Positions 1-64,000 of a DNA stretch of 64,000 nt are shown here, piece by piece. A program made the position numbers and the translations under genes. The stretch covers positions 930,001 to 994,000 of the forward strand of contig NZ_CP144374.1 in NCBI RefSeq assembly GCF_040451425.1. The letters run 5' to 3'. Positions within the stretch are counted from its first letter, which is position 1, and the number at the start of each line of letters is the position of its first letter. Below the pieces are notes generated by a model. That model was not told the DNA's origin. It ran no database searches and was given only the letters and a program-made list of their open reading frames with translations. Origin of the DNA: Thermodesulfovibrio sp. 3462-1. Lineage in GTDB: Bacteria; Nitrospirota; Thermodesulfovibrionia; Thermodesulfovibrionales; Thermodesulfovibrionaceae.

Positions 1-2
1 TA

Positions 3-1682
3 AGTATCATAAGTCAAATTGTTTTAAATACAGCTTTAAATTTATCCCTTTTTTATGGCTTTATTGTTGCTTTAAGCAGTACTGCTATTGTTATGAAGCT
101 TCTTTCTGATAGAGGAGAACTAAATTCACCACATGGAAAAATTTCTCTTGGAATTCTTCTTTTCCAGGATCTTTGTGTAGTCCCACTTATGCTTTTTACG
201 CAGATGCTTTCTGCTGAAGATGGAAGTTTTTATATGTTTTTTGGAATTATCTTAAAGGCTTTTATTATACTCACTGTTATTTTCCTTTTTTCAAGAATAG
301 CTGTTCCCTTTATTCTTCATGAAGTTGTAAAAACACGAAGCAGAGAACTTTTTATAATTGCAATTATTTCAATCTGTCTTGGAACAGCTTTCTTTACATC
401 AAAATTAGGACTTTCCCTTGCACTTGGAGCTTTTTTAGCAGGTGTAGTTATTTCAGAGTCTGAATATTCAGCTCAGGCTGTGTCTGACATTTTACCTTTT
501 AAGGAGACTTTTTCAGGCATATTCTTTATCTCCATTGGAATGCTTTTAAATGTCACTTATATTACAAATAATATTTCAGAGTTAGCATTTCTTGTTGGAG
601 GGATTTTTTTTTCTAAAGCTTTAAGCATTGCTCTTATCATTTACTTTTTCCTTCGCTCTCTTAAGATATGCTTAACTTCTGCCTTAGCACTTTCTCAAAT
701 TGGAGAATTTTCCTTTATCCTTGCATTTACAGGAAAAATAATGGGATTATTAAATGAAAATGATTATCAAAATTTTATCGCTGCTTCTGTAATAACAATG
801 TTATTTACTCCTCTGATCATAAGATATTCTCCATCTGCAATCAATTATTTAATAAGTAAAGAACCATTCAAAGCACTTGAAAAGACACAAAAAATAAAAG
901 GAAAAGAAATTGTTGTAAGGAAATCCAATCATGTGATAATTATAGGTTTTGGTTTAAATGGAAGAAATCTTGCAAGGGTTTTAAAAGAAACTAATATACC
1001 CTATGTTATTTTAGAACTTAATCCTGATACTGTAAGAAAAATGAAAAAGAAGGGAGAGCCTATTTATTATGGCGACGGAACAAGTCCAGAGATTTTGCAT
1101 AAATTGGGAATTCACAGGGCAAAAATTCTTATGATTGCCATATCTGATCCTGTGTCAACAAGAAAAATCGTTCAGATTGCCAAAACATTAAATCAAAAAA
1201 TTCACACAATTGTAAGAACGAGATTTATAACAGAAATTGAAGAACTTACGAAACTCGGAGCAGATGAAGTTATTCCTGAAGAGTTTGAGACATCTTTGGA
1301 AATTTTTGCAAGAGTGCTCCATCGTTTTGGAGTGCCAAGAAATCAAATACTACAGATGATAGAAAAAATCAGAGCAGAAGGATATGAAATTTTACGTCTT
1401 CCAGATATATCAAAGACACGCTCAGGAATTGAGTGTATTGTTTTTGAAGGACTGGAGATGGATAGTTTTCTTGTTGAAAAAGATTCATGGCTTATTGGGC
1501 ATTCATTAAAATCTCTTAATTTAAGGCAAGAGGCAAAAGTTACAGTAATTGCAGTGCAGCGAGGAGAGGAAACAATTTTAAATCCACAGGCTGATTTTAT
1601 ACTAAAGGAAGGAGATATAATAATCTATGTAGGCAACAAAAAACAGTTAATCGAAGCTATGAGCTTTTTTCAGAGAAAATGA
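3..1682 (+). CDS. KefB-type cation:proton antiporter (CPA2), 5' end outside window
   Basis: The reading frame is already open at the left edge. The residues before the first internal ATG (position 93) spell the ALSSTAIV segment typical of CPA2 antiporters, so the true start lies upstream and this is a partial gene. The visible part has about eight membrane segments, then from about position 930 a TrkA-N (RCK) nucleotide-binding domain with the dinucleotide motif GFGLNGRN, and finally a TrkA-C domain of about 80 residues at the end. CPA2 proteins with RCK domains exchange K+ or Na+ for protons across the cytoplasmic membrane and are gated by cytosolic ligands. Ion specificity cannot be read from the sequence. 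No operon partner is visible on this strand. Confidence 0.9.
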   Translation, partial: SIISQIVLNTALNLSLFYGFIVALSSTAIVMKLLSDRGELNSPHGKISLGILLFQDLCVVPLMLFTQMLSAEDGSFYMFFGIILKAFIILTVIFLFSRIAVPFILHEVVKTRSRELFIIAIISICLGTAFFTSKLGLSLALGAFLAGVVISESEYSAQAVSDILPFKETFSGIFFISIGMLLNVTYITNNISELAFLVGGIFFSKALSIALIIYFFLRSLKICLTSALALSQIGEFSFILAFTGKIMGLLNENDYQNFIAASVITMLFTPLIIRYSPSAINYLISKEPFKALEKTQKIKGKEIVVRKSNHVIIIGFGLNGRNLARVLKETNIPYVILELNPDTVRKMKKKGEPIYYGDGTSPEILHKLGIHRAKILMIAISDPVSTRKIVQIAKTLNQKIHTIVRTRFITEIEELTKLGADEVIPEEFETSLEIFARVLHRFGVPRNQILQMIEKIRAEGYEILRLPDISKTRSGIECIVFEGLEMDSFLVEKDSWLIGHSLKSLNLRQEAKVTVIAVQRGEETILNPQADFILKEGDIIIYVGNKKQLIEAMSFFQRK

Positions 1683-1797
1683 AATTTCTTATTTTATGAA
1701 ACTTTAAAATATTTTTTTGTTCTCTTTCGGGAGAATTAAATTTATCCTTTCTGTTTGCAATAACCATGCCATGTTCTTACCAAGAATTTTCATAATA

Positions 1798-1888
1798 CGG
1801 AGAGGGAGGGATTTGAACCCTCGGTGGAGCTTTTAGACCCCACACGCGATTTCCAGTCGCGCCCGTTCGGCCACTCCGGCACCTCTCC
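1798..1888 (-). tRNA. tRNA-Ser (anticodon GGA)
   Basis: Read on the minus strand, the segment folds as a class II tRNA with a long variable arm. The acceptor stem is GGAGAGG/CCTCTCC with a G discriminator. The anticodon stem CGCGA/TCGCG encloses the loop CTGGAAA, giving anticodon GGA for UCC/UCU serine codons. The T loop GTTCAAAT is present. The 3' CCA is not encoded: the bases after the discriminator are TAT, so CCA must be added afterwards. It lies convergent to the antiporter gene and downstream of a small unknown gene on the same strand. Confidence 0.96.
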
Positions 1889-1909
1889 AGAGCTTTATTA
1901 TTTTAGCAT

Positions 1910-2227
1910 TTAATTAGTTATATTTTCAAAAAATTTTAAAAGTTTTTCTTCATTTTTTTTAAGAAAAGCTTCAAGCTCTTCCTTTGTAAGAGGTGTGCAC
2001 TCATCAGGTGCTTCTTTATTTACTTTAACGAGCATTATTCTTTTGATTTTCCCTTCAAGCACAGCAACGCACATAACTATATCATCTACTAAAAATTCAA
2101 TCTCCTCAAATTCTTCTATTTTATCAGGAAGATTTTGACAGCAAATTGAGCTATTTTGTAAAACATTTTCATTTTTAAGGACTTCCAGCTTAAAAGGCTT
2201 TCCAATGAATTTTTTAAATTTTTCCAT
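1910..2227 (-). CDS. Small unknown protein (105 aa)
   Basis: I do not recognise this protein. It has no signal peptide or membrane segment. The middle part is rich in Glu, Ile and Val, a CC pair sits near residue 29, and the C-terminal third is charged and probably helical. The start ATG follows a GAGGT Shine-Dalgarno. The gene sits just downstream of an intrinsic terminator that ends the cytochrome operon; only about 14 bases separate the terminator from the start codon, so expression probably depends on read-through. The tRNA-Ser follows on the same strand. It could be a cytosolic accessory protein of the cytochrome operon, but nothing in the sequence proves that. Confidence 0.7.
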   Translation of the reverse strand: MEKFKKFIGKPFKLEVLKNENVLQNSSICCQNLPDKIEEFEEIEFLVDDIVMCVAVLEGKIKRIMLVKVNKEAPDECTPLTKEELEAFLKKNEEKLLKFFENITN

Positions 2228-2241
2228 ATTCTTACCTCAAT

Positions 2242-2266
2242 AAAAAAGCCGGGAAATCCCCGGCTT
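2242..2266 (-). terminator. Intrinsic terminator after cytochrome c3 gene
   Basis: On the minus strand an 8-bp stem AAGCCGGG/CCCGGCTT closes a short loop and is followed directly by a T-rich run. It begins about 20 bases after the cytochrome c3 stop codon and reads in the same direction, so it should end most transcripts of the cytochrome operon. Confidence 0.85.
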
Positions 2267-2287
2267 ACAAAGAAATATAAAATTAAA

Positions 2288-2662
2288 TTAACTTTTTTTG
2301 TGACACTCGTTACATTTTTTAGTTGGTGCTGCTTTTCCTTCTTCAACTGCTTTTTTGTGACAGTCAATGCAGGTCTTATGATAGGCATCCATAGCTTTTG
2401 GAGCTCCGTTTTTAGCTTCTGCTGGATCGTGACAATCTGTACACTTTTGAGCTTTTACCTTTGGATCTGCTTCCTTGTGATGACATACTTTACAGTCTAC
2501 CTTGTAGTCAGTTGAATGTTTTCCATGACTGAATTTAACAGGAGAAAGCTTGCCACCTTCAATTTTTAAGTCGTATACATCCTGAGGCTGAGCATATACA
2601 AAAGAGATTGCAAATAAAAAAACAACAGCAGTTAGAACTATTAACCCTTTTTTAGACTTCAA
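2288..2662 (-). CDS. Periplasmic tetraheme cytochrome c3 (class III)
   Basis: The 124-residue protein has a cleavable signal peptide (residues 1 to about 24, ending in a Tyr-Ala-Gln region). Four CXXCH haem attachment sites follow, the first as CKVCHH preceded by spaced histidines (FSHGKH), the usual cytochrome c3 arrangement. Class III cytochromes are small periplasmic electron carriers of sulfate and metal reducers. The start is TTG at 2662, chosen because AGGAGGT lies 8 bases upstream and the signal peptide begins there. It is the third gene of the cytochrome operon, after the cytochrome b gene, and is followed by an intrinsic terminator. It probably shuttles electrons to or from the 17-haem cytochrome and cytochrome b encoded upstream. 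Confidence 0.93.
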   Translation of the reverse strand: MKSKKGLIVLTAVVFLFAISFVYAQPQDVYDLKIEGGKLSPVKFSHGKHSTDYKVDCKVCHHKEADPKVKAQKCTDCHDPAEAKNGAPKAMDAYHKTCIDCHKKAVEEGKAAPTKKCNECHKKS

Positions 2663-2698
2663 TCTTATTCACCTCCTTTCAGTTTCATGCTTTTTTTA

Positions 2699-3331
2699 TC
2701 AGTGCTCCTCATGTTCTTCTTCATAACCTGTAAACATTGCCTTAATATGCGCCATCGGTGTATGTCCCAGGGTAGCAAGATAGAAGTGAACAATTATAAA
2801 GGCGCTAAAGAATATCCATAATCCTGTGTGAATCAATGTCGCAATCTGGAGTCCTCCAATAATTTTGGCTAATGAACCAAAAAGTTGAGGATCCCATAAA
2901 ATCAATCCTGTAATAATCTGTAGAGGAATTAATACTACCATAATCATTAAATAAGAAACCTGTTGCAAAGGATTAAATTTGTTTTCAGGTATTGGATGAT
3001 GAGGATTTTCATCACCTACCATAATTCCATATCCATAATATTTTGCCTGCTTTATTGAATTTTTTATGAACTCTACTGGCTTCCAGAATGGTGGAATGTA
3101 TATTTTGAATAGTTTTCCTGAAAAAAGATAATAAAGAAGCCAGATAAAATAGTTTGCAAGCAATATAAAACCAAGCCAGCTATGAATCTGAACAGCTGTT
3201 TCAAAACTCATAAGTCCCATTGAATCAACAAATCTTATTTGAGCTCCAGTAAGTATAAGTACTATAAAACCTATGGCATTTATCCAATGCCAGATTCTAA
3301 CTGGTAATGGATGAAGATATATCTTTTTCAT
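2699..3331 (-). CDS. Membrane cytochrome b (b561 / thiosulfate reductase cytochrome b-like)
   Basis: This 210-residue protein has four hydrophobic membrane segments. Histidines in the first (LPVRIWHW), second (QIHSWLGF), and last (ALIHTGLW, IIVHFYLA) segments could ligate two b haems. The N-terminus is typical of the cytochrome b subunits of hydrogenases, formate dehydrogenases and thiosulfate reductases, which pass electrons between the quinone pool and a periplasmic partner. Its start overlaps the stop of the multiheme cytochrome gene by one base (TAATG), so translation is coupled. The likely role is quinone-linked electron exchange with the two cytochromes c of the operon. The direction of electron flow is not evident. 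Confidence 0.88.
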   Translation of the reverse strand: MKKIYLHPLPVRIWHWINAIGFIVLILTGAQIRFVDSMGLMSFETAVQIHSWLGFILLANYFIWLLYYLFSGKLFKIYIPPFWKPVEFIKNSIKQAKYYGYGIMVGDENPHHPIPENKFNPLQQVSYLMIMVVLIPLQIITGLILWDPQLFGSLAKIIGGLQIATLIHTGLWIFFSAFIIVHFYLATLGHTPMAHIKAMFTGYEEEHEEH

Positions 3332-5331
3332 TATTTACCCTCCCTTCTTTTTCTTCTAATTGGTGCGGTTAAGATTCTAAGAGTTATATGCCCTACAGGA
3401 ATCGCTATTCCACCCAATAAGGCAATAAAGAATAAGATATCAAGGATTTTTATTTTCGTTAATGCCAGTACATAAAAGTCCTTGATATTCGGTATTGCAT
3501 AAACTGAGTTTAATGCTTTACTGTCAAGGGCAAATTTAATAGACTTTTCACCTTCCCTGTTAATTTCAAGCTTTGCAGCAAAGGTAGCTGCTGGATTATG
3601 ACATGCTGCACAATCTTTTATAGCTTTTGATTTTGGTTCTATCTTATGGGCATCACTGGGATTTAAAACATCAATTCTGCCTGAAAGATTCGCATTTGAT
3701 TTTGCTTTTATTGTAGACATAAACTGCCAGAGTTCTTTCTGCCCAATTTTTCCATCATTGTTGTAATCAACTTTCCCTTTAACATCTTTTATATCAATAC
3801 CGAAAATCCTGGCAACTTCAGATTCTGTTAATGGCTTGGTCTTAGCTCTATCAAAAAGTGTAAGATAAATTGCTTTATTAACATTTGTATGACAGCCAAC
3901 GCAGGAGGCGGAATTAAAATGAGCATCTACAAATGTGGTGAGCCTTAGAGGAGGATTCCAAAGCCATTTATTATGGCTTGTTTTAACATCTTTATGGCAT
4001 TTAGTACAGGAATCTCCAAGTTTTGCTATATTCGTTGGCAAAACATCATGGGAATTGTGACAGGAAGCACAGTTTGGAGCATTCTGTTTGCCATCATTAA
4101 TAGCTTTCTGGTGAACACTTGCTTTGAATGCCTGGCCTGATTCGGAATGGCACTTTATACAGAGTTCAGAACTTGCATTTTTGTCTTTTGTAATTAATGC
4201 TACTTTATGATAACCATGACATTTAAGACAATCAGGAGATTGTTGATTCCCTTTTTTAAGTGCTTCTGCATGAATGCTCATATCATATTTTTTAACTGCC
4301 TCCTGATGGCAGTTGTTACAAACATCTTTTGCCTTTGCCCTATAATCTTTAACGGAGTCAAAGTTTCTTACAGGATGCTGGGTTGTGGAAAATTCTTTAT
4401 GGCAATCTGTGCATTTTAATTTTTTATGGACAGAACTTAAAAGATCACCTTCCTTTACCTGAACTGACAGAGTTTCTCCATTTTTCATCTTCATAACAAT
4501 ACTGCTGCTGTGACATTTTAAACAATATTGATTTTCAGGGAGGGACTTGACAGTCTTAACTGGTTTTACTCCATGATAACCATGACATTCAATGCAGGAA
4601 GCTGTTTTAGTTAGAGCATAATGAGCAGGATTTTTCTGAAGTTCTTTGTCAGTATGGCATTTTGTGCAAATAGCGGTCATTTGTGTTCTGTATTCTGTTT
4701 TACTTTTATAGTTGTAAACAGGATGTTTTACTTTTGAAAAATCAGCATGGCAGACCAGACACTGAAATTTACCATGAACAGAGTTTTTAATCTCTTGTTC
4801 ATTTACTTTAAGAGAAATCTTTTCTTTATTTGGCAGAGTCTTAGTCATATTAAACTGATGGCAGGTTAAACAGTAATCATTAAAAGATGCTTTATTTTTC
4901 CATTCTTTTATGGAGTTAATATAGTGAGAACCATGACATTCTGCACATAAAATCTCACCCTTTTTCACAACTTCTCCGTGCATTTTAGGTTTAGTTAAAG
5001 AATCCTGAGGATGACAGATAAGACAATTTTTTGAAAATTCCTTTGTATAAACTTTTTTATCTGCTATTTTCTTTGGTTTTGGATGATTCTTTAATGTAAT
5101 ATCTGGATGACAGGAGGAGCAATCCATAGCTCCATGAACAGATTTTTCAAATTTAGCACCATCAATATAAAGAGAAAGGGATTGCCCATTTTCTAATTGT
5201 TTCGATAGTGTTTTCATTCCATGACATCGCAAACAGGATTTTACATCATCAGAAACTGCATCTTTTACCGGAATAAAATAGGAAATCAAAAAACACAGAA
5301 TAATAACACTCCCGATTAATATTCCTCTCAT
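3331..5331 (-). CDS. Membrane-anchored 17-heme cytochrome c with EF-hand
   Basis: The 666-residue protein starts with a signal or anchor segment (residues 4-22) and contains 17 CXXCH haem sites between residues 33 and 577. Three internal repeats of roughly 120 residues are visible; each contains a similar short beta segment, then SVHG or SVHK, CXXCH and a following HP pair. Between haems 16 and 17 lies a canonical EF-hand calcium loop at residues 522-533 (D522, N524, D526, G527, I529, E533). A C-terminal membrane helix (about 628-652) followed by a basic tail anchors it with the haem domain outside the cytoplasm. It is first in the operon with cytochrome b and cytochrome c3, with a strong promoter upstream. 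Probable role: periplasmic electron conduit of a quinone-linked respiratory complex. Confidence 0.93.
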   Translation of the reverse strand: MRGILIGSVIILCFLISYFIPVKDAVSDDVKSCLRCHGMKTLSKQLENGQSLSLYIDGAKFEKSVHGAMDCSSCHPDITLKNHPKPKKIADKKVYTKEFSKNCLICHPQDSLTKPKMHGEVVKKGEILCAECHGSHYINSIKEWKNKASFNDYCLTCHQFNMTKTLPNKEKISLKVNEQEIKNSVHGKFQCLVCHADFSKVKHPVYNYKSKTEYRTQMTAICTKCHTDKELQKNPAHYALTKTASCIECHGYHGVKPVKTVKSLPENQYCLKCHSSSIVMKMKNGETLSVQVKEGDLLSSVHKKLKCTDCHKEFSTTQHPVRNFDSVKDYRAKAKDVCNNCHQEAVKKYDMSIHAEALKKGNQQSPDCLKCHGYHKVALITKDKNASSELCIKCHSESGQAFKASVHQKAINDGKQNAPNCASCHNSHDVLPTNIAKLGDSCTKCHKDVKTSHNKWLWNPPLRLTTFVDAHFNSASCVGCHTNVNKAIYLTLFDRAKTKPLTESEVARIFGIDIKDVKGKVDYNNDGKIGQKELWQFMSTIKAKSNANLSGRIDVLNPSDAHKIEPKSKAIKDCAACHNPAATFAAKLEINREGEKSIKFALDSKALNSVYAIPNIKDFYVLALTKIKILDILFFIALLGGIAIPVGHITLRILTAPIRRKRREGK

Positions 5332-5362
5332 CCCTCACTCCTTGTTTTATAAAGTTTGAAAC

Positions 5363-5391
5363 ATTATACCACAATAGAAAGAGAATATCAA
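5363..5391 (-). promoter_or_regulatory. Sigma-70-type promoter of the cytochrome operon
   Basis: On the minus strand TTGATA (5391-5386) and TATAAT (5368-5363) are separated by 17 bases, and the -10 is extended by TG one base upstream. The inferred transcription start near 5356 is about 25 bases before the start codon of the multiheme cytochrome gene. Confidence 0.8.
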
Positions 5392-5422
5392 TATTTATAA
5401 AAAATTTTAGAATAAACGATAA

Positions 5423-5818
5423 TTATTTTTTATAAAGAGGATCTTCGCAGGTATTTTTAAGGCAATGTTTTACAATTTCTTCAATCTGGAAGGCAATTTT
5501 TTCTGAAAACCCAATTAATGCCTTATTACCAATAAATGTAACAGGAACTCCTCTTGGAGTTATATTGTAAGCTTTTGACATTGTTTGGAGAAGTCCTATT
5601 GAACCCGGAAGGGAAATTTCATAATCTTTAACTTGAAGTAATGGATATTTTTTCTTTAAATCAGAGAGAAACAATTTTTCTTTAGCACAATGTGGACATC
5701 CTTCAGCCCAGAAAAGATAAAGGATAACTGGTTTTTTTTCTTTACAATATGCAGATGAAGCAGATAAAAAAAGTAAAAGCACTGAAGCAAAAATAATAAT
5801 TTTTTTTAAATATGTCAT
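5423..5818 (-). CDS. Exported thioredoxin-fold protein with CPHC motif
   Basis: From the ATG at 5818 the protein has a signal peptide followed by a thioredoxin-like domain with the redox motif CPHC (in AEGCPHCAKEK) and a cis-proline loop (RGVPVTF). Two further cysteines (HCLKNTCED) lie near the C-terminus. Such exported thiol oxidoreductases reduce or isomerise disulfides; beside cytochrome c genes and System II maturation genes, the likely task is keeping apocytochrome CXXCH cysteines reduced, a ResA/CcsX-like job. An in-frame GTG at 5833 would lengthen it by five residues, but it falls inside a palindrome and precedes the hydrophobic core. No clear Shine-Dalgarno is seen, so a leaderless message is possible. 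Confidence 0.82.
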   Translation of the reverse strand: MTYLKKIIIFASVLLLFLSASSAYCKEKKPVILYLFWAEGCPHCAKEKLFLSDLKKKYPLLQVKDYEISLPGSIGLLQTMSKAYNITPRGVPVTFIGNKALIGFSEKIAFQIEEIVKHCLKNTCEDPLYKK

Positions 5819-5827
5819 AGAAAAATA

Positions 5828-5843
5828 TATCACAACTGTGATA
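5828..5843. promoter_or_regulatory. Perfect inverted repeat, candidate operator
   Basis: TATCACA and TGTGATA form a perfect 7-bp inverted repeat around a 2-base centre. It lies in the 59-base gap between the divergent thiol-redox gene and the resB gene, and it overlaps the likely -10 region of the former. The layout suits a dimeric repressor that controls both directions. The regulator is unknown. Confidence 0.5.
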
Positions 5844-5877
5844 AATTAATCAATTAGGAACTTGAATTGGAGGAAAA

Positions 5878-7260
5878 ATGCTTAACAGAGTAAATGAAAA
5901 AGTGTGGAATTTCTTTGCTTCTGTTGACCTTGCAGTAGCTTTATTTATTATTATTTCAGTTGGAGCTGCAATTGGGACAGTTATTCCTCAAAGCATTGAG
6001 CCTGAGCCTGTTATTAAATTTTTCTCTAAATTCATGTCAATTTCATCTGCTCATAAAACTTACGAAATAATTAGCCTTTTTGACCTTAATAATGTTTATC
6101 ACAGCTGGTGGTTTACCTTTTTACTATTTATGTTTGCTTTAAACCTGATTGTCTGTTCAATTGACAGACTACCTGCTCTTATAAAATCTTTTAAAGTGCA
6201 GCCCCAGCCTTATCCTGTACAGGTACTGGATAAAATGCCAATAAAAAAGACAATAAAAATAAAGGATGATAGAATACTGGAGAAAATTAAAGAACTCTTT
6301 AAGAATAAAGGATTTTCAACATATTTTTTTGAAACTCAGGAAGGATTTCAACTCCAGGCAAAAAAATGGACCAAAACAAGACTGGCAGTATACTTAACTC
6401 ATTTAAGCATCCTGATAATTCTTGCCGGAGCTTTAATAGGAACTTTTTTTGGATTTAGAGGTTCTATGAACATAGTTGAAGGAACAGGACTAAACTTTGC
6501 AATTTCTGATGAAGGAAAGACTATTCCACTTGGTTTTGAGGTGAGGTGCGATAAATTTGAAGTTGAATACTACGAAAACTCTGGTATACCAAAAGCTTAT
6601 AAAAGCTATATCAGAATTATTGAAAATGGTAAACCTGTTAAGGAAAACACCGTTATAGAAGTAAACCATCCTTTTACCTACAATGGAATTACCTTTTATC
6701 AGGCAAGCTATGGATTTCAACCAACAGAACACGCTGAGTTTAGATTTACTTATTTTGATAAAACAGGAAAAGAACACAACATTAAAGCACATTTTGAAGA
6801 AAAATTTAGAATTCCTGAGACCTCAGTTACTGCCTCTGTTATAGATTTTTCTCCTGCCTTAGGAATAGACGAAGAAGGCAGGCTTTTTAATATGAGCTCT
6901 GAGATGATTAATCCTGCTGTACTTGTAAGTTTTGAAGAAAATGGTAAAAAAACACAACAATGGATACTTAAAAAAATTCCTGAGACATGGCAGACTCCTT
7001 ATGGAAAATTAAAATTTAACGAACTATGGGGTGCCCAATTTACAGGGCTACAGGTAAGACGAGACCCTGGAGTTCCTCTTATATACATAGGCTCAATTTT
7101 AATGTGTGTCGGACTTTTTATCTGCCTTTTTTTAAGACCCGTTAATTACTTTGCAGTAGTAAAGAAAAATGAGATAACTTTTTATGCCCCTACATCAAAA
7201 GGAATGGTTGAAAAACAAATTGATGAAATGATAAACAAATTGGAAGGAGACGAAAGATGA
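5878..7260 (+). CDS. resB: System II cytochrome c biogenesis protein ResB/Ccs1
   Basis: The 460-residue protein has the ResB layout. Two N-terminal membrane segments (about 16-35 and 75-95) are followed by a third near residue 165-185, a large extracytoplasmic domain (about 190-400), and a final membrane helix near 400-420. ResB/Ccs1 works with CcsA/CcsB in System II, moving haem outward and attaching it to the CXXCH sites of apocytochromes at the outer face of the membrane. The start ATG is preceded by GGAGG. The stop overlaps the start of ccsB by four bases (ATGA), so the two are translationally coupled. Its neighbours, cytochromes totalling 21 haems, are the obvious clients. Confidence 0.93.
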   Translation: MLNRVNEKVWNFFASVDLAVALFIIISVGAAIGTVIPQSIEPEPVIKFFSKFMSISSAHKTYEIISLFDLNNVYHSWWFTFLLFMFALNLIVCSIDRLPALIKSFKVQPQPYPVQVLDKMPIKKTIKIKDDRILEKIKELFKNKGFSTYFFETQEGFQLQAKKWTKTRLAVYLTHLSILIILAGALIGTFFGFRGSMNIVEGTGLNFAISDEGKTIPLGFEVRCDKFEVEYYENSGIPKAYKSYIRIIENGKPVKENTVIEVNHPFTYNGITFYQASYGFQPTEHAEFRFTYFDKTGKEHNIKAHFEEKFRIPETSVTASVIDFSPALGIDEEGRLFNMSSEMINPAVLVSFEENGKKTQQWILKKIPETWQTPYGKLKFNELWGAQFTGLQVRRDPGVPLIYIGSILMCVGLFICLFLRPVNYFAVVKKNEITFYAPTSKGMVEKQIDEMINKLEGDER

Positions 7261-8315
7261 GCTATCAAATAATCTCTATTGCAGGACTTTTTTATATTAT
7301 TGCAATGCCCATTTATATTGTGTATTTACTCACAAAAAATAAAAAGGTAGGCTTTGCTGCAACGGGTATGCTTTCTACAGGTGCTCTCATTCACATTTAT
7401 GGATTTATTCAGAGATTTAAAGAAATGTATGTGATAAATCACTCAATTATGAGAAGCATTCCAGTAACAAATCTATATGAAAGTCTGGTTTTTTTTGTTT
7501 TGTGTATGGTCTTAGGTTATCTTTTTATTGAGTGGAAGTATAAAAACAGAAGCTTTGGAGTTTTTGTTTCCATTGTTGCTGGAATTACTATTGGACTTAC
7601 AGATGTGCTCGGAATCACTAAGGAAGTTCAGCCCCTTGTTCCTGCTTTGAAAAGTAACTGGCTGCTCGCACATGTTACATTAAGTTTTATTGCCTATGCT
7701 GCTTTTGGAATAAGCTTTATAACTGGTCTTCTTCATGTAATAATGGAAACAAAAAATAAAAAATCTTTTAAATACATTTTTTCAACTTCAATTTTAGGCT
7801 TCATGCTTTTTATGTTTTTATCAATAATATTTGATGTTGTCTCAGCATCAAATCCTAAATCAGTTAAAATCTTTCATTCAACTCTGGGAAATTCTTCAAT
7901 TGTAATTTCTATTTTTAGCTGGATAGCATTAATAGCAATGATTTTTATTTTCTGGAAATTTAGCGACTTTTTGATAAAAATCCTTAAAAGTTTAAAAATT
8001 ACTCCAGAATTTCTTGAAGATGTTACCTATAAAGGAATTGCCTTTGGTTTCCCTATATTTACCATTGGAGGCTTGGTTTTTGGTGCTATATGGGCTGATC
8101 AAGCATGGGGAAGATACTGGGGATGGGATCCTAAGGAAACATGGTCATTGATAACATGGTTTGTTTATGCCTTTTATCTTCATGCAAAATTTATAAGAGG
8201 ATGGAAGGGAACAAAAATTTCAATGATAGCAGTAATTGGCTTTATTGTAACTATTTTTACCTATCTTGGAGTAAATTTATTCTTAAGTGGATTACACTCT
8301 TACGGAAGCATGTAA
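7257..8315 (+). CDS. ccsB: System II cytochrome c synthetase subunit CcsB/CcsA (ResC)
   Basis: The 352-residue integral membrane protein has about eight membrane helices. It carries the WWD haem-handling motif near residues 282-297 (WGRYWGWDPKETWSL), with conserved histidines in flanking loops (HVTLSF, FHSTLGN, LHSYG). With ResB it forms the haem exporter and cytochrome c synthetase of System II. The start overlaps the resB stop (ATGA). The tsaD start follows three bases after its stop, so the biogenesis pair may share a message with the housekeeping run downstream. Confidence 0.94.
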   Translation: MSYQIISIAGLFYIIAMPIYIVYLLTKNKKVGFAATGMLSTGALIHIYGFIQRFKEMYVINHSIMRSIPVTNLYESLVFFVLCMVLGYLFIEWKYKNRSFGVFVSIVAGITIGLTDVLGITKEVQPLVPALKSNWLLAHVTLSFIAYAAFGISFITGLLHVIMETKNKKSFKYIFSTSILGFMLFMFLSIIFDVVSASNPKSVKIFHSTLGNSSIVISIFSWIALIAMIFIFWKFSDFLIKILKSLKITPEFLEDVTYKGIAFGFPIFTIGGLVFGAIWADQAWGRYWGWDPKETWSLITWFVYAFYLHAKFIRGWKGTKISMIAVIGFIVTIFTYLGVNLFLSGLHSYGSM

Positions 8316-8318
8316 TTC

Positions 8319-9314
8319 ATGATTGTGCTTGGAATTGATACATCCTGTGACGATACATCAGTGGCAGTGTTAGAGGATAGAAAGATCTTAAGCAATGTTG
8401 TTTCTTCTCAAATTAAGTTTCACAGTAAATACGGAGGGATTGTGCCTGAAATAGCCTCACGTAAACACATTGAATGTATATGGGATGTTACAGAAAAAGC
8501 TATTAATGAAGCAAATCTAACCATGAAAGATATTGAATTAATTGCTGTCTGTCATGGTCCTGGGCTTATTGGCTCTCTTTTAGTTGGACTATGCTTTGCA
8601 AAAGCATTAAGCTATGCATCGAGAAAATCTCTGATTGGCGTAAATCATCTTGAAGGACACATTCAGGCGATTTTTCTTGAAAAACTTTATCCTGATTTCC
8701 CTTTTCTAACTCTTATTGTATCAGGAGGCCATACAAGCCTTTACAGAGTAGATGATTTTGGCAAATATAAAGAACTTGGAAGAACTCGTGATGATGCAGC
8801 AGGAGAAGCCTATGATAAGGTAGCAAAAATGCTTGGAGTTGGATATCCAGGTGGACCTGTAATTGATTCGATGGCAAATGAAGGTAATCCAGAAAAATTT
8901 AATCTTCCAAGACCCTATTTGCATGGAAGTCTGGATTTTAGCTTCAGTGGATTAAAAACTGCAGTTAAGCTTCTTTTAAAAAATCTTGGATATGAAGAAG
9001 GAAAAGTTCCCGATGATGTAAAAAAGGATATATCAGCTGCCTTTCAGTGCTGTGTTATTGATGTATTAATTGAAAAAATAAAATGGGCAGCATCTATGGA
9101 AAAATTAAAAAGGGTTGTTATAACAGGAGGAGTGGCTGCAAACAGTGAATTAAGAAAGAGAGCTAAAATGATTGAAGGATTAGAGATTTATCTTCCTTCA
9201 AAATCTCTTTGCACAGATAATGCTGCAATGATAGCTGTTGCAGGATACCATAGATTTCTTAGAGGTGAAAAATCTGATCTTTATCTTAATGCAAGAGCTT
9301 ATTTACCATTATAA
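8319..9314 (+). CDS. tsaD: tRNA N6-adenosine threonylcarbamoyltransferase TsaD
   Basis: The 331-residue protein has the ASKHA fold of TsaD/Gcp. It begins GIDTSCDDTS, carries the metal-binding HLEGH motif near residue 110 and SGGHTSLY near residue 135, and ends with the phosphate loop region (ITGGVAANSELR). TsaD transfers threonylcarbamoyl to A37 of ANN-decoding tRNAs, working with TsaB, TsaE and TsaC. Length is normal for the family. It follows ccsB by three bases and precedes argG by 15 bases. No strong Shine-Dalgarno precedes the start, consistent with coupling to ccsB translation. Confidence 0.96.
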   Translation: MIVLGIDTSCDDTSVAVLEDRKILSNVVSSQIKFHSKYGGIVPEIASRKHIECIWDVTEKAINEANLTMKDIELIAVCHGPGLIGSLLVGLCFAKALSYASRKSLIGVNHLEGHIQAIFLEKLYPDFPFLTLIVSGGHTSLYRVDDFGKYKELGRTRDDAAGEAYDKVAKMLGVGYPGGPVIDSMANEGNPEKFNLPRPYLHGSLDFSFSGLKTAVKLLLKNLGYEEGKVPDDVKKDISAAFQCCVIDVLIEKIKWAASMEKLKRVVITGGVAANSELRKRAKMIEGLEIYLPSKSLCTDNAAMIAVAGYHRFLRGEKSDLYLNARAYLPL

Positions 9315-9329
9315 AAAGGAGGAAAAATA

Positions 9330-10511
9330 ATGAAAATTATTCTTGCATATTCAGGAGGACTGGACACTTCAGTTGCTATTAAATGGTTAAAAGAAAAGTA
9401 CAATGCTCAAGTGATTGCTTTTTGCGCTGACATCGGACAGGAAGAAAATTTTGATGAAATTGCTCAAAAAGCTCTAAAAACAGGTGCATCAAATGTTTAC
9501 ATTGAAGATTTAAAAGAAGAATTCGTAAAAGAATACATATTTCCTATGTTAAGAGCGAATGCAGTATATGAAACAGGTTATCTTATGGGAACATCTATTG
9601 CAAGACCTCTTATAGCAAAAAAACAGATTGAAATTGCAATAAAAGAAAAAGCCGAAGCAGTAGCTCATGGAGCTACAGGAAAAGGAAACGATCAAGTAAG
9701 ATTTGAATTGACCTATTATGCTTTGAAGCCTGACATAAAAGTAATTGCACCATGGCGTGAATGGGAGTTTGACTCCCGTAGCTCACTCATTGAATATGCC
9801 CAACGACATAACATTCCTGTTCAGGCAACAAAGGAAAAGCCTTACAGTATTGATAGAAATCTTTTTCACATAAGCTATGAAGGAGGAATACTTGAAGACC
9901 CCTGGAGAGAACCGCCAGAAGATATGTATACAATGGTAATACCTCCTGAAAAGGCTCATGATAAACCAACTTATATTGAAATAGAATATGAAGAAGGCAA
10001 TCCAGTTGCATTAAACGGAGAAAGACTGTCAGGTACAGAGCTATTTCAAAAACTCAACAAAATCGCTGGAGAAAATGGAATTGGCAGAATAGATATTGTG
10101 GAGAATCGCTATGTTGGTATAAAATCAAGGGGAGTTTATGAAACTCCTGCTGGAACAGTTTTACACATTGCTCACAAGGCAATTGAATCAATAACAATGG
10201 ACAGAGAATTAATGCATCTAAGAGATAGTCTAATTCCAAGATATGCAGAGCTTATTTATTATGGATACTGGTTTTCACCTGAAAGAATGGCTTTGCAAAA
10301 ATTGATTGATGAAATCCAAAAAAATGTTACAGGCACAGTGAGACTAAAGCTATACAAAGGCAACTGCATTGTTGCTGGAAGAAAATCTCCCTACTCTCTT
10401 TATAACAAGGAATTGGCAACTTTTGAAAAAGACCAGGTCTACAACCAGAAAGATGCTGAAGGATTTATAAAAATCAATGCACTGAGACTAAGAATGTTAA
10501 AAAATGTTTAA
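9330..10511 (+). CDS. argG: Argininosuccinate synthase
   Basis: The 393-residue protein opens with the PP-loop [11 protein letters not shown] (residues 5-15) and carries the family [12 protein letters not shown] motif near residue 115. It condenses citrulline and aspartate, using ATP, to argininosuccinate in arginine biosynthesis. It has a strong GGAGG site before the ATG, and its end overlaps dprA by eight bases. Length is as expected. No other arginine gene is adjacent. Confidence 0.97.
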
Positions 10512-11592
10512 TGAAGAAACAAGATTCTGTCTTGCTTTAAATGAAATAAAAGATCTGGGTCCTGTTCTGGTAAAAAGGCTTTTTAAAAAATTTAACTCTG
10601 CAAAAAAGATTTTTAGTTCAAGTATTGAAGAACTTGCTGAGGTTGAAGGAATAGGTATAGAAAGAGCTAAAAGAATAAAAGAATTTAACAACTGGAATGA
10701 GATAGACAGAACAATGAAACTCTGCGAAAAAAGAGAAATAAAAATTTACCCATTTAATGCTGCCCAATATCCAGGGCTTTTAAAGGAAATCTATGACCCC
10801 CCTGTGGTTTTATTCTGCAAAGGAGAGATAAAACCTGAAGATCATCTTGGATTAGCAATCGTGGGTTCAAGAAATTTAAGCGAGTATGGCAGAAGAGTAA
10901 CAGATCGATTAGCCTCTGAGCTTGCATCCTTTGGAATAACCATTGTAAGTGGACTTGCAAGAGGAATTGATTCAGTTGCTCACAGAGCAGCACTGTCTCA
11001 GGGTGGTAGAACCATTGCTGTTCTGGGAAGCGGAGTTTTATATATCTATCCATCGGAGAATAAAACACTGGCAGAGAAAATTATACAAAATGGTGCGATT
11101 TTGAGCGAATTTTATCCTGAAGAAGGACCGAAAAAGGAGAACTTTCCAAAAAGAAACAGAATAATAAGCGGAATATCCATTGGCACAGTTGTTACAGAAG
11201 CTGCAATAAACTCTGGTGCTTTGATAACTGCATCTTTAGCTCTGGAACAGGGAAGAGAAGTTTTTGCTGTTCCAGGAAATATTACATCAAAAAACTCCGA
11301 AGGCACAAATTACTTAATACAAAAAGGCGCAAAAGTTGTTACAAAAATTGAAGACATACTTGAAGAACTATCTCATTTTATTCCATTATTAAAAAAGAAG
11401 AGTGAAACTGAAACGGTTGCACTTGACGATGATGAAAAAACTGTATTTAATATACTGGAAGAACCTTTAACAGCAGACGAAGTTGTTTTAAAAACAGGCA
11501 TAAAAATAACCAAGGTTCTTGAGATACTTCTTAAACTTGAAATAAAGAGATTAATCATTAAGGCAGAAGGAAAATTTATGAGGAGGATTTAG
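10504..11592 (+). CDS. dprA: DNA processing protein DprA/Smf
   Basis: The 362-residue protein has an N-terminal helix-hairpin-helix/SAM-like region ([12 protein letters not shown] and [12 protein letters not shown], residues 14-60), the DprA Rossmann core (about 85-290, with [13 protein letters not shown] and KRNRIISG), and a C-terminal winged-helix domain (about 305-360). DprA binds single-stranded DNA and loads RecA during uptake of DNA. It overlaps argG by eight bases, and the next gene begins one base after its stop. The dprA-topA neighbourhood is common in bacteria. Confidence 0.95.
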
Positions 11593-11868
11593 ATGAAGCT
11601 TCTTGATTTTTTGAGAGTTCTTGCAAGACAATTAATTGACAATGATTATAATGAGGACACTTTAAAGGATCTGTCTCTTATGGACATTGATTTACATCAA
11701 ATTAAAGAAGAGCTTAATTTTATTGAAGGAAGCGAACTTCTTGATCGTGAAGAAATTGATATGATTAGAGCTTTGCTTGCTTATTTATTAATGAAAGAAA
11801 CAGACCTCCATGAAGATGATATATACAGCTTTATTTTCAGCAAAGGAAAACAGATAGTATGGAACTGA
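11593..11868 (+). CDS. Small unknown protein between dprA and topA (91 aa)
   Basis: The 91-residue acidic protein is predicted helical and has no membrane segment. A stretch resembling Smg/DUF494 acidic helices is suggestive, and smg lies between dprA and a topoisomerase gene in enterobacteria. However, this protein is much shorter than the roughly 157-residue Smg, and I see no diagnostic motif. It starts directly after the dprA stop, with GGAGG inside the dprA tail as ribosome site, and overlaps topA by ten bases, so it is translated in step with both. Function unknown. Confidence 0.82.
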   Translation: MKLLDFLRVLARQLIDNDYNEDTLKDLSLMDIDLHQIKEELNFIEGSELLDREEIDMIRALLAYLLMKETDLHEDDIYSFIFSKGKQIVWN

Positions 11869-14228
11869 AAGGAAAAAATCTTATAATTGTTGAATCACCT
11901 GCAAAGGCAAAAACAATTAATAAAATTGTTGGAAAAGATTTTGAGGTAAAAGCATCTATTGGACACATTAAAGATCTTCCAGAGGACAGGCTTGGCATTG
12001 ATATTGAAAGAGGATTTCAACCTGAATACATTATAATTCCTGGTAAAGAAAAGATTGTAAAAGAACTCAGAGAGTCTGCAAAAAAAGCTCAAAAAATTTT
12101 CATAGCTACAGACCCTGACAGAGAAGGAGAAGCCATAGCCTATCACATCCGAGAAGAAATAAAAATCCCTGAAGAAAAAGTTTATAGAGCCATATTTCAT
12201 GAAATTACTCCGAATGCAGTAAAAACAGCAATTGAACATCCATCAAAAATAGATTTAAACAAGGTATATTCTCAACAGGCAAGAAGAATTCTTGACAGAC
12301 TTGTGGGTTACAATCTAAGTCCAATGCTTTGGAAAAAAGTTAAAAAAGGACTGTCTGCTGGAAGAGTTCAATCCGTTGCTTTACGAATGGTTGTTGAGAG
12401 AGAAAAAGAGATTCTTAAATTTCAACCTGTGGATTACTGGACCATACATGGTAAATTTGACAATGGCGAAAAACAACTTAATGCAAATTTATATAAATAT
12501 AAAGGCAAACTTGTTGTTGACAGAACAGATGAAAAAGCTAAATTTTTGATTACTACAGAAGAAGATGCCAAGAGAATTCTTCAGGAACTTAAGACATTAA
12601 CCTATTCACTTAATAGGGTTGAAAAGAAAAGAAAAAAGAAAAATCCGCCTGAACCTTTCAGAACAGCAACGCTTCAGCAACAGGCTTCTACAATACTTGG
12701 TTTTTCTCCTAAGAAAACAATGATGCTTGCTCAACAGCTATATGAGGGAATTGATATAGAAGGAAGCAGAGTTGGACTTATTACATATATGAGAACTGAC
12801 TCTGTAAGGGTTGCCGAGGAAGCACAAAAATGGGCAAAAAAAATTATTGAGGAAACCTTTGGTAAAGAATTTGTAGGCACAGATAAAGGCAAACAAATTA
12901 AGAAAAGAACAACTCCAATACAGGATGCCCATGAATGCATAAGGCCTACTTATCCTGACAAAGCCCCGGCAGTCGTTAAAAAATATCTTACAAAAGAGCA
13001 GTATGCTTTGTATAAACTAATCTGGGATAGATTTCTCGCAAGCCAGATGGCAGAAGCAGTGATTGAGCAAACCACATACATAATTGAAGACACCATACAT
13101 TATTCGGATGATTCAAAATTTAATATTCAAAGTTCAATGAATATTGTACAATTCAGAGCAAGTGGTTCAGTTGTTGTTTTCCCGGGATTTCTCATGCTCT
13201 ATAAAGATGAAGAAACTGAACAGGATAATTTATTACCTTTGATGGAAGAAAAAACTCAACTAAAGCTTATTGAAATTGAATCAGAAAAACATACAACAGA
13301 GCCTCCACCAAGATACACAGAAGCAACACTTGTTAAAGCTCTTGAAGAAAAAGGCATTGGCAGACCCTCTACCTATGCAACAATACTAAGTACAATTCAG
13401 GAAAGAGGATATGTAAAAAAACTCAAGACAAGGCTTTATCCTACATATCTTGGTTTTGTTGTAAATGACCTGCTTGAAGAAAAATTTCCTGAGCTTATGG
13501 ATTACAATTTTACCGCAAAAATGGAAGAAAACCTTGATAAAATTTCTCTAAATGAAGTGAAATGGGATAAAGTCATTGAAGAATTTTATAAAGAGTTTAA
13601 AAAAGATCTTGAAGAAGCTTTAAAAATTGGCAAAAGAACAAAACCAAAAACAATTAAGACAGCAGTAAAATGCGAAAAATGTGGTAAAGACATGGTTATA
13701 AGATGGAGCAAAGGCTTACCATTTTTAGCATGTTCTGGCTATCCTCAATGCAAAAACACCAGATCATTGAACAATAATGAAAACCACAAAGAGACCAAAC
13801 CTACAGACAAAATATGTCCACAGTGCGGAGCTCCACTTGTTATTAGAAACGGTAAAAGAGGAGAATTTATTGCTTGCTCAAGATATCCAGAATGCAAACA
13901 TACTCAATCAATCACTGCTGGAATAAAATGTCCTGAATGTGGTGGAGATATTTTAAAAAAACAGACTAAAAAAGGAAGAAGTTTTTGGGCTTGTTCTAAT
14001 TATCCGGAATGTAAATTCACACTCCCTACTGAACCGATTTCAGTGGAATGTCCAGAATGTAAGTCTCCGTATATGTTAAAAAAGAAAAATAAAAAGGGTG
14101 AAGAATTTTTAATTTGCCATAACAAAGCCTGTAAAGGTAAAATAAAAATAAATGAAAACTCAGCTGGGACCGGCCCTGCGCAACAGAAAGATGTGAACCC
14201 CGCCAGGTCCGGAAGGAAGCAACGGTAA
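11859..14228 (+). CDS. topA: DNA topoisomerase I
   Basis: The 789-residue type IA topoisomerase has an N-terminal Toprim domain (VESPAKAKTI near residue 12; DPDREGEAIA near residue 88). The active-site tyrosine is Tyr310 in GLITYMRTDS. Four C-terminal zinc ribbons follow between about residues 605 and 765, each a pair of CXXC-type knuckles; the last is CX2C-X14-CX4C. It relaxes negative supercoils. It overlaps the preceding small gene by ten bases. Oddly, the last 20 codons (14166-14228) are also the 5' half of the SRP RNA gene, so the extreme C-terminus is dictated by RNA structure. These residues come after the last zinc ribbon and are probably dispensable. Confidence 0.96.
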   Translation: MELKGKNLIIVESPAKAKTINKIVGKDFEVKASIGHIKDLPEDRLGIDIERGFQPEYIIIPGKEKIVKELRESAKKAQKIFIATDPDREGEAIAYHIREEIKIPEEKVYRAIFHEITPNAVKTAIEHPSKIDLNKVYSQQARRILDRLVGYNLSPMLWKKVKKGLSAGRVQSVALRMVVEREKEILKFQPVDYWTIHGKFDNGEKQLNANLYKYKGKLVVDRTDEKAKFLITTEEDAKRILQELKTLTYSLNRVEKKRKKKNPPEPFRTATLQQQASTILGFSPKKTMMLAQQLYEGIDIEGSRVGLITYMRTDSVRVAEEAQKWAKKIIEETFGKEFVGTDKGKQIKKRTTPIQDAHECIRPTYPDKAPAVVKKYLTKEQYALYKLIWDRFLASQMAEAVIEQTTYIIEDTIHYSDDSKFNIQSSMNIVQFRASGSVVVFPGFLMLYKDEETEQDNLLPLMEEKTQLKLIEIESEKHTTEPPPRYTEATLVKALEEKGIGRPSTYATILSTIQERGYVKKLKTRLYPTYLGFVVNDLLEEKFPELMDYNFTAKMEENLDKISLNEVKWDKVIEEFYKEFKKDLEEALKIGKRTKPKTIKTAVKCEKCGKDMVIRWSKGLPFLACSGYPQCKNTRSLNNNENHKETKPTDKICPQCGAPLVIRNGKRGEFIACSRYPECKHTQSITAGIKCPECGGDILKKQTKKGRSFWACSNYPECKFTLPTEPISVECPECKSPYMLKKKNKKGEEFLICHNKACKGKIKINENSAGTGPAQQKDVNPARSGRKQR
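14114..14143 (+). promoter_or_regulatory. Candidate promoter for SRP RNA inside topA
   Basis: TTGCCA (14114-14119) and TAAAAT (14138-14143) lie 18 bases apart within the topA coding region. Transcription would begin near 14150, about 15 bases before the SRP RNA stem, so some 5' trimming would be needed. Alternatively the RNA is cut from the topA-dnaX message. Confidence 0.35.
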
Positions 14229-14263
14229 GCATTCTTTTCTGTGTGCCGCAGGAAGTCGGTCCC
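14166..14263 (+). ncRNA. ffs: Signal recognition particle RNA (4.5S-type, small bacterial form)
   Basis: The segment contains the universal SRP domain IV signature: GTGAACCCCGCCAGG, then CCGGAAGGAAGCAACGG with the GGAA tetraloop and the asymmetric loop bases. The 5' GGGACCGGC pairs with the 3' GTCGGTCCC over nine base pairs. A T run follows, compatible with a terminator or processing end. The RNA binds Ffh and targets nascent membrane and secreted proteins to SecYEG through FtsY. Length is about 98 nt, the compact form without the Alu domain. Its first 63 bases are also the end of topA, and dnaX begins 16 bases after it; an ffs gene next to dnaX is known elsewhere. Confidence 0.95.
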
Positions 14264-14279
14264 TTTTTAAGGATTAAAA

Positions 14280-15863
14280 ATGGCATATCTGGGGCTGGCA
14301 AGAAAATATAGACCTCAAAAATTCTCTGACCTTACAGGCCAAGAAGTGGTTGTAAAGATACTTGAAAATTCATTAAAAACAGGCAAAATTTCTCATGCCT
14401 ATATTTTTTCAGGGCCTAAAGGAGTTGGTAAAACATCAACAGCAAGAATTCTTGCTAAAGCACTAAACTGCATGGACTCTCAAAACAAACCCTGTGACAA
14501 ATGCCCCTCTTGCACTGCTATAAAAGAAGGCAGAGCAATGAGTGTGATAGAAATAGATGCTGCATCTCATACTTCAGTGGAAAATATAAGGGATTTAAGA
14601 GAAAATATCAGGTATGCTTCTGTAGAAGGAGTTTATAAAGTTTACATAATTGATGAAGCTCATATGCTCAGCCAATCAGCCTTTAATGCTTTCTTAAAAA
14701 CACTGGAAGAACCACCTCCCCATGTGGTATTTGTTCTGGCAACAACTGAGCCAAGGAAAATTCCTCTCACTGTTCTAAGTAGATGTCAGCATCTTCAATT
14801 CAGAAGAATTCCGGTTAATTTAATAAAACAGAGACTCCAGTTTATTTGCAAGAAAGAAAACATAGATATCACAGAAGAAGCGCTCTACACTATAGCGTCA
14901 AATGCTGAGGGAAGTATGAGAGATGCTTTAACACTGCTTGATCAGGTAACATCATTTACAGATAAAATAACGCAGGAGGATGTAAATTTATTAATTGGTG
15001 GAACTGATATAAAAATACTTTACGAACTAACTGAAGCCTTAATTGATGGTGATAAAGAAAAAATTGTCTTAAAAGTAGAAGAACTCAACAGCACTGGCAC
15101 TGATTTCAAGCGGCTGACCACTGATTTAATCCAATTTCTGAGAAATACTCTTGTCAGTAAAATTACAAAAAATTTCAAATTATATATAACTGAATCAGAG
15201 TCGGAATTAATTGAAAATCTAAGCAAAAAAACATCTGAAGAACATCTGGTGCTTCTGCTTAAGGAATTAATTAATTCTGAATTTGCAATAAAAAATTCCT
15301 TTTTCCCGAGAATTATTTTTGAAATAACCCTTCTTAAGCTAAGTTTTCTGTCTTACTTCAAAAATATTGACGAAGCTATAAAAGAAGTTAGAAAATCTTA
15401 CGCTTCTCTGGAAAATATAAAGCCTCAAAAATCTTTGATTCAATATATAAAGCATTCACCCGAGGAAACACAAACTTCTCAGAAAATCACATCTCAGACC
15501 AAAGAAGCAATCTGGCAAAAATTTCTTGAAAAACTTGAAGCTCACAATCATTTACTTGCCATGAAAATTAGGCATGCTAAAGTTAATTTTGAAAATGATG
15601 AAATCCAATTGATTTACAACGGTGGTGCTTCTCTGTATGCTGATTCTGTAAAGGAAAATCTTACAGACATTCAAAATTTATTGAAAGAATCAGGATTTGA
15701 TGGTAAGATAACTATAAAAACTCTGAAAGATTTAAATACGCAGAAGTCAAAAGAAAATTTAACAGAAGAAATAATTAATCATCCTCTTGTTAAAAAGACT
15801 TTACAACTTTTTGAAGGAAGAATATTTAATATAATACCTAAAAAAGGAGGAGAAAATGTCTAA
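14280..15863 (+). CDS. dnaX: DNA polymerase III gamma/tau subunit
   Basis: The 527-residue clamp-loader ATPase has Walker A GPKGVGKTS near residue 45, a four-cysteine zinc site (CMDS..CDKCPSC, about 63-82), Walker B IIDEAHML, and the SRC arginine-finger motif near residue 165. Domain III ends near residue 360, and a divergent C-terminal region follows (tau-type contact domain). DnaX loads the beta clamp and links polymerase to helicase. It lies just after the SRP RNA and overlaps ybaB by eight bases, the usual dnaX-ybaB-recR order. Confidence 0.96.
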   Translation: MAYLGLARKYRPQKFSDLTGQEVVVKILENSLKTGKISHAYIFSGPKGVGKTSTARILAKALNCMDSQNKPCDKCPSCTAIKEGRAMSVIEIDAASHTSVENIRDLRENIRYASVEGVYKVYIIDEAHMLSQSAFNAFLKTLEEPPPHVVFVLATTEPRKIPLTVLSRCQHLQFRRIPVNLIKQRLQFICKKENIDITEEALYTIASNAEGSMRDALTLLDQVTSFTDKITQEDVNLLIGGTDIKILYELTEALIDGDKEKIVLKVEELNSTGTDFKRLTTDLIQFLRNTLVSKITKNFKLYITESESELIENLSKKTSEEHLVLLLKELINSEFAIKNSFFPRIIFEITLLKLSFLSYFKNIDEAIKEVRKSYASLENIKPQKSLIQYIKHSPEETQTSQKITSQTKEAIWQKFLEKLEAHNHLLAMKIRHAKVNFENDEIQLIYNGGASLYADSVKENLTDIQNLLKESGFDGKITIKTLKDLNTQKSKENLTEEIINHPLVKKTLQLFEGRIFNIIPKKGGENV

Positions 15864-16200
15864 GAAAATGTTTGGTGAGATAATGAGACAGGCACAGAAA
15901 ATTCAGGAACAGATTCAGAAAAAACAGGAAGAAATAAAAAATATGACAGTTGAAGCAAGTGCAGGCGGAGGAATGGTTATTGCTCAAGCAAATGGAGCTG
16001 GAGAAATTATTTCAATAAAAATTGATAAAGAAGTTGTAAATCCTCAGGATGTGGAAATGCTTGAAGATCTGGTTATTGCTGCTGTAAATGAAGCATTAAA
16101 AAGAGCCCATGAGCTTGCTCAGGCTGAGATGGCTAAAGTTTCAATGCCTTTTAATCTTCCAGGAATGCCTGATTTAAGCAGTCTTTTTGGTAAACTATGA
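15856..16200 (+). CDS. ybaB: YbaB/EbfC nucleoid-associated protein
   Basis: The 114-residue protein begins with a long amphipathic helix rich in Gln and Lys, then has the family core VEASAGGGMV and the C-terminal helical segment VIAAVNEALKRAHE. YbaB/EbfC dimers bind DNA as tweezers and coat the nucleoid. A GGAGG site inside the dnaX tail sets the start. It overlaps dnaX by eight bases and recR by four. Confidence 0.95.
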   Translation: MSKKMFGEIMRQAQKIQEQIQKKQEEIKNMTVEASAGGGMVIAQANGAGEIISIKIDKEVVNPQDVEMLEDLVIAAVNEALKRAHELAQAEMAKVSMPFNLPGMPDLSSLFGKL

Positions 16201-16790
16201 GCAATCCCATAGAAAAACTTATTGATAATCTCTGTAAACTTCCAGGGATTGGAAGAAAGACTGCGCAGAGGCTTGCTTTTTTTATAATGAGCATGCCTGA
16301 AGAACAAGCCATTCAAATTGCCGAAGCAATTATAAATCTGAGAAAAAAAGCCAGATACTGTCCTGTTTGCTTTAACATAACAGAAAATGAAAAGTGTAAT
16401 ATATGCAGTAATCCTGAAAGAGACCACTCAATAATCTGTGTTGTGGAAGAACCAAGCAACATAATTTTATTTGAAAAAACTGGATATAAAGGAACATATC
16501 ATGTTCTTGGAGGAAACATATCACCTGTTGATGGATTAACTCCGGATAAGTTGAAAATAAAAGAGCTTGAAGATAGAGTTAAAACAGGACAAATAAAGGA
16601 AGTAATAATTTCAACAAGCCCGAATACCAAAGGAGAGCTTACAGCTCAATGGATTGCTGATCTTCTAAAAAAATACAACATTAAAATTTCAAGAATTGCC
16701 TATGGACTTCCAATAGGTATTGACATTGAGTTTGCAGATGAAGTAACATTGTCAAAGGCTTTGGAAGGAAGGAAGCCTCTGAATGTATGA
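16197..16790 (+). CDS. recR: Recombination mediator RecR
   Basis: The 197-residue protein has an N-terminal helix-hairpin-helix (LPGIGRKTAQRLAF), a zinc finger CPVC-X8-CNIC near residues 57-72, and a Toprim domain (VVEEPSNIILFE to STSPNTKGE). With RecO it loads RecA onto gapped DNA. It overlaps ybaB by four bases and the next gene by eight. Confidence 0.97.
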   Translation: MSNPIEKLIDNLCKLPGIGRKTAQRLAFFIMSMPEEQAIQIAEAIINLRKKARYCPVCFNITENEKCNICSNPERDHSIICVVEEPSNIILFEKTGYKGTYHVLGGNISPVDGLTPDKLKIKELEDRVKTGQIKEVIISTSPNTKGELTAQWIADLLKKYNIKISRIAYGLPIGIDIEFADEVTLSKALEGRKPLNV

Positions 16791-17517
16791 AGAATTAAAA
16801 AAAAGAAGATTAGAGCTCGGAAAAACACTGGAGCAAATTGCTGAAGAAACGAAAATCAAAAAATCTTACCTTCAGTTAATAGAAAAAGGCAAATTTGATG
16901 AATTACCTATTGAGTTATACACAAGAGCATATATTAAAACCTATGCTCAGAGTCTTGGGCTTGACGCTTCTCTGATCTTAAAAGATTATGATGAATATCT
17001 TAAATCAAAAAAACAGACTGTAATTAAGATTGAACCTACAATAGCTAAGGAATCTTTAGAGAAAAAGTCAACTTTTTTAAAAAAATTACCTAACTGGAGC
17101 ATAACCGCAGGAATTATCTTTACTGTTATTTTTATAACAATTTTACTTATCCAGTTTGAAAAAAAAGAACCTACCCTACCTCCTCCACCAGTAACCCAGC
17201 AAACAATGTCAGAAATACCAAAAGTTGAAGAAAAAATTGAAAAAACTGAGCCAAAACAAGAACTTTCTGCAAATAAACAAAAACTCGAAATTGAAGCTAC
17301 CGATAAGGTGTGGATGAGAATCACAATAGATGATAAAGAAAAAAAAGAATTTCTTCTTAATCCAGGGCAAAAAATAGAACTTCACGCTAATAAATCATTT
17401 AAACTTCATATAGGGAATGCTGGGGGAGTTAAAATTTTATTTAATGATAAAGAGCTTGGAAAACTTGGAGAGACAGGCCAGGTAGTATATCTTAATCTGC
17501 CACAGGAGAAAGATTGA
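16783..17517 (+). CDS. RodZ-like protein: cytoplasmic HTH, one membrane helix, DUF4115
   Basis: The 244-residue protein has a Cro/CI-type helix-turn-helix at residues 3-66 (KTLEQIAEETKIKKSYL), a single membrane helix near 105-125, a Pro-rich linker (LPPPPVTQQ), and an extracytoplasmic domain with the DUF4115 beta fold (about 165-244). This is the RodZ architecture; RodZ couples MreB to the cell-wall elongation machinery. The gene is shorter than E. coli rodZ in its linker only. It overlaps recR by eight bases and rnr by four. The domain assignment is firm, the cell-shape role is inferred from the family. Confidence 0.85.
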   Translation: MYEELKKRRLELGKTLEQIAEETKIKKSYLQLIEKGKFDELPIELYTRAYIKTYAQSLGLDASLILKDYDEYLKSKKQTVIKIEPTIAKESLEKKSTFLKKLPNWSITAGIIFTVIFITILLIQFEKKEPTLPPPPVTQQTMSEIPKVEEKIEKTEPKQELSANKQKLEIEATDKVWMRITIDDKEKKEFLLNPGQKIELHANKSFKLHIGNAGGVKILFNDKELGKLGETGQVVYLNLPQEKD

Positions 17518-19589
17518 AAGGGGAAAGCATTTTAGAATTTATTAAAAAATCTGGAAAACCTTTAAGTTTTAAAGAAATATCAGACGCCTTCGGGCTTAAA
17601 GCTTCAGAAAGAAAAAAATTAAAATACACGCTTAAAGAACTTCTTGTACAGGGAAAAATTTTAAGAAATAGAAAAGGACTTTACCTGCCCATAAAAGAGG
17701 CAAAATTAGTAACTGGATTTTTTGAATCTCATAGAAATGGATTTGGTTTTGTAATTCCTGATTCTCCTAAAGAAAGAGATATATTTATACCTCCTCATGC
17801 CACAATGGGAGCAATGCATGCAGACAGAGTAATTGCAAGGCTTGAACAAAGCAGAAAAAGAGAAGGAAGAATAATAAGAATTATTGAAAGAGCTGTTAAA
17901 AAAATTGTTGGTAAAATTGAAAAATCAGGCCAGATTTTTTATATTCAACCAAGAAAGAAAAATATAAGCCAACAAATTGTTGTTGCTCCAGGAGACATTA
18001 AAATTAAACCAGGAGATATTGTTCTTGCTGAAATCACAACTTATCAACCTATGGTTGCAAAAATAGTTAAAGTTTTTGAAAAACCTAAAACTCCTCGGGA
18101 AGACTTAGAAATACTCATATATGAATATGAATTACCAAAAAAGTTTCCAAAAGATGTTGTTAATGCTTCAGAAAAGCTTTTTTTGAAAGGCATCTCAAAA
18201 ACAGAGTTTAAAAATAGGGTAGACCTCAGGGAACTTCCCACTGTAACAATAGATGGAGAAAATGCAAAAGATTTTGACGATGCTGTATCAATAAAAAAAA
18301 CAAGAAATGGTTTTATACTATGGGTTCATATTGCAGATGTAAGTCACTATGTAAAATGGGACTCTCCATTAGATATTGAGGCAAGAAAAAGAGGAACCAG
18401 CGTTTATTTACCAGATAGAGTAATACCAATGCTTCCTCATGAATTAAGTGAAAATCTCTGCAGTTTACTTCCAAAAACTCCAAGACTTACATTTACAGTT
18501 GAAATGCATTTCAATAAGTTAGGTGAAAGGAAACAAAGTCTTTTTTATCCAAGTATAATACAGACAATGGAAAGAATGACCTATACTTCAGTTAAAAAAA
18601 TTCTAATTGATAGAGACAGTGAAGAAATCAAAAAATATAAAGCCCTTGTTCCTCACTTTGAAAAAATGGCTGAATTATGCGAAATACTTAAAAGCAAAAG
18701 GAAAAAAAGAGGTAGCCTTGATTTTGACCTTCCTGAACCAGAAGTTTTACTGGACATAAAAGGAGATCCTATGGGAATAATAAAAGCTGAAAGAAATCTT
18801 GCCCATTTTATTATTGAAGAATTCATGATAGCAGCCAATGAAGCAGTAGCAGAGTTTTTATATTCTAAAGATGTTCCGTGTCTTTACCGTGTTCATGAAG
18901 AACCTGAGACTAATAAAATTCAATATCTTACAAAAATTATTAAAAATTTAGGAATTTTAAAGGAAGATTTAAAACCTTCTGAGTTCCATGAGTTTATTGA
19001 AGTTGTTAAAGAAACACCCTATGAAGAAATAGTAAACTACTTAATTTTAAGAAGTCTAAAACAGGCTCGCTACAGTCCAGAAAATGTAGGACACTTTGGA
19101 TTAGCCTCAGAGTGTTATACCCATTTTACATCTCCAATAAGAAGATATCCTGATCTGGTTGTTCATAGAATCTTAAAAGAATTTTTAAAAAAAGGAAAAA
19201 TATCAAAAGAAAGAAAAAAAGAGCTTGAGAAAATTTTGCCTGACATAGCAATATATAGTTCAAGAATGGAAAGAAGAGCTGATGATGTTGAAAGAGATGC
19301 TATCGAGATAATGAGAGCATGGTTTATGAAAGACAAAATTGGAGAAGAGTTTGAAGGAAGAGTTACAATGGTTACGCCTGAAGGTTTACGAGTCAGACTT
19401 GAGGACTACTATATTGAAGGATTTTTGCCTGTCTCTTACATGACTGATGATTTTTATCAGTTTGACGATAAAAGATACTGTTTAACAGGATTTAAAAGAA
19501 AAAGAAAATTTACAATTGGAACTCCACTTAAAGTAATCCTCTCAAAAGTCAGCATTGAAGAAAGAGAAATAATTTTTGAGCTCCTATAA
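17514..19589 (+). CDS. rnr: Ribonuclease R (RNB-family 3'-5' exoribonuclease)
   Basis: The 691-residue enzyme has an N-terminal winged-helix region (1-60), cold-shock-type OB domains (about 65-215), the catalytic RNB domain with the metal-binding DFDDAVS motif near residue 252, and a C-terminal S1 domain (from about 615). It degrades structured RNA processively from the 3' end. The start is TTG at 17514, overlapping the rodZ-like stop codon (TTGA). The protein lacks the long basic C-terminal tail of enteric RNase R. It ends the plus-strand housekeeping run; the 34-base gap to the convergent YeeE gene holds no clear terminator. Confidence 0.95.
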   Translation: MKGESILEFIKKSGKPLSFKEISDAFGLKASERKKLKYTLKELLVQGKILRNRKGLYLPIKEAKLVTGFFESHRNGFGFVIPDSPKERDIFIPPHATMGAMHADRVIARLEQSRKREGRIIRIIERAVKKIVGKIEKSGQIFYIQPRKKNISQQIVVAPGDIKIKPGDIVLAEITTYQPMVAKIVKVFEKPKTPREDLEILIYEYELPKKFPKDVVNASEKLFLKGISKTEFKNRVDLRELPTVTIDGENAKDFDDAVSIKKTRNGFILWVHIADVSHYVKWDSPLDIEARKRGTSVYLPDRVIPMLPHELSENLCSLLPKTPRLTFTVEMHFNKLGERKQSLFYPSIIQTMERMTYTSVKKILIDRDSEEIKKYKALVPHFEKMAELCEILKSKRKKRGSLDFDLPEPEVLLDIKGDPMGIIKAERNLAHFIIEEFMIAANEAVAEFLYSKDVPCLYRVHEEPETNKIQYLTKIIKNLGILKEDLKPSEFHEFIEVVKETPYEEIVNYLILRSLKQARYSPENVGHFGLASECYTHFTSPIRRYPDLVVHRILKEFLKKGKISKERKKELEKILPDIAIYSSRMERRADDVERDAIEIMRAWFMKDKIGEEFEGRVTMVTPEGLRVRLEDYYIEGFLPVSYMTDDFYQFDDKRYCLTGFKRKRKFTIGTPLKVILSKVSIEEREIIFELL

Positions 19590-19623
19590 ATAAAGCCTCT
19601 CTAATTATCTCATACAAATAAAA

Positions 19624-20151
19624 TTAAAGCCCTCTTTTTTCAAACCACTTAAAAAGAATAAGACTACCTATCGCAAATAAAATAATTATAATCCAATGAT
19701 TCAAACCAAGCAAACTGGATAAAGTAATTTTTCCAAGATCACCCCATGACATGATATTATCCTTTAAGTATGGAAAAACTTCAGCAAAAATTGCTGCTCC
19801 TGTTATCATGCCCAATATTCCCCAGAGCGCATCCATTCTTCCTTCGGCAACAGCTGCAATTGAAGTACCAGGACAGTAACCAATAAGCCCCCATCCAAGA
19901 CCAAAAATAAGTCCTCCTGCAATGGCACTGCCCAGAATTGTTGTTCTTACAGAAAATGTGATTAACCCCAAGTCACTTAAAAGATGTATTCCTATCATGG
20001 CAACAATTATATGTGAAAGCATAAATTTAACAATTGTCATATTTTTTAATCTTAATGCTCCAAGTTGCATATCATATCTGATTACATGAGCTCTTTGAAG
20101 TAAAAAACCAAATAAAATTCCTGTAATGAGTCCATATATTAAAGATGTCAT
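19624..20151 (-). CDS. YeeE/YedE family transporter, second half (Cys-containing)
   Basis: The 175-residue protein has four to five membrane helices and the family motif GYCPGTS near residue 92 (single conserved cysteine). YeeE/YedE proteins include TsuA, which imports thiosulfate through a path lined by conserved cysteines, and selenium-linked YedE members. Full-length family members have two such repeats; here the repeats are on two genes. Its ATG overlaps the TGA stop of the preceding gene when that gene's internal TGA is read through, so the two halves are coupled and probably form one transporter. Substrate is inferred as a reduced sulfur (or selenium) oxyanion. Confidence 0.88.
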   Translation of the reverse strand: MTSLIYGLITGILFGFLLQRAHVIRYDMQLGALRLKNMTIVKFMLSHIIVAMIGIHLLSDLGLITFSVRTTILGSAIAGGLIFGLGWGLIGYCPGTSIAAVAEGRMDALWGILGMITGAAIFAEVFPYLKDNIMSWGDLGKITLSSLLGLNHWIIIILFAIGSLILFKWFEKRGL

Positions 20152-20666
20152 TTTTTACCTCCATAGAGTATTTTTGCACTAATTATTCCACCTATAAAAA
20201 AGCAAATTATAGCAATATATCCTACAACTGCAAGCTGAACAGAACTGCTCAGCCCATGCCCACTTGTTCAACCACCTGCAAGTCTTGCTCCAAACATTGT
20301 AATCATTCCTCCAAAAAATGCCACCACAGCTCGTTTAAAAGGGTTCGCTCCAAATCTATTTTGCCACATCTCAGGTACCCATCTGATATTAAAATCTTTT
20401 GAAATAACCGCGGCAACTAAAGAACCTATAAAAATTCCTGCTAAAAACATAACCTGCCAATCTATCTGGGGAGGAAAAGCTGAAAAATAATCCATTTCTT
20501 CTACTCTCTTTGGTAGAAACAGACTTTCTATTGCACCTGCCATTCTTACAAAGGTTGTTGATGCACCAAGAAAATGTCCAGATATCCAGACGGAAAGAAT
20601 TGATACAAGCCCGCTTAAAGCTCCTGTTAAATAAGGATTCCATGCTTTGTTTGATGAACTCATCAT
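20148..20666 (-). CDS. YeeE/YedE family transporter, first half, putative selenoprotein (in-frame TGA)
   Basis: The frame from 20666 stops at TGA (20270-20268) right after GARLAGG. Reading on in the same frame gives TSGHGLSSSVQL and a further membrane helix, ending at a TGA that overlaps the next start (ATGA). In YeeE/YedE proteins this position is the cysteine of the GGCTSGHG motif, so TGA stands exactly where a catalytic or relay cysteine is expected. A SECIS-like hairpin follows 14 bases later. The full product would be 172 residues with Sec at residue 133 and about four to five membrane helices. The gene lies 10 bases after the chemoreceptor gene. The alternatives are a nonsense mutation or a sequencing error; intact downstream coding and coupling argue against both. 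Confidence 0.8.
20234..20253 (-). promoter_or_regulatory. Candidate bacterial SECIS element
   Basis: On the minus strand GCTGAGCA pairs with TGTTCAGC over eight base pairs (one G-U) around the apical loop GUUC. The loop starts 22 bases after the in-frame TGA, inside the 16-37 base range known for bacterial SECIS elements, and begins with G as those loops usually do. It lies within coding sequence, as bacterial SECIS elements must. Confidence 0.65.
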
Positions 20667-20676
20667 AGACCTCTTA

Positions 20677-22260
20677 TTAAATTTTAAAGTACTCTACAGT
20701 TTCATCAAGATTCTTTACCTCTTCATAAAGCTTTTTTGAAATTGTTCTCACTGCCTCAATCATTTTTACTGTACTGTCAATATTTATTTTTATGGTTTCC
20801 ATATTATTCGCAATCTCCTCACTTGTTGCAGAAAGCTCTTCTGTAGCAGCAGCAATTCTCTGAATCATATCCATAGCGACTGCCGTAGCAGACACAATCT
20901 CATCAAGAGCTTTCATAGCATTATTGGCAAGAGAAACTCCTCCCTCTGCCTGTTTACTGCTTTGATTCATTGCATCAACAGAGGCATTGGATCTTGATTG
21001 AATGTTTCTTATTTTTTCAGCAATTTCTTCTGTAGCCTTTGCAGTTCTCTCAGCAAGTTTGCGAACCTCATCGGCAACCACAGCAAAGCCCCTACCCTGT
21101 TCTCCTGCTCTTGCAGCCTCAATAGCTGCATTCAAAGCAAGCAGATTTGTCTGATCCGCAATATCTTTTATTGTTAAAACAATTTCTCCAATTTCCTGTG
21201 AACTCTGACCAAGCTCTTCAATTGTGACTGCTGCAGATTTAATGGATCTGGCAATTTCAATCATGGCATTTGCTGCCTTTTCAACAGTTGTCTTACCTTT
21301 TTGGGCAGTCTCATTTGCCTGTTTGGCTGATTCAGAGGCAGAAGCCGCATTTTTAGCAACGTCAATTATTGTCTGCGAAATCTCTGTGGAAGCTGATGCC
21401 ATGTGGTCAATGCGAGAGAGTTGCTCATGGGAATTTTTCTCCAAGTTATCTGTTTCACTGGAAAGAGAATTTACAATATTGTTTGTATTTTTTACGATAT
21501 CTCTAATTCTTCCAATTGTCCCTCTCAGACTTCCAACAATTTTTTGATATATTTCTCCAATTAAATCACAAGCTTCTGATTTTTCCTCTCTAAGGTCACC
21601 CTGCTCAAGTTTTGTAAAACAACTGAGAGCAGAGGACATATTCCTTTTATAGGCTCTGTAGGAATAATAAAGCAAAAAACTTAATCCAAGCAGAGAAATG
21701 AATAATACAGCTGAATAAATTATGGAGTCTCTCTTTCTCACACTTGCAACTTCCTGATTTAATTTTTCAAATTCTTTTTTATGAGATTCTGTCAATTTAA
21801 AAATTAAATCTTTTATTTCTCTCCACAACTTAGTTTCCTCAACAATTTTTTGCGCTGCCTCATCCTTCTTACCTTCAACAGCAAGTTGCTGGATTTCCAT
21901 TTTCTTTGCATGGTCCTGTTGCCATAGCTGGGCTATTTTCTTTAACTCTGACTGAAATTCTCCTGTTGTAAGTTTAATAGCCTCTTCATTTGCTTTCATA
22001 AAGTTTTGATGAGCATTTTGATAGTTTTTCTTTGCGGTTTCATCCTTTGGATTTATAAATACATTTCTTGTTGCCTGTCCTGTTTGAAGTCCCAGAGCAT
22101 ACATATCATTGAGGGCAATAAGAATATTTAAATCCTTCTTCGTAAGTTTTTCTATTCTCTGTTGAAATCCTCGTTCATTAAAATAGGATAAAATAAAGAG
22201 TCCTGCAAGGACTATCAGAATCATAATATTGATAAACTGAAGCAATCTTTTTACATTCAT
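20677..22260 (-). CDS. Methyl-accepting chemotaxis protein
   Basis: The 527-residue receptor has a membrane helix at 7-25, an extracytoplasmic four-helix-bundle-like sensor (about 26-185), a second membrane helix near 185-202, and a short linker. The cytoplasmic signalling domain centres on the hairpin tip [20 protein letters not shown] near residue 375. The HAMP region is poorly defined. There is no C-terminal pentapeptide for CheR/CheB tethering. It is the first gene of an operon with the two YeeE/YedE genes (10-base gap), so it may sense the same compound that the transporter imports. The ligand is not evident from sequence. Confidence 0.94.
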
Positions 22261-22289
22261 TTTTTACCTCCAATTTATAAAATTTATTA

Positions 22290-22298
22290 ATTATACCA
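22290..22298 (-). promoter_or_regulatory. Extended -10 promoter for the chemoreceptor operon
   Basis: The minus strand carries TGGTATAAT, a perfect -10 with the TG extension, 30 bases before the chemoreceptor start and in the short gap after nuoN. A TTGACA is present but only 10 bases upstream of the -10, so it is not a proper -35; the usual -35 position is a T run. Confidence 0.5.
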
Positions 22299-22320
22299 TT
22301 AAAATTGTCAAAAAAAAAGT

Positions 22321-23697
22321 TTACATAATAACATTAGGAATTATTCCTGTAATCAGGATGACGGCTGCATTTAAAGCTATTGCCACTTTTAAATTGGAAG
22401 GAATAAGGTATTCAAACTGTATTTGCTGCTGTGCATTTAAAAAAAACATTTTTACAGCTATTCTCAGATAGTAGTATGCTGAAAGTATACTAAATATAAT
22501 TCCAACAAGAGCAACCCAGATATAGCCGGAATGAATCACAGACTTAAAAACTAAAAACTTTGCAATAAATCCTCCAAAAGGTGGAATGCCCGAAAGGGAA
22601 AAGAGAAAAGCAAGCATACAGAGAGCCAGAGATAGATTAAAATTTGAAATTCCTCTGTATCCTTCTATTTTTTCACCTTCAGGTAGAGCTAAAACAACTG
22701 CAAAAGCTCCAATATTCATGAAAGCATAAACCATCATGTAGAAAACTATTGAGTTCAATCCTTCCTGTGAGCAGGCAATTACTGCCAGCATTACATATCC
22801 AGCATGGGCTATAGAGGAGTATGCAAGGAGTCTTTTAATGTTATTCTGTCTTAAAGCAAGAATGTTTCCTGTTGCCATTGTAAGAATTGCAATAAAAACA
22901 AGAGGTGCGAGCCAGAGTTGAACATTTCCACTGAATGCTTCAAAAACTATCCTCCCTAATGCACCCACTGCTGCAGCCTTAGGACTAACTGACATAAAAG
23001 CCGTGATTGTTGTTGGTGCGCCCTCATAAACATCTGGTGACCACTGATGAAAGGGAGCGCAACCTGCTTTAAAAGCAAGAGCTGTTATTATTGCCATTGT
23101 TCCCATGTAGTGATAAATTGTTATATCTGAATTATTTTTCAAAAAATTCGCTATACTGTAAAAAGTGGTTGTTCCAGTTACTCCATAAATGGCTGCTATC
23201 CCAAAAAGAAATATGGCTGATGCAAAGCTTCCCAGAACATAATACTTCAATGAAGCTTCATTGGACTTCAAATCAGAAAGAACAAATCCTGAAAGAAGAT
23301 ATACACAAAGCGACATAAACTCCACTGAGAGAAAAAGAGGAATAAAATCCTTTGATGAAACAATAAGCATCATGGCAAGTGTGCTTAAAAGCATAAGTAG
23401 AGAGTACTCATAAAAGATTTCATTCTTGATCTTTTCATATCTCAGAGAAATTAAGGTGCACAGAAAAAGACTCAAAAGGAAGACTAACTTCAGTCCTTGA
23501 CTTAAGTTGTCTGCAACAAACATATTGTTAAAAGCAGTGCCATAATCACTGAATAAAATAAAAGAGGTGATAAGTGAAATTGTCATTACCATGATGCCTG
23601 TTATGTATCTATTTTTTATAAATAAGCCTATCACAAAGTAGATGAGGAAAAGTATGGTGAAAACTATCTCTGGCAAAAGTGGCAAATATTGATCCAT
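22321..23697 (-). CDS. nuoN: Complex I antiporter-like subunit NuoN
   Basis: The 458-residue protein has about 14 membrane helices. The proton-channel residues are in place: Glu126 (FLSVEFMS) in helix 5 and Lys210 (ALAFKAGCAPFHQW) in helix 7, followed by the conserved lysine in SVSPKAAAVG. NuoN is the antiporter-like subunit nearest the quinone module. It is the last gene of the long nuo operon; the chemoreceptor promoter follows it. Confidence 0.94.
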   Translation of the reverse strand: MDQYLPLLPEIVFTILFLIYFVIGLFIKNRYITGIMVMTISLITSFILFSDYGTAFNNMFVADNLSQGLKLVFLLSLFLCTLISLRYEKIKNEIFYEYSLLMLLSTLAMMLIVSSKDFIPLFLSVEFMSLCVYLLSGFVLSDLKSNEASLKYYVLGSFASAIFLFGIAAIYGVTGTTTFYSIANFLKNNSDITIYHYMGTMAIITALAFKAGCAPFHQWSPDVYEGAPTTITAFMSVSPKAAAVGALGRIVFEAFSGNVQLWLAPLVFIAILTMATGNILALRQNNIKRLLAYSSIAHAGYVMLAVIACSQEGLNSIVFYMMVYAFMNIGAFAVVLALPEGEKIEGYRGISNFNLSLALCMLAFLFSLSGIPPFGGFIAKFLVFKSVIHSGYIWVALVGIIFSILSAYYYLRIAVKMFFLNAQQQIQFEYLIPSNLKVAIALNAAVILITGIIPNVIM

Positions 23698-23710
23698 TCT
23701 GCTACACCTC

Positions 23711-25204
23711 CTATTTCATAGTAAAATTAACTGAAGTTGATAAAGAATCCAATAAATGCTTGATTGATGTATCCATAAAACTCAGTGGTAGTGAAGGTTG
23801 AAATCCAATGAATAAAACTAAAAAAACAAGAGGGATAAACATCAAGGCTTCCCTTAAATTTAAATCATGAAGATGTTCTTTTATTTCTGGTTTGACTTCA
23901 TTGAAAACAACTCTGTAGTAGAGCCATATCATATATGTTGCACCAAGAGCTATGCCCAGAATTAATGGAGCGCCTACATAAAAACTGCTTTTGAAAGCAC
24001 CGAGCATAACAAGAAATTCTCCTATAAATGAGTTTGTTCCTGGAAAACCGATTGAGGCTGCTGAAAAAAAAGTATAAAAAAGGACAAAGATAGGAACTAC
24101 TTTCCCGAATCCACCGTATTTTACAAGTTCTCTTGTATGGGTTCTCTCATAAATTACACCTATACACATAAATAGTGCTCCAGTTACAATTCCGTGATTT
24201 ATCATCTGAAGTATTCCTCCTTGCATGGCTGGTTCGTTAAGTGAAAAAATTCCGAGAGTGACAAATCCCATATGGCTTACACTTGAGTAGGCAATAAGTC
24301 TTTTAAAATCAGTTTGCATAAGTGTTACAAAAGCTCCGTAAATTATTGCAGTAAGGGATAGAAGCTGCATAAAAAGCTTCAAACTCACTGTAGCATCAGG
24401 GCAGAAGGGTATTGAAAATCTTACAAATCCGTATCCTCCAATTTTAAGTAAAATACCAGCCAGAATAACACTTCCTGCAGTTGGTGCCTCTGTATGAGCA
24501 TCAGGAAGCCATGTATGAAAGGGAAACATTGGGACCTTGACTGCAAAGGCAGCAAAAAAGGCAAAAAATAGCCAGTATTGGAAATCTACAGGAAATTTTA
24601 TCTTCGAAAGTTCAACCACATCAAAGGTTTTACCTGCCATAAAGTAGAGACTGATAATTCCAATAAGCATAATAACACTTCCTGCAAAGGTAAAAAGAAC
24701 AAATTTAATAGAGGCATAAATTCTATTAGCACTTCCCCAGATTCCAATGAGTAGAAACATTGGAATTAACATGGCTTCATAAAATACATAAAAAAGAAGT
24801 AAATCCATAGCACAGAAGATACCTATCATTGCCGTTTCCATTATGAGAATCATTGAGTAAAAGAGTTTAACTCTTTCATGTATAGCACTCCATGAGACAG
24901 CTACACATAAAATGCTTATAATTAAAGTGAGCAAAATAAATAGAATGCTTATACCATCAACACCCATTTTATAATAAGCATTTATTGGAGGAATCCAGTT
25001 GTAAGTTTCCACAAACTGAAAAGATGGATTTGATTTATCAAAGTTAGTAAAGATAGGAATTGATATTATTAAGTTCATAACAGTTGTAGTAAGTGCTGCG
25101 TATCTTACAGCCATGTCATTTTTAAGCAAAATAATAAAGAGAACTCCAATAAGAGGAAAGAATGTTACTATTGAAAGTATTGGATAAGAAACTGTCTCAA
25201 TCAT
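23711..25204 (-). CDS. nuoM: Complex I antiporter-like subunit NuoM
   Basis: The 497-residue, roughly 14-helix protein carries the expected pump residues: Glu143 (FYEAMLIP), Lys223 (FAVKVPMFPFHTWLPDAH) and Lys254 (GILLKIGGYG). It is the central proton-pumping subunit of the membrane arm. It lies between the NuoL-like gene and nuoN with gaps of about a dozen bases. Confidence 0.95.
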   Translation of the reverse strand: MIETVSYPILSIVTFFPLIGVLFIILLKNDMAVRYAALTTTVMNLIISIPIFTNFDKSNPSFQFVETYNWIPPINAYYKMGVDGISILFILLTLIISILCVAVSWSAIHERVKLFYSMILIMETAMIGIFCAMDLLLFYVFYEAMLIPMFLLIGIWGSANRIYASIKFVLFTFAGSVIMLIGIISLYFMAGKTFDVVELSKIKFPVDFQYWLFFAFFAAFAVKVPMFPFHTWLPDAHTEAPTAGSVILAGILLKIGGYGFVRFSIPFCPDATVSLKLFMQLLSLTAIIYGAFVTLMQTDFKRLIAYSSVSHMGFVTLGIFSLNEPAMQGGILQMINHGIVTGALFMCIGVIYERTHTRELVKYGGFGKVVPIFVLFYTFFSAASIGFPGTNSFIGEFLVMLGAFKSSFYVGAPLILGIALGATYMIWLYYRVVFNEVKPEIKEHLHDLNLREALMFIPLVFLVLFIGFQPSLPLSFMDTSIKHLLDSLSTSVNFTMK

Positions 25205-25215
25205 GCCTCACTCCT

Positions 25216-26985
25216 TTAAATAACTATTGGAATTAAAATTATCAAAATCAGCATTATAATGCCTATAACCATGAAAAAGGCGTAATCATGGGCTTTTCCA
25301 GTTTGAATTATCTTTACTGTATCACTTAGTGTCATAGAACCTTTTGCCATTCCATTGTATGTTCCATCAACTCCTGAAGTATCAATAATTTTAAGCCAGC
25401 GAGCCATTTTCAGAACAGGCTTGATAACCATAAATTCATAAGCCTCGCCAATTATGTTGTATTCAATCTTTGCAAAAAATTTTGCAAACTTCATAAAAAT
25501 TGCTGCTTCTTTTCTATAAAACCAATCTACATCAAGATTTATGGATCTTATTTCAGGTGGATATATTCCTGAAAGCACAAGAAGTGTAAAAGCTAAAGCT
25601 GAAAAAGCAAGCAGATGTGCTTGGTCTATAATATGAGCTGCGGTATAAGGTTCATAATCAACAGGATATGGAAGAATGGAATAAATCAAACCAGGCAACA
25701 CCCCAATGACGATACACAGAAATGAAGCTAAACCCATAGCAATCAACATATGTTTAGGTGCTTCTTTTGTTCTTATTCCCGAGTCATAGCTAAAAAAGGC
25801 AAAAAATGGAATTTTTATACCTGAATAAATAAAAACACCAACTGAAGCAAATAAGAGCGCAATCCATACGAAAAGCATTCCACTGTCTGCTACAGCTGAA
25901 ACTATCATTAATTTACTTACAAAACCATTTGTAAAAGGCACACCCGATATAGATGCAGCTCCAACAATGCACAAAATAGTTGTAATTGGCATTGATTTAT
26001 ATAAACCACCTAAATCAGTAGCATTTATTTTCCCTGTGCGGTATAAAACAGCTCCCATTGCCATAAAAAGCAATGCCATATAAAGAGTTTGACAAAAAGC
26101 ATAAGCTATTGTTCCGTTTAAAGACAGCTGGGTCCCTATTGCAATCCCTATAATCATGAATCCAAGCTGGGCAATAATGCTGTAAGAGAGAACTCTTCTG
26201 AGATTGTTCTCAATAATTCCATAAAAAGTTGGAAAGACAACCATTATTACTCCAATATATATTAGAAATTCAGTTCCAGCAAATCCTCTTGAAAAAACAT
26301 AAACTGCTGCATTAGTTGTAAAAGTTGAGAGAAAAACTGTTCCTGTTTCAGTAGATTCAGGATAAGCATCTGGTAGCCATCCATGAAGGAGAGGAAAAGC
26401 TGCGGTTGTTCCAAAACCAAGAAATATGAGCCATGAACCTAAACCATTTAACTCCATATGATTGAAAAGTAAAGAACCTATCTCATGATAATGAATCTTT
26501 ATTCCACCATAAAGAAGTAGCCCACCGAATAGATGAATCATGATATATCTCATTCCAGCACTGAAAGCTGCTTTTGTTCTTGCAGAGAAAACTAAAAAAG
26601 CAGCTGCGAATGCCATTATTTGCCAGAATATAAATAGCGTTACAAAATCTCCAGCAAAAATAGCACCCTGTGCACTGCCTGCATACACAAAAGCTGATAC
26701 TAAATGGAGATTGTCTTTTACATGAAGACTATATATGGATGAAATAAAAGTTATGATTGCAAAGATGTAACCAAAGGCAAGTGAGAGTTTATCAACTTTT
26801 CCAAATATAAGTTCATAGTCAAGTACATTGACTTTCCAGTAAACACCCTCGGAAAGGTTGAAAAGATATAAAACCGTAAGCAATGGGAGAACAATCATAT
26901 AAATCTGTTTTGTTCTTCCCTTAAGAAGCGGAAGTATTAGAGAACCTGCTATGAGAATCAAAGCAGGTGGTATTAAATTAATCAT
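25216..26985 (-). CDS. nuoL: NuoL-like subunit with lateral-helix tail but lost channel residues
   Basis: The 589-residue protein has the NuoL overall layout. Its C-terminus has the long amphipathic segment and final anchoring helix (DTVKIIQTGKAHDYAFF) that form the lateral arm of NuoL. At the key channel positions it is degenerate: the helix-5 glutamate is Gln122 (FWQIMAF), the helix-7 lysine is Thr194 (seven residues before the His of HGWLPDAY), and the helix-8 lysine/histidine site is Asn225. The SK pair of the later half (GFVSKLM) is kept. It probably still clamps the membrane arm but may not pump through the N-terminal half-channel. It overlaps the 78-residue gene by eight bases. Confidence 0.8.
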   Translation of the reverse strand: MINLIPPALILIAGSLILPLLKGRTKQIYMIVLPLLTVLYLFNLSEGVYWKVNVLDYELIFGKVDKLSLAFGYIFAIITFISSIYSLHVKDNLHLVSAFVYAGSAQGAIFAGDFVTLFIFWQIMAFAAAFLVFSARTKAAFSAGMRYIMIHLFGGLLLYGGIKIHYHEIGSLLFNHMELNGLGSWLIFLGFGTTAAFPLLHGWLPDAYPESTETGTVFLSTFTTNAAVYVFSRGFAGTEFLIYIGVIMVVFPTFYGIIENNLRRVLSYSIIAQLGFMIIGIAIGTQLSLNGTIAYAFCQTLYMALLFMAMGAVLYRTGKINATDLGGLYKSMPITTILCIVGAASISGVPFTNGFVSKLMIVSAVADSGMLFVWIALLFASVGVFIYSGIKIPFFAFFSYDSGIRTKEAPKHMLIAMGLASFLCIVIGVLPGLIYSILPYPVDYEPYTAAHIIDQAHLLAFSALAFTLLVLSGIYPPEIRSINLDVDWFYRKEAAIFMKFAKFFAKIEYNIIGEAYEFMVIKPVLKMARWLKIIDTSGVDGTYNGMAKGSMTLSDTVKIIQTGKAHDYAFFMVIGIIMLILIILIPIVI

Positions 26986-27214
26986 TATAGTAATCCTCCC
27001 TTCTCATAACAATTGGTCTGAGGATGTATTTAGCAACCAAAACAATTAATATACATGCCACAAGACCATATGCTCCATAAAAACATGGATAACCATCAAA
27101 TCCAAAGTAGGCATGCTTGTGAATAAAAGGGTCAACTATTATCAGAATCCCAATGAATAAAAAGAAAAAAGTGAGAATCTTTTTTAAATTCCTGCTCATT
27201 TTTTTATTTTCCAT
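26978..27214 (-). CDS. Small two-helix membrane protein (78 aa) in nuo operon
   Basis: The 78-residue protein has a basic N-terminus and two membrane helices (about 12-29 and 45-64). Between them lies an aromatic loop, HAYFGFDGYPCFYGAYG; the C-terminus is acidic and Tyr-rich (REDYYND). I recall similar small proteins beside MrpD-like transporters in other bacteria, but cannot confirm this here. Its start follows the stop of the 44-residue gene without a gap, and it overlaps the NuoL-like gene by eight bases. It is probably an extra membrane-arm subunit or assembly factor. Confidence 0.8.
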   Translation of the reverse strand: MENKKMSRNLKKILTFFFLFIGILIIVDPFIHKHAYFGFDGYPCFYGAYGLVACILIVLVAKYILRPIVMRREDYYND

Positions 27215-27349
27215 TTACTTAGCCCCTAAAATAATTATTGCTGTAAGATAGACAACTCCAAAAGCAAATACAATGTAAAAAACTGTTCTATATGGTGCAA
27301 TGGGATCATGTTTGAGAATCCTTCTTTCTTCATATCCCCTTGAATTCAC
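27215..27349 (-). CDS. Tiny single-helix membrane protein (44 aa) in nuo operon
   Basis: A 44-codon frame starts at GTG (27349), overlapping the TGA of the MrpD-like gene as GTGA, with AAAGGAGG seven bases upstream inside that gene's tail. It runs to a TAA directly before the ATG of the 78-residue gene. The product has a charged N-terminus (SRGYEERRILKHDP) and one membrane helix (about 22-42). Without it there would be an unusual 130-base hole in an otherwise gapless operon. It is likely a small accessory subunit of the membrane arm. Confidence 0.75.
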   Translation of the reverse strand: MNSRGYEERRILKHDPIAPYRTVFYIVFAFGVVYLTAIIILGAK

Positions 27350-28824
27350 TTCAAAACCTCCTTTGCAAGATTTATTATTAAATCTGGATATATTCCACTA
27401 ATAATGCTGAGTATTGCAGTAATAGTTAGAGTTGTAGCCATAAAAGGATTTTCTCTAATTTCATGACCATGTGTATGAGATTCGTCAAAATTCTTAAAGT
27501 AGGCACGATAAACTATTGGCAGAAAATATCCAGCATTAAGCAATGAACTCAAAAGTAAAACTGCAACTATTCCAATACTTCCCCTGTCAAGTGCTCCCAT
27601 AAGTAAATACCATTTTGTTATAAAACCACCTACAAGTGGTACTCCTATCATACCAAGAGCACCAATTGTAAAAGCTGCCATAGTCCAGGGCATCTTTTTA
27701 GCAATTCCATCAAGCTGACTGACTTCAGTTTTATGTGCACAGACATAAAGAGAGCCTGCACAGAAAAACAGGGTTATTTTTGCCAAGGCATGATTTGAAA
27801 TATGGATTATACCACCAAGCATTCCATGATAGGTAAGTAAAAGTCCTCCTAAAATAATGTAGGAAAGCTGACTTACTGTTGAGTAAGCAAGTCTTGCTTT
27901 AATGTTATCTCTTGTGAGGGCTATCATTGAGGCAACTGTTATTGTGAAAGCTGCCATGAAAAGCGCCATATTTGTCGTTGAAAGTTCTTTAAGAAAATCT
28001 GTTCCATAAACGAAAAATATTACTCTTAATACAGTAAATACGCCTGTTTTAACAACTGCCACTGCATGTAGCAGTGCACTAACAGGTGTTGGTGCAACCA
28101 TTGCAGCAGGAAGCCATCCATGAAGCGGCATAACAGCAGCTTTTGCAAAGCCGTAAATATACATGAGAAATACTACGCCAAGAACTGCTGAGTAAGCATG
28201 TCTTACAGCCTCTGTAAAAATACCTCCTTTTTGAAACTCAAGAGTTCCTGCAATCATATAGGTTATTACAATTGCTGCAACTAAAAAAATCTTTGCAGCA
28301 CCTATCAAATATATGGCATACTTTCTTGCACCTTGCTTTGCTTCATCAGTTTCGTGATGAGCAACCAGAGGATAGGTTACAAAAGTGAGCCCTTCATAAA
28401 AGAGAAACATAGTAAAAAGATTTGCTGAAAAAGCTACCCCCATTGTTGTAGAAAGTGCTGCAGCAAAACAGGCAAAGTATCTTGTCTGATTTTTCTCATT
28501 GTGTCCACGCATATATCCAATTGAATAGAATGTTGTAATTATCCATAAAAAAGACGCACCAAGGGCAAATAGCATTCCTAAAGCATCGGCTCTGAATTTA
28601 ACTTCAATACCAGGAAAAAGTTTGAAAAGTTCAAACTCCAGCGTTTTCCCTGCCAGCACCGCTGGAAGCATGGAGACAACCACAGCAAACTTAATAACAC
28701 CTGCCAGTACAGACCAGAATTCACGAAGATTAGGATTTTTTTCACCTGTAAAGATAATAAGCGGAATTGCAAGTAAGGAAACAAGAATCGGAATTAGAGG
28801 TAAAATGGATTGCTCTACATTCAT
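27346..28824 (-). CDS. MrpD-like antiporter subunit with intact channel residues
   Basis: The 492-residue, roughly 14-helix protein belongs to the NuoL/M/N-MrpA/D family and resembles MrpD most. The pump residues are intact: Glu144 (FLFYEGLTF), Lys228 (YGFAKAAVMPLHGWLPAAM), His253 and Lys259 (LLHAVAVVKTG). It has no lateral-helix tail. It follows nuoK directly, with its ATG at the nuoK stop, in the place where nuoL usually lies, so the operon has four antiporter-like subunits rather than three. It may supply the distal pump for the degenerate NuoL-like subunit two genes on. Confidence 0.87.
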   Translation of the reverse strand: MNVEQSILPLIPILVSLLAIPLIIFTGEKNPNLREFWSVLAGVIKFAVVVSMLPAVLAGKTLEFELFKLFPGIEVKFRADALGMLFALGASFLWIITTFYSIGYMRGHNEKNQTRYFACFAAALSTTMGVAFSANLFTMFLFYEGLTFVTYPLVAHHETDEAKQGARKYAIYLIGAAKIFLVAAIVITYMIAGTLEFQKGGIFTEAVRHAYSAVLGVVFLMYIYGFAKAAVMPLHGWLPAAMVAPTPVSALLHAVAVVKTGVFTVLRVIFFVYGTDFLKELSTTNMALFMAAFTITVASMIALTRDNIKARLAYSTVSQLSYIILGGLLLTYHGMLGGIIHISNHALAKITLFFCAGSLYVCAHKTEVSQLDGIAKKMPWTMAAFTIGALGMIGVPLVGGFITKWYLLMGALDRGSIGIVAVLLLSSLLNAGYFLPIVYRAYFKNFDESHTHGHEIRENPFMATTLTITAILSIISGIYPDLIINLAKEVLK

Positions 28825-29129
28825 CAGTCTTCCCTCAATAAATTGAATTCTTCAAGCTTTAATGTAGGTTTGTTTTTATATGCCAACACAAGAATTATCA
28901 GTCCTACAGCAACAGCACCTCCTGCAACAGCTATGACAAATAAAGCAAGAATCTGTCCTCTTATATCCTGCATATAGTGACTTAATGCCACAAGCGAGAT
29001 ATTTACTGAATTAAGCATAATCTCAATGGAAATAAACATCATTATAAGATTTCTTCTTGTGAGAAACCCAAGAAACCCAATAAAAAATAAAGCTATACTC
29101 AAAGCTAAATAATAACTAAGAGGTACCAT
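28824..29129 (-). CDS. nuoK: Complex I subunit NuoK
   Basis: The 101-residue protein has three membrane helices, with the conserved buried glutamates in MFISIEIMLNSVN and the later helix region. NuoK is part of the proton path between the quinone module and NuoN. It overlaps nuoJ by 14 bases and touches the MrpD-like gene by one base. Length matches the family. Confidence 0.95.
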   Translation of the reverse strand: MVPLSYYLALSIALFFIGFLGFLTRRNLIMMFISIEIMLNSVNISLVALSHYMQDIRGQILALFVIAVAGGAVAVGLIILVLAYKNKPTLKLEEFNLLRED

Positions 29130-29637
29130 TTGTCTTCCTCTTTAAGGCAGATATTCCAACACCGATTAAAGGAACAAGGAGGATAAAGCCCAAAATCAAA
29201 AAGGGAAAAAGATAATCATTAAAAAGAGCCAATCCAAGCGTTTTTGTATGACCCTGTTTTTCAATAAGCTCTATAGTGTAATTGCCTGAATAATGTTTTT
29301 TATAGGTAAAAGCACCTGTTAGTGCAAAAAATAAAAGCAAAAAAGAGGCATACAGTCTTGTCTGCCATGAACGGATAAACACTGATTGTTTTACCTCTTC
29401 TTTCAGGTTTAACAAAAATACAACAAACAAAAACATTACAAGTATAGCACCTGCATAAACAATTATTTGCACCATTGCAAGAAATTCTGCATTTAACATA
29501 AGATAAAGTCCACCAATATGAATAAGCATAAGAAGTATCCATAAAAGACTATAAACAAGGTTTTTTCTTGTAATTCCTGCAATACCTGAAAAAAGTATCA
29601 CCATAGCAAAATACCCGAATAACACTTTAGGTAACAT
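29116..29637 (-). CDS. nuoJ: Complex I subunit NuoJ
   Basis: From the ATG at 29637, which has AGAGGTGG just upstream, the protein is 173 residues with five membrane helices, including the conserved Tyr/Gly-rich third helix (IIVYAGAILVMFLF). A further upstream in-frame start at 29673 would overlap nuoH and lacks a ribosome site. NuoJ helps couple quinone reduction to proton movement. It overlaps nuoK by 14 bases. Confidence 0.93.
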   Translation of the reverse strand: MLPKVLFGYFAMVILFSGIAGITRKNLVYSLLWILLMLIHIGGLYLMLNAEFLAMVQIIVYAGAILVMFLFVVFLLNLKEEVKQSVFIRSWQTRLYASFLLLFFALTGAFTYKKHYSGNYTIELIEKQGHTKTLGLALFNDYLFPFLILGFILLVPLIGVGISALKRKTNGTS

Positions 29638-29647
29638 TTTTCCACCT

Positions 29648-30640
29648 CTATACAAACTTCTTGACAAAAGCAACGATTAATAAATTTACAATTCCTGCTG
29701 GAATGAGAATTTTCCATCCGATATTCAGTAATTGATCAAATCGGTATCTTGGAAAAGTTGCTCTAACCCATATATATAAAAAAATAAATGCATAGACCTT
29801 TATAGCAAACCAAATTATTCCTGGAACTTTTTCAAGAAAAGGCAAAATATCGGTCAAAAATCTTGGTATCGTCCATCCACCAAGAAAACATAAGGCACAA
29901 AGAGATGCCATTATATACATAGCAACATACTCTGCAAGAAAAAACAATGCATATCTAAAAGCACTGTATTCAGTAAGATAGCCTGCAACAAGCTCTGTTT
30001 CAGCCTCTGGAAGATCAAAAGGTGCCCTGTTGGTCTCAGCAAAAGCTGCGATGATAAATACAACAAAACCAATTATCTGTGGAATTGCATACATCCCTAA
30101 AGCAAAATTATGCTGAGCAATTACAATATCTCTTAAGTTAAGTGAACCAGCAGCCAAAACTACTCCAGCCAAGCTAAGCCCAAGAGCAATCTCGTAGCTT
30201 AAAACCTGACTTGCAGAACGTAGTCCTCCGAGGAAAGAATACTTACTATTTGATGCCCATCCCGCAAGAATAATTCCGTAAACAGATATGGATGCAGATG
30301 CTAATATAAATAATAAACCCACATTAAGGTCTGCAAGTATAAAATTCCTCTCAAAGGGAATAACAGCAAGATTTATCATGGTAAATATCAATACTATAAC
30401 CGGTGCTATCTGAAATATGATTTTCTCAGAATTTGCTGGCACAATATCTTCTTTAAAAAATATCTTTATAAAATCTGCAATTGGCTGAAGTAATCCGTGA
30501 GGTCCAACTTCCATTGGTCCCATTCTTGCCTGAGCTCTTCCAATAATTTTTCTTTCTGCATAGGTTGTATAAGCTACATGAGCGAGCACTAATCCAAAAA
30601 CAACCGTTGTTTTGATGAAAATTATTAACAGTTCAATCAT
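29648..30640 (-). CDS. nuoH: Complex I subunit NuoH
   Basis: The 330-residue protein has eight membrane helices. It carries the family signatures AERKIIGRAQARMGP near residue 30 and the quinone-site loop AETNRAPFDLPEAETELVAG near residue 205. NuoH forms the membrane end of the quinone chamber. Its ATG overlaps the nuoC stop (ATGA). Confidence 0.96.
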   Translation of the reverse strand: MIELLIIFIKTTVVFGLVLAHVAYTTYAERKIIGRAQARMGPMEVGPHGLLQPIADFIKIFFKEDIVPANSEKIIFQIAPVIVLIFTMINLAVIPFERNFILADLNVGLLFILASASISVYGIILAGWASNSKYSFLGGLRSASQVLSYEIALGLSLAGVVLAAGSLNLRDIVIAQHNFALGMYAIPQIIGFVVFIIAAFAETNRAPFDLPEAETELVAGYLTEYSAFRYALFFLAEYVAMYIMASLCALCFLGGWTIPRFLTDILPFLEKVPGIIWFAIKVYAFIFLYIWVRATFPRYRFDQLLNIGWKILIPAGIVNLLIVAFVKKFV

Positions 30641-31161
30641 TTATTCAGTCCCTCATCAACAATCTCTCTGAATCCTCTCCAGAGTTGCCTGCCTTTTAGA
30701 GGATAATCCTTTCGCAAAGGATGCCCATCCCAGTCCTCTGGCATAAGAATTCTTCTTAAATCTGGATGTCCATTAAATCTTATTCCGAACATGTCAAAGC
30801 ATTCCCTTTCATGCCAGTTTGCGCCGCTCCAAAGTTCAGTAATACTATCAATTTCAGGATTTTCCCCTTCAACCTTTGCCTTGACTCTTATATGAAGTCT
30901 TCTCCAGATACTGAAAAGATTATAGACAATCTCAAATCTTGGCTCCGCTGGATAATGGTCAACTCCGCAGAGGTCCTGTAGATGATTAAATCCGTGCTGT
31001 TCTTTCAGATATCTCAATACTTCTTTGATTTTTATCTTTTTTACTGTAACTGAAACCTGTCCTCTAAATTCATTTATTTCAAGAACTGTCTCAGGAAATG
31101 TTTCAGATAATTTTTTTGCAATTTTAAGAGATTCTTCAATCGCTTTTACTTCCTGTGCCAT
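30637..31161 (-). CDS. nuoC: Complex I subunit NuoC (30-kDa)
   Basis: From the ATG at 31161, preceded by TAGGAG, the protein has 174 residues. The NuoC signature ERECFDMFGIRFNGHPDLRR lies near residue 115, then DWDGHPLRKDYPL. NuoC holds the NuoB/NuoD/NuoI core of the quinone module together. It is separate from nuoD, not fused as in enterobacteria. An in-frame start six codons upstream lacks a good ribosome site. The gene overlaps nuoA by 16 bases. Confidence 0.95.
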   Translation of the reverse strand: MAQEVKAIEESLKIAKKLSETFPETVLEINEFRGQVSVTVKKIKIKEVLRYLKEQHGFNHLQDLCGVDHYPAEPRFEIVYNLFSIWRRLHIRVKAKVEGENPEIDSITELWSGANWHERECFDMFGIRFNGHPDLRRILMPEDWDGHPLRKDYPLKGRQLWRGFREIVDEGLNK

Positions 31162-31529
31162 GTTAGTGCTCCTATGCAAAATTCATAAATGTAGCCCACT
31201 AAAATAAGAGAGATAAAGATAATCATTATCCAGAATCCTTCAAATGATATAAAATCAAAGGCAACTGCCCAGGGATAAATGAAAATAACCTCCACATCAA
31301 AAACAACAAAGAGTATAGCAAGAAGGAAAAAGCCTATAAAAAATTTTTCTCTTGGTTCACCACTTGGAAGATTTCCAGATTCATAGACAATGAATTTGAC
31401 AGGATTAAACTTTCTTGGCGCTAAAAGCTTATTTATAAAAAGTCCACCAAAACCAAAAACAGTAGCAAATATCATTGCAATTAGCACTGGTAAGTATTTA
31501 TAGGGAATGTAGTTACCAGGCTCCATCAT
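31146..31529 (-). CDS. nuoA: Complex I subunit NuoA
   Basis: The 127-residue protein has three membrane helices and the conserved loop KFIVYESGNLPSGEPREKF near residues 45-63. NuoA lines the quinone entry with NuoH and NuoJ. Its position between nuoI and nuoC, rather than first in the operon, is unusual. It overlaps nuoI by four bases and nuoC by 16. Confidence 0.95.
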   Translation of the reverse strand: MMEPGNYIPYKYLPVLIAMIFATVFGFGGLFINKLLAPRKFNPVKFIVYESGNLPSGEPREKFFIGFFLLAILFVVFDVEVIFIYPWAVAFDFISFEGFWIMIIFISLILVGYIYEFCIGALTWHRK

Positions 31530-32107
31530 TGCTGCTCCTCTGTGTTTTTAAGATTGATTGACTTTAAAACAGTTCTGGGCTGTCTTTTACCTGCAGGAAG
31601 TCTATGGCGATTGATTCCAGGAAGATACCAGAATTTGTTTATGTAATCCTCTCCTTCATATTGCTTCATGAATTCATCCCAGTTTTTAAGCAGGCTTTCT
31701 TTATTAAAGTAATTGCTTTTTTTGTCATAGGAGGCATACTCAAAAAACTCTGTAAGCACAATAGCATTTACCGGACATACTTCCTCACAGTATCCGCAAA
31801 AAATACATCTTAATGCATCAATTTCATACTTTGTAAGAACCCTCGCACCTGTGTCATTGTTGATTGTGTAATCGATATAAATACATTGGCTTGGACATAC
31901 CTGAGCACATTTAGTACAGGCAACACAGCGCTCTTTTCCTGTTTCAGAGTCACGAACAAAAGCATGTCTGCCCCTAAATCCAGGTTCAAGTGCTCTTTTC
32001 TGCTTTGGATAACGAATTGTTACAGGGCTTGTAAATATAGTTTTAAAGGTAATAAGCATGCCTTTGAGTAGATCAATAAAAAGAAGTTTTTTAAGTAATT
32101 TGTTCAT
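31526..32107 (-). CDS. nuoI: Complex I ferredoxin-like subunit NuoI
   Basis: The 193-residue protein has two 4Fe-4S motifs, [15 protein letters not shown] near residue 62 and [16 protein letters not shown] near residue 100. An N-terminal helix lies on the membrane side and a C-terminal tail extends past the usual length. NuoI passes electrons from the input module to NuoB. It overlaps nuoD and nuoA by four bases each. Confidence 0.95.
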
Positions 32108-33309
32108 CTGTCTGCCTCTCCCATAACAATATCAAGAGTTCCAATAATTGCAATAACATCAGCAAGCAGATGACCCTCGCAGAGTTCTGGAATTGCCGAG
32201 ATATGAATAAAAGAAGGAGCTCTTACCCGCATTCTATAAGGCTTTCCAGAACCATCGCTTACTATGTAAAAGCCAAGCTCACCCTTAGGTGCTTCTATGG
32301 CTGAATAGATTTCTCCTTTTGGCATAATCTCCTGTTTTTCCTCCCTGAATGCAATGAAAGCACTCCAAAATGAGCTATCGGGTTCAATTTTTCTTTTACC
32401 CTGATGGGGCATATCCAGATCAGGAGATTTATCGGAAATTATCTCTCCCTTAGGCATCTTTTCAATACACTGTTTTACAATCAGTGCTGACTGTCTCATC
32501 TCGAGAATTCTACATAAATACCTATCATAGGTATCACCATTTTCTCCAAGAGGCACTTCAAAATCTACCTCACTGTAAGCATCATAGGGAACATGTTTTC
32601 TTATGTCATAATAAACACCAGAACCACGAAGAGCAGGACCTGTAAGTCCCATTGAAATGGCTCTCTCTGCAGTAATAACACCTATTCCCTTTGTTCTTGC
32701 AAGCCATATACGGTTTTCTGTAAGAAGGCTTTCATACTCGTCAACTCTTTGAAGCATTATCTCCATGAATTTGTAAATCTCATCAAGCACATGCTGTTTC
32801 ACATCAACTCTTACTCCACCAATTCTTGGATAACTTACTGTAAGCCGAGCACCACATATTTTTTCAAAGAATTGTAAAATTTGCTCTCTTTCCCTGAAAG
32901 CATAAAGAAACACCGTCATTGCACCTATGTCAAGGGCATGAGTTGCAAGCCATAACAGATGACTGCTTAGTCTTGAAAGTTCGCTAACCATTGTTCTTAT
33001 AAATTTTGCTCTCGGTGGCGGTTCAATGCACATAAGTTTTTCAACTGCAAGGCAGTATCCTATGTTATTCGTCATGCTTGTTATATAGTCAAGTCTATCA
33101 GTAAGTGTCATTGCACCAGGATAGGTTTTACTTTCAGCAAGCTTTTCCACTCCTCTATGCAAATAGCCTACATCAGGAGTAATTTTTACTACTCTTTCAC
33201 CTTCAAACTCACAGAGAAGTTTTAATACTCCATGAGTGGCAGGATGATGAGGTCCCATTTGAAGAACAAAAGTTGTTTCGCTCACTCTCTCTATTTCCAG
33301 CTGCCCCAT
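32104..33309 (-). CDS. nuoD: Complex I subunit NuoD (49-kDa)
   Basis: The 401-residue protein has the quinone-site HPATHG motif near residue 21 and the [14 protein letters not shown] motif near residue 45. The NiFe-hydrogenase cysteines are absent at both ends: the C-terminus reads LDIVMGEAD. So the complex reacts with quinone, not hydrogen. It overlaps nuoB by 19 bases and nuoI by four. Confidence 0.96.
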
Positions 33310-33815
33310 CTTTCAGTCTCTTTCATAATTTTTTCTTTAAGTTTGAGCAATCCATACATCAAAGCCTCAGGCCTTGGTGGACATCCCGGTATATAAACAT
33401 CAACAGGCAAAAACTTGTCTACACCTTGAACTGTGCTGTAGGTATTAAAAATTCCCCCGGTGCAGGCACAACTTCCCATTGCAACTACATACTTTGGCTC
33501 TGGCATTTGGTCATAAAGTCTCTTTACAATGGGTGCCATCTTGTATGTAACAGTGCCTGCAATTATTATCACATCTGCCTGACGGGGTGATGCTCTAAAA
33601 AGAATTCCAAATCTATCAAGGTCTAAATGAGAAGCACCTGCTGCCATCATCTCTATGGCACAACAGGCAAGCCCACAAGTAAGAGGCCAGAGTGAGTTAG
33701 ACCTACCCCAGTTTACAATTCTGTCAACGGTAGTAATTATTACATTACTACCCCTGATTATTTTTGTCCCTTCTTCCACTTCAATAAGTTCATGTTTATC
33801 AGTATAGGGAGCCAT
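33291..33815 (-). CDS. nuoB: Complex I subunit NuoB
   Basis: The 174-residue protein has the N2 cluster ligands: the tandem Cys of [10 protein letters not shown] near residue 45, GSCACTGG near residue 110 and [10 protein letters not shown] near residue 140. NuoB gives electrons to quinone at the NuoD interface. Its start lies 17 bases inside the end of the four-cluster ferredoxin gene. That overlap ties the molybdoenzyme pair directly to the complex I genes. Confidence 0.96.
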
Positions 33816-34305
33816 AGGTATCCTTCACAAATTTTTCTCTTTTGAGTCTTGAAGCTTCTTGAGCAGATACAAATTTCAATGCCTTAGTTGTGCATTTTGT
33901 TACACAGGCTGGATTAAGCCCCTGATCTACTCTGTCTTTACAGTAATCACATTTTACGACTTTGCCTGTTTCAGGATTCCATTGAGGAACTCCCCATGGA
34001 CAGGCAGTAATGCAGGATTTGCATCCCACACATAAAGACTGTTCAACAAAAACAATTCCATCCTTTGAGCGTTTCTGCATTGCACCTGTTGGGCATGCTT
34101 TCACACACCAGGGTTCTTCACAATGAAAACATGGCATAAAGACAAATCTCTGACGAGGAAGCCCACCTACTATTTTTATCTCGGTCTCAATGATTTTACA
34201 AAGTCTTGGACCAACAGGAAGTTCATTTTTAGTTTTACAGTGCACCTCACAGGCATAACAGCCAATGCAGCGGTCATGGTCTTGGTATATGAAATAGATA
34301 CTCAT
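33799..34305 (-). CDS. Four-cluster [4Fe-4S] ferredoxin subunit (PsrB/HycB-type)
   Basis: The 168-residue protein has four cysteine groups: [45 protein letters not shown] and CDYC with a later CVTKC. This is the electron-transfer subunit type of molybdenum oxidoreductases (PsrB, PhsB, HycB). No signal peptide is present, so it acts in the cytoplasm. It lies 12 bases after the molybdoenzyme gene and overlaps nuoB by 17 bases, a position suited to carrying electrons between the molybdoenzyme and NuoI/NuoB. Confidence 0.93.
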
Positions 34306-34317
34306 TCCTTCACCTCC

Positions 34318-36405
34318 CTATGCTTTCTTTACTTTTACAAAGTTTTCAAATAAAGCACCTGTATGGCTTCCATATGCCATTCTATCAAATGCTCCCTTAA
34401 GGAGTCTGCCCTCATTTAATCCCTTTCCATAGGAACGAGTTTTCCATGGAACTTCATTCTCAAAACCTCTATACATGAAAACAGTCTCTGGATGAATAAA
34501 TGGAGTAACCTTTGCTTTTATCTTCCCTGAAAAATCTCCTGAAGAAACTTCTACCCAATCACCGTTCTTTATGCCCATCTGTGCTGCAATTTTATCATTT
34601 ATCCATAGTTCGTTTTCTGGTATAATTTCATTAAGATATTTATTGTTAAGGGTTCGCACGTGAGTATGAACTGCCATTCTTCCAAAAACAAGTCTGAATT
34701 CACCTTCCTCAATATTGGGTTTTGCTGGAGTAATCGGCTCAAGGAAATATGGAACCTCTCTTTCAGCCATCTTGGTTGAGAGAATCTCCACCTTACCTGA
34801 AGGTGTCTTAAACTTAAGCTCATCTCTACTATACATCTTTGCATCTTTACATAGAGCAACCTGACCTGTTTTATCAAAATCTTCAATTTTGACACCTGTT
34901 CCTTCAAGCTGGTAGTTCCATATATCCTCTATTGTCTCATAGGGCATATATTCTCCAGCGCCTGAAGCTGCGAGAATTCCTTTTACAATCTCCCATCTTG
35001 CCTTTGTATCATAAATTGGTTTTACTGCCTGTTTTCTCATAATAAAGGCAGGCTTTGCTCCTCTTTGCATACCAAGTATATCACTTCTTTCAAGATATGT
35101 AGAATTTGGTAAAACAACATCAGCATACCAAGAAGTTGTAGAGTAATTAACATCAATGGTTACAAGCAGATCAAGTCCGTTTAGTATCTCTTCAATGTCT
35201 TTATGAGGTATGCCTGCAAAGGGATCATATCTTACAACAAAAAGGGCTTTTACTGGATAGGGTTCACCTTTTTTAATAGCTCTATAAAGATGTAGAATAT
35301 GTCCTGCACCATCATAAAGAAATCCTTTTCCTTCCTCAGCTTCAACTCTTTTTTCCTGAGGTGCAGGAATCTTTTCAAGAAGGCTGTTAAGTCCTTTTGC
35401 ACCTACTTCTTTTGGTGTTTTTGCAAGTATTAGACCACCCTTTTGCTCGATGCTACCCAAAAGAGCATTTAAAATTATTACAGACTGTGCAAAATAAAAG
35501 GCATCCATGTATCTTGCAGCAAACCAGCCAGGATAAAGAATTACCCGAGGCTTGTCAGTACTGAGCTGTCTTGCAAGAGATATAATTTCATATTCTGGAA
35601 TACCTGTTTGCTTTTCAGCCCATTCAGGAGTGTAAGGCTTTATGAAGTTTTCAAGTTCAGGAAGACCTATTATGAAACGGTCAACAAAGTCTCTGTCAAA
35701 TAAGCTTTCTTTAAGTATCACATGTATGAGTGCAAGATTTAAAGCATAATCTGTTCCTGGTCTTATTTGAAGATATTTTGTTGCCTTTGTAGCTGTCTTG
35801 GAGACTCTTACATCAATGTATGTAAGATTTGCTCCATTTTCAAGAGCTTTCATGATATTGTTAGCTTCTCTTACACCAAGTGCTTCAAAGGCATTTCTTC
35901 CGTAAAGAACAATATGCCTTGTATTTGCCCAGTCATAACCAACTTCCGGTCTTGCATATCCAAGTAAACTCTGATAGGCAAGATCAACATTTTTTCTGCA
36001 CAAATCATCATGATTGAAGTAATTTGGTGAACCTAATCCTCTTACAATAAGTCTTTGCATCTCACCAAAAAGTCCTGCACCTCGGTCAAGAAGTGCCACA
36101 GTTTTATTCCCATACTGAGCCTGTGCTTTTTTTACTGACTCAGCAATGTAGTTGAATGCTTCATCCCAGCTGACACGTTTAAACTGTCCAGAACCTCTTG
36201 GTCCTGTTCTTATCATTGGATACTGAAGCCTTTCAAAGTCATAAAGAAGTGCAACTCCAGCAGAACCCCTGGCACAGAGGCTTCCCTCCATGCCAGGGAC
36301 ATAGGGATTTCCCTCTATCCATGTAACTCTTCCATCATGCACTTCAACTCTTATTGGGCATCTTGCTGAACACATTCCACAGACACTGAATACCGATGTC
36401 TTCAT
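34318..36405 (-). CDS. Molybdopterin oxidoreductase, catalytic subunit (PsrA/PhsA-like, no Tat signal)
   Basis: The 695-residue protein starts directly with the 4Fe-4S motif CGMC-X3-C (residues 9-16), with the fourth ligand in SLCARG near residue 43. Molybdopterin-binding regions follow, ending in the C-terminal MGD-binding barrel. There is no twin-arginine signal, unlike periplasmic polysulfide, thiosulfate and tetrathionate reductases, so it is probably cytoplasmic. At the usual metal-ligand position (YGRNAFEALG near residue 170) I see no Cys or Sec. Family and neighbours (TSUP permease, ferredoxin, Nuo) suggest oxidation or reduction of a sulfur compound or formate coupled to quinone. The substrate is unproven. 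Confidence 0.87.
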   Translation of the reverse strand: MKTSVFSVCGMCSARCPIRVEVHDGRVTWIEGNPYVPGMEGSLCARGSAGVALLYDFERLQYPMIRTGPRGSGQFKRVSWDEAFNYIAESVKKAQAQYGNKTVALLDRGAGLFGEMQRLIVRGLGSPNYFNHDDLCRKNVDLAYQSLLGYARPEVGYDWANTRHIVLYGRNAFEALGVREANNIMKALENGANLTYIDVRVSKTATKATKYLQIRPGTDYALNLALIHVILKESLFDRDFVDRFIIGLPELENFIKPYTPEWAEKQTGIPEYEIISLARQLSTDKPRVILYPGWFAARYMDAFYFAQSVIILNALLGSIEQKGGLILAKTPKEVGAKGLNSLLEKIPAPQEKRVEAEEGKGFLYDGAGHILHLYRAIKKGEPYPVKALFVVRYDPFAGIPHKDIEEILNGLDLLVTIDVNYSTTSWYADVVLPNSTYLERSDILGMQRGAKPAFIMRKQAVKPIYDTKARWEIVKGILAASGAGEYMPYETIEDIWNYQLEGTGVKIEDFDKTGQVALCKDAKMYSRDELKFKTPSGKVEILSTKMAEREVPYFLEPITPAKPNIEEGEFRLVFGRMAVHTHVRTLNNKYLNEIIPENELWINDKIAAQMGIKNGDWVEVSSGDFSGKIKAKVTPFIHPETVFMYRGFENEVPWKTRSYGKGLNEGRLLKGAFDRMAYGSHTGALFENFVKVKKA

Positions 36406-36419
36406 ATCTCTACTCCTTT

Positions 36420-36809
36420 TTAAAATACACCAAGAAGACTTAAAGCAAGAATAAGAAGACCCGCAACAGCAACTCTTTTTACTGCAATAGGACTAATCCT
36501 TTTAGCAATTTTTGGACCTATAAATCCACCTAATATAGCTGCTGGAAACATTATGAGGAAAAAGATTAAATCGAAATTTCCAAATCCGTAATGCCTTGCA
36601 GTTCCCATCAGAGTGTTAAAGAAAATTGCAAGAAGAGAACTTCCTACGACAACATACATTGGTAGCCTCATAAACACTGTCATAAGAGGAACCATAAAAG
36701 GACCACCACCAAATCCAAACATTGATGACATTATTGCAATAAGAAAAGCGCCTGGTATACCTATGGCTAAATTTGCTTTAAATTCCTGTCCCCAGAATTC
36801 TATTTTCAT
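36420..36809 (-). CDS. TSUP (TauE/SafE) permease, second half
   Basis: The 129-residue protein has four membrane helices and the TSUP repeat motif MFGFGGGPFMVPLM near residue 30, plus GGFIGPKIAKRI near residue 95. TSUP permeases carry sulfite, thiosulfate, sulfoacetate and other organosulfur anions and normally have two such repeats. Here this single repeat starts two bases after the end of the gene that holds the first repeat, so the two products likely pair. It lies 14 bases before the molybdoenzyme gene. Confidence 0.85.
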   Translation of the reverse strand: MKIEFWGQEFKANLAIGIPGAFLIAIMSSMFGFGGGPFMVPLMTVFMRLPMYVVVGSSLLAIFFNTLMGTARHYGFGNFDLIFFLIMFPAAILGGFIGPKIAKRISPIAVKRVAVAGLLILALSLLGVF

Positions 36810-36811
36810 AG

Positions 36812-38059
36812 TTATTTACCTCCTTCTGATTTTTTCTTTGCTGCTTCTTCAGCTCTCTTTTTAAATTCTTTTAAAATTGCCTGCTCTTTCTTATTTTTTT
36901 CAAGATACTTTGGAGTTGTCTGCCAGAACATCAATGCTGCAAGTATAATGAGAACCCAACCGAAAAGAAATTTATACTGCTCAAGAGTTATTAATTCTGT
37001 AAGTTTTGGCCCTATAAATCCTCCAACTGCCATTGCTAATCCAAGAGTAATTCCAAGTTTCCAGCTTATAAATTTGATTTTTGAATAATTATATATTCCT
37101 GTTGCCTGAGAGAAAAGAACTGTTGGCATAACTGAACCAGCTACTACTGTATGAGGCAGCCCCAGCATTACAAGAACTGGATTTAAAATAAAACCACCAC
37201 CAGCACCCATAACAACACCAAATGTGGTAATTGCTAATGTTAGAAGGAATGGCCAGAATATATTCACAGTTCTTCCAGCATTTGGCAAGTAAACATTTGG
37301 AAAGGATACAACATTTTCAATTACAACAGGTTCACTTTTTATATCCTTATCAACTTTGGCAACCACGAAATATTTTCCAGGAGCTACATTTGATGGAAGC
37401 TCAACTGAAGCTTTAAAAGAGCCATTCTCTTCAATCTTTAGATTGGATGAAAATATAGCTCCAATGCTTCTAAATCTTGCTTTTAACAACTGCATGGACC
37501 TACGCTTGTTTTCCTTTTCATCCATTGGCTCAAGCTTTGTGCCTCTTGAACCAATTATGCTTGCCCAGAGAGTTGTCTGGTATCTATCAATTTTGATTTT
37601 TGCTGGATAACCATAAACTGTATCAGCACCAGATTTTTTTATAATTTCAGAAACGCTCCACTTCTTACCTTTGGCTTTTTCTTCCTCTAATACAGATTTA
37701 TACTTTTCTGGAAGAATTAATTTGTAAAAGCCAGGCATCTCATCGGTCATGTAGAAAATATAAGGCCTCTTTCCTGTTCTTGGGTCAGGATCTGAATCAA
37801 GCCTTGCAGCTCTCACTGTTTTTTCTGACCATACTTCAATATACACATCTCGTCCTGCTGGTGCTTTACCAGTAATTGTTATCTTACCACCACCTGAAAG
37901 CTGGTTTTTGTCAACCTTAATTTCAATCTTTCCCTCTGACAGTGCTTCTGCTGATTTCTGCTCTGCAGGCTTTGTTTCCGCTGCCTTCTGAGCATACCCC
38001 ACTGTGGAAAAAGATACAATGACAATCAAAATTGTGATAAAGGTTAAAAATTGTTTCAT
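36812..38059 (-). CDS. TSUP permease, first half, with large extracytoplasmic domain
   Basis: The 415-residue protein has a signal peptide (1-23), then an extracytoplasmic region (about 24-265) with probable beta-sandwich segments (KITITGKAPAGRDVYIEVW; ASVELPSNVAPGKYFVVAKV). A single TSUP repeat follows with four helices and the motifs MGAGGGFILNPVLVMLG near 290 and GGFIGPKLTELI near 350. A charged cytoplasmic tail (about 385-415) ends it. The domain may capture a sulfur anion and hand it to the permease formed with the next gene. AAGGAGG seven bases before the ATG supports the start. It is the first gene of the molybdoenzyme-nuo operon. Confidence 0.85.
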   Translation of the reverse strand: MKQFLTFITILIVIVSFSTVGYAQKAAETKPAEQKSAEALSEGKIEIKVDKNQLSGGGKITITGKAPAGRDVYIEVWSEKTVRAARLDSDPDPRTGKRPYIFYMTDEMPGFYKLILPEKYKSVLEEEKAKGKKWSVSEIIKKSGADTVYGYPAKIKIDRYQTTLWASIIGSRGTKLEPMDEKENKRRSMQLLKARFRSIGAIFSSNLKIEENGSFKASVELPSNVAPGKYFVVAKVDKDIKSEPVVIENVVSFPNVYLPNAGRTVNIFWPFLLTLAITTFGVVMGAGGGFILNPVLVMLGLPHTVVAGSVMPTVLFSQATGIYNYSKIKFISWKLGITLGLAMAVGGFIGPKLTELITLEQYKFLFGWVLIILAALMFWQTTPKYLEKNKKEQAILKEFKKRAEEAAKKKSEGGK

Positions 38060-38238
38060 AAGTCTTCCTCCTTAATTTTTTCATCTTGCAATCAAAATTT
38101 GTATAATCAACTACTACATCAGCTGGAATGCCTCCAAAAATCACTGTTTGCCCTTTCACCCCCTTTTCTTAAAGAATTTCCTCTGCCACTAAAATTTTTC
38201 TATGAATTACCTCCTGAAAAGAGTTTAAAAAAGAGATT

Positions 38239-38254
38239 AACAAAAAATATGCCA
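38239..38254 (-). promoter_or_regulatory. Weak candidate sigma-54 promoter of the TSUP-nuo operon
   Basis: The minus strand reads TGGCATATTTTTTGTT. The -24 GG element is good and the -12 element is TTGT rather than TTGC. Spacing is correct (GG to the -12 doublet, 10 bases). It lies about 180 bases before the TSUP start and 45-105 bases downstream of two activator-like palindromes. Confidence 0.3.
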
Positions 38255-38296
38255 CAGATAACTTATTGAAAAATAAGAAACTTAAGTTGAGGCAAT

Positions 38297-38347
38297 TGTC
38301 CAGAATGGAACAGTTTTGAAGGGCTGCTGTCCCAAATGGGACAGCAG
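38297..38347. promoter_or_regulatory. Two copies of a 16-bp palindromic motif, 31 bp apart
   Basis: TGTCCAGAATGGAACA (38297-38312) and TGTCCCAAATGGGACA (38328-38343) agree at 13 of 16 positions and start 31 bases apart, about three helical turns. The second is the core of a perfect 10-bp inverted repeat (38324-38333 with 38338-38347). The form fits sites for a dimeric activator, such as NtrC-family enhancer-binding proteins, upstream of the TSUP-nuo operon. The hairpin also lies just after the aconitase stop, so it could act in termination, though no T run follows on that strand. Confidence 0.5.
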
Positions 38348-38357
38348 ATTAATTTTT

Positions 38358-40295
38358 TTAACTTAAAACCTTATTTCTTACATATGGCAAAAGACCACCA
38401 ATTAAAATTAGTTCCTTTTCCTTTGCATTCAGATTTGAATAAACATCAAAGGATTTATTTTTTGTAAGATTTACAACTGTATACCTCTGGTCATTTTTTA
38501 TAGCCTGAGTTTCAATTTTTAGAATATCTCCTTTTTCAATAGATTCATAGTCTTCCGGATTTGAAAATAACAGTGGCAGAATTCCAAAGTTAATTAGATT
38601 TGCCCTGTGAATTCTTGCAAAAGATTTAGCAATAACAGCTTTAATACCAAGATACATTGGTGCAATTGCAGCATGTTCACGAGAAGAGCCCTGTCCGTAG
38701 TTTTCACCTCCTACAATAATTCCTCCACCCTTAGTTTTTGCCTCCATTGCTCTTGAATAGAAGGATTCATCAATATTTTTAAAAGTAAACTTTGAAATTT
38801 CTGGTATATTTGATCGGTAAGGTAAAACCTGGGAGCCTGCTGGTAAAATATCATCAGTTGTGATGTTGTCTCCAAGTTTGAGTAAAACCTCTGCCTGGAT
38901 TGTCTCTTCAAGGGGTTCTTTTACTGGAACTTCTTTTATGTTTGGACCTTTGATTATTTTAATATTTCTATCTTTTTTTGGTGTAATTAGCATATTGTCA
39001 TTTACTGAGAAAACCTCAGGCTCATTGACTTCCTCTAAAGGAATTTCTGCTTCAAATGGATCAACTATCTCGCCTTTGATGGCTGTTAAGGCACAAACTA
39101 CTGGAGATGCAAGATAAACAAGGGCATCCTTTGTTCCTGATCTTCCTTTAAAGTTTCTGTTATAGGAACGAACAGAGACCTGACCGCTTCCTGGTGCGCC
39201 TCCCATTCCAATGCAAGGACCACAGGCAGATTCAAGAATTCTTGCGCCAGCTCTGATCATTGTTTCAATATCACCATTATGAGCAAGCATTTCATAAACC
39301 TGTTTAGACCCAGGATTTATAAAAAGAGTCACATCCTCGTGAACTGTTCTTCCTTTGAGAATTGAAGCAACTGTCTTCATCATCTTGTAGGAAGAGTTTG
39401 TGCAGGAGCCAATGCATACCTGATGAACCTTTGTTCCTTTGATATTCCTTACAGGCACCACATTGTCAGGACTGTGAGGTTGCGCTATCATTGGTTCAAT
39501 TTCCGATAAATCAAGCTCTATAATTTCAGAGTATTCAGCATCTTCATCTGCTTCAAGAGGTATCCATTGATGCCGCCTTCCCTGAGCTTTAAGAAATCTG
39601 AGAGTATTTTCATCGCTCGGGAAAATGGAGGTGGTTGCACCAAGTTCTGCACCCATGTTTGTTATTGTTGCTCTCTCAGTTACGGAAAGGTCTTTAACAC
39701 CTGTTCCACCATATTCAAATATTTTCCCTACTCCTCCTTTGACAGAAAGCATTTTTAATAGAGTTAGGATAACATCCATAGCAGTAACATAGGGTCTTCT
39801 GAGCTTTCCAAAAAGATTTATACGAACAATTTTGGGCATAGTAAACTCAAAAGGCATTCCTGCCATAACAGAAGCTGCCTCAAGTCCACCAACTCCTATT
39901 GCTATCATTCCCATTCCACCACCTGTTGGTGTATGGCTATCTGTGCCAAGAGCAATTAAACCTGGAGCAGCAAATCTTTCAAGATGAACCTGATGACATA
40001 TACCATTGCCAGGTCTTGAAAAATAAGCACCAAAACGAGCAGCAGCAGTTCTTAAAAATAAATGGTCATCAGCATTCATGAAATTACTCTGAAGCATGTT
40101 ATGGTCTACATAGGAAACTGCAAGAGGTACTCTTACTCTGTCAAGTCCGATCGCTTCAAATTCAAGCCATGCCATTGTGCCTGTAGCATCCTGAGTGTAA
40201 ACCTGATCAACTCTTAAGCTAACAAGGCTTCCTTCCTTTAAGTCGCCAGATACAAGATGGGCTTCCATTATTTTTTCCACAATATTTTTTCCCAT
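38358..40295 (-). CDS. Aconitate hydratase (short, Aquifex-type)
   Basis: The 645-residue protein has the aconitase 4Fe-4S ligands CIGSCTNSS near residue 290 and ACGPCIGMGG near residue 355, and a C-terminal swivel domain (from about 470) with QGSSREHAA near residue 550. It isomerises citrate and isocitrate. The length fits the short LeuC/AcnA-like Aquifex-type family, not the roughly 900-residue AcnA or AcnB. It stands alone, divergent from lysA, with a shared 81-base promoter region. No citrate synthase or isocitrate dehydrogenase gene is nearby. Confidence 0.92.
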   Translation of the reverse strand: MGKNIVEKIMEAHLVSGDLKEGSLVSLRVDQVYTQDATGTMAWLEFEAIGLDRVRVPLAVSYVDHNMLQSNFMNADDHLFLRTAAARFGAYFSRPGNGICHQVHLERFAAPGLIALGTDSHTPTGGGMGMIAIGVGGLEAASVMAGMPFEFTMPKIVRINLFGKLRRPYVTAMDVILTLLKMLSVKGGVGKIFEYGGTGVKDLSVTERATITNMGAELGATTSIFPSDENTLRFLKAQGRRHQWIPLEADEDAEYSEIIELDLSEIEPMIAQPHSPDNVVPVRNIKGTKVHQVCIGSCTNSSYKMMKTVASILKGRTVHEDVTLFINPGSKQVYEMLAHNGDIETMIRAGARILESACGPCIGMGGAPGSGQVSVRSYNRNFKGRSGTKDALVYLASPVVCALTAIKGEIVDPFEAEIPLEEVNEPEVFSVNDNMLITPKKDRNIKIIKGPNIKEVPVKEPLEETIQAEVLLKLGDNITTDDILPAGSQVLPYRSNIPEISKFTFKNIDESFYSRAMEAKTKGGGIIVGGENYGQGSSREHAAIAPMYLGIKAVIAKSFARIHRANLINFGILPLLFSNPEDYESIEKGDILKIETQAIKNDQRYTVVNLTKNKSFDVYSNLNAKEKELILIGGLLPYVRNKVLS

Positions 40296-40333
40296 TGAAT
40301 CCTCCTTTCATATCACAAATCCTTGAAAGATTT

Positions 40334-40349
40334 AGTATAATATTATACT
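40334..40349. promoter_or_regulatory. Perfect AT palindrome with -10 elements in both directions
   Basis: AGTATAATATTATACT is a perfect 16-bp palindrome in the gap between the divergent aconitase and lysA genes. It carries TATAAT on each strand, so it could serve as back-to-back -10 elements. On the aconitase side TTGAAT lies 18 bases before a TATACT. No convincing -35 is seen for lysA. Confidence 0.4.
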
Positions 40350-40376
40350 TCACAAAAATTCAAAAAGGAGGATGCT

Positions 40377-41633
40377 GTGCACTTTTTTACTTATCGAAAC
40401 GGAGAACTCTTTGCAGAGGATGTGCCTGTTAAGGAATTAGTAAAAGAGTTTGGAACTCCTCTTTATATTTATAGTTATGGCACTTTAATAAGACACATAA
40501 GAGCCTATGAAGAAGCCTTTTGCGAAATCCCGCACATTATATGCTATGCTGTAAAAGCAAATTCAAACCTTGCAATACTAACTCTTTTCGCTGAGCTTGG
40601 AATTGGTGCAGATATTGTATCTGGAGGAGAACTTTTCAGGGCATTGAAAGCAGGAATAAAACCTTTTAGAATCGTTTTCGCAGGAGTTGGAAAAACAGAA
40701 GAAGAAATTGAGTATGCACTTAAAAATAATATTCTTATGTTCAATGTGGAATCTGAATTAGAGCTTTACAAAATAAACGAGATAGCGAAAAAACTGAAAA
40801 AACAGGCAAGAGTTGCCTTAAGAATAAATCCTGATATTGATCCAAAAACACACAAATATATTGCAACAGGATTGAAAACAAGCAAATTCGGAATTCCCAT
40901 AGCTAAGGCAGTTGAATACTACAAAGTGGCAAAGTCCCTTGAAAATATAAAAATAATCGGAATACATAAACACATTGGCTCACAGATTACAGAAACAGAT
41001 GCTTATGTGGAGGCTCTGAGGAAACTCCTTGAACTTTATGAAAAACTTGCTCAGGCAGATGTGGATATAGAATATATTGACATTGGCGGTGGTCTCGGAA
41101 TTACCTATAAAGATGAAGAACCTCCTCATCCAAAAGAGCTTGCAAATGCCTTAATTCCTTTAATTAAAAATCAAAAAGGCAAATTAATAGTTGAACCAGG
41201 CAGATCAATTGTTGGAAATGCCGGAATTCTTGTTACAAAAGTTTTATATACAAAACAAACAGATGTGAAAAACTTCATAATAGTTGATGCAGGCATGAAT
41301 GATCTTATGAGGCCTACTTTATATGGCTCTTATCATGAAATTTTGCCAGTAACCCAGGGAAAAAGACAAAAAATTGTGGCAGATGTTGTTGGTCCAATAT
41401 GTGAATCAGGCGATTTCCTTGCAAAGGATAGAGAAATTGAGAAAGTCTCTCCAGGACAATATCTTGCTGTAATGAGTGCTGGTGCTTATGGATTCAGCAT
41501 GTCATCAAACTACAACAGCAGACCCAGAGCTGCTGAGGTCCTTGTAAAGGGTGAACAGTATGCATTGATAAGAAAGCGTGAAACCTATAAAGATTTAATA
41601 AAAAATGAAATCATACCGGAGGATTTGCTCTAA
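40377..41633 (+). CDS. lysA: Diaminopimelate decarboxylase
   Basis: The 418-residue PLP enzyme has the alanine-racemase-type barrel with the PLP lysine in YAVKANSNLAI near residue 60, GIHKHIGSQI near residue 200, and the C-terminal active-site CESGDFLA near residue 340. It makes lysine from meso-diaminopimelate. The start is GTG at 40377, with AGGAGG five bases upstream. Its last base overlaps the dapF start (TAATG). Both genes serve the lysine and peptidoglycan DAP pathway. Confidence 0.97.
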   Translation: MHFFTYRNGELFAEDVPVKELVKEFGTPLYIYSYGTLIRHIRAYEEAFCEIPHIICYAVKANSNLAILTLFAELGIGADIVSGGELFRALKAGIKPFRIVFAGVGKTEEEIEYALKNNILMFNVESELELYKINEIAKKLKKQARVALRINPDIDPKTHKYIATGLKTSKFGIPIAKAVEYYKVAKSLENIKIIGIHKHIGSQITETDAYVEALRKLLELYEKLAQADVDIEYIDIGGGLGITYKDEEPPHPKELANALIPLIKNQKGKLIVEPGRSIVGNAGILVTKVLYTKQTDVKNFIIVDAGMNDLMRPTLYGSYHEILPVTQGKRQKIVADVVGPICESGDFLAKDREIEKVSPGQYLAVMSAGAYGFSMSSNYNSRPRAAEVLVKGEQYALIRKRETYKDLIKNEIIPEDLL

Positions 41634-42472
41634 TGGGAAAAATTAATTTCGTAAAAATGCATGGACTTGGCAATGACTTTATATTGATTGATTGCCTAAA
41701 TCAGGAGTTAACTGAGCCTTCCCAGTTTGCCATTAAGTATTGTAATCGTCGTTTTGGAATCGGTGCTGACCAGCTTTTGCTTTTGTATCCTTCTAAGATT
41801 GCGGATTTTAAAATGAGAATTTTTAATGCTGATGGCTCAGAGGTTGAGATGTGCGGAAATGGAATAAGATGTTTTGCAAAGTATATATGGGATAGAAAAT
41901 TAACAGATAAAGAAATTTTAGAGGTGGAAACGCTTGCTGGAATTATTAAACCCAGAAAGATTGGCGAGCTTGTTCAGGTTGATATGGGAGAACCTGAATT
42001 CAGTCCTTCAAAAATTCCAGTTGATATAGAAGGTGAAAAGGCTTTTGATTTAATCCTTGAAATCAGTGGATGGCACGCAAGGATAAACTGCATAAGCATG
42101 GGGAATCCTCATGCAGTTATATTTCTTGATGAAGAACCAAAATACTTTGCTGTTACAAAATATGGTCCACTGATTGAAAATCATCCAATCTTTCCAAAGA
42201 AAACAAATGTAGAATTTGCTTATGTAAAAAATTCGCATGAAATAACAATGCGCGTTTGGGAAAGAGGTGCAGGAGAAACCCTTGCCTGTGGAACAGGAGC
42301 CTGTGCTACTGCAGTTGCTGCAATGGTAAAAGGACTTACAGAGAAAAAAGTTACAGTTCATCTGCTTGGTGGAGATTTACTGATTGAATGGGCAGAGGAT
42401 GGACACATTTATATGACAGGTCCTGCTGAGGAAGTTTTTGAAGGAACTGTCAAAGTTCCACAAATTGGCTGA
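41633..42472 (+). CDS. dapF: Diaminopimelate epimerase
   Basis: The 279-residue protein has both active-site cysteines of DapF: EMCGNGIRCFAKY near residue 73 and ACGTGACATA near residue 222. It interconverts LL- and meso-diaminopimelate. It overlaps lysA by one base. Its 3' end overlaps the 3' end of the convergent addB gene by 64 bases, with both frames encoding real C-terminal sequence. Confidence 0.97.
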   Translation: MGKINFVKMHGLGNDFILIDCLNQELTEPSQFAIKYCNRRFGIGADQLLLLYPSKIADFKMRIFNADGSEVEMCGNGIRCFAKYIWDRKLTDKEILEVETLAGIIKPRKIGELVQVDMGEPEFSPSKIPVDIEGEKAFDLILEISGWHARINCISMGNPHAVIFLDEEPKYFAVTKYGPLIENHPIFPKKTNVEFAYVKNSHEITMRVWERGAGETLACGTGACATAVAAMVKGLTEKKVTVHLLGGDLLIEWAEDGHIYMTGPAEEVFEGTVKVPQIG

Positions 42473-45201
42473 TAATCGCAGAGTCTGCATTTACTCTTGA
42501 AATCAAAAGCTGGTAAAAAGGGAATATTTTTATCCTTTATCTCATTAATCAGTTTTTCTATCACAGTTGATACAATTTTTAGGCATTCTTTTCTGTCATT
42601 TTGATTTAAAGGATCAAATCTCATTGTATCATCAATGAGCAAAGCTTTTCCCAGCAGAAAGTAACAACCTTTCAAATCAAAAACATTGAGTTTGTGTTTT
42701 TTTGCATACAGCAGAATATAAAGAGGAATTTGAAGACTGCCAATGTATTTGTGCCAGCTTTCTCTATCAGCTATATCAAGTTTATCAAATTTTATTTTGT
42801 AATGCTGCTCAGTTCCTGATATCTTGTAATCCACAATACTGATAGACTCATCTATGCTTTCAACTAAGTCTATTCTATAATTAAAATTTACATTAAAAAT
42901 ACACTCTTCTACGAGTTCTTCCACTTCAAGAATTTTTAACCGATGATTTTTACTCAATTTTTTGTAATACTCTATTAATTGAAAAAGCCTTTGAAGTATC
43001 TGAAGTTTTATTAAATAAGCTCTACCTGTTATTTTACTGCCATACTTTTTTAAAAATATATCCCTGACAATAAATTCTATATCATTTCCAAAATCATCAG
43101 GATTGAGTTTTTTATTTTTTCTTAACTTGAAATATTCTTTCAATGATTCATGAACAATTGTGCCAATATCAGAGTGTTCAAGTTCAGCGGAAAGCTCTTT
43201 TTTCTTTTTTAATTTCAACACATAGGAATAATAAAATTTCAATCCACAGTCAAGATAATCATCAATTGCAGAAGGTGAAAAACATAGATTATTTATAACT
43301 TCCATTGTTTCCTCTGATTTATAAATTTCAGCAGGTTTTCTTGTTGTTAGATTTACTGCCCAAGAAAGCGACTTTACAGATATATCAATTCTCCGAGATA
43401 TGCTTTTTTCTGCCTCCCATATAATTTTTTCAATAAATCTGGATCTCTCATTTCTATCATTTTTTATGTAGCAAAGATGAACCTCTTCAGCACCATCTAT
43501 TAAAAGTGAAAAATAGTAATAAATAAGTTTTTCTCTATCATGATAAGTAGGCAAACCAAGAATCTTTTTTACTTTATAAGGCATCAAATAATCTTCTGAA
43601 AGCGGAGGGAAAATCCCCTCATTTAAATCAAGAAATATAATTTTTTTAAATTTAATGTTTCTAGTCTCAAGAAACCCCAGTATCTGTAAGCCTTTAAGAG
43701 GTGTACCGGGAAGGGGAACATTTCCAAACATAATAAGATTTTTAAAAAAGTTGAAATATGACGCTAAATGCTCAAATTGAAAATTCTTTATCAAAGAGTT
43801 GAGAATTTTATCAAATTGAGCGATAAAAGCCTCAACATAGGGATAAAATAAAGGATGAAATCTTGCTGTAGTTTTCTCATAAACAAAAATAAGCACATCT
43901 CTACAGTTCTTTATAAATTCTTCAATATTTTTAACGGATGTAAACTTTTTTATTGTGTTGTTATGAATCATTTCAATGTGATGTCTTATATCATCTACTG
44001 TAAGATTGAAATCCTTTAAGTTTGAAGCTACTGCTACTGGTATTTCTTTCTCAATCCATTCAAGCTCAACAAAGGTAATTTCTTTAGATATTAACAAATT
44101 CTCCATTTCATGAAAAATAATTCTGCTCAATTCAGCACTGTTTTTAATAAGAACATTTTTTGTATATGGATGAAGTATAAATTTCAGATACAAAGGAGTA
44201 TAAAACTGATTATTATTTTCAATGGAATTTACAACTTCAAAGAGATTAATAAAAAATCCATAAATTGGGGTTCTGTTCAGTGGATAGCCCATTGATATGT
44301 TATAATTTTCCTCCTTCAAAAAGGGGATACCCTGTCTTAAAAGAGGAAAAAGTGTGTCAGATTTTGGTAGAACTATAACTGTTTTTTCATCAATCGCTGA
44401 TTTTTCCATAATTCTACCCACTACCTTTACCTCTGCATGCGTATCAGGGCAACTGTAAAGATTTATTTTACTGAAAAGTTTTTCATTAAATTCAGGTTCT
44501 TTCTGAAAAATAAAATAAAAGTTTTTGCTCTTAGATAGCTTTTCAAGAATTCTTTTTTCAGAGGCTGTAAAAGCAAAAAAACCAGCATAAATCAAATTTT
44601 TAAATTCCAGATCTTGCAAATTCACAGAATCAGCCACTTTTCTATATCTTAATGCTCTGGTTGACAGATGCTTTCGGATCAATTCTTCATAAAAATTCTC
44701 ATAAACCACTGAAAGAAATCTTAATTTTTCCTGGGATTTTATCGGAATATCAATTAGAGTCTCCACTTCTTTAAGCTTATTTATATGAATTTCTTCAATG
44801 TAAAGTTCTTCAAAAAGGTTAAAAAGTTTGAAACCAAAGGAGATAAAGTTATCAAACTTTTTAAAAAAAGGACTCAATAAATTGTGTTTTAAACATATTT
44901 CATAGATGATGCCAACAGCTTCAATTGTTTCAATTGGAGAAGCATTACTCGTTTTTCTAAATAACAATTCTACAAACTCATCTGCTGAAAAAACCTTAGG
45001 TGGAATAAAGGACTGTCTTATTTTTTGAGCAAGAACTTTTTTTAAATAATGTGATGGTCTTTTCCCTGGAAAAACAATAAAATTTGCAGAATAATCATAT
45101 CCATCACTATAAATAATATCTACGATTTTTTGAATTATGTCTTCAGCGCTATCAATTGCAATAATCTGTTCCTCTTTTAGAAAATTCAATTTATCTATCA
45201 A
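42409..45201 (-). CDS. addB: AddB-like helicase-nuclease subunit
   Basis: The 930-residue protein has a degenerate UvrD-like helicase region without an intact Walker A (FPGKRPS near residue 45). A C-terminal RecB-type nuclease domain carries YRIDLVES and SIVDYKISG near residue 785. Four cysteines that fit an iron-sulfur clamp are present: one in LDCGLKFYYS near residue 655 and three in CRLCDYQPIC near residue 910. This is the AddB architecture. With AddA it resects double-strand breaks for RecA. It starts 11 bases inside the addA end and converges on dapF with a 64-base overlap. Confidence 0.85.
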   Translation of the reverse strand: MIDKLNFLKEEQIIAIDSAEDIIQKIVDIIYSDGYDYSANFIVFPGKRPSHYLKKVLAQKIRQSFIPPKVFSADEFVELLFRKTSNASPIETIEAVGIIYEICLKHNLLSPFFKKFDNFISFGFKLFNLFEELYIEEIHINKLKEVETLIDIPIKSQEKLRFLSVVYENFYEELIRKHLSTRALRYRKVADSVNLQDLEFKNLIYAGFFAFTASEKRILEKLSKSKNFYFIFQKEPEFNEKLFSKINLYSCPDTHAEVKVVGRIMEKSAIDEKTVIVLPKSDTLFPLLRQGIPFLKEENYNISMGYPLNRTPIYGFFINLFEVVNSIENNNQFYTPLYLKFILHPYTKNVLIKNSAELSRIIFHEMENLLISKEITFVELEWIEKEIPVAVASNLKDFNLTVDDIRHHIEMIHNNTIKKFTSVKNIEEFIKNCRDVLIFVYEKTTARFHPLFYPYVEAFIAQFDKILNSLIKNFQFEHLASYFNFFKNLIMFGNVPLPGTPLKGLQILGFLETRNIKFKKIIFLDLNEGIFPPLSEDYLMPYKVKKILGLPTYHDREKLIYYYFSLLIDGAEEVHLCYIKNDRNERSRFIEKIIWEAEKSISRRIDISVKSLSWAVNLTTRKPAEIYKSEETMEVINNLCFSPSAIDDYLDCGLKFYYSYVLKLKKKKELSAELEHSDIGTIVHESLKEYFKLRKNKKLNPDDFGNDIEFIVRDIFLKKYGSKITGRAYLIKLQILQRLFQLIEYYKKLSKNHRLKILEVEELVEECIFNVNFNYRIDLVESIDESISIVDYKISGTEQHYKIKFDKLDIADRESWHKYIGSLQIPLYILLYAKKHKLNVFDLKGCYFLLGKALLIDDTMRFDPLNQNDRKECLKIVSTVIEKLINEIKDKNIPFLPAFDFKSKCRLCDYQPICGTLTVPSKTSSAGPVI

Positions 45202-48200
45202 TTTTTTTCACCTCTCGTAAATCAAGATAGTAAAGGTATCCATTAACTCTTTTATCTTTAAAAACCTCTGATAATAATGTCATATAAAGCTTAATCTGTG
45301 AGAAATGCTCATCCTGTGGATAGCCTGTTTTGTAGTCAATTACAGTAACTGAGTCTTTATCAACAACAACTCTATCAATTCTGTGGACAATGCCTTCTTT
45401 ATCTATAATTTCAAATTCATTAAGAATTTTTTCATACCCTCGTTTAAAAAATCTTCCCATATCAGGATGATTGATCATATCAATTATCAATGGTTTTATT
45501 TGAGAGGCTAAAAAATTTGTATGGCAGTATTTATTTAACATTTCTATCTGAGACTCTATCTTTTCCAGAACTCCTTCTTCAAAGTATTCAATCTGTTCAA
45601 GAATAAAGTGCATAAAATCTCCTCTCTTCTTTTCTGCAAAATGCATTATTTCATCGGGAACCGAGAAATCAAAGGATACAGGATAATGATAGGCATTGAT
45701 TACTGAAGATTCTGTTAATGGTAATAATTTATTTTTAGCTGATTTATGCCCTATCTTGCTGTTATAGTATTCTGATAGAATATCAAAAGGTAGTTTGTCT
45801 TGTTTGTCAGTTCTGCATAAAATATATAATTCATCCTCTGCTCTGGTAAAAGCAACATAAAGGGTATTTAGTAAATCTGCAATTTCTGATTTTTCTTCTT
45901 CTTTTTTTATTTGCTTTAACCATTCATTTTTTTCAGCCATCTGGTTCGTAATCTTTAAAATATGAACTCCCTGTTCAACTTCATGAAAAATATATTTATT
46001 TTTTGGTTTTCCATCGTTTTCTAAATAAACAAAAACTATCGGAAATCCTAATCCTTTTGCTTTATGAATAGTCATAACCTGTATGGCATCTATATCAGCT
46101 GGAGTTGCTATATTCCATATGTTATCATCCGCGGGACTATCAAAAAATTCTATTATTTCTTTAATATTGTTATATCCTTTTTCTTCAAAGTTCTTAACCA
46201 GATCAAGTAATTTAAGAAATGTTGCTTCTTCATCAGGCAAAGTTTCAAATACCCTGAAATTATTTAATGCTACTGAGAGCAAATCATAAACAGGTAAATA
46301 TCCTGAAAGTTTAAAAAGTTGCTTAAAATATTTTTCCCATAGTTGTGGAAATTCTTTCTCAAAATGTTTATAAAGCGCTGCTTCATCCCTGTATTTAAGA
46401 AGAAATTCATCGGGCTGGAAGTTTATTGCTTCTATTTTTACTATATTTCTGAATATATCGCCAAGTAAGAAACTGCAAAAGGAAAAATCATCTAAGGGAG
46501 AATCAAGGAATTGTAAAAGACTTAAAATCTCTGATGTAACTTTTCTTTTTCTCACATCAAGGCTGCTGTAAGATATAAAAGGCAACTGCAAATCATTTAA
46601 CCATTGAGTGATAGTTACAACCTGCTCATTTTTGAATGCAAGTATTGCTATATCTTTCAAAAGATAACCTCTTTGAGTAATATTATTTACACACTCTAAA
46701 AGATATTTTTTTATTTCAAAATCCTCTTCTTCATTCTCACTGAAAGCTTTTACTTCCACATAACCTTCTTGCGAATTTTCTGCTGCAGTTTGATAGCACT
46801 CATGAAATCCTGTAAACTTAGCAGGTTCAGCATAAACTTTATGAGTTAAAACTTTTTCCGTGAAAATTTTGACTACAAAATCAACAATTGTCCTCTTGCT
46901 TCTGTAATTTTTATCAAGAGTTTTAATTATTTTGTATGCTGAAGGAAATATATCTTTTTCTTCCAGCTCTTTCATTATCTTGTAATCAGCTCCACGAAAA
47001 GTATAAATTGCCTGTTTTGTATCTCCAACAACAAAAAGACTCCCCTTTTCAGCAAGTGTGTTTTCAATTAAAAACTTTAAATTATTCCACTGAAGTGGAG
47101 ATGTATCCTGATATTCATCAATAAAAAAATGATGTATTTTTTCGCCTAACCTGAAGTATATGTCTGGAACAATTGAGTTATTCAGATACTCTGAAAGAAT
47201 TTTATTAATATCTTCAATGAAAATTTTACATTCCTTTTGTTTTATCTGATTTAATAAAGTTTTGAAACTCTGATAAACTTCAAGATAGGGTAGGTAAAAA
47301 GTTAATGCATAATAAAAAGCATATTTTTTTAGTTCTTCGAGAAATTCATTCCATAAATTCAAAAATTTTTCGTATTTTTCCAGTAAACTCTGCTTTTTAG
47401 GTTTATTTATCGGTGGCCTTTTTAGTCCTCTTGTTAAAAGTTCTCTAAAATTTTTGGTTTCAATGATCTTATTGAAATCTTCAAGAATCCTCGTTGAACG
47501 ATTTATTTCAAACCCTGATGAACTGATTTCTTTTTGAAGAACCTGCATCGTCTTTTCAATCTTTGCCTCAATTTCTTCCTTTAGTTTTTTGTATTTATCA
47601 ATAACTATAAATTCTTTATGAGTGTTATGAATTTTAATATGTAATCCCTTAATTTCATCAAAAATTCTTTCTGATGGATTCCAGAGATATGTGTTACTGT
47701 TTGAACTTATAATCTCTATAATGTTTTTAAAAAACTCAGTTTTTACAAAATTCTCTTGCACATCTTTTAAAAACAGATCATAACTTAACTGAAGAAGAGA
47801 TTCGTTGTTCATGAGAATCTCAAAATCAGGATTGTAATCAAAATCAAGAGCAGAAGCCTTAAAAATTGAAGCCATAAAACTATCAATTGTCTTTACCTGA
47901 AAATCTGAATAATTATTGAGTATCTCATCAAGTATTTGGCAGGCTTTAACTGAAAGCTCATCATGGGACAAATTAAGAATTTTTGAAAATCTATTTAAAG
48001 CACTTTCTTCTTTATAGTATAAACTCTTAAGCCAGTCTATTATTCTTGATTTCATCTCAAAGGCAGCATTATTAGAAAAGGTTATAGCAAGAATATTTCG
48101 TAATGAATTATTAGGAATGTTATCGGAAAGTAAAAAATATACAAACCTTTCAGTAAGGGCTGTCGTTTTTCCAGAGCCAGCAGAAGCTTTCAGAATAACA

Positions 48201-48223
48201 TAATGGGGTAACTGAGTTACCAT
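45191..48223 (-). CDS. addA: AddA-like helicase-nuclease subunit (UvrD/RecB type)
   Basis: The 1010-residue protein has Walker A ASAGSGKTTALT near residue 14, helicase motifs FIDEYQDTSPLQW near residue 370 and VMTIHKAKGLGFP near residue 725. It also has a C-terminal nuclease domain with HRIDRVVVD and VIDYKTGYPQ near residue 970. It is the motor and nuclease partner of AddB in break repair. Its start overlaps the end of the coiled-coil nuclease gene by seven bases, and its end overlaps addB by 11. Confidence 0.9.
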   Translation of the reverse strand: MVTQLPHYVILKASAGSGKTTALTERFVYFLLSDNIPNNSLRNILAITFSNNAAFEMKSRIIDWLKSLYYKEESALNRFSKILNLSHDELSVKACQILDEILNNYSDFQVKTIDSFMASIFKASALDFDYNPDFEILMNNESLLQLSYDLFLKDVQENFVKTEFFKNIIEIISSNSNTYLWNPSERIFDEIKGLHIKIHNTHKEFIVIDKYKKLKEEIEAKIEKTMQVLQKEISSSGFEINRSTRILEDFNKIIETKNFRELLTRGLKRPPINKPKKQSLLEKYEKFLNLWNEFLEELKKYAFYYALTFYLPYLEVYQSFKTLLNQIKQKECKIFIEDINKILSEYLNNSIVPDIYFRLGEKIHHFFIDEYQDTSPLQWNNLKFLIENTLAEKGSLFVVGDTKQAIYTFRGADYKIMKELEEKDIFPSAYKIIKTLDKNYRSKRTIVDFVVKIFTEKVLTHKVYAEPAKFTGFHECYQTAAENSQEGYVEVKAFSENEEEDFEIKKYLLECVNNITQRGYLLKDIAILAFKNEQVVTITQWLNDLQLPFISYSSLDVRKRKVTSEILSLLQFLDSPLDDFSFCSFLLGDIFRNIVKIEAINFQPDEFLLKYRDEAALYKHFEKEFPQLWEKYFKQLFKLSGYLPVYDLLSVALNNFRVFETLPDEEATFLKLLDLVKNFEEKGYNNIKEIIEFFDSPADDNIWNIATPADIDAIQVMTIHKAKGLGFPIVFVYLENDGKPKNKYIFHEVEQGVHILKITNQMAEKNEWLKQIKKEEEKSEIADLLNTLYVAFTRAEDELYILCRTDKQDKLPFDILSEYYNSKIGHKSAKNKLLPLTESSVINAYHYPVSFDFSVPDEIMHFAEKKRGDFMHFILEQIEYFEEGVLEKIESQIEMLNKYCHTNFLASQIKPLIIDMINHPDMGRFFKRGYEKILNEFEIIDKEGIVHRIDRVVVDKDSVTVIDYKTGYPQDEHFSQIKLYMTLLSEVFKDKRVNGYLYYLDLREVKKIDR

Positions 48224-49059
48224 TCAAAACTCTGAACTATAATAATCCCTTTTTCCTTTGCCTTTTTCTGAAATCCTTTAGTAGCATAATGAGTTATTAA
48301 TACTCTTACAACATCAATTTTTCCATACTCATCCTGCACTGCTTTAACTTTTTCTTCAAGTTCGTTAAAAACCTTTTCGATACTTTGTTCTTTTCTTTCA
48401 TCAAGCCTTAATTTTGATTCACCAACTATAAAAACTTCTTTACCATTTTTTCTTGCCTTGCCAAATATGTTTATTTCTTTACCTCCAATTTCTGCCCTTA
48501 TGAGTTTCTCTTTAATTTCAATTCCATAATTTTCCTTTAAAAATTTTGGTAACATTCTATAAGATTCATTTTCAAAGGCATAACTCATTGTAAGACTAAG
48601 TCCACCAACTTCTTTCCTTAATTGTGTTAAGCCTTTTGCCAAGATTGCAACTTCCTCTTCTGTTCTTTTCTGTGCCTCTGCAAGCTCTTCTACTCTTTGC
48701 TCTGTCCTCTTCTGTGCTTCTGCAAGCTCCTCTAATCTTTGCTCTGTCCTTTTCTGCGCCTCTGCAAGCTCTTCTACTCTTTGCTCTGTCCTCTTCTGCG
48801 CCTCTGCAAGCTCTTCTACTCTTTGCTCTGTCCTCTTCTGCGCCTCTGCAAGCTCTTCTACTCTTTGCTCTGTCCTCTTCTGCGCCTCTGCAAGCTCCTT
48901 TTGAGTGTGTGCAAGCTCTCTTACTATCTCTTTGAGTTCATTAAAATCACTTACTTTTACTGTTTCATTTACAATATCAACCACTTCAAAAAGAACAGAA
49001 GCTTGCTTGACTGGAAAGACCTTTTTTATTTTATCCTTTATGTTAGAGATAGTAGCCAT
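48217..49059 (-). CDS. Coiled-coil protein with 14-residue repeats and DUF3782-like nuclease domain
   Basis: The 280-residue protein has three parts: an N-terminal segment (1-50); a coiled coil with six near-identical 14-residue units starting at residues 57, 71, 85, 99, 113 and 127 (core AEAQKRTE); and a C-terminal domain (about 165-280) with the look of a PD-(D/E)XK fold ([28 protein letters not shown]). Such proteins are found in many thermophiles as DUF3782/DUF3782-like families of unknown role. Coupling to addA by a seven-base overlap suggests a task in DNA repair or restriction, but this is inference. Repeat number probably varies between strains. Confidence 0.8.
48640..48891 (-). repeat. 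Six tandem 42-bp coding repeats
   Basis: The minus-strand gene holds six in-frame copies of a 42-base unit, each coding 14 residues (two heptads), nearly identical at the base level. The uniformity keeps the opposite strand open as well, which produces false antisense frames of 103 and 125 codons. Recent duplication by slippage or unequal exchange is likely. Confidence 0.92.
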
Positions 49060-49074
49060 AGTTTATTATACGTT

Positions 49075-51795
49075 TTATACTGTAGCTCTTATCAACTCTC
49101 CTCCTTTTTCTTTTAGTTTTGCATGAGCAGCAGCAAGCTTTGCTATTGGAACCCTATATGGAGAGCAGCTCACATAATCAAGTCCAATTTTATGGCAAAA
49201 CTCTATTGATTTTGGATCTCCACCGTGCTCACCACATATTCCAAGTTTAAGATTTTTATTTACTTTTCTTCCTTTTTTAACTGCTATTTCCATGATCTGC
49301 CCTACCCCTTCAGTATCAATTGATATAAATGGATCCTCTTCAATTATTTTGTGGTCAATGTAAAATGGTAAAAACTTTCCTGCATCATCTCTTGAGAGTC
49401 CATACACAGATTGAGTTAAATCATTTGTTCCAAATGAGAAAAATTCTGCTTCCTGAGCAATCTGATCTGCTGTTATTGCAGCACGTGCAAGCTCTATCAT
49501 TGTGCCAACTTTGTAATCAATTTTCACTTTATACTGTTTCGTGATATCTTCAGCTGTTTTAACAGTTAAATCTTTCATTATTTTTAATTCATTTACATGG
49601 GCAACAAGAGGAATCATTATCTCTGGAATAACCTTAATCTTTTTCTTTGCCAGTTCACAGGCTGCTTCCATAATGGCTCTTACCTGCATCTCATAAACCT
49701 CTGGATAGGTTATTCCAAGACGACAGCCTCTATGACCGAGCATTGGATTAAACTCTTCAAGAGCTTTAATTTTACTCTTAATTTTCTTGACCGAGACTTC
49801 CATTTCTTTTGAGAGAATCTCTATTTCTTCATCTGTTTTTGGTAAAAATTCATGAAGTGGAGGATCAAGCAGCCTTATGGTAACTGGCAATCCTTTCATT
49901 TCTTTAAATATACCAATAAAATCTTCTTTCTGATATGGTTTAATTTTTTCAAGAGCTTTTCGTCTTTGTTCAACTGAATCTGAAAGAATCATCTCTCTGA
50001 ATGCCTTAATTCTTTCTTGATCAAAGAACATATGCTCAGTTCTGCAAAGACCAATTCCTGCTGCACCAAAATCTCTTGCAACACGAGCATCCTTTGGAGT
50101 ATCAGCATTTGCTCTTACCTGAAGTTTGCTGAATTCTTCAGCCCACTGCATTATTGTATAAAACTCCTCTGGAAGTGCAGGCATAACAAGAGGAGCCTCA
50201 CCGAGAATAACTTCTCCTGTAGTTCCATTTAATGTAATAGAGTCTCCTTGTCTTACTGTAATGTCACCAACAGTAAAATATTTATCCTCTTCATGAATAT
50301 TTATTGCGCCACATCCCACAACACAGCATTTACCCATTCCTCTTCCAACAACTGCAGCATGAGAAGTCATTCCTCCTCGAGCTGTAAGAATTCCTTGAGC
50401 AACTGCCATTCCACCAATGTCCTCAGGAGATGTTTCATTTCTTACAAGAATAACTTTTTGTCCTTTTGCTGCCCATTCTTCAGCATCCTGAGCAGAAAAT
50501 ACAACTTTACCAACAGCTGCACCTGGACTTGCGGGAAGCCCTTTTGCAATTACTTTAACTTTTGCCTTAGGATCAATAGTGGGATGAAGAAGTTGATTGA
50601 GCTGTTCTGGTTCTATTCTTAAAAGAGCAGTTTTTTTATCAATCAATTTTTCCTTTACCATGTCAACAGCAATCTTTATTGCAGCTCTGGCTGTTCTTTT
50701 GCCTACTCTTGTTTGAAGCATATAAAGTTTGCCTTCTTGAATTGTAAATTCTATATCAAGCATGTCTTTGTAATGTCTTTCAAGTTTATTACATATTTTT
50801 TCAAGTTGAGAATATATCTTGGGCATCCTTTTCTTCAATTCTTCAATCTTTAAAGGTGTTCTGATTCCTGCTACAACATCCTCGCCCTGCGCATTTGGTA
50901 AAAACTCTGCAAAAAATCTTTTCTCTCCAGTTGATGGATCTCTTGTAAATCCCACACCTGTTCCAGAGTTTTCACCCATATTTCCAAATACCATCGCAAC
51001 AATGTTACATGCAGTACCAAGATCATCGGGTATTCCATGAAGCCTTCTGTATGTTACTGCTCGGTCTCCATACCAGGAGTCAAACACTGCTTTGATTGCC
51101 ATTTTAAGCTGTTCATAGGGATCTTGAGGAAAATCATGTCCTGTTTCTTTTTTATAAAGCTCTTTATATTTTTTAACGAGGAGTTTAAAGTCTTTTGCAT
51201 CAAGTTCTGTATCTAAGTTTACTCCTTTTTTCTTCTTTACTTCATCCAATAAATCTTCAAATTTTTTTCTATCTATATCAGTAACAATGCTTCCAAACAT
51301 TGTAATAAATCTTCTGTATGTATCATAGGCAAATCTCTCATTTTTTGTTTTATCTATTAATCCTTGTAAGGTGTCATCATTTAATCCAAGATTTAAAACA
51401 GTGTCCATCATTCCAGGCATAGAAAACTTTGCACCTGACCTTACTGAAACAAGCAAAGGATTTTTTGAGTCTCCAAACTTACAACCCATTGATCTTTCAA
51501 CTTTTTTAAGATTGTTTAAAACTTCATCCCACATTCCTTTCGGAAAATTTTTGCCCAGTTTAAAATACTCTCTACAAGCCTCCGTAGTAATAGTAAATCC
51601 TGAAGGAACAGGAATTCCAAGATTGGTCATTTCAGCAAGTCCTGCACCTTTTCCTCCAAGAAGATCTTTCATCTGTCCTGTGCCTTCTGCTTTTCCATCA
51701 CCAAAGTAGTAAACATACTTTTTCTTAAGTGGTGCTTTTTTAGTGTTTGATGCTACCTTAACAGCTTTCTTTTGATTTTTAGATTTAGATGCCAT
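49075..51795 (-). CDS. ppdK: Pyruvate, phosphate dikinase
   Basis: The 906-residue protein has the PPDK order: an ATP-grasp N-terminal domain (GGKGAGLAEMTNLGIPVPSG near residue 47), the swivelling phosphohistidine domain (GGMTSHAAVVGRGMGKCC near residue 478), and the PEP/pyruvate barrel (LGICGEHGGDP near residue 865). It interconverts pyruvate, ATP and phosphate with PEP, AMP and pyrophosphate. The N-terminus carries an extra Lys-rich stretch of about 25 residues. It is divergent from the RlmI-like gene. A second PEP-forming enzyme, ppsA, lies 1.5 kb away. Confidence 0.96.
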   Translation of the reverse strand: MASKSKNQKKAVKVASNTKKAPLKKKYVYYFGDGKAEGTGQMKDLLGGKGAGLAEMTNLGIPVPSGFTITTEACREYFKLGKNFPKGMWDEVLNNLKKVERSMGCKFGDSKNPLLVSVRSGAKFSMPGMMDTVLNLGLNDDTLQGLIDKTKNERFAYDTYRRFITMFGSIVTDIDRKKFEDLLDEVKKKKGVNLDTELDAKDFKLLVKKYKELYKKETGHDFPQDPYEQLKMAIKAVFDSWYGDRAVTYRRLHGIPDDLGTACNIVAMVFGNMGENSGTGVGFTRDPSTGEKRFFAEFLPNAQGEDVVAGIRTPLKIEELKKRMPKIYSQLEKICNKLERHYKDMLDIEFTIQEGKLYMLQTRVGKRTARAAIKIAVDMVKEKLIDKKTALLRIEPEQLNQLLHPTIDPKAKVKVIAKGLPASPGAAVGKVVFSAQDAEEWAAKGQKVILVRNETSPEDIGGMAVAQGILTARGGMTSHAAVVGRGMGKCCVVGCGAINIHEEDKYFTVGDITVRQGDSITLNGTTGEVILGEAPLVMPALPEEFYTIMQWAEEFSKLQVRANADTPKDARVARDFGAAGIGLCRTEHMFFDQERIKAFREMILSDSVEQRRKALEKIKPYQKEDFIGIFKEMKGLPVTIRLLDPPLHEFLPKTDEEIEILSKEMEVSVKKIKSKIKALEEFNPMLGHRGCRLGITYPEVYEMQVRAIMEAACELAKKKIKVIPEIMIPLVAHVNELKIMKDLTVKTAEDITKQYKVKIDYKVGTMIELARAAITADQIAQEAEFFSFGTNDLTQSVYGLSRDDAGKFLPFYIDHKIIEEDPFISIDTEGVGQIMEIAVKKGRKVNKNLKLGICGEHGGDPKSIEFCHKIGLDYVSCSPYRVPIAKLAAAHAKLKEKGGELIRATV

Positions 51796-51914
51796 ATTAC
51801 AGGCTCCTCCTGACGATAAAATTATTTAATTGCTGTTTATATTAATATGAGACAGTAGTTTTTTTCAAGAAATTGACTTGACTTTTCAACTTAACTGCCT
51901 TCAAACTAAGCTTC

Positions 51915-53087
51915 ATGGAGAAGATTTATGTTAAACCATCTAAAAGATATGGACGACTTTGGATTTACAAAAATGAAATAGTCTCTGATGTATCTGAGCT
52001 TTCTCCTGGAACTTTAGTGAGAGTGTATGAATTAAAAACAAATAAAATTATTGGAACAGGATATATAAATCCAGAATCTACAATTTCTGTAAGACTTCTC
52101 AGTTTTAAAGAAGAAACAATTGATAATGAATTTTTCAAACTTAGAATTCTACAAAGCAAACGATATAGGGAAGAATTTTTGGGATTTGGAGAAACCTACA
52201 GAGTGATTTTCAGTGAATCAGATTTTCTTCCGGGATTGATTGTTGATAAATATAACAAATGCCTGGTAATTCAGATATTGACTGCAGGAATGGAAAAGTT
52301 TAAAGAAATTATAATTAAAATACTCGATGAAGTTTTTTGTCCAGAAATAATAATTCTAAAAAATGATTCCCCATCAAGATTGAAGGAAGGACTCCCGATT
52401 GAAAAACAAATAATTAAAGGAGAATTAAAAAAACTTCCCATGATCACCGAGGATAATGTTAATTTTTTATTTGATCCTCTTCATGGACAGAAAACAGGTT
52501 TTTTCCTTGACCAGAGAGAAAACAGAATTTTTCTAAAAAAACTGATTACATCCGGCACAGGACTTGACCTTTTCTGTTATGTTGGCGCATGGAGTATACA
52601 TATTGCTCAGAATGGAGCAATGGTTATAGGAGTTGACAACTCTCAAAATGCAATAGATTTAGCTAAAGAAAACGCAAAGATAAATAATGTTACTGAAAAA
52701 TGCAAATTTGTTAAAGCTGATGTATTTGACTACCTAAAATGGGAGATAAAGAAAAATAAAAAATACGATTTTATAGTGGTTGATCCTCCAGCCTTTGTAA
52801 AATCAAGGGCTGAGAAAACAGATGCTATTGAAGGCTATATAAATCTAAACACATTAGCATTAAAACTATTAAAAAAAGATGGTGTAATCGCTACATCTTC
52901 ATGTTCTCATCACATTTCTGAATACGAATTCTATGAAATCATTAAAGAAGCTTTTTTAAAAAATAAAAAATCAGGAAAAATAATTTACAAGGGGACACAA
53001 AGCAAAGACCATCCAATTCTGCTTAGTATGCCAGAAACAGCATATTTAAAGTGCTTCATCATTAAAGTACCTTATTGCCTCACATAA
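51915..53087 (+). CDS. rlmI: RlmI-like 23S rRNA (cytosine-C5) methyltransferase
   Basis: The 390-residue protein has an N-terminal PUA domain (about 1-75), a linker, and a Rossmann methyltransferase domain with the SAM loop LDLFCYVGAWSIHIA near residue 220, and the DPPAFVKS motif near residue 295. E. coli RlmI makes m5C1962 in 23S rRNA; the architecture matches. The last five codons lie inside a 134-bp inverted-repeat element, so the C-terminus may have been changed by its insertion. It is a single gene divergent from ppdK. Confidence 0.85.
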   Translation: MEKIYVKPSKRYGRLWIYKNEIVSDVSELSPGTLVRVYELKTNKIIGTGYINPESTISVRLLSFKEETIDNEFFKLRILQSKRYREEFLGFGETYRVIFSESDFLPGLIVDKYNKCLVIQILTAGMEKFKEIIIKILDEVFCPEIIILKNDSPSRLKEGLPIEKQIIKGELKKLPMITEDNVNFLFDPLHGQKTGFFLDQRENRIFLKKLITSGTGLDLFCYVGAWSIHIAQNGAMVIGVDNSQNAIDLAKENAKINNVTEKCKFVKADVFDYLKWEIKKNKKYDFIVVDPPAFVKSRAEKTDAIEGYINLNTLALKLLKKDGVIATSSCSHHISEYEFYEIIKEAFLKNKKSGKIIYKGTQSKDHPILLSMPETAYLKCFIIKVPYCLT

Positions 53088-53207
53088 AAATCTATTCAAA
53101 AGGAGTTTTTACCTTTTTCTTGACACCGTGTTGTCCTTGCATCCCTTGTGGGTGCGAAAAGGAATCGGCAACGAATGGTATTTCAAGTAGATTTTAAATG
53201 AGGCAAT
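53074..53207. repeat. 134-bp imperfect inverted-repeat element (MITE-like or structured RNA)
   Basis: The left end (53074-53100, beginning ATTGCCTCA) and the right end (53181-53207, ending TGAGGCAAT) are inverted copies over about 27 bases with a few mismatches. Between them further pairs stack: ACC with GGT, GTTG with CAAC, TCCTT with AAGGA, and an apical GCATCCC/GGGTGC stem. The whole could fold as one long hairpin. It includes the stop codon of the rlmI-like gene and ends nine bases before the ppsA promoter. No coding capacity. It may be a non-autonomous mobile element or a structured 3' end. Confidence 0.65.
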
Positions 53208-53215
53208 TCGAGCTA

Positions 53216-53244
53216 TTGTCATAAATAAAAAATTTTGATATACT
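53216..53244 (+). promoter_or_regulatory. Sigma-70-type promoter of ppsA
   Basis: TTGTCA (53216-53221) and TATACT (53239-53244) are separated by 17 bases. The inferred start near 53251 leaves a leader of about 29 bases with the AAAGGAGG ribosome site before the ATG at 53280. Confidence 0.75.
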
Positions 53245-53279
53245 TATTAAAAAATTTCAAAACAAAAGGAGGTAAAAAA

Positions 53280-55697
53280 ATGTTATTAATTTTATGGTTC
53301 AACCAGATAGGAATAAAGGATATTCCAATTGTAGGCGGTAAAAATGCATCTTTAGGAGAAATGTTAAGAAATCTTACACCAAAAGGCATTAATATTCCAG
53401 ATGGATTCGCAGTCACTGCAGAAGCCTATAAATACTTTATAAAATCAAATAATCTTGAAGAACCTTTGAAAGAAATTCTTTCTACTTTGGACAAATCAAA
53501 TCTTGAAGAACTTAAAAATAAAGGTAAAAAAATAAGAAAACTCATTCTTCAGGGTAAAATGCCTGAAGATTTGAAGCAGGCAATTATTAAAGCTTACAAG
53601 GAAATGGAGGAAAAATATGGAAAAGATGTTGATGTGGCAGTTCGTTCAAGCGCAACAGCTGAAGACCTTCCTGATGCATCCTTTGCAGGACAACAGGAGA
53701 CCTATTTAAACATTAGAGGTGCTCAAAATGTGGTAGAAGCAGTGCAAAAATGTTTCGCTTCACTTTTTACAGACAGAGCAATTTCATACAGAATTGACAA
53801 GGGTTTTGATCATTTTTCAGTATACCTTTCAGCAGCTGTTCAAAAAATGGTTCGTTCTGACAAAGCCTCCTCTGGAGTAATGTTTACTCTTGATACAGAA
53901 ACAGGATTTAAGGATGTGGTATATATTACAGGCTCATGGGGATTAGGTGAGTACGTTGTTCAGGGTATAGTAAACCCAGATGAATTTTATGTTTTTAAAC
54001 CCACATTAAAAGAAGGATACAGAGCAATAATATCGAAAAAAATTGGAGCAAAGCAGCAAAAACTAATATATGGAGAAAATTCTAAAAAACCTACAAAAGG
54101 TGTAAAAACAACTCTTGAAGAAAGACAAAATTTTGTATTAAACGATGATGAAATTTTAACCCTTGCTAAATGGGCAGTAATGATAGAAGAACACTATGGA
54201 AAACCAATGGATATAGAATGGGCAAAAGACGGAGATGGAATCTCAGCGGGAACTGGACAGCTTTTTATTGTTCAGGCAAGACCAGAAACAGTTCATTCTT
54301 TAAAGAGAGAAAACTTTTACGAAGTTTATGAACTTAAAGGACAAGGAACTGTGCTTTGCACAGGACTCGCTATAGGAAACAAGATAGGTCAGGGTAACGC
54401 CTGTATAATAAAAGAACCTTCCCAGATTCATCTCTTTAAACAAGGTCAGGTTCTTGTTACAGATATGACAGATCCGGACTGGGAACCAATAATGAAGGCT
54501 GCTGGCGCAATTGTTACAAATCGTGGAGGAAGAACATGTCATGCTGCCATAGTATCCCGTGAACTTGGCATTCCATGCGTTGTAGGTACAGGAAATGCTA
54601 CAGAAGTGATAAAGAATAATGAACCAATAACCATTGATTGTTCCAAGGGCGAGGAAGGAAAGGTCCTTCAGGGGATTATTCCCTATAAAGTAAAAAGAAT
54701 TGACCTTACAATTTTACCAAACACTAAAACGAAGATCATGATGAATGTAGGAATTCCTGAGCAGGCTTTTACTCAAGGTCAAATTCCCTGTGATGGTGTA
54801 GGACTCGCAAGAATTGAATTTATAATAAGCTCTCATATAGGAGTCCATCCCTTGGCATTAATTGAGTATCCAAAACTAAAAGAATCCACAGATGCTAAAA
54901 TTTTAAAAGTTGTTAAAGAAATAGAAAAAAGAACACCAATGTATGAAAACAAGCCAGATTTTTATGTTGACAAACTTGCCCAGGGAATTGCAATGATTGG
55001 CGCAGCATTTTATCCAAAGGACGTTATTGTTAGATTTTCAGATTTTAAAACAAATGAATACGCTGGTCTTATTGGTGGTTGGCTTTATGAACCTGTTGAA
55101 TCAAATCCTATGATTGGATGGCGCGGAGCAAGTAGATACTATGATCCAAAATTTGAACCTGCCTTTGCTCTTGAATGCCTTGCAATCAAAAAAGTTAGAG
55201 AGGAAATGGGATTAAAAAATGTAAAGGTAATGATTCCTTTTTGTAGAACTGTTGAGGAAGGCAAAAAAGTTATTGAAGTAATGAGAAAACACGGACTTAC
55301 TCAGGGACAAGAGGGGCTGGAAGTATATGTAATGTGTGAGATTCCAAGTAATGTAATTCTTGCAGAGGAGTTTGCAAAAATATTTGATGGATTTTCAATT
55401 GGTTCAAATGATTTGACCCAGCTCACACTTGGACTTGACAGAGACAGTGCATTAGTTTCTCATATTTATGATGAAAGAAATGAAGCTGTAAAAAGACTTG
55501 TAAAACAGGTAATTGAAACAGCGAAAAAATACGGTAGAAAAATTGGAATATGTGGACAGGCACCAAGCGATTTTCCAGAGTTTGCCGAGTTTTTAGTTGA
55601 ATGTGGAATAGACTCTATAAGTCTAATTCCAGACACGGTTCTTAAAACAAAGCTTCTTGTAGCAGAAAAAGAAAAACAGTTAAAAAATAAATATTGA
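53280..55697 (+). CDS. ppsA: Phosphoenolpyruvate synthase
   Basis: From the ATG at 53280 the protein has 805 residues. An earlier in-frame start would lie upstream of the -10 element and is excluded. It has the ATP-binding domain (VGGKNASLGEM near residue 18; VAVRSSATAEDLPDASFAGQ near 117), the phosphohistidine loop GGRTCHAAIVSRELGIPCVV near residue 420, and the PEP-binding barrel with FSIGSNDLTQL near residue 705. It makes PEP from pyruvate and ATP for gluconeogenesis. With ppdK nearby the cell has two routes, typical of anaerobes that fix carbon to pyruvate. Confidence 0.95.
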   Translation: MLLILWFNQIGIKDIPIVGGKNASLGEMLRNLTPKGINIPDGFAVTAEAYKYFIKSNNLEEPLKEILSTLDKSNLEELKNKGKKIRKLILQGKMPEDLKQAIIKAYKEMEEKYGKDVDVAVRSSATAEDLPDASFAGQQETYLNIRGAQNVVEAVQKCFASLFTDRAISYRIDKGFDHFSVYLSAAVQKMVRSDKASSGVMFTLDTETGFKDVVYITGSWGLGEYVVQGIVNPDEFYVFKPTLKEGYRAIISKKIGAKQQKLIYGENSKKPTKGVKTTLEERQNFVLNDDEILTLAKWAVMIEEHYGKPMDIEWAKDGDGISAGTGQLFIVQARPETVHSLKRENFYEVYELKGQGTVLCTGLAIGNKIGQGNACIIKEPSQIHLFKQGQVLVTDMTDPDWEPIMKAAGAIVTNRGGRTCHAAIVSRELGIPCVVGTGNATEVIKNNEPITIDCSKGEEGKVLQGIIPYKVKRIDLTILPNTKTKIMMNVGIPEQAFTQGQIPCDGVGLARIEFIISSHIGVHPLALIEYPKLKESTDAKILKVVKEIEKRTPMYENKPDFYVDKLAQGIAMIGAAFYPKDVIVRFSDFKTNEYAGLIGGWLYEPVESNPMIGWRGASRYYDPKFEPAFALECLAIKKVREEMGLKNVKVMIPFCRTVEEGKKVIEVMRKHGLTQGQEGLEVYVMCEIPSNVILAEEFAKIFDGFSIGSNDLTQLTLGLDRDSALVSHIYDERNEAVKRLVKQVIETAKKYGRKIGICGQAPSDFPEFAEFLVECGIDSISLIPDTVLKTKLLVAEKEKQLKNKY

Positions 55698-55722
55698 CAA
55701 AATTTTTCAGATTTTGTATGCT
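55694..55722 (+). promoter_or_regulatory. Promoter of rho, overlapping the ppsA stop codon
   Basis: TTGACA (55694-55699) covers the ppsA TGA, and TATGCT (55717-55722) follows after 17 bases. The start near 55729 gives a leader of about 80 bases before rho. Confidence 0.65.
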
Positions 55723-55738
55723 TAATTTATCAATAGTT

Positions 55739-55753
55739 ACCCTCCTGAAGGGT
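55739..55753 (+). other. Small leader hairpin upstream of rho
   Basis: ACCCT and AGGGT pair around CCTGA, a 5-bp stem with a 5-base loop, about ten bases after the inferred rho transcription start. A weak TATTTT lies a few bases downstream. It could be a remnant terminator of ppsA or part of a rho autocontrol leader. Confidence 0.35.
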
Positions 55754-55810
55754 TGAGTATTTTATAAAAGTGAAAAAAATCCTTAAAAAATCCATAATTG
55801 AGGTAATGTA

Positions 55811-57082
55811 ATGGAAAACAATAATATTCCGATTTCTATTTCTGAACTAAAACAGAAAAAAATTTCTGAACTTATGGAGATGGCAACTGCTCTTCACATT
55901 GAAAATGCCACCTCTATGAAAAAACAGGACCTTATTTTCGCAATACTTCAGAGTCAGATTGAAAAAATTGGAACTGTTTATGGTTCAGGGGTGCTTGAAA
56001 TTCTTCCTGATGGATTTGGTTTTTTAAGAAGTCCTGATTACAGTTATCTGCCAAGTCCTGATGACATTTATGTATCTCCATCACAGATTAGAAAATTTGG
56101 CTTAAGAACAGGAGACCTCATTACAGGCCAGATAAGACCTCCAAAGGAAAATGAAAGATACTTTGCTCTCCTTAAGGTTGAAACAATTAATGGTAAGCAG
56201 GTTGAAGAAATCATTAACAGACCTCTTTTTGATAACCTAACTCCATATTATCCCACTAAAAAAATTAATCTTGAATATGATCCAGCGGATTATTCTACAA
56301 GAGTTATGGATTTACTCACCCCTGTTGGAAAAGGTCAGCGCGGATTAATTGTTGCTGCTCCAAGAACAGGTAAAACAATGCTACTTCAGTCAATTGCAAA
56401 GGCAATAAAGAAGAATCATCCTGAGATATATTTAATTATCTTGCTTATTGATGAAAGACCAGAAGAAGTTACTGACTGGCGCAGACAGGTTACAGGCGCA
56501 GAAATAATAAGCTCTACTTTTGATGAGCCTGCTCAGAGACACTGTCAGGTTTCAGAAATGGTTATAGAAAGAGCAAAAAGACTTGTAGAAGAAGGGATTG
56601 ATGTTGTAATATTACTTGATAGTTTGACAAGACTTGCAAGGGCATACAATGCTATTACCCCAGCTTCTGGAAAAGTTCTCTCTGGAGGGCTGGAGGCAAC
56701 CGCTCTTCAGAAGCCAAAAAGATTTTTTGGTACAGCAAGAAATATTGAAGAAGGCGGTTCTTTAACAGTAATTGCCACAGCACTTGTTGAAACCGGAAGC
56801 AGAATGGATGATGTTATTTTCGAAGAATTTAAAGGCACTGGCAATATGGAAGTTCACCTTGACAGAAAACTTGCTGATAAAAGAATTTTCCCGAGCATTG
56901 ATATTGGTGCTTCTGGTACAAGAAAGGAAGAACTTCTTGTGCCTCCTGATGTTTTAAATAAAGTGTGGATTTTAAGAAAGGTATTAAGTACGTTAAGTCC
57001 TATTGAAGCAATGGAGTTTTTACTGAGCAAACTCAAAGGAACAAAATCCAATAAAGAATTTCTTGAGATGATGAACAAATGA
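55811..57082 (+). CDS. rho: Transcription termination factor Rho
   Basis: The 423-residue hexameric RNA helicase has the N-terminal helix bundle, the RNA-binding cold-shock-like domain ([20 protein letters not shown] near residue 72), Walker [17 protein letters not shown] near residue 178, the Q-loop [10 protein letters not shown] and the R-loop [11 protein letters not shown]. It ends untranslated transcripts. Its stop overlaps the thioesterase gene by four bases (ATGA). Confidence 0.97.
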
Positions 57083-57477
57083 TGAAAACAGAAAACTACT
57101 GTTTTGTCTGTGGAAAGCAAAATCCGAAAGGTTTGAAAGCGGTTTTTAACCATGTTAATGGAAAATCTTACACAGAAATTATTCTTGAACAAGAGTATCA
57201 GGGTTACAGTGGAATAATTCATGGTGGGATTATTGCAGCGCTTCTTGATGAAGCCTGTGTTTATGCTGCAAATTCTTTAGGATTTAATACAGTTACAGCA
57301 GAGTTAAAAATAAGATTTAAAAATCCTGCAGCACCAAAAGAAAAATTGATTGTACAGGCAGAGGCAAATCATGTAAAATCAAAACTAATTGAAGCAAAAG
57401 CATGGATAAAAGATAAGCAAAATAAAATTATAGCAGAAGCAGAAGGAAAGTTAATAATAAAGGAAAAGACAAAGTGA
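57079..57477 (+). CDS. PaaI-type hotdog-fold thioesterase
   Basis: The 132-residue protein has an N-terminal [11 protein letters not shown] motif and the hotdog core [22 protein letters not shown] near residue 45, with the HGG of acyl-CoA thioesterases. It likely hydrolyses an acyl-CoA; the substrate is unknown. Its ATG overlaps the rho stop and its TGA overlaps the purL GTG start. Confidence 0.87.
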
Positions 57478-60400
57478 TTATAAGATTTTACAGAAAAAGT
57501 GCTTTATCAACCTATCAAACAATCCAACTTCTTAATCGTATACACTCAGAAATCTCTACTGAGATTAAAAATATTGAAACAGAATTTTGTTATAATCTTC
57601 TGATAACTGAAGAGCTTTCGAAGGATGAATTAGCTATCCTTAGATGGCTTTTATCTGAGACCTTTGAGCCAGAGAATTTTTCAGAAAAAAGCTTCCTCAG
57701 TCCAGACAATGGGATGATATTTGAAGTAGGACCCAGACTTAATTTTTCAACTGCCTGGTCAACATGTGCTGTTTCTGTGTGTCACAGCATCGGAATAAAA
57801 AAAATTCAGAGAATAGAGCGTTCACGAAGATATAAACTTACTCCTACAGTTCCGAATTTTTCTGAAGAGGCTTTTTTAAACATGATTCATGATAGAATGG
57901 TTGAATGTCCATATCCAGAACCCTTGAAAGACTTCTGTCACGGAATAACTACAAAACCTGTAAGAGAAGTGCCTGTCTTAGAAAAGGGAAGAAAAGCACT
58001 TGAAGAAATAAATAACGAACTTGGTTTTGGCTGGGATGAATGGGATATAGAGTTTTATTTAAAACTTTTTAGAGATAAATTAAAAAGAAATCCAACTGAT
58101 GTAGAATGTTTTGATCTTGCCCAATCAAATAGTGAACATTCAAGACACTGGTTTTTTAGAGGAATTTTAATTATTGATGGTAAACCCGTAGAACGCTCAC
58201 TTTTTGATATAGTTAAAGAGCCCTTACAGAGAAATCCAAAAAATTCTGTAATAGCCTTTAAAGACAACTCAAGCGCTATATATGGAGCAAAAATAAGTTA
58301 TCTAAAGCCTGAAAAACCTATAAAACCTTCAAAATTCAAAATAGAAAAAAATCTTTATCATTTAATTTTTACTGCAGAAACCCACAATTTTCCAACTGGA
58401 GTGGCTCCATTTCCAGGTGCTGAAACAGGAACTGGTGGCAGAATCCGTGATGTTCATGCAACTGGTAAAGGTGCTTTGCCGATTGCAGGAACTGCTGCTT
58501 ATTGTGTAGGAAATCTTCAAATTCCAGGATATGAGCTTCCCTGGGAGGATAAAACTTTTCAGTATCCCGTAAATCTTGCAAAACCTCTTCAGATTGAAAT
58601 TGAAGCAAGTAATGGTGCTTCTGACTACGGGAATAAATTTGGTGAACCTGTGATTGCTGGATTTACTCGTTCTTTTGGGATGAGAATGCCTCATGGAGAA
58701 AGAATTGAATGGATAAAACCAATAATGTTCACTGGTGGAATTGGTCAGATAATGGATATACATAAAGAAAAGGACCCACCTCAAAAGGGAATGTATGTTG
58801 TAAAAATTGGTGGTCCTGCATACAGAATTGGGATAGGTGGTGGAGCTGCTTCTTCTGTTTTATCAGGACAACTTAGTGAAGATCTTGACTTCAATGCTGT
58901 TCAGCGTGGGGATGCTGAAATGGAAAATAAACTCAACAGAGTTGTCCGTGCCTGTGTTGAACTTGGAAGCAAAAATCCTATTGTAAGCATTCATGATCAG
59001 GGTGCTGGTGGAAACTGTAATGTTGTAAAGGAACTCGTTTATCCTGAAGGAGCAAAGATTGATATAAGAAAAGTTATTCTTGGAGATGAAACTCTTTCAG
59101 TTCTTGAAATATGGGGAGCTGAATATCAGGAAAATGATGCATTGTTAATAAAAAAAGAAAATGCTAACCTTTTTAAAACTCTTTGTGAAAGGGAAAGGCT
59201 TCCCTGGTCAATTATTGGAGAAGTAACAGGAGATGGGAAACTTATTGTTTATGACAGCAAGGATGGTCAGATTGCTGTAAACTTTGACCTTAAAGATGTT
59301 CTTGGAGAAATTCCAAAAAAAGAATTTAAACTTACCCGAGTTGAAAGAAAACTTGAACCCTTAATACTCCCTGAAAATTTAACAATTCATGAAGCTCTGG
59401 ATAGGGTTTTGAGAGTTCTTTCTGTTGGTTCAAAAAGATTTTTAACAAATAAAGTGGACCGCTCAGTTACAGGCCTTATTGTGAGACAGCAGTGTGCTGG
59501 TCCTGTTCAGCTCACTGTTTCTGATGTATGCGTAGTTGCTCAAAGTTATTTTGATAAAACAGGGATAGCCCATGCAATTGGAGAGCAACCTATAAAAGGA
59601 CTTATAAATCCAGAGGCAATGGCAAGACTTTCAGTAACTGAGGCACTTACAAATATTGTATGGGCAAAAATTACAAGCCTTGAAGACATAAAATGTTCAG
59701 CTAACTGGATGTGGGCAGCAAAACTTCCTGGTGAAGGGGTGCGTCTCTACAGAGCTGCTCAGGCAATGGCAGAACTAATGATAAAACTCGGCATTGCTAT
59801 TGATGGAGGCAAAGATTCTCTTTCAATGGCTGCAAAGATAAAAACAAATGAGACAGTTGAAGTCGTCAAATCTCCTGGATCTCTTGTAATTTCAGCATAT
59901 GCTCCCTGTCCTGATATAAACAAGGTAATAACTCCTGATATAAAACATCCAGGGGAAAGCGTAATTCTTTTTATTGACCTGAGTCCTGGCAAAAAAAGAC
60001 TGGGTGGTAGTGCTTTAGCTCAATGTTTTAACCAGATTGGCAGTGAATGTCCTGATCTTGAAGATCCTGCGCTTTTAAAAAGAGCTTTTCAAGTAGTCCA
60101 GAATTTAATTGATAAAAACCTGATACTTTCAGGCCACGACCGCTCAGATGGAGGTCTGATTGTAACTTTGCTTGAGATGGCTTTTTCAGGCAGTGCAGGT
60201 TTATTAATAGAAGTAAATTCTTCTGAGCTTGAAATTGAAAAAAATCTGTTTCTTATTTCAGAACTTTTCAATGAAGAACCAGGGGTTGCTATAGAAGTTG
60301 ATCTTAAAAAACTCAAAAAAGTAAAAGAAATACTTGCTGAACAAAATCTTCCCCATTATGAGATTGCAAAAACCATAAAAGAAGACAGAATCATTATCAA

Positions 60401-61403
60401 GCAAGAAAACAAAATTGTCTTTGATAAGCCCATGACCAAACTAAGAGATCTCTGGGAAGAAACAAGTCATAGAATTGATATGCTCCAGGCAAATCCTGAA
60501 TGTGTAAAAGAAGAAAAAAGAGTAATTTATTCAAGAACTGCACCAAGATATACAATAAGCTTCAAACCAGAAAGCACTCCAGTACTGCTGCTTAAAAAAA
60601 AGGTAAAGCCTCCTGTTGCTATAATTCGTGAAGAAGGAAGCAATGGAGACAGAGAAATGGCAGCAGCTTTTTATATGGCAGGATTTGAACCATGGGATGT
60701 GTGTATGCAGGATTTGATAGATAGAAAGATTTCACTTAGGCAATTTAAGGGAGTTGCTTTTGTTGGAGGATTTAGCTTTGCTGATGTTCTTGACTCTGCT
60801 AAAGGATGGGCAGGCTGTATCAAGTTCTCTCATCTTAGAAAAGAGTTTGAAGAATTTTATATGCGTCCTGATACATTTAGCCTGGGAGTTTGCAATGGAT
60901 GTCAGCTTATGGCACTTCTTGGATGGGTTCCATGGTATGGAATTGAACAAAATCAACAACCCCGTTTTATATGGAATAAATCTGGAAGATTTGAATCCAG
61001 ATGGGTGAGCATTAAAATCCTGCCTTCTCCATCAATTATGCTCAGTGGCATGGAAGACTCAGTGCTTGGAGTATGGATAGCTCATGGAGAAGGAAGAGCC
61101 TATTTCCCTGATGAAAAAATTCTGAATAAAGTAATTGAGAAAAATCTTGCCCCTCTTCGTTATGTTGATGATGATGGAAATATTACAGAAACCTATCCAT
61201 TTAATCCAAATGGTTCCCCTTTAGGAATAACCGCATTATGCACTGAAGATGGTAGGCATCTTGCGATGATGCCTCATCCAGAGAGAGCTTTTTTACTGTG
61301 GCAATGGCCATGGATACCGGAGAAATGGAAAAAATCTATAAAAGCATCTCCGTGGTTAAAAATTTTCCAGAATGCAAGAAGGTGGTGTGATGGGAATGCA
61401 TAA
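57474..61403 (+). CDS. purL: Phosphoribosylformylglycinamidine synthase, long single-chain form
   Basis: The 1309-residue protein is the fused PurL type: an N-terminal PurS-like domain, two AIR-synthase-like halves (TAETHNFPTGVAPFPGAETG near residue 300; ATP site), and a C-terminal glutaminase domain with the nucleophile Cys1140 in GVCNGCQLM and HPERAF near residue 1266. It makes FGAM from FGAR, ATP and glutamine in purine synthesis. The start is GTG, overlapping the thioesterase stop. Many non-proteobacterial lineages use separate purS, purQ and purL, so the long form is notable here. It overlaps argS. Confidence 0.97.
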   Translation: MIIRFYRKSALSTYQTIQLLNRIHSEISTEIKNIETEFCYNLLITEELSKDELAILRWLLSETFEPENFSEKSFLSPDNGMIFEVGPRLNFSTAWSTCAVSVCHSIGIKKIQRIERSRRYKLTPTVPNFSEEAFLNMIHDRMVECPYPEPLKDFCHGITTKPVREVPVLEKGRKALEEINNELGFGWDEWDIEFYLKLFRDKLKRNPTDVECFDLAQSNSEHSRHWFFRGILIIDGKPVERSLFDIVKEPLQRNPKNSVIAFKDNSSAIYGAKISYLKPEKPIKPSKFKIEKNLYHLIFTAETHNFPTGVAPFPGAETGTGGRIRDVHATGKGALPIAGTAAYCVGNLQIPGYELPWEDKTFQYPVNLAKPLQIEIEASNGASDYGNKFGEPVIAGFTRSFGMRMPHGERIEWIKPIMFTGGIGQIMDIHKEKDPPQKGMYVVKIGGPAYRIGIGGGAASSVLSGQLSEDLDFNAVQRGDAEMENKLNRVVRACVELGSKNPIVSIHDQGAGGNCNVVKELVYPEGAKIDIRKVILGDETLSVLEIWGAEYQENDALLIKKENANLFKTLCERERLPWSIIGEVTGDGKLIVYDSKDGQIAVNFDLKDVLGEIPKKEFKLTRVERKLEPLILPENLTIHEALDRVLRVLSVGSKRFLTNKVDRSVTGLIVRQQCAGPVQLTVSDVCVVAQSYFDKTGIAHAIGEQPIKGLINPEAMARLSVTEALTNIVWAKITSLEDIKCSANWMWAAKLPGEGVRLYRAAQAMAELMIKLGIAIDGGKDSLSMAAKIKTNETVEVVKSPGSLVISAYAPCPDINKVITPDIKHPGESVILFIDLSPGKKRLGGSALAQCFNQIGSECPDLEDPALLKRAFQVVQNLIDKNLILSGHDRSDGGLIVTLLEMAFSGSAGLLIEVNSSELEIEKNLFLISELFNEEPGVAIEVDLKKLKKVKEILAEQNLPHYEIAKTIKEDRIIIKQENKIVFDKPMTKLRDLWEETSHRIDMLQANPECVKEEKRVIYSRTAPRYTISFKPESTPVLLLKKKVKPPVAIIREEGSNGDREMAAAFYMAGFEPWDVCMQDLIDRKISLRQFKGVAFVGGFSFADVLDSAKGWAGCIKFSHLRKEFEEFYMRPDTFSLGVCNGCQLMALLGWVPWYGIEQNQQPRFIWNKSGRFESRWVSIKILPSPSIMLSGMEDSVLGVWIAHGEGRAYFPDEKILNKVIEKNLAPLRYVDDDGNITETYPFNPNGSPLGITALCTEDGRHLAMMPHPERAFLLWQWPWIPEKWKKSIKASPWLKIFQNARRWCDGNA

Positions 61404-63012
61404 ATTGTTAAAAAACAAAATTACTGAAGCAATTAAAAAACTTGGCTTGTCAGAAATTGATCCTGAAATAGAAATTCCTAAAAATGAAGAATTTGGTGAT
61501 TTAAGCAGTCCTGTAGCGATGGAGCTTGCAAAACAGTTGAAAAGACCTCCAAAAGAAATTGCTGAAAAATTAATCTCTTTAATAGATAAAGCTTTATTTG
61601 AAAACATTGAAATTGCAGGAGCTGGGTTTATAAATTTCAGATTTAAAAAGGATTTTATTTTTTCTGAGCTTGAAAGTCTCTTGAATGAAGGTGAAAGATT
61701 TTTAACTCAGGATATAGGAAAAGGGAAAAAAGTTCAAATAGAATTTGTCAGCGCAAATCCCACAGGACCTCTTCATCTTGGACATGGAAGAGGAGCAGCA
61801 CTGGGCAGTGCTCTGGCAAATATTCTCAGAGAAGCTGGATATAATGTTTCCACTGAATACTACATTAATGACGCTGGCAGACAGGTAGAACTTCTTGGTT
61901 TGAGTGTTTATGTTGCTTTGCAAAAATTTTTTGGAAAACAAATGCCCATGCCTGAAGAATGTTATAAAGGCGATTACATAAATGAGATTGCAAAAGAAAT
62001 CTACGAACTTTACGGTAATAGCTTAAAAAATAAAAGCTTTGAAGAAGTTGGTGATTTTTTAATTGATTTTTCCTATAAAAAAATACTCAATGAAATCAAA
62101 AAAGACCTTGAAGACTTTGGAATAAATTTTAACAACTGGGTTAGTGAAAGAAAACTTTATCATACAGGTGAGGTTCAAAGAGCAATCCTCAAGCTTAAAG
62201 AACTTGGATTTATTTATGAAAAAGATGGAGCTCTGTGGTTTCGCTCAACAGCTTTTGGTGATGACAAAGACAGAGTTGTTGTAAAAAGTGATGGAACATA
62301 TACATATTTTGCCTCTGACATTGCCTATCATAAAAACAAAATTGAAAGAGGATTTGATGAGCTTATAAACATCTGGGGTGCTGACCATCATGGATATATA
62401 TCAAGAGTAAAGGCTGCTGTGCAGGCATTGGGAATGAGTGCCTCTCAAATTAAAATACTTCTTGTTCAGATGGTAAACTTGCTCAGGCAAGGAAAGCCTG
62501 TTCAGATGTCAAAAAGAGCAGGAACATTTGTTACTTTAAGAGAAGTTATGGATGAAATTGGAGCTGATACCACACGCTTCATATTTCTTACACGTAAATC
62601 TGACAGTCACCTGGAGTTTGATATAGAAGTTGCAAAAAAACAATCACAGGAAAATCCTGTTTACTATGTTCAATATGCTCATGCAAGAATTAACAGCATT
62701 TTTGAAAAAGCTCAACTCAACCCTCAAAAGTTTTATCCAGAATTGTTCAATGAAGATGAGCTTAGAATCATAAAAAAATTGCTTCTTTATCCGATGATTT
62801 TTGAACTATCTGTTCAAATGAGAGAGCCTCATAGAATAACCTTTTATTTACAGGAGCTTGCTGCACTGTTTCACAGTTATTATCATAAATACAGAGTTAT
62901 TTCTGAAGATGCAAAACTAACAGAAACAAGGCTTAGTCTTTGTAAAGCTGTAATGCTTGTTTTAAAACACGGATTGAGAATGCTTGGAGTGAAAGCTCCT
63001 CAGAAGATGTAA
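61390..63012 (+). CDS. argS: Arginyl-tRNA synthetase
   Basis: From the ATG at 61390 (AAGGTGG four bases upstream) the protein has 540 residues. ATGs at 61372 and 61396 are also possible. It has the N-terminal Add-1 domain, the class I HIGH-type motif PLHLGHGRGA near residue 125, the KMSKS-type motif VQMSKRAGTF near residue 375, and the C-terminal DALR anticodon-binding domain. It charges tRNA-Arg. It overlaps the purL end by 14 bases and ends the plus-strand run. Confidence 0.96.
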   Translation: MGMHKLLKNKITEAIKKLGLSEIDPEIEIPKNEEFGDLSSPVAMELAKQLKRPPKEIAEKLISLIDKALFENIEIAGAGFINFRFKKDFIFSELESLLNEGERFLTQDIGKGKKVQIEFVSANPTGPLHLGHGRGAALGSALANILREAGYNVSTEYYINDAGRQVELLGLSVYVALQKFFGKQMPMPEECYKGDYINEIAKEIYELYGNSLKNKSFEEVGDFLIDFSYKKILNEIKKDLEDFGINFNNWVSERKLYHTGEVQRAILKLKELGFIYEKDGALWFRSTAFGDDKDRVVVKSDGTYTYFASDIAYHKNKIERGFDELINIWGADHHGYISRVKAAVQALGMSASQIKILLVQMVNLLRQGKPVQMSKRAGTFVTLREVMDEIGADTTRFIFLTRKSDSHLEFDIEVAKKQSQENPVYYVQYAHARINSIFEKAQLNPQKFYPELFNEDELRIIKKLLLYPMIFELSVQMREPHRITFYLQELAALFHSYYHKYRVISEDAKLTETRLSLCKAVMLVLKHGLRMLGVKAPQKM

Positions 63013-63014
63013 AA

Positions 63015-63851
63015 TTAGCTGAATTTAATAGCATCAGCCAGTTTTACAATCTTAGCCATAAATCCAACATCGTGAACTCTCACAATATTCGCTCCATTTA
63101 TAACTGATACTGCCACAGCTGAGGCTGTTCCTTCAAGTCTTTTTTCAGGGGAGCTTTCATTTAAAACATACCCAATAAAACTTTTTCTTGATACTCCTAT
63201 AAGTATTGGTTTGCCTAATTTAGAAAATTCTTTGAGATTTTTTAATATTTGAAGATTGTGCTGAGGTAATTTGCCAAATCCAATACCAGGATCAATAATT
63301 ATCATATTTTCATCAACTCCTGCCTGTTTTGCGATTACTATGGAGTTTCTCAGATATTCTATAATTTCTGGTATTAAAGCCTCATAATGAGGATTCTTTT
63401 GCATATCTCTTGGAGTTCCTTTTATATGCATAATGACCACTGGAACTTTGTATCTGCTGACAACTTTTGCCATTTCTGGATCAAATCTTAAACCACTTAT
63501 ATCATTCACAATTGTTGCTCCTGCCTCGATTGCTTTCTCTGCAACCTTAGCTTTGTATGTATCAATTGAAATAGGGATAGAGATTTTCTTTGAAAGAGCC
63601 TCTATTATTGGAATAACTCTTTTTAATTCTTCATCAATACTTACAGGTTCTGCTCCAGGACGGGTTGATTCTCCGCCAATATCAATTATATCAGCACCTT
63701 CTTCAACCATTCTTAGAGCATGATCAATAGCATTTTGAAAGCTCAGATATCTACCCCCATCAAAAAAAGAATCAGGAGTAACATTGAGAATTCCCATTAT
63801 GTAAGTTTTTTTGAGGAAATCAAACTCAAAATTATGAAACTTGAGCTTCAT
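63015..63851 (-). CDS. folP: Dihydropteroate synthase
   Basis: The 278-residue barrel enzyme has MGILNVTPDSFFDGGRY near residue 20, DIGGESTRPGAEP near residue 57 and DPGIGFGKLPQHN near residue 188. It joins pABA to the pterin in folate synthesis and is the sulfonamide target. It starts 20 bases inside the end of ftsH, a common ftsH-folP arrangement, and converges on argS with a two-base gap. Confidence 0.97.
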   Translation of the reverse strand: MKLKFHNFEFDFLKKTYIMGILNVTPDSFFDGGRYLSFQNAIDHALRMVEEGADIIDIGGESTRPGAEPVSIDEELKRVIPIIEALSKKISIPISIDTYKAKVAEKAIEAGATIVNDISGLRFDPEMAKVVSRYKVPVVIMHIKGTPRDMQKNPHYEALIPEIIEYLRNSIVIAKQAGVDENMIIIDPGIGFGKLPQHNLQILKNLKEFSKLGKPILIGVSRKSFIGYVLNESSPEKRLEGTASAVAVSVINGANIVRVHDVGFMAKIVKLADAIKFS

Positions 63852-64000
63852 TGAGCTTTATAATTTCGTCTATTTCTGAAGCTTCCAGAGTTTCTCTTTC
63901 AAGCAAAGCTTGAGCAATTGCATCAAGAAGTTTTCTGTTTTTTTCAATTAATTGTTTGGTTTCACTATAAGCCTCTGTTACAATTCTTTTGGTTTCCTCA
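63832..64000 (-). CDS. ftsH: ATP-dependent zinc metalloprotease FtsH, C-terminal fragment
   Basis: The minus-strand frame from the right edge encodes 55 residues and a stop, with the C-terminal FtsH pattern: EAYSETKQLIEKNRKLLDAI, then LLERETLEASEIDEII. The rest of the gene lies beyond the window. FtsH is the membrane-bound AAA+ protease. It overlaps folP by 20 bases, so the two are translationally coupled. Confidence 0.88.
   Translation of the reverse strand, partial: EETKRIVTEAYSETKQLIEKNRKLLDAIAQALLERETLEASEIDEIIKLNEAQVS

Follow-up and report, generated by a model that had tools for sequence, protein, structure and literature searches.

How does a protein gene come to end inside a structural RNA, and which of the two products then sets the bases that they share? 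The question is raised by a locus of Thermodesulfovibrio, a genus of heat-loving bacteria, in a 64,000-nucleotide stretch of the genome of Thermodesulfovibrio sp. 3462-1 (the window). There topA, which encodes DNA topoisomerase I, runs into the gene for the signal recognition particle (SRP) RNA (ffs or scr) on the same strand. A first-pass annotation had claimed that the topA frame crosses the first 63 bases of the RNA, that its stop is a TAA belonging to the RNA, and that the last 20 residues of TopA are thus encoded by SRP RNA sequence. The coordinates bear this out to the base and to the residue (ORF 11859-14228, RNA 14166-14263; Table 1). The 20 sense codons of the overlap read GTGPAQQKDVNPARSGRKQR and coincide, at 14166-14225, with the 5' strand of the RNA; it follows from the frame that ribosomes finishing topA would cross that strand. 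The account that we favour, and that we consider likely as a whole, combines an ancestral fusion of topA to the RNA gene, an RNA promoter embedded in topA, shared bases dictated by the RNA, and a protein tail that is tolerated.

Table 1. Features discussed in the text, in positions of the window
Feature	Position	Strand	Remarks
topA, DNA topoisomerase I, C4 zinc ribbons at C-terminus	11859..14228	+	789 aa, single ORF
Probable -35 element TTGCCA of the SRP RNA promoter	14114..14119	+	TTGC at fixed spacing in 14/14 genus members; TopA residues 752-754
Probable -10 element TAAAAT	14138..14143	+	TAMAAT in 14/14, 18-nt spacer; topA linker residues 760-762
Remainder of topA linker (residues 763-769), with presumed transcription start and SRP RNA 5' leader	14145..14165	+	Open in 14/14
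topA/SRP RNA overlap	14166..14228	+	63 nt: 20 codons (TopA residues 770-789) and stop
TAA, topA stop and part of conserved SRP RNA GGUAAG	14226..14228	+	14/14 genus members; 91/103 other Nitrospirota
SRP RNA (bacterial small type, ffs/scr)	14166..14263	+	Terminal stem to terminal stem; Rfam match 14167-14265
dnaX, conserved downstream neighbour of SRP RNA	14280..15863	+	Starts 16 nt past the RNA stem
tRNA-Ser(GGA), ancestral upstream neighbour of SRP RNA	1797..1889	-	Now ~12 kb off, opposite strand

TopA scores 805.7 bits against the NCBIfam equivalog topA_bact (TIGR01051), over its cut-off. Pfam finds the Toprim (PF01751), catalytic (PF01131) and C4 zinc-ribbon (PF01396) domains all present, the combination that marks a bacterial DNA topoisomerase I (type IA). 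The AlphaFold2 prediction for the C-terminal 190 residues is confident for the zinc ribbons and has a pLDDT below 50 for the last 24 residues. The SRP RNA matches the covariance model RF00169 over its full length (model 1-97 of 97) with 82.7 bits against a gathering score of 40, and an Rfam search of the genome (1.82 Mb) finds it as a single copy. With the stem GGGACC/GGUCCC included, the fold spans 14166-14263, and the terminal pairs of this stem are kept in all genus members. The Ffh-binding core, with its GGAA tetraloop and AGCA internal loop, is conserved, AGGUCCGGAAGGAAGCAACGG being nearly invariant across the genus (14/14). The RNA is predicted to fold strongly (-48 kcal/mol at 37 C, z -4.4). 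Downstream, the ribosome-binding site of dnaX abuts the 3' tail of the RNA in the gap at 14264-14279; in one relative (G006) this gap is about half as long.

Is the overlap peculiar to one sequence? We compared topA stops with ffs positions in the 14 Thermodesulfovibrio genomes in which an SRP RNA was detected (that of the window and 13 others; two incomplete genomes gave no match), a check that the first-pass annotation had suggested. In every one topA runs into the SRP RNA and ends at the same TAA, and this agreement rules out chance or sequencing error as the cause of the overlap. The idea that TopA truly ends earlier, through a frameshift or a sequence error before 14166, merits next to no credence: the 14 genomes were sequenced separately, their TopA proteins are 68-89% identical, and 13 of them retain an intact fourth zinc ribbon just ahead of the overlap. 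The TopA of G006 (L010) has lost zinc ribbons at its C-terminus, yet its frame still enters the RNA. The seven linker codons after the -10 element are free of in-frame stops in all 14 genomes, and both linker indels, deletions of three codons in G006 and of two in G008, are multiples of three. When neutral evolution was simulated, the probability that the linker stayed open by chance was 0.003-0.013 at four-fold-site rates and 0.02-0.13 at milder rates. Because this probability varies with the assumed rates, and the four-fold tree behind the simulation was built on only 71 sites, the open linker is a suggestive hint and no proof; selection for reading into the SRP RNA is possible.

Outside the genus the picture is different. 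Our comparison set comprised 103 SRP RNA loci of other Nitrospirota, none of which lies behind topA, and at none of these does a credible coding sequence extend into the RNA; the arrangement is absent from the other families sampled. Mechanical ORFs of at least 100 codons enter the SRP RNA at 14 of these loci. Eleven were dismissed as overlying tRNA-Ser and another (G233) as the shadow frame of a different gene, and the remaining two (G031 and G065) have no Pfam match. The register used by topA is open across the 20 codons in 94 of the 103 RNAs, with the TAA in the same place in 91. Both the open run and the stop are thus properties of the RNA that already exist across the phylum, and topA landed in the right register. 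For the same reason, 20 open codons are unsurprising in themselves. What is unusual is the fusion of topA to the RNA, together with the loss of the stop that topA once had and the persistence of this state throughout the genus.

Gene order suggests how the fusion arose. Many Nitrospirota have the order tRNA-Ser-ffs (scr)-dnaX-ybaB-recR. In Thermodesulfovibrio ffs likewise lies directly upstream of dnaX-ybaB-recR, whereas topA occupies the place of tRNA-Ser(GGA) and the RNA overlaps a protein gene. The tRNA gene is found less than 300 nt upstream of the SRP RNA at 71 of the 103 other loci, versus none of the 14 in the genus. It is the only tRNA gene in the window. In 16 outgroup genomes TopA has its own stop shortly past the last Cys, followed by an unrelated gene, and the tails vary in length and sequence. 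Since the overlap is genus-wide and absent elsewhere, since tRNA-Ser usually precedes the RNA, and since outgroup TopA ends at a stop of its own, topA was most likely brought up against ffs-dnaX, and deprived of its stop, by rearrangement in the Thermodesulfovibrio ancestor. The simplest history would have at least one rearrangement, in which topA parted from its previous neighbour and ffs was separated from tRNA-Ser. topA would thereby have come to lie directly before ffs-dnaX-ybaB-recR, and its own stop and the sequence that formerly preceded the RNA would have been lost. The frame would then have entered the RNA in a register that is open in the RNA itself, and terminated at the UAA already there.

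Which product shapes the shared bases? The first-pass annotation held that the same DNA must satisfy both RNA structure and a reading frame. This double use is genuine and is maintained throughout the genus, with the refinement that the constraint is lopsided toward the RNA. Synonymous divergence (pS) is 0.072 in the overlap versus 0.67 in the body of topA. The overlap has a pN/pS ratio of 0.53. Non-coding SRP RNAs, when translated virtually in this frame, give a similar value of 0.69, and this resemblance leaves protein-level selection on the overlap unsupported. For the linker the ratio is 0.69 versus 0.24 for the topA body. Five base pairs of the RNA have changed on both sides (shuffle mean 1.6; 0 of 500 shuffles as high), and each of these pairs has its 5' partner within the topA coding sequence. 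One such substitution can be followed into the protein: in G006 pair 9-90 has flipped from C-G to G-C, and TopA residue 772 is consequently Glu, where most relatives have Asp. The sequence comparison therefore supports a one-sided constraint, in which the RNA sets the sequence and the protein tail follows. The tail appears to be dictated by the RNA because the register is open in SRP RNAs that have no topA before them, because paired columns covary and because the tail is predicted to be disordered. The 20-residue TopA tail is best understood as a passenger that the RNA brings along, presumably without function: the fold would fix the bases and TopA would bear a disordered tail as a tolerated by-product.

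How, then, is the RNA made? The first-pass annotation had asked whether it comes from its own promoter or by processing of the mRNA. Our addition to that account is a promoter-like pair, TTGCCA-N18-TAAAAT (14114-14143), which lies in the last zinc-ribbon and linker codons of topA. Its conservation reaches positions that the protein leaves free. Codon 760 has T as its third base in all 14 genomes even though five amino acids (G, C, V, F and Y) occur at this position, codon 762 is always ATA and Cys codon 753 is always TGC. Among 500 windows of seven codons in the analysed topA region, synonymous conservation is highest in the overlap, followed by the -35 and -10 elements. The -35 element is imperfect (TTGCCA here, TTGCTA in G011 and TTGCTT in G006), and at 18 nt the spacer is on the long side. 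tRNA-Ser(GGA) in the window has a promoter-like pair of the same shape, TTGAAA-N18-TAAAAT. Because both elements are kept at fixed spacing with frozen third codon positions in 14/14 genomes, and because tRNA-Ser has a similar pair, the SRP RNA is probably made from the promoter embedded in topA rather than cut from translated topA mRNA. The promoter would be of the sigma-70 type, with its -35 at 14114 and its -10 at 14138. From the distance to the -10 we infer a start near 14150, and a 5' leader of about 6 to 15 nt would then be trimmed. In E. coli, the 5' leader of 4.5S RNA is removed by RNase P.

The main alternative source is the mRNA itself: the SRP RNA would have no promoter of its own and would be excised from a topA-ffs-dnaX transcript. 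The three genes are indeed tightly packed on one strand, with dnaX only 16 nt past the RNA, and we found no intrinsic terminator on the + strand between topA and ffs or between the SRP RNA and dnaX. Against excision stand the promoter-like elements, preserved at third codon positions and at constant spacing across the genus; moreover, an abundant RNA would have to refold from a strand that ribosomes had just crossed. We regard excision as unlikely, and in the account based on an embedded promoter most SRP RNA would not derive from topA mRNA whose SRP 5' strand is under translation. A function for the tail has marginally better prospects, though it too is improbable. The 20 residues might serve TopA, for example as a basic DNA-binding tail, with selection on the protein keeping the frame. 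The tail is near-invariant and rich in Arg and Lys toward its end; the linker stays open and its indels in frame throughout the genus, even in G006, where zinc ribbons have been lost; and the lysine-repeat C-terminal domain of actinobacterial TopA is credited with high processivity (PMC7398561). Against this, the invariance is fully expected from the RNA, the pN/pS values of overlap and linker are those given above, the tail is predicted to be disordered, and outgroup TopA tails differ in both length and sequence.

The position of the stop could also matter for regulation. Terminating ribosomes might disrupt SRP structures that form in read-through transcripts, or might tie the translation of topA to that of dnaX or to the supply of SRP RNA. 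The stop-free linker in all 14 genomes would fit such a role, as would the strength of the SRP fold and the short distance to the dnaX start, but the TAA sits just where the RNA alone would place it, and we find this reading very unlikely. The evolutionary form of the proposal is that the topA stop has been selected to lie inside the SRP RNA because termination there acts, giving fewer read-through SRP folds or a coupling of topoisomerase, SRP RNA and DnaX. This too is unlikely, marginally more so than excision; if true, it would make the locus an overlap of a protein gene and a housekeeping RNA with a regulatory role.

Overlaps of protein genes with structural RNAs occur in compact genomes, such as those of animal mitochondria. 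The Thermodesulfovibrio locus resembles them in that a coding sequence and a structured RNA share bases, including the stop. It differs in occurring in a bacterial genome of some 1.8 Mb, in being 63 nt deep, in involving the SRP RNA and in extending across a genus. For the proposed transcription the nearer parallels are MicX, MicL and DapZ, bacterial small RNAs whose promoters lie within the coding sequence that precedes them (reviewed in PMC9438474). As in those cases, a stable RNA has a candidate promoter on the same strand in the 3' part of a protein gene, so that synthesis independent of the mRNA is possible, and transcription probably works here as it does there. Unlike them, the RNA is a single-copy housekeeping RNA whose folded body, beyond its leader, holds 20 codons and a stop; nor is a terminator shared with the host mRNA, dnaX coming next. 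Small RNAs of the MicX, MicL and DapZ kind regulate mRNAs by base pairing; the RNA here belongs to the SRP RNA family. In a literature search with incomplete coverage of subscription journals we found no published case of a coding sequence whose end lies within an SRP RNA, and no transcription start-site maps for Thermodesulfovibrio.

The locus thus offers a genus-wide case in which an essential protein gene ends in an essential structural RNA and borrows its bases as a stop. It shows how a rearrangement that attaches a coding frame to a non-coding RNA can be tolerated, and which constraint then prevails. An annotation pipeline that bars overlaps of this kind would cut back topA or the SRP RNA in error. 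With 14 natural variants at hand, the questions of promoter versus processing and of tail function are directly testable.

Two neighbouring genes deserve mention. In several outgroup Nitrospirota (L058-L073) topA is followed by a P-loop gene whose product begins with GIGGxxSGAGKTT and is MobB-like by its N-terminus. In the window, a 91-aa frame (11593-11868) lies between dprA and topA and shares 10 nt with the start of topA; it has no match in Pfam or NCBIfam, and its position is like that of smg in the order dprA-smg-topA.
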